Below are positions 1 to 29,252 of a stretch of 29,252 bases of DNA, piece by piece. Each line of letters starts with the position of its first letter. Positions within the stretch are counted from its first letter, which is position 1. The stretch is from positions 1 to 29,252 of the IMG/VR virus record IMGVR_UViG_3300036401_000795; one strand, written 5' to 3'. The notes below the pieces were generated by a model. It was not told the origin of the DNA. It worked only from the letters and a program-made list of their open reading frames with translations, and searched no databases. The position numbers were made by a program, and so were the translations under genes. This stretch comes from a virus.

Positions 1-67
1 CCATCCGGTGCCGATCCCCGCCCCCTTGGGAACCGGGAACCACCTGCCTCCAACCGCCCAGCTGCCG

Positions 68-101
68 ACCTCGACGACCTGCCCGAAACCTCGACGACCT
101 G
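68..101. repeat. 14-bp direct repeat, period 20
   Basis: ACCTCGACGACCTG occurs at 68-81 and again at 88-101, exactly 20 bp apart (about two helical turns). It lies in apparently non-coding DNA upstream of the rightward operon. It could be a pair of protein-binding sites or a chance duplication in a low-diversity GC-rich stretch. Confidence 0.5.
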
Positions 102-184
102 TCGCAACCTGGCGCGCGAGGTGCGATCGCGCCGGGGCCCACCGACAGCCCGGTCCTTCGTACTGCCCGCCCCCTCGCCACCGC

Positions 185-202
185 ATGGTGCAAGTGCACC
201 AT
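185..202. promoter_or_regulatory. Inverted repeat ATGGTGCA-AG-TGCACCAT
   Basis: Perfect 8-bp arms separated by 2 bp lie 22 bp upstream of the first small gene of the rightward operon. The half-site TGGTGCA is shared with the outer arms of the dyad at 5840-5885. An operator overlapping the promoter is the simplest reading. No clear -35/-10 pair is visible, though TGTGATAGG at about 205-213 could include a weak -10. Confidence 0.45.
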
Positions 203-223
203 CGTGTGATAGGCTGTTCCCGC

Positions 224-424
224 ATGCTCACCCAACATGATCGCGCTGGCGCGTTACGTCTCCCGTTCACCCCGCACCGTTGGTCGGTGCTCTATCGGCT
301 CTGCCTGGATTGCGTGGAGTTGACGGATGAGTGGCTGTTCGAGTGGCTGTTCCTGCTGCCGGGGAACGTGCGGGTGCGGTTGATGGGGTGCCCGGACGAT
401 GCGGCCGCCTGCGTGGAGGACTGA
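224..424 (+). CDS. Hypothetical 66-aa protein, first gene of the rightward operon
   Basis: I do not recognise this gene. The frame is open further upstream, but that part is Pro/Arg-rich translation of likely non-coding DNA, so the ATG at 224, just after the 185-202 inverted repeat, is preferred. The product has an acidic, hydrophobic middle (roughly residues 22-48, with repeated WLFEWLF-type residues) and a Cys near the C-terminus (PDDAAACVED). There is no convincing membrane segment. It is followed 5 nt later by the next gene, so it belongs to the same transcription unit as the RadC-like gene. No strong Shine-Dalgarno is seen. It could be a small early regulatory or host-interaction protein, but nothing in the sequence proves this. 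Confidence 0.5.
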   Translation: MLTQHDRAGALRLPFTPHRWSVLYRLCLDCVELTDEWLFEWLFLLPGNVRVRLMGCPDDAAACVED

Positions 425-429
425 ACCTC

Positions 430-693
430 ATGATCCACGTTCACGATGCGGCGTGCGTTGCGGTGGCGCTGGCGCGCGCGGGCTACCCGGAGGTGACGGC
501 GCGCTGCTTGCGCATGCTCACGCGGTGGGCGCAGGACCACGGGGTGCCGTGGGTGCTGGCGCAGGTCGACGACGATCCCGGCCTGACCTTCGTCGCCACC
601 GATGAATGGTTCGTGTTGCAGCTCCACATGCGCGGGCGCGGGGAGACGGCCCTGCCCCGTCCGTGGCCGAAGTTCGGGGAGGACTGGCGATGA
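430..693 (+). CDS. Hypothetical 87-aa protein
   Basis: I do not recognise this gene. The ATG at 430 is chosen because upstream codons in this frame are the shadow of the preceding gene. The protein is helical at first (residues 5-35, alternating Ala/Val/Arg). It then has a strand-rich patch (PWVLAQVDDDPGLTFVATDE) and ends Trp/Pro-rich (PRPWPKFGEDW). Its stop overlaps the start of the RadC-like gene (ATGA), so translation of the two is probably coupled. Its position directly before a RadC/JAB protein in an early-type operon suggests a role in phage takeover or DNA metabolism, but the link is only positional. Confidence 0.6.
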   Translation: MIHVHDAACVAVALARAGYPEVTARCLRMLTRWAQDHGVPWVLAQVDDDPGLTFVATDEWFVLQLHMRGRGETALPRPWPKFGEDWR

Positions 694-1145
694 CTGCCCT
701 CCGCACGTGGCGCAGCGTGCGCCTTTCGCTGGTTCGCGAGCGCAGTGACCAGCCTTACACGTTACGCGGGCCTGACGGTGTGGCGGCGTTGGCGCGGGCC
801 TTCATTGGCGACGAACCGCGCGAGGTGTTCTGTGCGATCTACCTGGACAGCCGGCATCGGCCGTTGGCCGTGCATCGCGTGAGCGTCGGCACGGCCGAAG
901 TCACGACGGTGCATCCGCGCGAAGTCTACGGGCCGGCGTTGATGCTGGGCGCCGTGCGCATCGTGGTGGCGCACAATCACCCGAGCGGCGACCCAGCGCC
1001 GAGCGCGGAGGATCGCATGGTCACGGAGCGCTTGCGGCAGGCAGGTCAGCTGCTGGGCGTGGAGATGCTCGACCACGTGGTGCTCGGCAGCGAGCGCTTC
1101 TACAGCTTCGCCGAGGAGGCGACGCGGGTCTACGGTGCACCATGA
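690..1145 (+). CDS. radC: RadC-like JAB/MPN domain protein
   Basis: This is a 151-residue protein with the RadC (JAB1/MPN+) domain and little else. The metal-binding JAMM motif is intact: His95 and His97 in VAHNHPSGDP and Asp108 in PSAEDRM, with an upstream Glu (about Glu45, in REVFCAIYLD) as the usual catalytic acid. Cellular RadC proteins are usually over 200 residues with an N-terminal helix-hairpin-helix; here that region is missing, leaving about 25 residues before the domain, as is common in phage and mobile-element copies. The biochemical role of RadC is unsettled; metallo-isopeptidase-like chemistry is predicted from the fold. The gene overlaps both neighbours by 4 nt, in an operon with OB-fold and clamp-like proteins, which suggests work in DNA replication or repair, or in anti-defence. 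Confidence 0.9.
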   Translation: MTALRTWRSVRLSLVRERSDQPYTLRGPDGVAALARAFIGDEPREVFCAIYLDSRHRPLAVHRVSVGTAEVTTVHPREVYGPALMLGAVRIVVAHNHPSGDPAPSAEDRMVTERLRQAGQLLGVEMLDHVVLGSERFYSFAEEATRVYGAP

Positions 1146-1390
1146 CCTACCGGCTCACCCTGACAGAGCAGGAAATCGAGACAATCGCCTTCGTCGGCAA
1201 TAGGTATTGCTGGGCGGAGGCCTTGGCCGGCCTCGACGTCGGTGAGAACATCCTCGCCGAACATGAGGCTTGGCGCATTGTGGACGCCTTCGATGCGGAC
1301 ACGGAGGGCGGTCACAGTTACTTTCCCATGCTCGATCCGCGGAGCGCACTGGCTGACAAGCTGGTGAAACTGATCGGAGAGATCACATGA
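1142..1390 (+). CDS. Hypothetical 82-aa acidic protein after radC
   Basis: I do not recognise a family. The start ATG overlaps the radC stop and the stop overlaps the next start, so the gene sits in a tightly coupled chain. The product is acidic and looks globular: a strand start (TYRLTLTEQEIETIAFVGNRY), a Trp/Ala helix, an acidic helix (ENILAEHEAWRIVDAFDADTE) and a C-terminal helix (ALADKLVKLIGEI). The N-terminal T-x-Q-E-x-E pattern looks like a helix cap. No catalytic motif is evident. Small acidic early proteins of this type are often host inhibitors or replication accessories, but that is only a possibility here. Confidence 0.7.
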   Translation: MTYRLTLTEQEIETIAFVGNRYCWAEALAGLDVGENILAEHEAWRIVDAFDADTEGGHSYFPMLDPRSALADKLVKLIGEIT

Positions 1391-1821
1391 CCGAGTTAGC
1401 ACCCGATGGCGGCGAGTTGCTGCCCCTGCCCCCTGCGCCCGTGACCGACTTCACCACGGTGCCCGACGGCGTCTACCTTTGCACCGTGTCCGAGGTGCGC
1501 ACCGGCACCACGCGCGCGAGTGACGAACGCTGGGCGCTGCGGTGCACGGTGCTCGAGGGCGAGCACGTGGGCAAGCATGCCTGCTGGGACTCGCTGGTGT
1601 TCAGCAACCGCGGCCGCGCGCGGGCCCGCATGGTGCTGGTGGCGCTGGGCACGGTGAAGGGGCCGGGGCGCGCGAGTGTCGAGCCGGACGATCTGGTCGG
1701 CAAGCGTGCGCTGGTGACGGTGCGCGCGTGCGAGTACCCGCTGCCGACCGGCGAGCGCATCCGGCGCAGCGAGGTGCCGTACGACGGGTGGCGGGAAGCG
1801 CCGAAGGACGGTGCGCCATGA
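1387..1821 (+). CDS. DUF669-like / OB-fold protein, possible ssDNA binding
   Basis: A 144-residue protein resembling DUF669 phage proteins, thought to be single-strand DNA-binding or recombination accessory proteins. The visible pattern is PDGVYLCTVSEVR (first strand), then ERWALRCTVLEGEHVGK (middle strands), then HACWDSLVFS followed by a basic helix (NRGRARARMVLVALG). Compare the second DUF669 protein at 15309-15806, with PAGQYIAHITNS, WYLWFEFEIREGAAAGRK and VWMNLNLGN in the same order: the two may be distant paralogues. The N-terminal 20 residues are Pro-rich and probably disordered. It overlaps its neighbours by 4 nt and precedes the clamp-like gene, in keeping with a replication role. Assignment is by pattern only. 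Confidence 0.6.
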   Translation: MTELAPDGGELLPLPPAPVTDFTTVPDGVYLCTVSEVRTGTTRASDERWALRCTVLEGEHVGKHACWDSLVFSNRGRARARMVLVALGTVKGPGRASVEPDDLVGKRALVTVRACEYPLPTGERIRRSEVPYDGWREAPKDGAP

Positions 1822-2369
1822 GGTTCGACAAGGCAAAGGATCCCGTGGCCGTGGCGGCGCGCACCGACACCCGGTATTGCGTGACCGGGTTCGGCGTGGT
1901 GGAACTGAACGGCCGGCGCTTCCTGGCATCGACGGACGGCCATGCCCTGCTGCTGATCGTTGGCGAGTGCGACGGCGACGACGCGCTTGTGCCAGGTCGC
2001 GCCTACCCGGCGGCGGCAGCGAAGGCGGCGCGCAAGGCGGCACCGAAGGGCGCGCTGCAATGGGCGAAAGTGCACCTGAACGAGGGCGCCACGGTGACGG
2101 CGCCGGACGGCACGTGCACGACGTTCCCGTTGCTCGACAAGCGGTTCCCCGACGTAGAGGGCATCGTGCCGAAGGGCAAGCCGGAGGGCACCGCGACGTT
2201 CGACGCCGAGCTGCTGGTGGCGTTGCAGCGCGGGCTTGGCGCCAAGGCGATCACCATCGAGTACCACGGCGACGCCTGCCCGGCGCGCATCGTGCCGGTG
2301 TTCGAAGCGGGCACGGCAGGTGATGCCTCGTTCGGCGTGGTGATGCCGTACGGCGGAGGTGGCTCGTGA
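1818..2369 (+). CDS. Short sliding-clamp (DnaN)-like protein
   Basis: A 183-residue protein whose order of features matches phage DnaN-like proteins: an N-terminal strand unit ending in FLASTDGHALLLI (compare the A-T-D-G-H segment of beta clamps), a central FPLLDKRFPDVEGIVPKG segment (the family's FP-x-x-x-x-liP region), then a helix with Asp/Leu (FDAELLVALQRGL) and the terminal FGVVMPYGG, like the family's C-terminal v-M-P. Bacterial beta clamp is about 370 residues in three domains; this is half that, so if real it would need a different oligomer to form a ring. The frame extends upstream, but the ATG overlapping the previous stop is the natural start. The first codons are part of an 18-bp repeat also found at 2560-2577. 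An alternative is an unrelated replication accessory. Confidence 0.5.
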   Translation: MRFDKAKDPVAVAARTDTRYCVTGFGVVELNGRRFLASTDGHALLLIVGECDGDDALVPGRAYPAAAAKAARKAAPKGALQWAKVHLNEGATVTAPDGTCTTFPLLDKRFPDVEGIVPKGKPEGTATFDAELLVALQRGLGAKAITIEYHGDACPARIVPVFEAGTAGDASFGVVMPYGGGGS

Positions 2370-2641
2370 CCCGCCGCGGCACCGAACAGCTGCTCGAGCG
2401 CGCGCTGGCCGAGCTGGTCACCGCGTTCGACGCGCCCCATGGCCCCGGGCGCCGGCGCCGCATCGCGCTGGCGATCCGCGGCGCGCGGGCGCTGGTGACA
2501 CCTGAGCCGATGCTGCCGAGCGAGCGCTGCACCGTGTGCGGCCGCCCGGCGCATGATTGCATGAGGTTCGACAAGGCCGGCGAGATCGTCGACCCGCGAT
2601 GCTGGGCGCACCTGCCAGGAGGAGGCGGCGACCATGGTTGA
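2366..2641 (+). CDS. Hypothetical 91-aa protein with a Cys cluster
   Basis: The start is GTG, overlapping the previous stop (GTGA). The N-terminal half is a basic helical region (residues 1-45, with GPGRRRR). The C-terminal half has a C-x2-C-x5-C arrangement (RCTVCGRPAHDC) plus a later Cys (PRCWAHL), consistent with a small zinc-binding knuckle. The residues after the cluster (MRFDKAG) repeat the N-terminus of the clamp-like protein just upstream, because an 18-bp DNA repeat is in the same reading frame in both genes. The family is unknown; a basic helix plus a zinc knuckle suggests nucleic-acid binding. Confidence 0.65.
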   Translation: MTRRGTEQLLERALAELVTAFDAPHGPGRRRRIALAIRGARALVTPEPMLPSERCTVCGRPAHDCMRFDKAGEIVDPRCWAHLPGGGGDHG

Positions 2642-2966
2642 TCCCAGCGAAGAGGTCCGCCGCGCGACCCAGGCCCTCGCCGACCACCTGCGCAAGGTGG
2701 CGCATGAGAATCTAGGGCCGCTCCTGCGGTTCCTCGCCGAGCACAACGAACATGCGGCGCTGCTCTCGTTCGGTAGCTCCGACGAGCGCTGGCTGGTGGT
2801 GATGGTGACCCGCGAACTAGTGGACACGCTGGGCGACCAGGTGGTCCAGTTGCAGGACGCCATGCGCACGGCAGCGGCGAAGGCGGGCATCAGCGCCCTG
2901 GACGAAGAGACCGGCGCGCACACTGAGCGGGCACGGAAGCGGCAGCCGCCGCCGGAGGGCAACTGA
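2634..2966 (+). CDS. Hypothetical 110-aa protein
   Basis: I do not recognise this gene. It is a mainly helical protein with a strand pair in the middle (AALLSFGSSDERWLVVMVTRELVDTLGD) and a charged C-terminal tail (HTERARKRQPPPEGN) that is likely disordered. It overlaps the previous gene by 8 nt, and its stop overlaps the next start (TGATG). GAGGAGG at about 2621-2627 lies 6-7 nt before the ATG and makes a good ribosome-binding site. Nothing indicates export or catalysis. Confidence 0.65.
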   Translation: MVDPSEEVRRATQALADHLRKVAHENLGPLLRFLAEHNEHAALLSFGSSDERWLVVMVTRELVDTLGDQVVQLQDAMRTAAAKAGISALDEETGAHTERARKRQPPPEGN

Positions 2967-3193
2967 TGATCCCCTTCGAGCCGGCCCTGCAGCCCGAGGC
3001 GCGACCGCTGGCGCACGCGCTGGCGATCCTGCTGGCTGACCAGTGCCCGGAGGACACCACGGGCGGCACGGCGGCGCTGATCGAGGTGATGGCGTGGTGG
3101 GTGCGGCGCGAGGCGGAGCTGAACGGGGCGCGCGTGGAGAGCATCCTGGCGGCCACGATCAGCGTGCTCCGCATCCGGGCCCTGCAGCCATGA
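2966..3193 (+). CDS. Hypothetical 75-aa protein
   Basis: I do not recognise this gene. It is short and all-helical in appearance (ARPLAHALAILLADQCPEDTT, then AALIEVMAWWVRREAELNGARVESILAATISVLRI), without a transmembrane segment long enough to be convincing. It is linked by TGATG to the previous gene and by ATGA to the next. It may be a small helical-bundle regulator, or form a complex with the neighbouring 81-aa product, which has a similar helical pattern. Confidence 0.6.
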   Translation: MIPFEPALQPEARPLAHALAILLADQCPEDTTGGTAALIEVMAWWVRREAELNGARVESILAATISVLRIRALQP

Positions 3194-3435
3194 GCACTCC
3201 CAAGGACGTCGCCGAGCTGTGCGAGCGGATCGGCGCGGCGCTCAGCGGCTCGGCCGGGCACGACGATGCCCGACGGGCGCTGATCGCCGTGCTGGCGCGC
3301 TGGGTGGCGATCGGCGCGCTGCAGGCGGGCGACCCGGACATCGGTTGCGCCTTCGCGCGGGCGACGGTCGAGCTGCACCTGACCACGCAGGCGGCGTTCG
3401 ACCGCATGCGGGCCGGATGGCGGGACCGGAACTGA
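3190..3435 (+). CDS. Hypothetical 81-aa protein, last gene of the rightward operon
   Basis: The frame is open upstream, but the ATG overlapping the previous stop (ATGA at 3190) is the likely start. The product is helical (DVAELCERIGAALSG, ARRALIAVLARWVAIGALQ, AFARATVELHLTTQAAFDRM) and ends with Arg/Trp. No family is recognised. Its helix pattern and size resemble the preceding 75-aa protein, so the two may be ancient duplicates or partners. A stem-loop with seven T residues follows about 100 nt downstream, marking the end of the operon. Confidence 0.6.
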   Translation: MSTPKDVAELCERIGAALSGSAGHDDARRALIAVLARWVAIGALQAGDPDIGCAFARATVELHLTTQAAFDRMRAGWRDRN

Positions 3436-3533
3436 CCTTCCGGCCGGGCGCGTAACCCGGCCACCGGCTCCGCGCCTGCCGCGACCATCTCGTTCGCGGG
3501 CACAGCTGGCGCGGGGCCGGGTTTTCACTCACT

Positions 3534-3563
3534 GGTACCTGGTATCAACCGGTATCTTTTTTT
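3534..3563 (+). terminator. Rho-independent terminator of the rightward operon
   Basis: GGTACC (3534-3539) pairs with GGTATC (3551-3556) through five Watson-Crick pairs and one G-U pair, around an 11-nt loop, and is followed by seven T residues (3557-3563). It lies about 100 nt after the stop of the last rightward gene and before the end of the convergent primase gene. The stem is short, so efficiency may be modest. The loop itself contains another GGTATC. Confidence 0.6.
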
Positions 3564-3580
3564 CGCCGGGTACCACGTGC

Positions 3581-3608
3581 CCCCCACTGGTATCAATACC
3601 AGTGGGGG
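3581..3608. terminator. 13-bp perfect hairpin between convergent operons
   Basis: The arms CCCCCACTGGTAT (3581-3593) and its exact complement (3596-3608) enclose 2 nt; in RNA the loop would open slightly. It sits between the T-run terminator of the rightward operon and the end of the leftward primase-polymerase gene. No T-run follows on either strand, so it may be a transcript-end stabiliser, a rho-independent terminator lacking its U-tract, or a protein-binding site. ACTGGTACCT at 3531-3540 and again at 3635-3644, and ACTGGTATCA inside the hairpin, make a set of related motifs in this 208-nt gap. The gap (3436-3643) holds no gene. Confidence 0.55.
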
Positions 3609-3643
3609 TACGGGGGGCGCATCACCACCACGACACTGGTACC

Positions 3644-5662
3644 TCAGGAGACCGGTTTCGGGGGCTCAGTATCAATCGCGGGCAGCGTGTAGCCGCGACT
3701 TCCGCCGTGCCCCTTGTGCAGCACGATCGACCCTCTGGCAGCTGCCTCGGCGATCCACGCCAGCACCTGGTTGCGGTTGCCGGCGACCTGGGTCGCCAGG
3801 CTGTTCGTGCTGGCCGCACGGCCGCCCATGGCGCGCAGGCCCTGGACGACGCGCGCCATGCCCGAGGTGAGGGCGACCGGGGCATCTGCATCTGATTCGG
3901 CGCCGCGGAAGAACACGCGCCCCTGTCGGCGCAGGCTGACTGACGTCCATGGCCGGCACTCGTTCGCCTTGTGGAACTCGAGGACGTCGCTCACGAGCCC
4001 GAGGTGCCAGCGGGCGGCGTCGCCGAGCCCGGACACCCCGCGGGCGTGCGACTGCTTGGCGAGTCTGGTTGCCTTGCTGACGTGGGTGGCGAGCAGGGTG
4101 GCCGCTCCGCCAGCCTCGGCGCCGAGTCGCTCGAGGTGCTCGACGCACGCAGTGGCCAGGTCGTTGTCGAGCTCGATCTTGGCCCCGCACAACCGCGCCG
4201 CTGGGTCGAGCATGACCGCGGCCCACTTGCCGTCGCCGTCCTGGCTCAGCAGGCGCAGCAGATCGGTGTAGGCGCTGGCCGGCCGCAGGTTGCCCGCCAG
4301 GTCCAGGTCGAACAGCCGCACCGGGGCGCCGGCGAGCGACACGATGCGCAACTCGCGCGAGAGCAGCTCCTGCTCTTCACCGGTGAGGCCGAGCCCGTCG
4401 ACGACGGCGAGCAGGCGTCGGTGCAGGCTCTCGGGCTTGTCCTCGCCGGCCAGGTAGCACACGCGACCGCGCTGGCGGTATTCGGTACCAGCGAACCCAA
4501 CCCAGTCCCGCCCGGTGATGATCGACACCGCCAACTGTAGGAACAGCATGGACTTGCCCGAGCCTCCCGCAGCTGAGAGCACCCCGGTCGATCCGCACTC
4601 GAGCATGCCGTCGCCCTGGCCTGGCGGGCATGGCCGGTCGTCCTTGGTGCGGTGCCGGAGCAACCAGTGCTGGGCGGCTGGCGTCGAGCTCAGCAGCGTG
4701 CCGACGTCGACGGCGCCCCAGCGCTGGACGAGCAGCGGTTCCGGTGGTGCTGCCGCCACCTGCCCCTCGCCGTAATCGAAGGTCGGGTCGCCGCCGTGCT
4801 GCGCCGCGTGCCGCTGCCAGACGTCGTGCGCGTCGCGCAGTGCCTGCTCGCGCGGGTAGGGCGGGGTGCACGAGCTCGCCCAGGTCAGCGCCCATGCCAG
4901 GAGCTCGGGCAGGTCCATCAGCCCGGTGGCCAGCTGCCGGCCGACCAGGCGCAGCAGGGTGTCGTGCCGCCCGCCCTCGCTCACGCCGAGCAACCCGCGG
5001 GCCTGGGCCTCGGCCAACGCCGCTGCGACGCCGCTGCCGCCACGCTCCGGCGCAACCGGATGCGAGCCGTTCGACGCTGTCGCCGACGGCCCAGGATCGC
5101 GTACCGGCTCCGATCTCGGTCCTGGCTCTGTCAGCCCGAGTACCCCCCTGATCGCAAACGGCAGCGGCGGCGGCTCGCCTTCCTGCTTCCATTCGTAGAC
5201 CGCTCCCGTCCAGTGCACCGAGGGGGGCGCCACGATGTAGGACCCGGCCCCGGCCCGGATGTCCACGTCGGGCAGCACCTTGGTGCGCGGCCGCGCTGCG
5301 GGGTGGGCTCGGAACAGCAGGTGCCGGCCGACCCCGGTCTGCGTCGTGCAGCCGTGCAGGTCGGGGTCGAGCTCGTGTTCCTGCAGTGCGATCGCCGCAC
5401 CTGGCCCGTCGAGGTCGAGCACGCACAGCAGGTCGCAGCGCACCCCGACGTTCGAGTCCGGCCAGCGCCGCCACCACTCCTCGAGCACGGCCGGATCGGT
5501 GCTCGCGTCCTGCAGCCCGTGCGGGGTGCGGGGGTGTTTCGCCGGCGAGCTGCACTGGCCGTCGCCGCAACTGCACCGCCCGACCCAGGTGTGAAGCGGG
5601 AGGACTGGCCAACCGCGCGCCGCGTAACCGAGAGCCGCCTCGAGCAGCGGGTTCTGTGCCAT
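3644..5662 (-). CDS. Bifunctional primase-polymerase / RecA-like helicase (PrimPol)
   Basis: A 672-residue replication protein. The N-terminal domain (about 1-175) is a PrimPol (archaeo-eukaryotic primase-like) domain: GWPVLPLH, then VLDLDG with Asp83 and Asp85, GRHLLF with His114, and VDIRAGAGSYIVAPPS with Asp134. This is the expected D-x-D / H / D active-site set for making primers. A linker follows, then a RecA-like ATPase related to RepA/AAA_25 (Walker A GGSGKS at 366-371, Walker B AAVMLDP with Asp486, ATHVSK at about 525), likely a hexameric helicase or translocase. The last 70 residues (from about 600) look like a winged helix. The ATG at 5662 starts just ahead of the domain; the frame stays open about 108 codons upstream, but that DNA holds the hairpins of the divergent region. 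No good Shine-Dalgarno supports either start. It may initiate replication at a nearby origin. Confidence 0.88.
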   Translation of the reverse strand: MAQNPLLEAALGYAARGWPVLPLHTWVGRCSCGDGQCSSPAKHPRTPHGLQDASTDPAVLEEWWRRWPDSNVGVRCDLLCVLDLDGPGAAIALQEHELDPDLHGCTTQTGVGRHLLFRAHPAARPRTKVLPDVDIRAGAGSYIVAPPSVHWTGAVYEWKQEGEPPPLPFAIRGVLGLTEPGPRSEPVRDPGPSATASNGSHPVAPERGGSGVAAALAEAQARGLLGVSEGGRHDTLLRLVGRQLATGLMDLPELLAWALTWASSCTPPYPREQALRDAHDVWQRHAAQHGGDPTFDYGEGQVAAAPPEPLLVQRWGAVDVGTLLSSTPAAQHWLLRHRTKDDRPCPPGQGDGMLECGSTGVLSAAGGSGKSMLFLQLAVSIITGRDWVGFAGTEYRQRGRVCYLAGEDKPESLHRRLLAVVDGLGLTGEEQELLSRELRIVSLAGAPVRLFDLDLAGNLRPASAYTDLLRLLSQDGDGKWAAVMLDPAARLCGAKIELDNDLATACVEHLERLGAEAGGAATLLATHVSKATRLAKQSHARGVSGLGDAARWHLGLVSDVLEFHKANECRPWTSVSLRRQGRVFFRGAESDADAPVALTSGMARVVQGLRAMGGRAASTNSLATQVAGNRNQVLAWIAEAAARGSIVLHKGHGGSRGYTLPAIDTEPPKPVS

Positions 5663-5746
5663 TGTGGAGCTCGACCTTGCCTGCGATGGCATCGCGGCTA
5701 CGTTGCCCCAAAGGCAGCGCGGATCCACGAGCCCGCGCTCCTCCCA

Positions 5747-5790
5747 GTACCGCCGCTGCTGCTCGCAAGCCAGCAGCGGCGGTGCCTTTT
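5747..5790 (+). terminator. Strong GC-rich hairpin followed by TTTT
   Basis: Thirteen perfect base pairs (5749-5761 with 5771-5783; arm ACCGCCGCTGCTG) enclose a 9-nt loop. The stem extends by U-G and G-C pairs at 5747-5748 / 5784-5785, and TTTT follows at 5787-5790. In form this is a rho-independent terminator for rightward transcription, although no rightward gene lies just before it; it would stop antisense transcription coming out of the primase gene. It could instead be a DNA hairpin in a replication origin or part of the primase message leader. Confidence 0.5.
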
Positions 5791-5839
5791 CTGGCCCGGT
5801 CTTGTGGGTCGCCTTCGCGCGCGCCGCTACCGGCAGTGG

Positions 5840-5885
5840 TGGTGCAAAAGCGACGCTGGCGATCGCCAGTGGGACACTTGCACCA
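5840..5885. promoter_or_regulatory. Nested symmetric dyad (operator or origin element)
   Basis: Outer arms TGGTGCAA (5840-5847) and TTGCACCA (5878-5885) flank, with exactly 8 bp on each side, a perfect 14-bp palindrome CTGGCGATCGCCAG (5856-5869). The whole 46-bp element has one centre of symmetry between 5862 and 5863. It lies 30 bp before the rightward ATG at 5916 and about 180 bp from the leftward primase start, so it is well placed to control both. The outer half-site recurs in the inverted repeat at 185-202. Confidence 0.6.
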
Positions 5886-5915
5886 TTGGCGACCGCGCGG
5901 CACGCTGGCGTGCCC

Positions 5916-6197
5916 ATGGCCGAAGACCCGCGCAAGGCGCATCCGATTCCGCCGCCAGAACCCAACCCGCGCAACCTCGAGGACATCCCGGTGAAGCTGC
6001 CGGTGCGCGGCTACTCGGTGTGCGAGTGGACTCCGGAGAAGGATGGCAAGGGCAAGGTCGAGCAGGTGCACCTGGTGCTGCACCTTGCGGGCTCGCTCGA
6101 CGGCGCCGAGGTCATCATGCGCATCAAGTCACGCCTCGAGATCAACCGGCTGATCCAGGTGCTCGAGCGGCACCGCGACGGAGTGTGGCCCCAATGA
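5916..6197 (+). CDS. Hypothetical 93-aa protein
   Basis: I do not recognise this gene. The start ATG at 5916 follows the nested dyad; codons upstream in this frame belong to the non-coding region. The N-terminal 25 residues are Pro-rich (HPIPPPEPNPRN) and probably disordered. A strand-rich core follows (PVRGYSVCEWTPEK, KVEQVHLVLHLAG, AEVIMRIKSRLEINRLIQVLERHRD) that looks like a small alpha/beta fold. Its stop overlaps the start of the ribbon-helix-helix-like gene (ATGA), so the two are co-expressed. It may be a small replication accessory. Confidence 0.65.
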   Translation: MAEDPRKAHPIPPPEPNPRNLEDIPVKLPVRGYSVCEWTPEKDGKGKVEQVHLVLHLAGSLDGAEVIMRIKSRLEINRLIQVLERHRDGVWPQ

Positions 6198-6394
6198 AGA
6201 AGCGCCGCCGCTCGATGCTCACCATCGAGATCACTCCCCCCATGTGGGCCTACCTGCTACAGCTGGTGAATACCGGGTTTCACGGGCACACGATCGAGCA
6301 ATGCGCCGAGGAGTTGCTGCGCGAGCAGCTGCGCAAGGTGATGGTGGCTCGGCACCAGGCCGGGCTCGACAAGCTGCCGCTGTGGCCACAGTGA
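6194..6394 (+). CDS. Small ribbon-helix-helix-like protein (66 aa)
   Basis: The pattern fits a ribbon-helix-helix DNA-binding fold: a basic N-terminus (MKKRRRSM), a short strand (LTIEIT), helix A (PPMWAYLLQLVNTGF), a turn with Gly-His, and helix B (TIEQCAEELLREQLRKVM). Proteins with this fold bind palindromic operators as dimers through the paired strands. It is encoded downstream of the nested dyad at 5840-5885, so autoregulation through that site is an attractive but untested idea. It overlaps both neighbours (ATGA upstream, GTGA downstream). The assignment is by pattern; a generic small phage protein is the alternative. Confidence 0.6.
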   Translation: MKKRRRSMLTIEITPPMWAYLLQLVNTGFHGHTIEQCAEELLREQLRKVMVARHQAGLDKLPLWPQ

Positions 6395-6489
6395 AGTTCA
6401 TCCTGCGCCGCAGCTACGCCGCCTCGGCCGCCTGGCTCCGCCGCCAGCAGGCGCGATTGCGCGCGCTGCTGTGGAGGCTTCGCCGCTGA
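6391..6489 (+). CDS. Very small Arg-rich protein (32 aa), uncertain
   Basis: A GTG overlapping the previous stop (GTGA) opens a 32-codon frame that ends in a TGATG overlap with the helicase start. The peptide is strongly basic and helical, with repeated Arg/Leu/Trp (AAWLRRQQARLRALLWRLRR) and no acidic residue, giving an amphipathic helix. The perfect overlaps on both sides fit the style of this operon, which is the main support. It could be a real micro-protein, a coupling ORF that delivers ribosomes to the helicase start, or chance. Confidence 0.35.
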   Translation: MKFILRRSYAASAAWLRRQQARLRALLWRLRR

Positions 6490-8189
6490 TGCTGCAACTG
6501 CGTCCCTACCAGGAAGCCGCGCTCGCCGGGCTCGACGCCTACTTCGCGCGAGCTCGCGGCAACCCGGTCATCGTCGCGCCGACAGGCTCGGGCAAGAGCC
6601 TGATGATCGCCGAGTTCTGCCGGCGCGTGTTCGCCAGCTGGCCCACCACCGTCATCCTGATGCTCACGCACGTACGCGAGCTGGTGCAACAGAATGCCGA
6701 CGAGCTGCGCACGCTGTGGCCCGAAGCGCCGGTCGGCATCTACTCGGCGGGCCTGGGTCTGCGCCAGGTGCGGCCGATCACCTTCGGCGGCATCCAGTCG
6801 CTCTACGACCAGGCCGAGAAGCTCGGGCACGTGGACCTGGTACTGGTGGACGAAGCACACCTGGTGCCGCACTCGGGCGAGGGCATGTATCGCACACTGC
6901 TCGGCGACCTGCAGAAGACGAACCCGAAGCTCAAGGTCATCGGCTTCACCGCCACACCGTTTCGCACCGACAGCGGCCGTCTCACCGATCCGGGCGGCAT
7001 CTTCACCGACATCGCCTACGACATCGACCTGCTGCAGTTGATCCGGCAGGGCTTTCTGTGCAACCTCGTGAGTCAAGCGGTGGGCGACGAAGCGGTCATC
7101 AACACCGACTCGGTGCCGATCCGTGCTGGCGAGTTCGCCGCCGGCGAGCTCGAGAAAGCGGCGCTCGACGTCGTGAGCCAGTCGCTGCACGAGCTGACCC
7201 GGCTCGGCGCGCGACGTCGGTTCTGGCTGGTGTTCGCCGCCGGCGTTGACCACGGCTTCGACATCGCCTGCCGGCTGAACGAGGAGCACCACATCGAGGC
7301 GCGCATGGTGGCCGGCGACACGCCGAAGGATCAGCGCGACGAGATGGTGGCCGCCTTCAAGGCCGGCGAGTTGCGCTGCCTCGTGAACGCCAACGTGCTG
7401 ACGACCGGCTTCAACGCACCGGGCACCGACCTGATCGCACTGCTGCGCGCCACCTGCTCGCCCGGACTCCTCGTGCAGATGTGCGGCCGCGGCATGCGCA
7501 CCGCCGAGGGCAAGCGCGACTGCCTCGTGCTCGACTTCGGTGGCAACTTCGAACGTCACGGCCCGATCAACGCGGTGCGTCCGCGCGTGCGTCGCGCCGA
7601 CGGCAGCCTCAGCCGGTCCGAGCCGGTGGTTCCGCGCCTATGCTTCGCGTGCGGGCACCAGGAGGTCGTGCGCTCGGCCAAGTGCGAGAACTGCGACACG
7701 CCCTGGCCGAAGCCCGTGGCGACGCATGACACGACGCCCGGCACTGCACCGGTCATCGTCGAGCCCGAGGACCTCGTGGTCATGGGCATGGTCTACGGCC
7801 GCCACACCTCACGGAAGCAGGACAAGCCCGACTCGATGATCGTCAGCTACCACACGGCGAACGGGTGGGTGGACGAATGGATCTGCCTCGAGCACACCGG
7901 CTACGCGCGCCAGAAGGCAGCGCAGTGGTGGGGCCGGCGCGGGAAGGTGCCGATCCCGGAAACGGTGGCCGACGCTCTCGAGCGCGCGGACGAGTTGCGC
8001 ATGCCGGAGAAGATCCGCGTCGGCATGGAAGGCAACTTCTGGCGCGTGCTCGGGCACCATTGGTACCTGGACGCCGAGAAGGAACAACAGGTGCGCGCCG
8101 AGCGGATCGCGCGACGCATGAAGCTCGCGGCCGAGGAGAAGGCGAAGCAGCAGTACCTGCCCGGCAACTACGACGACATCCCGTTCTAG
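6489..8189 (+). CDS. SF2 DEAD/DEAH-box DNA helicase with C-terminal zinc ribbon
   Basis: A 566-residue superfamily 2 helicase of the ResIII/UvrB type. Visible motifs: Q-like LRPYQEAAL (residues 4-12), Walker A APTGSGKS (30-37), motif II DEAH (121-124), motif III TATP (154-157), motif V TTGFNAPGTD and motif VI QMCGRGMR (330-337). A zinc ribbon follows, with C385-x2-C388 and C399-x2-C402 (CFACG...CENC). The C-terminal 150 residues are less conserved and end with NYDDIPF, a tail reminiscent of SSB C-terminal acidic tips. The ATG at 6489 overlaps the previous stop (TGATG) and has GGAG 12 nt ahead; a GTG at 6471 is the alternative. The likely role is unwinding or remodelling DNA in phage replication and recombination. 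Its stop shares CTAG with the convergent gene. Confidence 0.9.
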   Translation: MLQLRPYQEAALAGLDAYFARARGNPVIVAPTGSGKSLMIAEFCRRVFASWPTTVILMLTHVRELVQQNADELRTLWPEAPVGIYSAGLGLRQVRPITFGGIQSLYDQAEKLGHVDLVLVDEAHLVPHSGEGMYRTLLGDLQKTNPKLKVIGFTATPFRTDSGRLTDPGGIFTDIAYDIDLLQLIRQGFLCNLVSQAVGDEAVINTDSVPIRAGEFAAGELEKAALDVVSQSLHELTRLGARRRFWLVFAAGVDHGFDIACRLNEEHHIEARMVAGDTPKDQRDEMVAAFKAGELRCLVNANVLTTGFNAPGTDLIALLRATCSPGLLVQMCGRGMRTAEGKRDCLVLDFGGNFERHGPINAVRPRVRRADGSLSRSEPVVPRLCFACGHQEVVRSAKCENCDTPWPKPVATHDTTPGTAPVIVEPEDLVVMGMVYGRHTSRKQDKPDSMIVSYHTANGWVDEWICLEHTGYARQKAAQWWGRRGKVPIPETVADALERADELRMPEKIRVGMEGNFWRVLGHHWYLDAEKEQQVRAERIARRMKLAAEEKAKQQYLPGNYDDIPF

Positions 8190-8818
8190 CCCTTCGGCGC
8201 CGCGTGCACCTGGCTGTGCCCGTGCGGCGTCCACTCGAAGAAGTCGTAGATGTTCTCCTGCACGGTGAGCAGGCGCTCGCGGTAGCCGCTCTCGCGCAGC
8301 GCCAGCGGCAACGCGATCTGGTCGCGGTAGCCGGTCGCCTGCGTCCAGTGCCACCAGGCGTCGCGGAGCCGCCGGCATTCGCCCTTCCAGGCGATCGCAC
8401 CGGTGGCCCACAGTCCCCAGTGCTTCGGCAGCGCGTTGAGCGCGAGCATGCTCTTGATCTCGTTTGCCAGTCGCGGGTCGAGCTTCTTGCGGCGCACACA
8501 CTCGTCGGTCTCCTCGTACGCGCAGTCCCGGAATGGATGATGGAACAGCGCGACGTCGTGCTCGGCGAGCCATGACTGTGCGGCCGCGAGCAGGCCAGGC
8601 TTCGGGCGCAGACTCGCGTCGAGCCACAGCGCCGGGTAGACGCTGCCCGGAGGGCCATCGAGGATCTTCACCTGGCGACTCTTCTTGCGCGCCTCCTCGC
8701 GCGATGGTTGCTTGCCCTGCAGCTCGAGCACGTTGACGCCGGGCTCGACCGAGAAGGATCGCGGCCGGTCGTGCACGGGCGCGCCGGGGACTTCGATGTG
8801 TGCCGAGTAGATCAGCAT
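8186..8818 (-). CDS. DUF616-like putative glycosyltransferase
   Basis: A 210-residue protein with the look of DUF616 / TOD1-like proteins (glycosyltransferase-fold, found in capsule and O-antigen loci). Visible features: YPALWLDAS (61-69, in the place of a nucleotide-sugar D-x-D region), VALFHHPFRDCAYEE (89-103, matching the family's H-x-x-R-D-C-x-Y-E-E), KKLDPRLANEIK, the LPKHWGLWATGAIAWK segment (130-145) and YRDQIALPLAL (164-174). It is last in the leftward operon after a methyltransferase and a GT2-like enzyme, overlapping the methyltransferase by 7 nt. It probably transfers or handles a sugar on a phage or host glycan; the acceptor is unknown. Its stop codon overlaps that of the helicase within a single CTAG. 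Confidence 0.65.
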   Translation of the reverse strand: MLIYSAHIEVPGAPVHDRPRSFSVEPGVNVLELQGKQPSREEARKKSRQVKILDGPPGSVYPALWLDASLRPKPGLLAAAQSWLAEHDVALFHHPFRDCAYEETDECVRRKKLDPRLANEIKSMLALNALPKHWGLWATGAIAWKGECRRLRDAWWHWTQATGYRDQIALPLALRESGYRERLLTVQENIYDFFEWTPHGHSQVHAAPKG

Positions 8819-9324
8819 GCGGCTTTGACTCCGAAGAAACGCAGGTCGTGGTGGCTGTGTTCGAGCGAGAACACCATCAGATCGAAGCGGGTGAAACCGA
8901 AGACGCTGACTAGGTGCTCAGCGTCCAGATTCTGGTAGTAGGAGCGACTCGGCCCATAGCCGTCGCCCATCCCGTGCTCCGCGCGCCCGTGGGTGGCACA
9001 GGTGATGAGCAGCGCGCCGCCGGGCCGCAACCAAAGCACCATGGCCGCCAACGTCAGGCGCCAGTGTGGGTCGTGTTCGAGCAGCTCGGTGGAGATCACC
9101 GTGTCGAAGGACGCTGGCGGCAACTCTATTTCGTGTGCAAGCCCGACTAGATCCACGTTCGGTCCCGCCTGGCAGTCGAGGCCGGTATAGCTGCCGCCGA
9201 TGAAGTGCTTGCGGTTGTTGCCGTTGATGTCCCGGCTGCCGACTTCGAGCACGCGCCGGCCGGTGAAGGTTGCGGGCCAGCGTTGCTGGCACCAGGAGAT
9301 CCACTCTTGGACTTGCTTGTGCAC
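8812..9324 (-). CDS. SAM-dependent class I methyltransferase
   Basis: A 170-residue Rossmann-type methyltransferase. The SAM-binding motif I is VLEVGSRDING (25-35). The motif II-like acidic position is in GLDCQ, and the core continues with FDTVISTELLEHDPHW (a typical post-motif with Glu-His), VLWLRPGGALLITCAT (strand 5) and a C-terminal FxxFDLMVF strand. The fold resembles small Methyltransf_11/FkbM-type enzymes of polysaccharide loci more than DNA methylases: no D/N-PP-Y/F/W motif is present. The start is GTG, 2 nt after the stop of the GT2-like gene. The substrate is unknown; the neighbours suggest a sugar or nucleotide. Confidence 0.85.
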   Translation of the reverse strand: MHKQVQEWISWCQQRWPATFTGRRVLEVGSRDINGNNRKHFIGGSYTGLDCQAGPNVDLVGLAHEIELPPASFDTVISTELLEHDPHWRLTLAAMVLWLRPGGALLITCATHGRAEHGMGDGYGPSRSYYQNLDAEHLVSVFGFTRFDLMVFSLEHSHHDLRFFGVKAAC

Positions 9325-9326
9325 TG

Positions 9327-10055
9327 CTACGTCAATCCGTTTCCGCGCAGGTAGGTGCGCAACCGTTTCAGCACCGCCGGATCGCCGGGGCGATCACCGG
9401 TCTCCTTCGCCGTCTGCCCCTTGGCGTGCTTCACGAACGCGCGGTGCACCACCTTGAACGGCGTCTTGCCGAACAGCTTGCGCGCCCACGCGGCCGCGGC
9501 GTCGTCGCTGCCGTAGTTCGGAAACTCGCGCGGGAACAGATCGCCTTTGTTCCGCTCGCGCATCAGCAACTGCATCTTCGCCGGCACCAGCCAGCAGAAG
9601 GCGGACACCTGGCGCACGCGCTGCGCGGGCTTGTCCTCGGGCCCATCTTTGCAGGCCTCCGGCGTCGCGGTGCAGTTCGTGCGCGGCGCGTAGATGTAGC
9701 GCATCTCCTCTTTCTCGTCCTCGGCTTGCTGGGTGCGAAGCAGCGCGAGCCATTCCTTCTGCGGGAACCCGAGATCGTTGTTCAGCACCAGTACGTCGCC
9801 ACGCCATTCGCGGGCGGCGATCGCTGCGTTGATGCCGGGCCCGAAGCCGAGGTTCTTGGGCAGCACCAGATCGAACGGGCTGCCGCCGCGCTCCTCGAAG
9901 GTGAGCACGCGCGAGGGCGCGTTGGCGACCGGCATGATGCTGATGTCGAGCTCGCCAGGGAACACGGTCGATGCGAGATCGGCGATCATGGCCGCCGTCA
10001 TCTGCACTAACTTCTCCGAGCCGGTGTAAGGGATGATGGCGAGAATAGGTCGCAT
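9327..10055 (-). CDS. GT2-family-like glycosyltransferase
   Basis: A 242-residue protein with GT-A features: an N-terminal strand (PILAIIPYTG), LPKNLGFGPGINAAI (66-79, the family's N-x-G-f-x-x-g-x-N segment), then DVLVLNNDLGFPQ with Asn-Asn-Asp at 92-94 in the place of the metal-binding D-x-D, as seen in rhamnosyltransferase-like enzymes. A later SAFCWLVPAK and the DD of YGSDDAAAAWARK may supply the acceptor-site acids. The frame is open further upstream into the sigma-like gene, but the ATG at 10055, 5 nt after that gene's stop, fits the domain start. Likely substrates are surface glycan, virion protein or modified DNA. Confidence 0.75.
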   Translation of the reverse strand: MRPILAIIPYTGSEKLVQMTAAMIADLASTVFPGELDISIMPVANAPSRVLTFEERGGSPFDLVLPKNLGFGPGINAAIAAREWRGDVLVLNNDLGFPQKEWLALLRTQQAEDEKEEMRYIYAPRTNCTATPEACKDGPEDKPAQRVRQVSAFCWLVPAKMQLLMRERNKGDLFPREFPNYGSDDAAAAWARKLFGKTPFKVVHRAFVKHAKGQTAKETGDRPGDPAVLKRLRTYLRGNGLT

Positions 10056-10060
10056 GGACT

Positions 10061-10585
10061 TCACTCCGTACTGGAACGCGCTGCAGCTGGTGCTCTGGCC
10101 TGTGCTGTTCGTTGTGGCGGTGCGTCGAGACCGAGCGCGCGCCAGGAACGCAGGCGCCGCGTCAAGGTCGTGTGCCCCATCCCGATCGCAGCGGCGGCGA
10201 GACGAGTGCTCCCGTCGCAAGCAGCGAGCGCGCGACGCACGAGGTCATCGACCACCTGGCGCACCGTCGGCAGGGACTTGATCGCCTCCACGTCGAGCGC
10301 TCGCACCGCGCCTTGCCCGCGCGGCACGAACTGACCGCTGCGGCCGCGCTCCTGGTGCAGCGTCCAGTGGCGCTCTGGTGGCCGAGGCCGAGCAGCGGCA
10401 CGCTGCTTTCGCGCCGCCACGCCGGCGCCCCAGCGGGCTGCCTTCGTCGAGAACTCGGGCTTGCGCAGCGCTGCCAGCAGAGCCTCCTGCTCGAGGTCCT
10501 CGCGGTCCTGGCAGTGCCTCGACAGCTGGCCGGCCTTGCGTCGCGCCACCGTCCGCAGGATCGACAGGTCCTCCTCGGATAGCAT
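10061..10585 (-). CDS. Sigma-70-like / Fis-HTH transcriptional regulator
   Basis: A 174-residue protein with two DNA- or RNA-polymerase-type regions. Residues 5-60 look like sigma-70 region 2 (AGQLSRHCQDREDLEQEALLAALRKPEF, compare D-x-x-D-L-x-Q-E). Residues 108-153 look like a Fis/NtrC-type helix-turn-helix (LVRRALAACDGSTRLAAAAIGMGHTTLTRRLRSWRALGL). The middle is basic and low complexity. This may be a minimal sigma factor or anti-host regulator specific for the glycan cassette it heads. The ATG at 10585 lies 8 bp from the divergent start of the exported-protein gene, so any promoter must lie inside a coding region. The frame is open upstream but reads as shadow. Confidence 0.6.
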   Translation of the reverse strand: MLSEEDLSILRTVARRKAGQLSRHCQDREDLEQEALLAALRKPEFSTKAARWGAGVAARKQRAAARPRPPERHWTLHQERGRSGQFVPRGQGAVRALDVEAIKSLPTVRQVVDDLVRRALAACDGSTRLAAAAIGMGHTTLTRRLRSWRALGLDAPPQRTAQARAPAAARSSTE

Positions 10586-10593
10586 CGGCGCAC

Positions 10594-11193
10594 ATGCTAC
10601 GAGCCGCCGCGCTCCTGGTCTTCCTGTTCGCCACCTGCGCCACCGAACTGCCACCGTCGCCGATGGCGATCCTCGAGAACACGCGCCTCGTGAACCAGCT
10701 CGAGATGGCGACGATCGCGCCGGCCGCGGCGCTGCAGTCGCGTGCTCGGCTGATCTGGCCCGACACCGTGTGCCAGGCGCGCGGCGGTCGGCCGATCTTC
10801 GTGCTGCCGCCACAGAACCCGCGGGTCGGGCACGAGGTGGCGTTCTCGCTGCTGGCGACCTGGCTCGAGCCGCGCGACGACGTGACGCTGTTCGTCACCA
10901 CGGGCCCGCGCTTGCTGACGCCGGTGTTCGACCTGGACGGCGCCGGCGCACCGGGATGCAAGCTGATGGTGGCATGGACCGCGATCTCGGCGCTACCGGC
11001 CGGCGCGCCCAGCGGCACCGTTGTGGACGGCGTGTGGTTCAAGGTGGGCCCGGGTCGGTGGGACTTCCGCTGGACACCGGCGGCGAAGGCGGCGAACCAG
11101 CGACTGTACGTCCAGGCGGGATTGCTGGCGCCGAAGCAGAACCGCGCGGGGTTGCTGACGACGGCTGCGATCGAGCTCTGGATCGCACCCTAG
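10594..11193 (+). CDS. Exported 199-aa protein of unknown function
   Basis: The start at 10594 gives a clear signal-peptide-like N-terminus: MLRAAALLVFLFATC, a basic residue then a hydrophobic core of about 11 residues. The Cys at 15 is in FATC, a poor match to a lipobox (Phe at -3, Thr at -1), so lipidation is doubtful. The mature part looks beta-rich (GHEVAFSLLATWLEP, DVTLFVTTGPRLL, GVWFKVGPGRWDFRW, AIELWIAP). It is the only rightward gene between two leftward operons and overlaps the downstream stop only by CTAG. This resembles a moron: a late-acquired gene that could change the host envelope or block superinfection. No family is recognised. Confidence 0.6.
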   Translation: MLRAAALLVFLFATCATELPPSPMAILENTRLVNQLEMATIAPAAALQSRARLIWPDTVCQARGGRPIFVLPPQNPRVGHEVAFSLLATWLEPRDDVTLFVTTGPRLLTPVFDLDGAGAPGCKLMVAWTAISALPAGAPSGTVVDGVWFKVGPGRWDFRWTPAAKAANQRLYVQAGLLAPKQNRAGLLTTAAIELWIAP

Positions 11194-11396
11194 CAACCGC
11201 CGAGGAAGCGCCGCAGACGCTCGATCCAGCTGGGCTTCGGAGGCTTCGGAGGTTCGAGCAGTTTCAGCACGTGGCGGCAGAACTGCTCCCACGCGATGCC
11301 TGCATCCTCGGGCGCACCGTCGAACTGCACCAATCTGAGGTGGTTGTCGATCCACAGCAGGCCGTACTCGGTCTGAAAAGCGTTGAGCGTGTCCAT
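11190..11396 (-). CDS. Hypothetical 68-aa protein
   Basis: The ATG at 11396 overlaps the previous stop (ATGA); the preceding TTG is not needed. The protein has a strand-rich start (TEYGLLWIDNHLRLVQFDG), a helix (AWEQFCRHVLKLLE), and a Pro/Lys/Arg tail (PPKPPKPSWIERLRRFLGGC) ending with Cys, which may be a membrane-associated amphipathic segment. It is the last gene of the leftward nuclease operon, and its stop overlaps the stop of the exported-protein gene in one CTAG. Function unknown. Confidence 0.6.
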   Translation of the reverse strand: MDTLNAFQTEYGLLWIDNHLRLVQFDGAPEDAGIAWEQFCRHVLKLLEPPKPPKPSWIERLRRFLGGC

Positions 11397-11626
11397 CAAT
11401 CCCCCACGTAGCGCGCTCTTTCTTCCTGGCGCTGCAGCCGTTGCAGCTCGCGCCGCAGCGGTCCTTCGTCATCTGGCGGCCCTTCGCGCAACCGAAGCTC
11501 GATCTCGCGGATCCGCTTGGAGCACCAGCGCGCCTCGCAAGCCTGGCGGTCGTAGCTGCCGCCGGCGTCGTCGAGATGGCCCTTCTCGCAGAACTTGCAG
11601 GGGAATCTAGTAGTCTCGCGGTTCAC
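11396..11626 (-). CDS. Small Cys-rich (zinc-binding?) protein, 76 aa
   Basis: The start is best placed at GTG 11626, overlapping the end of the previous gene by 20 nt. The N-terminal region has F-x-C-K-F-C-x-K-G-H, then G-x-S-Y-D-R-Q-A-C-E-x-R-W-C-S-K: cysteines as C-x2-C and C-x4-C around a His, typical of a small zinc finger. The C-terminal 40 residues form a highly charged coiled helix (ELRLREGPPDDEG, LRRELQRLQRQEERARY). This is likely a small nucleic-acid- or protein-binding adaptor. No known family was recognised. Confidence 0.6.
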   Translation of the reverse strand: MNRETTRFPCKFCEKGHLDDAGGSYDRQACEARWCSKRIREIELRLREGPPDDEGPLRRELQRLQRQEERARYVGD

Positions 11627-11840
11627 GGCACGCCTCGCGGTAGAGGAAGTCGTCGATCTCATCTGCATGTTTCGCGTCGATCTCCTCGACGGTGCCAATC
11701 GGATGGAGCGCGCGGAACTCGGCTTCGTCCTCGAGCTTCACCGACTCGATCGCGATCTGGAAGTCTGGCGGGTAACCAGGACCGCCGCCGCAGGACACGG
11801 TGCGGAACTCGAACAGCAGGCCGTGCCAGGAGGCCTTCAC
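11607..11840 (-). CDS. Hypothetical 77-aa protein
   Basis: The GTG at 11840 overlaps the previous stop by GTGA and avoids an Arg-rich, shadow-like upstream extension. The product has a strand core (WHGLLFEFRTVSCGGGPGYPPDFQIAIESV) and an acidic helical C-terminus (EDEAEFRALHPIGTVEEIDAKHADEIDDFLYREACRE). The family is unknown. It is the fifth gene of the leftward operon headed by the RecB-like nuclease. A role in DNA processing is possible only by association. Confidence 0.6.
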   Translation of the reverse strand: MKASWHGLLFEFRTVSCGGGPGYPPDFQIAIESVKLEDEAEFRALHPIGTVEEIDAKHADEIDDFLYREACREPRDY

Positions 11841-12199
11841 AGGTGCAACTCTGTCGGCGCCGGCTCGGTCGCTTCGCCGAGGATTACGCGCACGTCGAGC
11901 AGGTCGCCGTTGCTGACCTCGGCCCAGTGGTCGTAGAGCCAATGGTGCACGGCCGCGTGCGTGCGATCGCGAACCCACTCGTAGGGGTCGCACTGCGCAC
12001 GCGCGTCGGAGAGACGCATCAGGTAGATGCCCGACCCTCGGTGGAAACCGCCGCGCGCGATGATGGCGTTGGCCCGGATCTCGCCGACGGTGGCGTTGGA
12101 CACGAGCAGCGCAGCAAGCGGATCGTGCTCGATGCGGATCGCGAGCGCTGGCACGAGGGTGCCATGGTCGCGGATCTCGAGGAACTTGGTTTCGATCAC
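11837..12199 (-). CDS. Hypothetical 120-aa protein
   Basis: The start ATG at 12199 overlaps the previous stop (ATGA). Visible layout: a strand pair (MIETKFLEIRDHGTLVPALAIRIEH), a small-residue helix (PLAALLVSNATVGEIRANAIIARGGFH), a His/Trp-rich part (RTHAAVHHWLYDHWAEV) and an Asp-rich C-terminus (GDLLDVRVILGEATEP). The His/Asp arrangement might bind metal, but no known motif is complete. It lies in the nuclease operon. Function unknown. Confidence 0.65.
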   Translation of the reverse strand: MIETKFLEIRDHGTLVPALAIRIEHDPLAALLVSNATVGEIRANAIIARGGFHRGSGIYLMRLSDARAQCDPYEWVRDRTHAAVHHWLYDHWAEVSNGDLLDVRVILGEATEPAPTELHL

Positions 12200-12516
12200 G
12201 AGACCCTCATGCTTTCTGCGATCAGCCAGCGGATCGCTTCTTCGGTGCCCATGAACCGCGCCTTGAAGTTGCGGCCGTCGGCGCGCGCCTCGTAGGAGAT
12301 GCGCACCACCGGCTTCTCACCGTGGTACATGCTGACCTGTGAATCTGGTTCGATCACAGCGGTAACGGTGCCGACGAGTCGCTCTTTCTGTCTTTGGCTC
12401 TCGCGGTAGAAGCTCGGTTCGTTCTTGAGCTTCATCCAGACTTGGAAGGTCGGCCAGCGGATCTCGTAGCCGTCCGGCGCCTCGCCGACGGCTTCTTGGT
12501 TGAGGTTCGTTGTCAT
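12196..12516 (-). CDS. Hypothetical 106-aa protein
   Basis: The ATG at 12516 fits the operon style (ATGA with the preceding gene); the longer upstream frame is a shadow of the neighbour. Visible features: an acidic N-terminus (NLNQEAVGEAPDGYEIRWPTFQVWMKLKNEPSF), a basic stretch with strands (RLVGTVTAVIEPDSQVSMYHGEKPVVRISYEARADGRNFKARFMG), and a C-terminal helix. The strand-rich middle could be a small OB- or SH3-like fold. No known family recognised. Confidence 0.65.
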   Translation of the reverse strand: MTTNLNQEAVGEAPDGYEIRWPTFQVWMKLKNEPSFYRESQRQKERLVGTVTAVIEPDSQVSMYHGEKPVVRISYEARADGRNFKARFMGTEEAIRWLIAESMRVS

Positions 12517-12791
12517 GTCAGCTCCAGCAGCAGGTCGATCATGCGTCCGGGAAACAGCGCCTGGTACACCATCAGCTCGGCGCGCGGGTTGTCGCGCACT
12601 GCGTTCTCCGGACCGTGGCGCCAGCGGAGGAAGTGCTCGAGGAACGGGCGCGGCCGCGTGACTCGGAGGTGGATGGTCGCGTAGAGCTTCTCCGCCGTCT
12701 GGTGGTGGGCGGCGGCCGTTGCGTCTTGGATCACGTGCAGCATCAGGAAGTCCTGCACGAGAACGAATAGGTCGCGGTCTTCGGCTCTCAT
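12513..12791 (-). CDS. Hypothetical 92-aa helical protein
   Basis: The start at 12791 overlaps the nuclease stop (ATGA). Residues 1-35 are hydrophobic-helical (DLFVLVQDFLMLHVIQDATAAAHH). The middle carries basic residues (LRVTRPRPFLEHFLRWRHGPEN), and the C-terminus is again hydrophobic (ELMVYQALFPGRMIDLLLELT). No clear membrane segment or catalytic motif is seen. Being the first small gene after the RecB-like exonuclease, it could act as its partner or inhibitor. Function unknown. Confidence 0.6.
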   Translation of the reverse strand: MRAEDRDLFVLVQDFLMLHVIQDATAAAHHQTAEKLYATIHLRVTRPRPFLEHFLRWRHGPENAVRDNPRAELMVYQALFPGRMIDLLLELT

Positions 12792-13750
12792 GATGGTCCG
12801 TCGTCCGTCCATGTGGTGATGCCATCCTTGGCGCGGTAGACCACGGTCGATTCAGTCGCGTCCACCTGCTCGAACCAGTGCAACAGCGACGGCAGGAACA
12901 GGTGGTGCGAACATCCGGCCTTCTGCTCGCCCTCGGTGAGATGTCTCTTGTGCACGCTGCACCACCAGCCGCCGGGGACTAGCGTCTTCCCGACGTCGGG
13001 TGTGCCGACCGCCTGCGGCCCGCCGACCTCGGGCGTCACGTGCAGGCACGTGCGGCAGTGACGATCGGGGAACATCTCTTCGAAGCAGATCTTGTTCCAC
13101 TTGCAGGGCCGGCACTGGTACCAGTCCTGCTTGTTGCTGATGCGCTCGGGCAGCGTCTGCCGGCGGATGCCGCGCTCGGCGCGGTCGATGAACCGCTGCG
13201 CGGCGAGCCGGTTGAGCGGCACGCGCTCTTCGTAGATGCGGTCGTCGTCCTTGTTCACCGCCAGGTAGAGCGCGCGGTCGAGCTTCGCGCCGACCATGTA
13301 GACCTGCATCTGCGCGTAGTGCTCGGGACACGCCAGCTCGACGCCCTTCTTCGCCAGCTCGGTCCAGCGACTGTCGTTCGAGGTCTTGAGCTCGAGGATG
13401 TGCCAGGTCGCCGGCGCTTCGGGGATCCCGCGCACGATGCCATCCGGCGTGCCGCCGAAGTGGCCGTTGACGAACGACGCGCGTATCGGCAGCGCGAACT
13501 CGTAGCCGAGGTCGTGCAGGTCATCCAGCAGTTGCTTTTCCTCCTGGTCGCCGCGGCGCAGCAGGCGCACCATGCGCCCCTCGCGCTTGATCCTCTGGGC
13601 CCAGCGGAACGAGTACCACACCTTGCGCAGGCACTCCTCGCCGACTTCGGATGCGCCGAGGTGCAGGCGCCTGGAGTCCTCCTGGGTGTCGTGGGACCGC
13701 TGGAACAGGGCGGCGGTGACGAGCAGGGTGTTGTCAGGGACGGGAACCAT
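12788..13750 (-). CDS. RecB/Cas4-like PD-(D/E)XK exonuclease with Fe-S cluster motif
   Basis: A nuclease of about 320 residues. The core motifs are GGTPDGIV (catalytic Asp), ILELKTSN (E-x-K) and AQMQVYM (the RecB-family Q-x-x-x-Y motif). A Cys near the N-terminus (GEECLRKVWY) and C-x2-C-x5-C near the C-terminus (CRPCKWNKIC) match the four-Cys iron-sulphur cage of Cas4, AddB and Dna2. A second Cys cluster follows (CRTCLH and WWCSVHKRHLTEGEQKAGCSHH), an unusual C-terminal extension. The ATG at 13750 is chosen; GTG at 13777 is equally possible, and neither has a Shine-Dalgarno. It heads a leftward operon, divergent from the HTH regulator. The likely role is 5'-end resection in phage recombination with the Sak4-like ATPase and DUF669 proteins. 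Confidence 0.85.
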   Translation of the reverse strand: MVPVPDNTLLVTAALFQRSHDTQEDSRRLHLGASEVGEECLRKVWYSFRWAQRIKREGRMVRLLRRGDQEEKQLLDDLHDLGYEFALPIRASFVNGHFGGTPDGIVRGIPEAPATWHILELKTSNDSRWTELAKKGVELACPEHYAQMQVYMVGAKLDRALYLAVNKDDDRIYEERVPLNRLAAQRFIDRAERGIRRQTLPERISNKQDWYQCRPCKWNKICFEEMFPDRHCRTCLHVTPEVGGPQAVGTPDVGKTLVPGGWWCSVHKRHLTEGEQKAGCSHHLFLPSLLHWFEQVDATESTVVYRAKDGITTWTDDGPS

Positions 13751-13828
13751 GGGGAGGGAAGCGCGCCGGTCAGCCACCTTGCACTAGGAGAAGTCGGGGA
13801 GTCGTCAGATCCCGGCTGGCCGACGCGC

Positions 13829-13842
13829 GTAACACTTGTTAC
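13829..13842. promoter_or_regulatory. Operator-like inverted repeat GTAACA-CT-TGTTAC
   Basis: Perfect 6-bp arms around 2 bp lie 11 bp upstream of the HTH regulator ATG, in the 103-bp divergent gap between it and the RecB-like nuclease. This is the expected place for an autoregulatory operator controlling both directions. GCGTAACA is found again at 14077-14084, upstream of the ATPase gene, in a related arrangement. Confidence 0.55.
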
Positions 13843-13853
13843 CGTCTCCGCCG

Positions 13854-14081
13854 ATGGCTAGCAAGACCTCCAAGGCTTTCGACGCACTCCTTTCCGCGGC
13901 CGGCTACCTCTCGTACGACCAGCTCGCGACCGACACCGGGGTGGCTCGGCATACGCTCTGGCGTTGGCGCACCAGCGGGCCGCCCAAGCGCCGCAGCACG
14001 CTCGTGGCGACCGTGGCGAAGAAGCTCAAGATCACGCCGGCAGCGCTGGTTCGCACCCTCTCGCGGAAACGGGTTGCGTAA
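13854..14081 (+). CDS. Small Cro/XRE-like helix-turn-helix regulator
   Basis: A 75-residue DNA-binding protein. Helix-turn-helix pattern: LLSAAGYLSYDQLATDTGVARHTLWRWRTSG (residues about 10-40), with Gln-Leu-Ala, Thr-Gly-Val and His-Thr-Leu-Trp-Arg-Trp in the positions of the scaffold, turn and recognition helix. A second helical region follows (ATVAKKLKITPAALVRTLSRK), as in XRE proteins. The ATG at 13854 follows a 14-bp inverted repeat at 13829-13842. It sits at the divide between the leftward nuclease operon and the rightward ATPase operon, so it likely represses or times both. The frame's earlier TTG start is not favoured. Confidence 0.75.
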   Translation: MASKTSKAFDALLSAAGYLSYDQLATDTGVARHTLWRWRTSGPPKRRSTLVATVAKKLKITPAALVRTLSRKRVA

Positions 14082-14092
14082 CATCTGCACCA
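14077..14092. promoter_or_regulatory. Possible second operator half-site (GCGTAACA)
   Basis: GCGTAACA at 14077-14084 exactly repeats the left half of the operator-like site (with GCG before it) at 13827-13834, and is followed by a degenerate right half (TGCACC). It spans the end of the HTH gene and lies 22-37 bp before the ATG of the ATPase gene. This may be chance, as the site is only 8 bp. Confidence 0.3.
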
Positions 14093-14113
14093 TGGCTACG
14101 GTGCTCGGTCCCG

Positions 14114-14890
14114 ATGGCAATCTCCCTCGCGTCCCTTCGCAGCGAGCGCGCCTGCGAAGCTCCCCGGCTCGGCATCTACGGCCGGCCAGGCGTCGGCAAG
14201 ACGTCGTTGGCAGCGACCGCTCCGAATCCGGTCTTCATCCTGACCGAGGAAGGCCTCGGCACGATCAAGCCGACCCCGAAACACACGCCGCTCTGCCGCA
14301 CCTACGAGGAGGTGCTGCAGTGGGTGATGGCGCTGCGCGTCGAGGAGCACGACCGGCAGACCGCCGTGCTCGACTCGCTGGACGGGCTCGAGCCGTTGAT
14401 GATCGCGCACATCGCGCGGCAGGACGGCAAGACGGTGGAGGACTTCGCGCTCGGCAAGGGGAACTTCGGCTACGGCAAGGGCGCGAACCGGTTGGCCGAC
14501 GAGATGCGCACCTTCCTCGAGGCTCTCGACTCGCTGCGCGAAGCGAAGAACATGGCGGTCATCCTGATCGGTCACGACAAGGTGAAGCGGTTTGAGGCGC
14601 CCGACGTCGAGAGCTACGACCGCTATCAGATGGCCATCGAAGAGCGGTCTGCGCTGCACGTCATGAAGTGGCTCGACGCGCTGTCCTTCGCGCACTACCG
14701 GACCAGCGTCACGAAGGGCCAGGACGGCAAGGTCCGCGGCGTCGGCGCCGGCGAGCGGTTGCTGGCGCAAGACGAGTTGCCGAGTCGGATGGCGAAGAAC
14801 CGGTACGGAGCGCCGCGCGAGATCAGCATGAACGCGGCCGCGCAGGTTGGCGTGGTCGCGGCGTTGATGACGCCGGCGGTGAAACCGTGA
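14114..14890 (+). CDS. AAA_24 / Sak4-like recombination ATPase
   Basis: A 258-residue phage NTPase of the AAA_24 type (related to Sak4, a RecA-core single-strand annealing helper). Walker A is GRPGVGKT (23-30) in RLGIYGRPGVGKTSL. The Walker B-like strand is TAVLDSLDGLEPL. A sensor-like strand is MAVILIGHDKVKRFEAP, and a GKGNFGYGKGANRLADEMRT segment resembles this family. A longer upstream frame exists, but the ATG at 14114 precedes the domain naturally. It is followed by the prohibitin-like membrane protein (GTGA overlap) and then the DUF669 protein; ATPase plus DUF669 is a common pairing in phage recombination modules. Confidence 0.8.
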   Translation: MAISLASLRSERACEAPRLGIYGRPGVGKTSLAATAPNPVFILTEEGLGTIKPTPKHTPLCRTYEEVLQWVMALRVEEHDRQTAVLDSLDGLEPLMIAHIARQDGKTVEDFALGKGNFGYGKGANRLADEMRTFLEALDSLREAKNMAVILIGHDKVKRFEAPDVESYDRYQMAIEERSALHVMKWLDALSFAHYRTSVTKGQDGKVRGVGAGERLLAQDELPSRMAKNRYGAPREISMNAAAQVGVVAALMTPAVKP

Positions 14891-15306
14891 GCGACAGCAC
14901 CAAGGGCGCGCTGATCGGCACCATCATCGTTTGGGTGATCCTGCTCGGCGTCCTCGGCAGCTGCTGGGCCCTGCCGCACTACAACGTGTGGCAGCAGGGA
15001 CTCGCCGGCGAAGCGGAGCTCAAGCGCGCGTCGCAGAACCGACAGATCGCCGTGCAGGAAGCCGAGGCGAAGCACGAGGCGGCGAAGGCGCTCGCGCAGG
15101 CCGAGATCGAGCGCGCCAAGGGCGTCGCCGAAGCCAACCGCATCATCGGCGAGAGCCTGCACGGCAACGAGGACTACCTGCGCTACCTCTGGGTGCAAGG
15201 CCTCGAGCACGCCGAAACGTCGGTCATCTACGTGCCGACCGAAGCCAACCTTCCCCTGCTGGAAGCAACTCGACTCACCAACAAACCCCAACCCCAACCG
15301 AAGTAA
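14887..15306 (+). CDS. Mini-prohibitin/SPFH-like membrane protein
   Basis: A 139-residue protein starting at GTG 14887 (overlapping the previous stop). Residues 8-30 form one transmembrane helix (GALIGTIIVWVILLGVLGSCWALP). After a short linker there is a charged helix rich in Ala/Glu/Lys (residues about 42-85), then a segment very like the C-terminal part of stomatin/prohibitin proteins: ERAKGVAEANRIIGESL, YLRYLWVQGLEHAETSVIYVPTEANLPLLEA. The SPFH core that normally lies between is absent, so this is a membrane anchor plus the oligomerising C-terminal part only. It lies inside the recombination operon between the ATPase and DUF669 protein, so it may tether phage DNA work to the membrane or block a host SPFH/FtsH system. 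Confidence 0.65.
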   Translation: MSDSTKGALIGTIIVWVILLGVLGSCWALPHYNVWQQGLAGEAELKRASQNRQIAVQEAEAKHEAAKALAQAEIERAKGVAEANRIIGESLHGNEDYLRYLWVQGLEHAETSVIYVPTEANLPLLEATRLTNKPQPQPK

Positions 15307-15308
15307 CC

Positions 15309-15806
15309 ATGGTTCAGATCGACTTCGACGCTAACGCCTACGAGCCCGACGCCGGCTTCGAGGCTCTCCCCGCCGGCCAGTACATCGCGCACATCACCAA
15401 CAGCGACAAGCGCAACGCGAAGACCGGCAACGGCTGGTACCTCTGGTTCGAGTTCGAGATCCGCGAAGGCGCCGCGGCGGGTCGCAAGGTCTGGATGAAC
15501 CTGAACCTCGGCAACACGAACACCGAGGCGGTGCGCATCGCGAACGCGCAGTTCTCTGCGCTCTGCCGAGCGGTCGGGAAGATGCGCGTCGCCGACACGA
15601 GCGAGCTCCACATGCTCCCGGTGGAGATCAAACTCACGAAGCGTGAGGCAAGGGACGGCTACGACGCCAGCAACGAGGTCCGCGGCTTCAAGACCGTTGG
15701 CCGTGTTGCTGGCGCCGCGGCTTCTTCTGCTCCTGCCCCTGCTCCTGCGCCAGTTGCGGCAGCCGGGCCGCCCGCGAAGCCAGGCGAGGCGAACTGGCGG
15801 CGATGA
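15309..15806 (+). CDS. DUF669 protein, probable ssDNA-binding protein
   Basis: A 165-residue DUF669-type protein: FDANAYEPDAGFEALPAGQYIAHITNSDKR at the start, WYLWFEFEIREGAAAGRKVWMNLNL, then NAQFSALCRAVGK and KREARDGYDASNEVRGFKTV. These match the phage DUF669 pattern (AGxYxAxI...W.fe..eG...gR..w..l). The last 40 residues are an Ala/Pro-rich linker ending GEANWRR, with no acidic SSB tip. It starts 2 nt after the stop of the prohibitin-like gene. It likely binds single-stranded DNA together with the Sak4-like ATPase. A second, more divergent DUF669-like protein occurs at 1387-1821. Confidence 0.8.
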   Translation: MVQIDFDANAYEPDAGFEALPAGQYIAHITNSDKRNAKTGNGWYLWFEFEIREGAAAGRKVWMNLNLGNTNTEAVRIANAQFSALCRAVGKMRVADTSELHMLPVEIKLTKREARDGYDASNEVRGFKTVGRVAGAAASSAPAPAPAPVAAAGPPAKPGEANWRR

Positions 15807-16111
15807 GCCGGCGTGAAATCGAAGAAGCGACCGTGCGCGAGCGCGGCCGCTGCCTGTGGGTGCTCGATCAGATCATGGTGGAGCTCAAGAGCGAGCTCGA
15901 CCGCAAGCTCCTGATCGAGAGTGAGCGCCATGTTATCGAAGTGAAGGTGAAGCTGGCGCGTGCGATCGTCGCCAAGGCGCGGCGGGGCATCGTCAGCGGT
16001 GCAAGGCCGAAAGGAGTGATTCCCGATGGATGCTCAGACGATCACGATGCCGGTGGGGGAAGCGAAGGAACGGCTCAGGGCCTACCGCAAGCGACTCCAC
16101 CGGAAAGCTGA
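15803..16111 (+). CDS. Hypothetical charged helical protein (102 aa)
   Basis: The ATG overlaps the previous stop (ATGA). The first 65 residues form long charged helices (REIEEATVRERGRCLWVLDQIMVELKSELDRKLLIES, HVIEVKVKLARAIVAKARRG). The last 30 residues overlap the following gene in another frame and are Gly/Ser/Asp-rich. The product looks like a small helical or coiled-coil protein. No family is recognised; co-transcription with DUF669 suggests a DNA-metabolism accessory. Confidence 0.55.
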   Translation: MSRREIEEATVRERGRCLWVLDQIMVELKSELDRKLLIESERHVIEVKVKLARAIVAKARRGIVSGARPKGVIPDGCSDDHDAGGGSEGTAQGLPQATPPES

Positions 16112-16634
16112 TGCCGAGTTCGAAGCGATCGCCGCCGGCTACGAGGAGCTGGCGAAGGGTCGTCGGCTGATCGACGTGGAGGTCGCGCTGCAGGCCTGCC
16201 CGCGCGATGCGAAAGGCCGGCCGCGACTGGCGATCGCACGCAGTGATCGGCGCGAGGTCCGGTACTGGCGCAACAGCGGCCAGGACGTGTTCGGCAGTGA
16301 TGCCAATGCCAGCTCATGGGGTCGCCCGCGTGGCGGCGCCACACTGCGGCGTCGCTTTCGTGTGCCGCTGCCGAGCGGCGTTTCGCCGGACGACGGCTAC
16401 GCCATGGTGCCGTTGGTGCCACCCGAAGCTCTGGAGACGGCCGGCAATCCGGCCCTGTACGGCTGCTTCACGTTGTGGGAGGTCGAACAGTGGCAGGACC
16501 GGACGCGCGTGTTGCCAGACCGTGACCCGTTCCTGTTGCAACATCTCGGCGGCTCCCTCTACGTTGTGCTGGCCGAATGGGACCTGACCGATCTCGAGCG
16601 AGCAGTGATGTCGGGGCGCCGGCCGACGGAGTGA
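16026..16634 (+). CDS. Hypothetical 202-aa protein
   Basis: The ATG at 16026 has AAAGGAG about 9 nt upstream and overlaps the previous gene by 86 nt. The N-terminal 50 residues are a charged helix (EAKERLRAYRKRLHRKADAEFEAIAAGYEELAKG). The rest is Arg/Trp/Gly-rich with strands (DVFGSDANASSWGRPRGGATLRRRFRVPLP, VPLVPPEALE, CFTLWEVEQW, LGGSLYVVLAEWDLTDLERAVM). It could be a structural or nucleic-acid-binding protein. I could not match it to a family. It ends in a GTGA overlap with the nuclease-like gene. Confidence 0.65.
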   Translation: MDAQTITMPVGEAKERLRAYRKRLHRKADAEFEAIAAGYEELAKGRRLIDVEVALQACPRDAKGRPRLAIARSDRREVRYWRNSGQDVFGSDANASSWGRPRGGATLRRRFRVPLPSGVSPDDGYAMVPLVPPEALETAGNPALYGCFTLWEVEQWQDRTRVLPDRDPFLLQHLGGSLYVVLAEWDLTDLERAVMSGRRPTE

Positions 16635-17131
16635 AGAAGAAGCGCAAGAAGGCGATACCGGTGACCAGCATGGCGCTCGCCGAGTGCCGTGCTCGTGGAT
16701 GGGATGCCGACAAGGTGGAGCAGCGGATCCCGCATTGCTTCGTCACGCGCGACCTGTTCGGATGCATCGACATCGTGGCGATGACCGGGATCACCTTCCT
16801 CGGCATCCAAGTCACCAGCGGCAGCGGTGGCAACCATGCGGCGCGGCGCGCGAAGGCGATCGCCGAGCCGCGCCTACGCCGCTGGCTCGAGCTCGGCGGC
16901 CGCTTCGAAGTCTGGTCCTACGCGCTGCGCGGAGCGAGGGGGAAGCGGAAGCTCTACGATCTGCGCGAGGACCCGGTGACGCTAGCGGACCTCAGTGCAC
17001 CGGCGCCGGCGGCGGAGGCAACGGTGGCACCGCCGCCTGATTCACCGTCTGGAACGCCGCCAGCAGCGCCTCCATCGAGTCCCCCGCCGCGTTCACCAGC
17101 AGCACCAGCTCCTGACGCTTGGCCTCTTTGA
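16631..17131 (+). CDS. PD-(D/E)XK-like endonuclease/resolvase-like protein
   Basis: The GTG at 16631 starts after an overlap of 4 nt; the frame is open further up but only as shadow. The core looks like a small PD-(D/E)XK fold: HCFVTRDLFGCIDIVAMTGITFLGIQVTS, with Asp in the D position followed by a strand I-Q-V-T in the place of the E-x-K, then a Lys in RRAKAI and helices with WLELGGRFEVWSYALRG. A Gln-x-Thr pattern instead of E-x-K is seen in some diverged phage relatives, so catalysis is not assured. The Pro/Ala-rich tail (from about residue 120) overlaps the convergent lipoprotein gene over 140 nt and may be dispensable. A Holliday-junction or structure-specific nuclease role is inferred. 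Confidence 0.5.
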   Translation: MKKKRKKAIPVTSMALAECRARGWDADKVEQRIPHCFVTRDLFGCIDIVAMTGITFLGIQVTSGSGGNHAARRAKAIAEPRLRRWLELGGRFEVWSYALRGARGKRKLYDLREDPVTLADLSAPAPAAEATVAPPPDSPSGTPPAAPPSSPPPRSPAAPAPDAWPL

Positions 17132-17267
17132 TCGCGCCGGCCACGGCGAAGCTGTTGATCGTGGTGATGATCGCGGCGCGGAACAGCGCGACCTGTTGAG
17201 GAGCGGGGACGCTGGTGCAGCTCGTGAGCAGCAACAGCACGGCGAGCAGAATGGTCTTCATCGGCAT
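16992..17267 (-). CDS. Small lipoprotein, possible outer spanin
   Basis: A 91-residue protein with a clear lipoprotein signal: MPMKTILLAVLLLLTSC, with LTSC as lipobox and Cys at 17. The mature part is short, helical and partly hydrophobic (VALFRAAIITTINSFAVAGAIKEAKRQELVLLVNAAGDSMEALLAAF) and ends with a proline-rich stretch (PPLPPPPAP). The ATG at 17267 has AAAGAGAG as ribosome-binding site; a second ATG at 17261 would overlap the previous stop (ATGA). A small lipoprotein next to a small single-TM protein in a late phage gene block suggests an Rz1-like outer spanin, but outer spanins are usually Pro-rich with little helix, so the role is uncertain. Confidence 0.6.
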   Translation of the reverse strand: MPMKTILLAVLLLLTSCTSVPAPQQVALFRAAIITTINSFAVAGAIKEAKRQELVLLVNAAGDSMEALLAAFQTVNQAAVPPLPPPPAPVH

Positions 17268-17479
17268 CGACTCTCTTTCACAACGGTTAGCAGGGACTCG
17301 GTGTACTCGCGCCGCGCGGCCGCCCTATCTTCTCGGTCCGCAGCGCGATCTCGATCACAAGCCGCGCGTTCCGCACGCAGGGCTTTCAGGAACAGGAACT
17401 GAGTCACGATCACAGCCGCGCCGACAACGGTGTTGCCGACGAGCGACCAGATGTCGGTGATGGTCGCCTGCGCGATCAT
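17258..17479 (-). CDS. Small single-TM coiled-coil protein (holin- or Rz-like?)
   Basis: A 73-residue protein whose ATG overlaps the polyvalent-protein stop (ATGA). One hydrophobic segment (residues about 10-33: IWSLVGNTVVGAAVIVTQFLFLKAL) is followed by a charged helix (RAERAACDRDRAADREDRAAARREYTESLLTV). This is the topology of an inner-membrane spanin (N-terminal TM plus periplasmic coiled coil), although it is short, or of a holin/antiholin-like protein. It lies directly before the lipoprotein gene, with which it overlaps, supporting a paired function in lysis. No endolysin was found in the window. Confidence 0.6.
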   Translation of the reverse strand: MIAQATITDIWSLVGNTVVGAAVIVTQFLFLKALRAERAACDRDRAADREDRAAARREYTESLLTVVKESRCR

Positions 17480-20400
17480 CGGTTGACTCGGGCCATGGCC
17501 TGCTGCGCAATCTCTCGCACCTGTTGGTCTGCCTGTTCGCGGGTGAGGCGTCCCGCTCTCTGGTTGCGGTGAAGCTCGGCGATTCGGGTCACGGCGATGT
17601 TGACCACGTTCCGGTTCTCCAGTCCGCGGTAGCCGAGCAGGCCGCTGCCGTGCTGCTGCTGCAGAGTGCGCTGCAGGTCGTAGAGGTCTTCGACTGCGCG
17701 ACTGCGCGTGTTCTCGCGCATGAACGCGCGACCGACGAGCGGCAGCTTGCCTGCCGAGAAGCCCTCCTTCGTGGCAGCGCCGCCGAGGGTGGCCACATCC
17801 GTCGTGATGTCCACGGCACGGCCATAGAGACCGCCACTCGCCGTGTCCAGGAACCGGTCGATCTTCGCCGGCGAGAGGTTCAACACCTGGCCGAGCAGCA
17901 CCGCGGGCTCGCGCGTGTAGGGCATCATCTGCTCGGCCGGCACGCGCCCCTGCAGCATCCAGTCCGGCACGGTCGGGCGTCCGGAGTAGAGGCTGCGATT
18001 CATCATCCACTCGAGCTCCGGCGCCGCGATGTTCGGCACGATGTTGCTCGGCAGGAAGGACAGCGCGAGGTTCTTCACGAACTCGCCCACCTCGAGCGGG
18101 TGCTTCTCGACGGCCTGTCCCAGCAGCGCCTCGGGTGTCGAACCGAACAGCATGCCGAGCTCGCGCTTGCGGATCCGGAACGGCGCGTCGATGCCGGGCA
18201 GCCTGAACCACCAGAAGCTGGCGCGATCCTGCTCGGTCAGGTCTTGGTACCACGGCTCGTCCTTGTTCAGCCACCAGAGCACGATGCTCGGCGCTGCGAG
18301 GCCGAGGAACCCGCGCATCAGTGCGCGCTGCTGCTTCTCCTTGCCCTCGATGCCGCCGAACATGCGCATCGCCTGCTCGGTCGCGTTGATGGGCGCTTTG
18401 AGGTAGGCGATGATCTGGTTGGCCGCGCGCGAGACAGTGCCGCCGCGCGCGAAGTCCACGGTGATCTTCTGGGCCGCTTCCATGCCCAGTTGGTTCGCCT
18501 CGAGCTCCGACTTGCCGGACGCGAGCGCCTGGTCGCGCACGTACTTGAACTCGTCCAGGCGTGGGCCTTGCTCGCCGATCGACAACTTGCGCGCCAGCGC
18601 TGAGCTCACCCGCTCGAGCAGCTGCATGGAACCCTTGCTGGCCGTGAGCTCCGAGCCGCTGAACGTGCTCTCGAAACCGCCGCCAAGGTTGCGCCACAGC
18701 TTCGCGGTCTCGCCGTCTTTGGCGACTTCCACCATGCCGGCGATCGAGTGCCCAAGCGCCGAGAAGATGCCGAACGGCATCGGCCGGTCCGAGAACAGGA
18801 ACTTGTTGATCGAGTCCGGGATGATCTGCGCGAGCGCGAAGACCGGGTTCAGCACCGTGCCGCCGAGGCGCCCGAGCGACGCCGGCAGCGTCAGCGCGCC
18901 GCGCCAGAACGGCGGCAGCCCGTCGATGACAGTCTGTCGCGTGCCCAGGTCGCGCATCCGTTCGAAGGTCTCCTGATTGACCTCGAGCCACAGCACCTTG
19001 CCGTCCATGTTCGCGGCGATCTGGCGGGCCTCCCGCGACGGCAGACTAGCGATCTCGCCAGGCTGGAAGTGTGGCGTGTAGGCGACCACGGGTCGTGCAC
19101 CCTTCGGCGCCCGCTCCTGGCCCCACAGCGTGATGGCGCCGCCGAGGTCATCGCCCGAGTCCATGATCTGCTGGATCGTCTTCGCCACGAGCTCGGCCGA
19201 CGGGTTCTTCGTGTTGGTCAGCGCTTTCACCACCTCCTCGATCGCCACGTGGCGCGGGATGCGATCGCGCGCGACCTCGGTCACGAGGCCGCCGGTCTTC
19301 TGGTGCACGAGGCCGAACTTGAGCAGGGCCTTCATCGCCATGCCACGGTGCACGTCGGTGATGACGCGGCCGACCAGGCGCTCGACCGACTCGCGCGGAT
19401 CCTGGATCTCCTGGTGCGTGCTGCCGGTCTGGTGGCGAACGCTCGAGCCGACTTCGGGCCCGCGCAGGCTGGCGATGCGCGCGCGTTGCGGACCTTCCAT
19501 CACCCGATCGAAGGGGATGTAGTACTGGTAGCCCTTGTCGGTGATGTCGCCCGTCTCCGGGTCGCGCTGCACGCGCTTGAACTTCTCCACCTGCTCGCGC
19601 GTGAACAGGCCCCCTTCCACCGCGTAGTCGAACACGCGGTCGAAGAAGCCGCGGATCCGGTCAGCGAAACCGCGGACCTCAGGGAAGCGGTCCTCGACCT
19701 CGGTCACGGTGCGCAGCAGGTCGTCGAGCGGTGCGTTGGTGGTCTTGCCCTTGGCGGAGATCTCCAGAGAGTGCTGGGCCACCATCCACGTCGTGAAGTC
19801 GCGCCAACGCTCGGCGCCGATGTCGTTGAAGATGTCCTTGAAGGACTCGCCAGTCTCCTTACCGAGCAGGCTCACGGTGCCGTGGCCCATGAACCGCTCG
19901 GCGATGCGCGGGGCGGTGCGCTGCAGAAGGTCGATCTCGCGCGCTGGATCGGCCAGCGGCCCCGCCTCGCGGATGGTGTCGCGCGCCTGCTCCTTCGTCA
20001 TGCCCTGGCTGGTCAGCGCCTCCACTTGCGCGCGCTCGAGCCCCAGCGTGTCGTGCACGACCTGGGTCTGCATCGCGCGCCAGGCCTGCCTCAGCGCCGC
20101 CTGCGCCCGCGCCGGCGTCGTGTCCGTCATCACCCCGCGAGCCTGGAGTTGCTGCGCGCTCTCCTGGTCCTCGATGAACTGCACCGTGCTGGCGACACGC
20201 TTCGTCGCGCCGATGTCGCGCCATTGGCGCAGCGCGCCCTGGATCCGCTGCATCTGCCGGAGCAGCGTCGGGTCCTTGGCGAGCCACTGCATCGCCTTGT
20301 CGTAGGCGGCGCCGGTCTCCTTCTGCAGGATCGGATCGTCGAGCATCCACCGTGCCCAGAACTCCGCCCACGCCTCGCTGCGCTGGCTGTTCTTCGGCAG

Positions 20401-23400
20401 ATCGGCGAAGCCGGGGTAGTACTCAGCCGCCGCGCGACCGAACTGCGCCGCCTCCTCCTTCGTGAGGCCGAGCTTGAGCATGCCGGCGCCGCGCGGGCCG
20501 ACCACGGCGCCCTCCATCGCGTGCGACCACTCGTGCGCGCCGAGGATGACGTTGATGCCGGTCTCGCCCTCGGGCATCCGCATGGCGTGCCGAAAGCGGT
20601 CGTAGAAGGCGAGCATGCCCTTGGTGCTGTAGCGGCCGCGGATGCCGATGCCCCAGTGCAGCGCGGGGCGCACCTTGTCGCCCTCGAAGCCCTGCATCTC
20701 GCGCAGGATGTCGGACTCGCGGATCGGCTCGGTGCCGGGCACACCCTCGAGCTCTAGTTGCGGCCGCATGCGCAGCGACGCCGGCGTGCCTGATCCGGGC
20801 GGCGACGGCTCGCGACGGACCGCTTCGGGTACTGTTTCGGTACTGGATTCGTACTGCTTTTCCAGTACCGGCGGCTCGGCGCCCAGCGCCTGCAGCTCCT
20901 CCTCGGTCACCTGGCTGGACGGCTTCCAGTCCGCCAGGACCTCGCGGCGCCCGCGTGCGTCGGGGGCGGCGGCGAGCTCGCGCTGCAGGTCGGGCGGCAA
21001 GTCGCGGAACCGCGGCGACTCGAGCGGGTCCGGGCCTTCCTCGAGGAACGTCTCGCGCGCCACCTCGGCTTCCATGGCCTGTGCGGCAGCGCGCTTCTCC
21101 TTGCTCTCCTCCCCGGCCGAGCGCGACGCCATCAGCATGCGCTGCTCCGGGCTGAGCGCGACGTCCTCCTTGCCGAGCAGCTGGTGCACGACCTTGGAGC
21201 CACGGAAGACCTCCCGGACCTGCTCGGCGCCAGGCTCGACGATCGCCTCGGCCGCGCCGCGCGCCATCCGGGGCATCTCGCCTTTCATGCGCGCCTGGAG
21301 CGCCTTGATCTGGGCGCTCTTCTCCGGGCTGCTCGGTTGCGCCTGCAGCGCCCGCAACTGCTGCCGGAACTCCTCGCTGAACACGTCGGGCTCGGGCGGC
21401 GCAGGGGCCTTCTCGCCGGTCAGGAAGCGCCCCAGGGCCTCGTACTTGGCCGGGCCCTCCTCGGCGCCGCGAGCCTCGTGCAGTCGCTCACGGGCCTCCT
21501 GGCCGGCCTGGAGTTGCTCCTGCGGCGGTCTGTCGATCCCTGCCGCCTGCGTCCGCAGCTCGCCCTCCGCCGCCTGGGCCTGCTCCAGGTGTTCCTGGGC
21601 CGCCTCCGGTTGCTTCCCGGCCAGCACTTCGGCGCGCCGCATCAGGTCGCCGTAGCGCTGGTAGGTCTGGGCGTCCACGCCGGCACCGGCCGCCGTGCGC
21701 GCGGCGCCCTCGCCCTCCTCTGCCTTTGCGCGCTCCGGCAGCGCCTGCTCGCCCGGCGAGCGGCCGCCGGCCAGCTTCATCATCGCCATCGCCGCCATGT
21801 TGCTGACGGTCTGGCGAAACAGCGCCGCCCGGGTGTCCTCGTTCGGGTTGCGGATGAAGTCCCACGCCAGGTCCCAGGTGTGGGGGTCGATGCCGGCGAA
21901 CCCAGCGCCCTCCGCCGCCCCGGCGAGCGTGCGCGCCATCGTCTCGGGCATGCCGGTCGTGCGCCCCAGCAGGCGCTCCACGCCCTTGCCCATGGCCCCG
22001 AGCGTCATCAGAACCGGGGCCTGCGCGGCGCCCTGCAAGAACGCGGCGCCGTAACCCTCGATGTGGCCGTTGGCCATGGCCTCGTAGGCGCCGAGCCCGC
22101 CCGCGGCGCCGGTGAGGCGCGCTGCCGGCGACAGGACCTGCACCATCGTGGCGGCCTTCTCGAGGTTCGCCGCCGCGCGACCACCGGTGGCCAACCAGCC
22201 GAGCCCCTTGAGCATCAGGTTCGAACCCGCCGCCATGGCGCCACCGCCGAGGCTCGCGAACGGCAGCAGCGACCCCAGCACGTGCCCGGTGTCCATCGCC
22301 AGGCCCTCGATGCCCGAGGCACGCATGCGCGCGGTCGCGCGAACGTCGGCGTGCTCGGCCATCTCCTGGTCGATCAGGTTGCCGGTCAGCGAGTACCACA
22401 GCGCTGCCATCCCCTCGGCCGCGCCGACCTTGCCGCCGTTGTGGTACCAGCTGCCGTCCTGGTCCTGCACCCACGACGTCGGCTGGTTGTAGTAGGCCGC
22501 TGTCTTGCCCTGGGTCAGACCGTCCAGCGACAGCACACCGAGGCGCTCGAGTGTGCTGGCGACGCCGGCACCGACTCCCATCATCGCGTCGGCGAACGAC
22601 TCGGCGGCCTCGCGCACCGGCATGAGCGCGCGCTCGTGCAGCGGCATCTGGGCGAGGATGTCCTGCGGTTTGCTCTGCAGGTAGCCAGGCGTGCCTGGCC
22701 CGGCCTCCGCGTTCAGCATGCGCGCGATGCGAGAGGTGCGCGGGTCATTGAACACCGACGTGCCGACCTGCGCCTTCATCGCGTTGTCGAGCTTCACGAT
22801 GCGTTGACGCAGCGTCGCGATCTCGTTCGGATCCACGCGCACCGGCTCGAACTGCTGGGACAGCTGGGCGAGCTCCTCCTCGCTCATGCCCGGCTGTGGC
22901 ATCACCCGGTTGGCCTTGTTGTGGTCCTTGTAGCGCTGCACGATCGAGTTGGCGTAGGTCTCGATCTCGCCCCATCCGTGTTCCTGCAGCAGTTGCGGCA
23001 CCACCATCTGCCGGCGCGCGATCTGCAGCGCCGCCGCCTGCAGCTGCACCTCGGGATGCGCCGCGGTCGTGGCCGCGCTGGTGATGCGCGGTTGCCCGTC
23101 CGGGATCTCCTCGGACATCAGGCGCTGCAGAACGAGACTCCGCTGATCGCCCATCAGCCTGTCGGCCGTGGGGAGGTCGTTCGACTTGAAGGCCTGGTCG
23201 ATCTTCCGCGTCAGCGAGCGAACGACGCGGTAGGTGAGGACGTCACCGTTTCCCTCCGCCGCCAAGTCCGTACTCGGCGACCCGATCGCGCGAGGACCGC
23301 CCTGGGGTTGCTGGGGTTGCGGCTCCTGTGGATCGTCCTCGCTCGGCAGCGCGGAGGTTGGTGGCGGCGTCGGGGAGGAGAGGGGGCCCGCCGCCGGGGT

Positions 23401-23436
23401 TCTCGACTGCGGCTCCGCTGGATTGAGGTCTAGCAC
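17476..23436 (-). CDS. Giant polyvalent internal-virion/ejected protein with zincin-like motif
   Basis: 1986 residues. The GTG start at 23436 is supported by AAGGAGG 5 nt ahead. The N-terminal 60 residues are Pro/Gln-rich and disordered. Residues about 330-550 hold several Gly/Ala-rich hydrophobic segments (GSLLPFASLGGGAMAAGS, PVLMTLGAMGKG). A zincin-like HEWSH lies at 968-972, with Glu1021/Glu1025 in SEAWAEFWARW as the possible third ligand. A region about 1430-1900 resembles the large polyvalent proteins of phages (LPD38-like), including LNPVFALAQIIPDSINK, ITVDFARGGTVSRAANQ and GFLGLAAPSIVLWWLN. Such proteins are packaged and ejected with the DNA, and can carry several enzymes. It overlaps the upstream gene by 194 nt in another frame. 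An individual domain call needs a profile search. Confidence 0.8.
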   Translation of the reverse strand: MLDLNPAEPQSRTPAAGPLSSPTPPPTSALPSEDDPQEPQPQQPQGGPRAIGSPSTDLAAEGNGDVLTYRVVRSLTRKIDQAFKSNDLPTADRLMGDQRSLVLQRLMSEEIPDGQPRITSAATTAAHPEVQLQAAALQIARRQMVVPQLLQEHGWGEIETYANSIVQRYKDHNKANRVMPQPGMSEEELAQLSQQFEPVRVDPNEIATLRQRIVKLDNAMKAQVGTSVFNDPRTSRIARMLNAEAGPGTPGYLQSKPQDILAQMPLHERALMPVREAAESFADAMMGVGAGVASTLERLGVLSLDGLTQGKTAAYYNQPTSWVQDQDGSWYHNGGKVGAAEGMAALWYSLTGNLIDQEMAEHADVRATARMRASGIEGLAMDTGHVLGSLLPFASLGGGAMAAGSNLMLKGLGWLATGGRAAANLEKAATMVQVLSPAARLTGAAGGLGAYEAMANGHIEGYGAAFLQGAAQAPVLMTLGAMGKGVERLLGRTTGMPETMARTLAGAAEGAGFAGIDPHTWDLAWDFIRNPNEDTRAALFRQTVSNMAAMAMMKLAGGRSPGEQALPERAKAEEGEGAARTAAGAGVDAQTYQRYGDLMRRAEVLAGKQPEAAQEHLEQAQAAEGELRTQAAGIDRPPQEQLQAGQEARERLHEARGAEEGPAKYEALGRFLTGEKAPAPPEPDVFSEEFRQQLRALQAQPSSPEKSAQIKALQARMKGEMPRMARGAAEAIVEPGAEQVREVFRGSKVVHQLLGKEDVALSPEQRMLMASRSAGEESKEKRAAAQAMEAEVARETFLEEGPDPLESPRFRDLPPDLQRELAAAPDARGRREVLADWKPSSQVTEEELQALGAEPPVLEKQYESSTETVPEAVRREPSPPGSGTPASLRMRPQLELEGVPGTEPIRESDILREMQGFEGDKVRPALHWGIGIRGRYSTKGMLAFYDRFRHAMRMPEGETGINVILGAHEWSHAMEGAVVGPRGAGMLKLGLTKEEAAQFGRAAAEYYPGFADLPKNSQRSEAWAEFWARWMLDDPILQKETGAAYDKAMQWLAKDPTLLRQMQRIQGALRQWRDIGATKRVASTVQFIEDQESAQQLQARGVMTDTTPARAQAALRQAWRAMQTQVVHDTLGLERAQVEALTSQGMTKEQARDTIREAGPLADPAREIDLLQRTAPRIAERFMGHGTVSLLGKETGESFKDIFNDIGAERWRDFTTWMVAQHSLEISAKGKTTNAPLDDLLRTVTEVEDRFPEVRGFADRIRGFFDRVFDYAVEGGLFTREQVEKFKRVQRDPETGDITDKGYQYYIPFDRVMEGPQRARIASLRGPEVGSSVRHQTGSTHQEIQDPRESVERLVGRVITDVHRGMAMKALLKFGLVHQKTGGLVTEVARDRIPRHVAIEEVVKALTNTKNPSAELVAKTIQQIMDSGDDLGGAITLWGQERAPKGARPVVAYTPHFQPGEIASLPSREARQIAANMDGKVLWLEVNQETFERMRDLGTRQTVIDGLPPFWRGALTLPASLGRLGGTVLNPVFALAQIIPDSINKFLFSDRPMPFGIFSALGHSIAGMVEVAKDGETAKLWRNLGGGFESTFSGSELTASKGSMQLLERVSSALARKLSIGEQGPRLDEFKYVRDQALASGKSELEANQLGMEAAQKITVDFARGGTVSRAANQIIAYLKAPINATEQAMRMFGGIEGKEKQQRALMRGFLGLAAPSIVLWWLNKDEPWYQDLTEQDRASFWWFRLPGIDAPFRIRKRELGMLFGSTPEALLGQAVEKHPLEVGEFVKNLALSFLPSNIVPNIAAPELEWMMNRSLYSGRPTVPDWMLQGRVPAEQMMPYTREPAVLLGQVLNLSPAKIDRFLDTASGGLYGRAVDITTDVATLGGAATKEGFSAGKLPLVGRAFMRENTRSRAVEDLYDLQRTLQQQHGSGLLGYRGLENRNVVNIAVTRIAELHRNQRAGRLTREQADQQVREIAQQAMARVNR
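20829..20868. repeat. CAGTAC array with 11-bp spacing inside the polyvalent gene
   Basis: Read on the plus strand, GTACTG occurs at 20829, 20840 and 20851, followed by the inverted form CAGTAC at 20863. The spacing of 11, 11 and 12 bp is one helical turn and not a multiple of three, so it is not driven by a peptide repeat. Outer copies form a 9-bp inverted repeat (CGGTACTGG / CCAGTACCG). It could be a binding site for a protein or a slippage product. Confidence 0.5.
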
Positions 23437-24496
23437 TGGGCCCTCCTTGCGACGGGATCGGCATGTCGCCGCCGGCGCCTTGCTGCTGGGACTGCTGCTG
23501 CTGTTGCCCGAAGAGCATCAGCTGCTCGGCGGCCATCTTCCGCACGATACGGTGCCGGTCCGCCTCCGACGTGATCTTCATGCCGGCCGAGAAGGCGCCA
23601 CCGGTCGTTGCGTCCGCCTGGCGCAGGTAGGCCGCGACCTTTTCCGCCGACTGCGTGAGCGCGCCCATCATCGGCGACGCGAGATCGACCAGGTGCCCGT
23701 TGGGCATGTCGCCGGTTCCGGCGATGTAGCGCAGCGCCCACTGATCGACGTTCGCGCGCAGGAAGTCGCTGACGCGCGGGCTGAACGTCTTGCTGTCGAT
23801 GTCGGCCTGCAGCGCGGGGTCTGGGTGCTGCTCACCGAACTTCGTAGCGAGCCGTGCCACGTCGGCCCAATCCGTGTCATCCGCCTTGGCCGACTTGAAG
23901 TTGGTCAGCAGGCGCTGCGCCGATTCGATGTACTGCTCCGCGTTATGGCCGGCTTCCTTCGCCGCGTCTTGGTTGCCGGTGAGGCGGGCCTGCTGCAGAA
24001 GTCGCACCGAGTTGTTGAACTTCGCGCGCGCGTTGAGCTCATCGGTGGCGCGCTTCGCCTGGTCGTTGGACTGGCGCTCTGGGGTCTGAGCGACCGTCGC
24101 CTTGCTCGGGCTGGCGATCTCGAGCGGCTTGTCCATCTGCGCCTGCTGCCGCCCTTGCTGCATCTCCTGACGGAGTCGGTCGGCGCGCGACTGCCCTTGG
24201 CGCTCGAGGCCCTTGTCGGCGAGCTGGATGTCCTGCTCGTCGCTCTGGGTTGCCTCCTGCATGCGGTTGCTGCGCGACTGCTCCTGCAGGTGCTGTTGCT
24301 GCAACGACTCCTGCGCGGTGCTGGCGCGATTCTGTTCGCGCAGCACGTCGCCTTCGTGGAAGGCCTGCGCCTGGCGCTGCTGCTGCGCCTCACCGAGCTG
24401 CAGGTTGGTCTTCTGCGCCTCCTGCACCTGCGTGGCTGCCTGACCGGCGGCCAGCTCGTTGCGGGTGGTGTCAGGGTTGCGACCGATGGTTGCCAT
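23243..24496 (-). CDS. Gln-rich internal virion (ejection) protein
   Basis: 417 residues, with a near-ideal start: TAAGGAG, in which the upstream gene's stop codon is part of the Shine-Dalgarno, lies 5 nt before the ATG at 24496. The N-terminal 150 residues are Gln-rich coiled coil (QVQEAQKTNLQLGEAQQQRQAQ, QEMQQGRQQAQ). The middle is helical and acidic with Asp/Asn/Gln. The C-terminal 80 residues are Gln then Gly/Pro/Ser-rich and disordered, ending YGLGGGGKR. It resembles the ejection-type internal proteins of podoviruses and is placed between the Gly-zipper protein and the giant polyvalent protein. Its last 194 nt also encode the N-terminus of the polyvalent protein in another frame. Confidence 0.75.
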   Translation of the reverse strand: MATIGRNPDTTRNELAAGQAATQVQEAQKTNLQLGEAQQQRQAQAFHEGDVLREQNRASTAQESLQQQHLQEQSRSNRMQEATQSDEQDIQLADKGLERQGQSRADRLRQEMQQGRQQAQMDKPLEIASPSKATVAQTPERQSNDQAKRATDELNARAKFNNSVRLLQQARLTGNQDAAKEAGHNAEQYIESAQRLLTNFKSAKADDTDWADVARLATKFGEQHPDPALQADIDSKTFSPRVSDFLRANVDQWALRYIAGTGDMPNGHLVDLASPMMGALTQSAEKVAAYLRQADATTGGAFSAGMKITSEADRHRIVRKMAAEQLMLFGQQQQQSQQQGAGGDMPIPSQGGPSARPQSSGAAVENPGGGPPLLPDAATNLRAAERGRSTGAATPATPGRSSRDRVAEYGLGGGGKR

Positions 24497-24505
24497 GTTG
24501 ACTCC

Positions 24506-25252
24506 TTAGAACCAGCTGCTCCCGATCTGCGAACCGATCGACGATCCGATCGCGCCGCCGCCCGGGCCGCCGAAGATCATGCCGGCGATGCCGCCGATCG
24601 CGCCGCCGATGCCGCCGCGCTTCTGTGCCTTCAACTGCTTGTTGAGGAGGTCCTGCGCACGGTCCATCTGTTCGGCCTGGATGAAGTAGGAGAAGTCGGC
24701 GGCTTGGTACTGCTGGCTCTGGTACAGGTTCGAGAGCCCCTGATAGAAGCCGGACTGCATTGCCGCCAGCGATCCGCGGCCGCGGGACTGCACGAGTCCG
24801 AGACCGGCCTGCAGCGCCGACTCCGACTTGTGCATCTGCTGCTGCTGCTGCTGGCGCTGGATCGCATCGGCGATCAGGTTGAACTTCGCCGCGGCGCTGC
24901 CCTTCGTCTCGCGTCCGCCGCTCGCCGCGGCCACCTGGTCGGGGGTCTGCAGGAAGTTGCCCTGGGCGTCCACCAGGTCTTCTCGGCCGAGCGAGAGCCC
25001 GTAGCTCGAGGACAGCTTCCGCCCGAGCTGCGTCAACGACGTGGCACCGAACCCGGGGCTCGGCGGCTGCAGGCCGGCCTGCGATGCTCCCTGTGCAGGG
25101 TTGGCCGCTGGCCCGCCCGCGCCGAGTTGCGCTGACCTCTGTTGCTGGATCGACGCCGCCTGCTGTTGGACCCCGGTCGGCGGCAGCGGGTTGGCCGCGG
25201 GCCCTTGGCCTTGGATCTGGCGTGTCTGTTGAGGAGGGGGCATTGCGGTCAT
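24506..25252 (-). CDS. Glycine-zipper internal virion protein
   Basis: 248 residues. The N-terminal 60 residues are Pro/Gln/Ala-rich (QQQAASIQQQRSAQLGAG). A helical Gln-rich middle follows (AIQRQQQQQQMHKSESALQAGLGLVQ, NLYQSQQYQAADFSYFIQAEQMDRAQDLL). The C-terminal 40 residues are a glycine-zipper membrane-insertion motif (RGGIGGAIGGIAGMIFGG, GGAIGSSIGSQIGSSWF). This layout fits an ejected podovirus internal protein that helps build a channel through the host envelope. The start is ATG 25252, with weak ribosome-binding support; an internal ATG at 25243 is the alternative. No sequence-specific homologue was identified. Confidence 0.75.
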   Translation of the reverse strand: MTAMPPPQQTRQIQGQGPAANPLPPTGVQQQAASIQQQRSAQLGAGGPAANPAQGASQAGLQPPSPGFGATSLTQLGRKLSSSYGLSLGREDLVDAQGNFLQTPDQVAAASGGRETKGSAAAKFNLIADAIQRQQQQQQMHKSESALQAGLGLVQSRGRGSLAAMQSGFYQGLSNLYQSQQYQAADFSYFIQAEQMDRAQDLLNKQLKAQKRGGIGGAIGGIAGMIFGGPGGGAIGSSIGSQIGSSWF

Positions 25253-25256
25253 GGTG

Positions 25257-26708
25257 TCACCCGTACAGCTCCACCTTCATGTAGACCATGTCGATTCTGA
25301 CGGCTGAGGCGGTAGTGCCGTTGTTCACCCACATTTGTGGAGCGAGACCGACGGTGTTCGTTGGGAGGTTCGTGGTCTTCTGGCCGGCTTCGGAGGTTCC
25401 GGTCGACAGATTGCGGATGATGTAGTCGATCACGGTGTTGTCGGGCGAGCAGGAGAACACCAGCTCGTAGACCGTGGTCGCGTCTACCGGGAAGCCGACA
25501 CCGCCGTTGATGGCATCCTTCGTAGCCGTCCCGCTGCCGTCGTTGTAGATGAACGAGAGTTGCGTGTCGGTGGAGTTGTAACCGACGCCAAAGATGTCGG
25601 TAAACGTCGTTGGGTTGGCGTTGGCGAGCGCGGTTGTGACACCGACGAGGCCAACAAACGACCGTTGCTGTGCGACCGGGCCCAGCGATGTCGCCCACCG
25701 CGCCGAGAACCGGAACCCGCCGGCGCCAGCGGCGCTGCCTCGGGTCACCAACAGTTGCGGAACACGGACAGACGCCTCGTTTCCGGCTCCGCCGGCCGAT
25801 TGGAAACGTGTTCGCCAAATGCTGTCCAGGAGCGTTGTGGAGACGAGCGCAGGCGTCGTGATGCCGCCAGCGCCGTCGTTCGATTGGGTTGGTCCGATGA
25901 CGAAAGAAGTGCCGGTGCCTGGCAGGATCAACGATCGAACTAGGCCGAGCTGGATCGCTGTTGGTGATTGCGGCCCGGATCCGTTGGTGAACTCGAGACC
26001 GGTCTCGGTCGTGTTGACCACGACGAAGGTCCCCGCCTGGCCCGAATAGCTGTTCGGGACATCGCCGAGCAGGGTGAAGAGTTGCGAGAAGAACTCGACC
26101 GCGGTCTCTCCGGCGTTGACGCGCAGGGCCTTGAGTGCCTGGCCCGTGTAGCTGCTGGGCACGTCGCCGAGCAGCGTGAAGAGCTGAGTGAAGAACTCGA
26201 CCGCGGTCTCGCCGACGTTGACGCGGAGCGCCTTGTGCGATGCGCCTGTGTAGCTGGCCGGCACGTCGGACAGCTGGATGAAGGCGGTCACCAGCGACAG
26301 CGCGAAGAACTCGAGCGCGTTCTCGGCGACGTTGACACGCACGAACTTGCTGCCCGCGCCCGCGTAGCTGTGTGGCACGTCGGAGAGCTGCAGGAAGGCG
26401 GTGACCAGCGCCAACGTGAAGAACTCGAGGCCGGTCTCGGTGGCGTTCACCCGCACGATGTCGCCGGCGGCACCGACGTAGCTGGCCGGCACGTCCGAGA
26501 GCTCGGTGAACTTGGTCACGCCACCGGGAGAGCCGTTGCAGCAGGCCTGCAGATCCGCGCAGACGGCTTCCTTGAGTTGCCGCAACCACAGCTCGAGTTG
26601 CTGGATGAACAGTTGCATCGCCGAGGCGGCCTGTTCCGGCGTGGCCCGCGAGGGCACGACCTGGGCCAGGAACGGCCGCAAGTTGCAGATCTCCGGAAGG
26701 AACGCCAT
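25257..26708 (-). CDS. Tail fibre protein with tandem DVP-x-S-Y repeats
   Basis: 483 residues. An N-terminal helical region (about 1-60, CADLQACCNG) is followed by five tandem repeats at about 68-241. The consensus is F-x-x-L-x-D-V-P-x-S-Y-x-G-x-x-x-x-x-x-R-V-N-x-x-E-T-x-x-E-F-F, at 38, 38, 34 and 34-residue spacing. These look like the shaft repeats of trimeric phage fibres. The C-terminal half (250-483) is beta-rich with no repeats (SFVIGPTQSN, VGLVGVTTALANANPTTFTDIFG) and likely holds the receptor-binding or trimerisation head. It follows the P22 gp10-like gene directly (its ATG is adjacent to that stop). Host recognition is the probable function. Confidence 0.8.
   Translation of the reverse strand: MAFLPEICNLRPFLAQVVPSRATPEQAASAMQLFIQQLELWLRQLKEAVCADLQACCNGSPGGVTKFTELSDVPASYVGAAGDIVRVNATETGLEFFTLALVTAFLQLSDVPHSYAGAGSKFVRVNVAENALEFFALSLVTAFIQLSDVPASYTGASHKALRVNVGETAVEFFTQLFTLLGDVPSSYTGQALKALRVNAGETAVEFFSQLFTLLGDVPNSYSGQAGTFVVVNTTETGLEFTNGSGPQSPTAIQLGLVRSLILPGTGTSFVIGPTQSNDGAGGITTPALVSTTLLDSIWRTRFQSAGGAGNEASVRVPQLLVTRGSAAGAGGFRFSARWATSLGPVAQQRSFVGLVGVTTALANANPTTFTDIFGVGYNSTDTQLSFIYNDGSGTATKDAINGGVGFPVDATTVYELVFSCSPDNTVIDYIIRNLSTGTSEAGQKTTNLPTNTVGLAPQMWVNNGTTASAVRIDMVYMKVELYG
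25988..26513 (-). repeat. Five tandem fibre repeats (34-38 codons)
   Basis: Within the fibre gene, five copies of a 102-114 bp unit encode L-x-D-V-P-x-S-Y-x-G. The first three are spaced by 38 codons and the last two by 34. Two neighbouring copies at about 26100-26200 are very similar in DNA sequence, which suggests recent duplication. Repeat-number change would alter fibre length. Confidence 0.85.
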
Positions 26709-29252
26709 CTACTTGCTCGTGTGCGGGTCCACCATCAGCAGGTGGTTGAGGATTCGAATCGGCTGCTCAGGCGCGAAGTTGGACAGCACCACCTGCTCGA
26801 AGTTGTAGAGGTTGCGGCCGACGGCGCGCACCTGGCGCCCCTTCGGGTAGCTCAGGTCGAACGTGTGACCCTGGCCCGTGTCGCCGGCGGGATCGACGAC
26901 CTCCGGCTCCTCCTCATCCGAGGATTGGAAGTCCGGGATCAGCTGCACGCGCACGATCGAGCTGACCTGCTCCACCTCGTGCACGAGCGCCTGCCGCCAG
27001 TTGCGCTTCAACACGTCGTCGTCGCCGAAGTTGGTCGGCTTGAACTTCGCGAGGAAGTCGATCGGTCCGATCATGTAGTCGAACTCGTCGGTCGGCGCGT
27101 CGTTGGTGAAGGCGGGGGTGACAAAAAGCCTGGTCGCCGTGGCTGCGTACACCACCCGTCGGTCCCATGGATCGTCAACGCTTGCATCCCGTCGTCGGAA
27201 AAAGACACAGGCGGCGGCCAGGCCAAGATCGGTGCCATCGAAGGCGCCAGACAGGCCCGGCACGCCGGAGAGGCCGGCGAGCCCTGGCAGTCCGCCTTCG
27301 AGGAAGGAAGCGGTCGAGTCTTCGATGTAGCTCGCGCCGAGCGTCAGGTCGATGCCGGCTGCGGTGATGCTGCCGGCGACGGTGCCGGTGGCGCCGGGCG
27401 AGCCCACGCCGTCGCTGTCGCCGATGTCGAAGTACCAGACGAAGCCGTTGGCATCGCCGATCTCCACGCGCTCGTTGCCATCGGAGTCCTTGCCGACGGT
27501 CATCGACAGGAACTCCTGGCAGAACGTGTAGACCGTGATGTTGCGGAGCTGGGTGTCCCACACCATCATCAGGTTGGCGCCGCGCACCGTCTGCACGGTG
27601 GGGAGCAGCAACAGGTACTGCTGGCGCTTCGGGTAGAAGCAACCGACTGCGCCGATCACTCGGCCGAGCGTGTCGCGACGCACGTAGTTCGGGTTGTTCG
27701 GGTCGGTGAAGAGCGAGTCGAACATCACCGACTCGGGCAGCATCTCGACCGAGCGGCCGTCGAACAGTGCGAGGCCGCGATCCGCGAGCCAAACGCTGCC
27801 GCTGGCGACCTGCGCGTAGGACCTCGGCGCGATGCAGCCGATGTCGCTGCTGATCCGCGTCGGGCAGACCACCTCGAGCAGCGGGTTCTCGTTGAACCGC
27901 AGCACGTAGGTCTTCCGGCGCTTGCAGATGACTAGGCTGTCGAAGTTGGACACCGCGCCCATCAGGCGATCGCCGTCGCCCACTTCGACGTCGATGAAGT
28001 TGATCGCCGGCCAGTACTCGGCCTCGAACGGCTCCGAGAAGTAGAGGCGGTTCGGGCGCCCGCAGATGGTGTAGGCGGCCGCGGTCGTGTTTTCGCAGTC
28101 GTAGGGCTCGACCAGCTTCAGCCTGGCGAGCGGCGGCGACAGGCCCTCCTCCGGCGGCATCACGCACTGGATCTCGAACGGACGGCAGCAACCGGCGATC
28201 TGGATGTACTTGCCCTCCATGCACCGGGACCACACGACGTCCTCGTCGCCGGTCACGATGTCGCTGCCGTTGACGGCTGACACGGTGCCCGCGGGCGTCT
28301 GATCCGGGATATCGCCCATGCCGAACAGGCGATTGCGGAACTCGACCACGATCGGCACGCATGGCATCGGTGCGTTGAGCGTGCTGAGCTCGTCGGTGGT
28401 GAAGTCGAGCTGGCTGTCGGCGAGGTCATCCACGAACGTGCTCGTGGTCTCCGGATCGAAGCAGCCGACCTTCGCCATGATCGGGAAGACCCCGTCGGCC
28501 TCGGTGCGGTAGATGCAGATCTCGCAGATTTGCGGGTCGCCTGGGATGCGCACGCTGGTGAAGTTGAGCGTCACCTTGGCGGCGGGGTTCGCGCCCGCGG
28601 TGTCCACCACGATGTCCGCGTCGTTGGGATCGCTCTCCTTGTTCGTGCAGCAGTTGCGGAAGGTGTAGCGGTAGCGGTAGATCGCGTCGGGCTGCAGGCC
28701 GCCGACCGGCGAAGCTGCCGTGTCATCCACCTGCGTGCTCGGCAGCGGTTCGTCACAGAACGGCGCCGGGATGCCGGCGTCTTCGATGGTGCCGGCCTCC
28801 GGGTTGAACTTCTGCGGCACCGTGCTGCCGTTGGTCAGCACCAGCACGCCGGGATCTCCGAGGCCGGCGGCCGTGCTGGCACAGCCTTCCGGGTTGAACT
28901 CGCCCAGCGGGAACACGTCGCCGATCTCGGGGATTTCGCTCTGCGGAACCGACAGCGTGTAGACCAGGTGCGCGGTGCCGATGAAGTCGTCGGTGCCAAC
29001 GCCGGTGCCGATCACGATGCCGAAGATCAGCTTCCGCATGCCGGCCAGGTCGATCGGGTCTGGGTGGAAGGCGACGTACTGCACCTTGGTGCCGGCCGTG
29101 GCAGTCGGCGAGCTGCCCTGCTGCGGGGTGATGCCGACGATCGTCGCCGAGGTGCCGCTGAGGCCGATGATGTTCGACTCGAGGTCGGCGTCCATGTGCA
29201 GGCGCACGGTCGTGTCGATGACCGTCGAGACGTGGCTGAGAGCGATGTGCAG
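26709..29252 (-). CDS. P22 gp10-like tail/stabilisation protein (5' end outside window)
   Basis: At least 847 codons; the frame is open through the window edge (HIALSHVSTVIDTTV precedes the first possible start codon at 29207), so the true start lies beyond 29252. Features match podovirus tail/head-stabilisation proteins (P22 gp10, Phage_stabilise family): FRNRLFGMG, RLYFSEPFEAEYWPAINFIDV, NFDSLVICKRRKTYVLRF, SYAQVASGSVWLADRGLALFDG and a TVYTFCQEF/QYLLLLP region, typical of beta-propeller-like tail proteins that compare measured values. Cysteines are frequent (NCCTNKESD, CEICIY, GCCRPFEIQC). The fibre gene follows immediately. Expected role: closing the head-to-tail joint or holding the tail fibre. 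Confidence 0.8.
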   Translation of the reverse strand: MHIALSHVSTVIDTTVRLHMDADLESNIIGLSGTSATIVGITPQQGSSPTATAGTKVQYVAFHPDPIDLAGMRKLIFGIVIGTGVGTDDFIGTAHLVYTLSVPQSEIPEIGDVFPLGEFNPEGCASTAAGLGDPGVLVLTNGSTVPQKFNPEAGTIEDAGIPAPFCDEPLPSTQVDDTAASPVGGLQPDAIYRYRYTFRNCCTNKESDPNDADIVVDTAGANPAAKVTLNFTSVRIPGDPQICEICIYRTEADGVFPIMAKVGCFDPETTSTFVDDLADSQLDFTTDELSTLNAPMPCVPIVVEFRNRLFGMGDIPDQTPAGTVSAVNGSDIVTGDEDVVWSRCMEGKYIQIAGCCRPFEIQCVMPPEEGLSPPLARLKLVEPYDCENTTAAAYTICGRPNRLYFSEPFEAEYWPAINFIDVEVGDGDRLMGAVSNFDSLVICKRRKTYVLRFNENPLLEVVCPTRISSDIGCIAPRSYAQVASGSVWLADRGLALFDGRSVEMLPESVMFDSLFTDPNNPNYVRRDTLGRVIGAVGCFYPKRQQYLLLLPTVQTVRGANLMMVWDTQLRNITVYTFCQEFLSMTVGKDSDGNERVEIGDANGFVWYFDIGDSDGVGSPGATGTVAGSITAAGIDLTLGASYIEDSTASFLEGGLPGLAGLSGVPGLSGAFDGTDLGLAAACVFFRRRDASVDDPWDRRVVYAATATRLFVTPAFTNDAPTDEFDYMIGPIDFLAKFKPTNFGDDDVLKRNWRQALVHEVEQVSSIVRVQLIPDFQSSDEEEPEVVDPAGDTGQGHTFDLSYPKGRQVRAVGRNLYNFEQVVLSNFAPEQPIRILNHLLMVDPHTSK

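Follow-up and report, generated by a model that had tools for sequence, protein, structure and literature searches.

SPFH complexes have been studied as whole cages, and the roles of their base, wall and cap are debated. The PHB1/2 and Erlin complexes follow the order TM, SPFH1, SPFH2, CC1, CC2 and beta9/CT; assembly of SPFH complexes is damaged most by mutations in CC2, and the reported subunit number varies with the length of CC1 by the regression y = 0.178x + 10.2, or about two subunits per 11 residues (PMC12624060). Phages are known to carry full-length SPFH genes, which have been discussed as morons or as having an unclear role (PMC10269572, PMC1524935, PMC8540360, PMC13239085). Here we analyse a viral gene whose short product, which we call a mini-prohibitin, carries a prohibitin-like C-terminal region and no SPFH core.

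The gene and the anatomy of its product

The window (the whole stretch of viral DNA analysed, 29,252 nucleotides) contains an open reading frame of 139 codons at 14887-15303, with its TAA stop at 15304-15306. An earlier note on this DNA had placed it between genes for a Sak4-like ATPase and a DUF669 protein, and both the coordinates and the profile matches agree. The upstream gene matches AAA_24 and the Sak4-like PHROG 124 (E 3e-34), and its TGA stop (14888-14890) is overlapped by the GTG start codon at 14887; the downstream gene, which matches DUF669 (E 4e-14) and the ssDNA-binding PHROG 6015, starts at 15309 after a 2-base gap. Base composition gives no foreign mark (GC 0.662 in the mini-prohibitin gene versus 0.68 in the window). 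The features are as follows.

12788-13777, minus strand: Cas4-like (PD-(D/E)XK) exonuclease of the same recombination module (profile matches)
14114-14890, plus strand: Sak4-like ATPase, a neighbour not regarded as a functional part (AAA_24 and PHROG 124)
14887-15306, plus strand: mini-prohibitin coding sequence without SPFH core, 139 residues, PHROG 11227 family (open reading frame, profile match, purifying selection in relatives)
14905-14973, plus strand: hydrophobic anchor, residues 7-29, a transmembrane helix or signal-like segment (hydropathy, AlphaFold helix)
14953-14964, plus strand: lipobox-like LGSC, residues 23-26, a putative lipidation site (sequence)
14977-15159, plus strand: CC1-like helix, residues 31-91 (AlphaFold helix, coil lengths of relatives)
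15169-15210, plus strand: CC2-like helix, residues 95-108, with invariant Tyr97 (alignment, AlphaFold, PMC12624060)
15223-15270, plus strand: C-terminal SPFH-type strand and tail VIYVPTEANLPLLEAT, residues 113-128 (conservation, PHB2 alignment)
15309-15806, plus strand: DUF669 ssDNA-binding-like protein, a neighbour not regarded as a functional part (DUF669 and PHROG 6015)

Elsewhere in the window, near one contig end (606-1145, plus strand), lies a gene for a RadC-like protein with a JAB domain (PF04002, E 2e-38), and a 1986-codon frame at 17476-23436 on the minus strand carries an HEWSH zinc-protease-like motif and an LPD38 domain of the kind usual in large polyvalent phage proteins.

Hydropathy, structure prediction and profile search agree on the overall plan that had been proposed: one hydrophobic segment at the N-terminus, a long helix, and a C-terminus of SPFH type. 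The AlphaFold monomer model, built with alignment rows from the window, viral contigs and genome contigs, has a helix over residues 3-91 (pLDDT about 90-98), a break at 92-94, a second helix over 95-108 and a C-terminus at low confidence. The anchor continues directly into the CC1-like helix, which is followed by CC2 and then by the strand region, and the C-terminal motif reads EANRIIGESL...VIYVPTEANLPLLEA. Tyr97 is invariant across the family alignment, and Y115, P117, T118, E119, P123 and E126 are near-invariant. The coil between G41 and R76 spans 35 residues in most members, 46 in Bacteroidetes-type viral members and in one cellular member (L131), and 57 in another (L125); coil lengths in relatives differ solely by +11 or +22, the exact hendecad steps expected of a hendecad coil. 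These two cellular members (L131:1266-1718, +11; L125:3001-3468, +22) group in the tree with the Bacteroidetes-type viral members.

Band_7 (PF01145) has no Pfam match in the mini-prohibitin or anywhere in the 29-kb record, and 139 residues would leave no room for an SPFH core; the absence of a core, as the earlier note had it, thus stands. When the family profile was compared with PDB chains at E values up to 1, all eight matches were SPFH proteins, namely PHB2 (1e-4), other prohibitins, QmcA (0.03) and PHB1. HflK and HflC were absent among the eight, so that of the comparisons proposed beforehand the one with prohibitins succeeded, at PHB1 and PHB2, and the one with HflK/HflC did not. The NCBIfam HflC and HflK models likewise did not match the window protein; weak matches were seen in relatives (HflC in 10 members, HflK in 2). 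Searches of the PDB with the monomer model, a single long helix, by Foldseek and by VIA-align returned no match. Proteins annotated as SPFH superfamily members in haloarchaeal tailed viruses (HCTV-10, HCTV-9, HRTV-13, HSTV-3 and others) align with the mini-prohibitin over residues 78-128 only, the C-terminal region being all that they have in common with the family. The exclusively SPFH matches in the PDB and this haloviral alignment indicate an SPFH-homologous C-terminal module from which the core is missing. These profiles make the C-terminal half of the protein a homologue of the CC1-CC2-C-terminal region in prohibitin-type SPFH proteins, which bears out the likeness to prohibitin first noticed from the sequence alone, and the family appears to keep the assembly parts of SPFH domes and to drop the base.

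The side of the membrane on which the coil lies is suggested by relatives. A signal peptide with lipobox is clear in the Bacteroidetes-type viral members (for example MKKVGLLIALGAMLFSVTSC), whose coil it places outside the cytoplasm. A lipobox-like motif is present in 33 of 89 relatives, unmistakably in these viral members only; the cysteine of LGSC at residues 23-26 of the window protein is not conserved family-wide. An excess of K/R on the C-side of the hydrophobic segment occurs in 50 of the 89 members, and the charge counts are ambiguous for topology. An extracytoplasmic coil is likely for the window protein as well.

Distribution and selection in the family

The mini-prohibitin matches PHROG 11227, labelled 'protease', with an E value of 3.4e-51 (residues 12-133 of a 138-position model), and it also matches the C-terminal part of PHROG 200, which comprises full-length phage SPFH lipoproteins (E 8e-8). 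All 75 relatives in our alignment match the former family and 36 of the 75 match the latter; neither Pfam nor NCBIfam offered a convincing model. Public annotation calls the family 'protease' or, in some GenBank phage records, 'membrane protease subunit', a label that reflects SPFH resemblance. A protease identity was rejected, as no catalytic domain was found, and the label is unsupported for the window protein, in which no protease domain was found. The sequence cluster is already catalogued as PHROG 11227; in the part of the literature covered by our search we found no description of its SPFH-less form in phages, nor any account of what the family does.

Dozens of unrelated phages carry the family, among them Agrobacterium phage Milano and Synechococcus phage S-PM2, and it is also scattered among bacteria, archaea and plasmids. 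Viral relatives were found at 49 IMG/VR loci, and most of 88 phage records encode the family, the haloviral ones sharing the C-terminal region only. At least 80 bacterial or archaeal loci encode the family or its C-terminal module, with at least 333 cellular relatives confirmed among the stretches examined; short frames without a core account for 79 of the 80 cellular loci listed. Six plasmids encode the family or its C-terminal module. Relatives are mostly 39-72% identical to the query, and identity holds at about 40-70% across phyla and both domains. Cellular genomes have the gene only sporadically. One order had it in 7 of 149 genomes, and in two of these stop codons fall within the matched stretch; Pseudomonadota had it in about 10 of 398, with one copy split by a stop, and Bacteroidota in 5 of 296. 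Each count includes the centre genome, which was chosen for having the gene. Viral and cellular branches are intermixed in the tree, where well-supported branches force at least five changes.

Pairs of relatives with usable dS gave dN/dS of 0.01-0.14, and by this measure the family is under strong purifying selection. This constraint and the conservation of the sequence rule out a fresh pseudogene or truncation. The description of the protein as a truncated prohibitin is therefore apt in that the SPFH core is missing; it misleads in that nothing was recently broken, the protein belonging to an intact, widespread, stand-alone family. A known anti-phage defence protein was also considered and rejected, with no useful PADLOC match: the window protein had none, and 2 of 75 relatives matched ZorB weakly (best E 0.003). 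At one cellular locus (L062:612-1814) the family gene has a CRISPR-associated Cas_NE0113 gene some 1.1 kb upstream.

Genomic context

The location of the gene had been taken as a sign that it was unlikely to be random cargo. We searched viral contigs by DUF669 and single-protein scans. In none of the 16 other loci with a Sak4-DUF669 pair (L139-L146, L167-L173 and L067; about 13 non-redundant) does the gene lie between the two, so the proposed three-gene order did not recur among them. Only one of them, in a Planctomycetota MAG, has the gene nearby, about 0.6 kb upstream of a Sak4-DUF669-exonuclease module; at this locus (L067:462-6384) a Toprim/DUF3987 primase-like gene and the mini-prohibitin gene precede the module, and no other locus besides the window has both gene and module. 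But for this locus, the outcome is the one that the earlier note had named as refuting its idea, absence of the gene from all relatives with the pair. No recurrent partner emerged, since among 129 neighbour genes at 42 viral loci no family appeared in more than two loci. The gene has a PnuC-like transporter gene as its context in FBKp24, thymidylate synthase in PhiEaH1 and a primase in AAM22; in SPN1S it is on the opposite strand, beside the terminase. A link to recombination through conserved gene order was rejected on these counts, and the argument from position is not supported.

The proposal that the protein tethers the recombination module to the membrane can still draw on the stop/start overlap with the ATPase gene, the 2-base gap to DUF669 and the second locus in the Planctomycetota MAG. 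Set against the 16 of 16 other pairs that do not enclose the gene and the lack of a recurrent recombination neighbour, we consider it barely credible; moreover, an extracytoplasmic coil, to which the lipobox of some relatives points, would be poorly placed to hold cytoplasmic recombination proteins. The placement between two recombination genes looks incidental, and the codon overlap with the ATPase indicates shared expression at most. Scattered positions, the absence of fixed neighbours, the reversed strand in SPN1S, interleaved branches marking exchange with cells, sporadic presence and plasmid copies are instead what is found of a cargo, or moron-like, gene.

One cellular context points elsewhere. 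In five Selenomonadaceae MAG loci (L072, L073, L075, L083 and L085) the gene adjoins an operon of the MlaE/MlaF/MlaD type, and in the first of these (L072:1359-4689) it lies between the genes for the MlaF-like ATPase and MlaD, as might be expected of an envelope lipid homeostasis factor tied to MCE/Mla lipid transport. We saw this context in a single bacterial family and in no phage, and we regard such a role as very improbable.

A candidate membrane scaffold and its alternatives

We favor, at somewhat short of an even chance, a model in which the cargo gene encodes a scaffold anchored in the membrane, whose copies would assemble with one another by way of the SPFH dome wall and cap. In this scenario, a stand-alone mini-prohibitin passing between phages and cells would have landed between two recombination genes without necessarily working with either. 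Its N-terminal segment would hold it in the inner membrane, and rod and cap would pack laterally through contacts of CC1, CC2 and the C-terminal strand, as in an SPFH dome, yielding a homo-oligomeric ring or dome without the SPFH base. During infection the product would most likely be a membrane scaffold that alters the local membrane or confined proteins, such as FtsH-type proteases or envelope machinery, presumably to the phage's benefit.

Structural points argue for self-assembly, the exact hendecad steps in coil length among them. The predicted helix 3-91, break and helix 95-108 fit the TM/CC1-bend-CC2-beta9 arrangement, and Y97 aligns with PHB2 Y248 (the alignment is ungapped after residue 63), a residue that bonds to the CC1 of the neighbouring subunit at the CC1-CC2 bend (PMC12624060). 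Against this reading, by the offsets of the PDB alignments, V80 stands at the place of PHB1 D217, with which PHB2 Y248 pairs; it is not equivalent and would leave Y97 without its counterpart. Lateral contacts in full-length SPFH proteins involve the SPFH domains too, so that the coil and cap may not suffice for ring closure. The lack of a Foldseek match for the monomer model, the low confidence at its C-terminus and the ambiguous charge counts likewise speak against the model. The conservation at about 40-70% identity is independent of the host, and contacts of the protein with itself fit it better than a fit to each host's SPFH proteins.

In the main alternative, the CC1-CC2-C-terminal module would enter host rings (of prohibitin type, HflKC or QmcA) or those of a phage full-length SPFH lipoprotein as a poison subunit, opening the dome and altering FtsH activity. 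A subunit with the assembly elements but no base would suit this role. In its native state HflKC can surround FtsH as an open assembly, and its conformation matters for stress adaptation (PMC13220708), and the C-terminus resembles both the lipoproteins of PHROG 200 and some bacterial proteins of 284-293 residues (E 7e-10 to 1e-7). However, the sequence does not track host phylum, HflK and HflC are missing from the PDB profile matches, and 16 carrier genomes gave a single long-frame candidate (E 0.006), so that a closely matching partner is not evident. We judge mixed rings unlikely.

A modulator of FtsH or another envelope protease that needs no ring to act, such as a helical inhibitor shielding phage proteins from FtsH, would accord with regulation of FtsH and the lambda CII decision by HflKC, a point that PMC8540360 cites from earlier work, and with public labels that stem from SPFH resemblance. 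We think it improbable, as the protein has no identified protease or FtsH-binding element, neighbouring genes give no hint, and the SPFH base absent here carries HflK residues that appear important for FtsH contact (from PMC13220708).

Returning to the scaffold that assembles with itself, a broader proposal, which we hold only as a doubtful possibility, is that phages, bacteria and archaea share an SPFH-less scaffold whose domes, of about 20 subunits each and without a base, form directly on the membrane, their size being set by the number of 11-residue coil repeats, and that phages would reorganise the host membrane by this means. Many unrelated phages carry an unstudied, putative membrane scaffold currently mislabelled 'protease'. 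A selected, mobile family with wall and cap and without base represents a natural dissection of the SPFH machine, and its 11-residue length variants would allow the reported relation of subunit number to CC1 length (PMC12624060) to be tested directly.

Among described systems, the window protein is closest to PHROG 11227, of which it is a member by full-length match and equal size and architecture. With HflK/HflC, modulators of FtsH, it shares the overall TM-CC-CT logic and differs in having no SPFH core and no PDB profile match to them. The full-length phage SPFH lipoproteins (PHROG 200, the haloviral proteins, and those of CSP3, RB43, Aeh1 and GIB1) are likewise viral and share the SPFH C-terminal region, whereas they retain the core. 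Prohibitins PHB1 and PHB2 have the N-terminal membrane segment and the homologous CC1, CC2 and C-terminal strand region in common with the mini-prohibitin, which in 139 residues, as opposed to 272-299, dispenses with SPFH1 and SPFH2.
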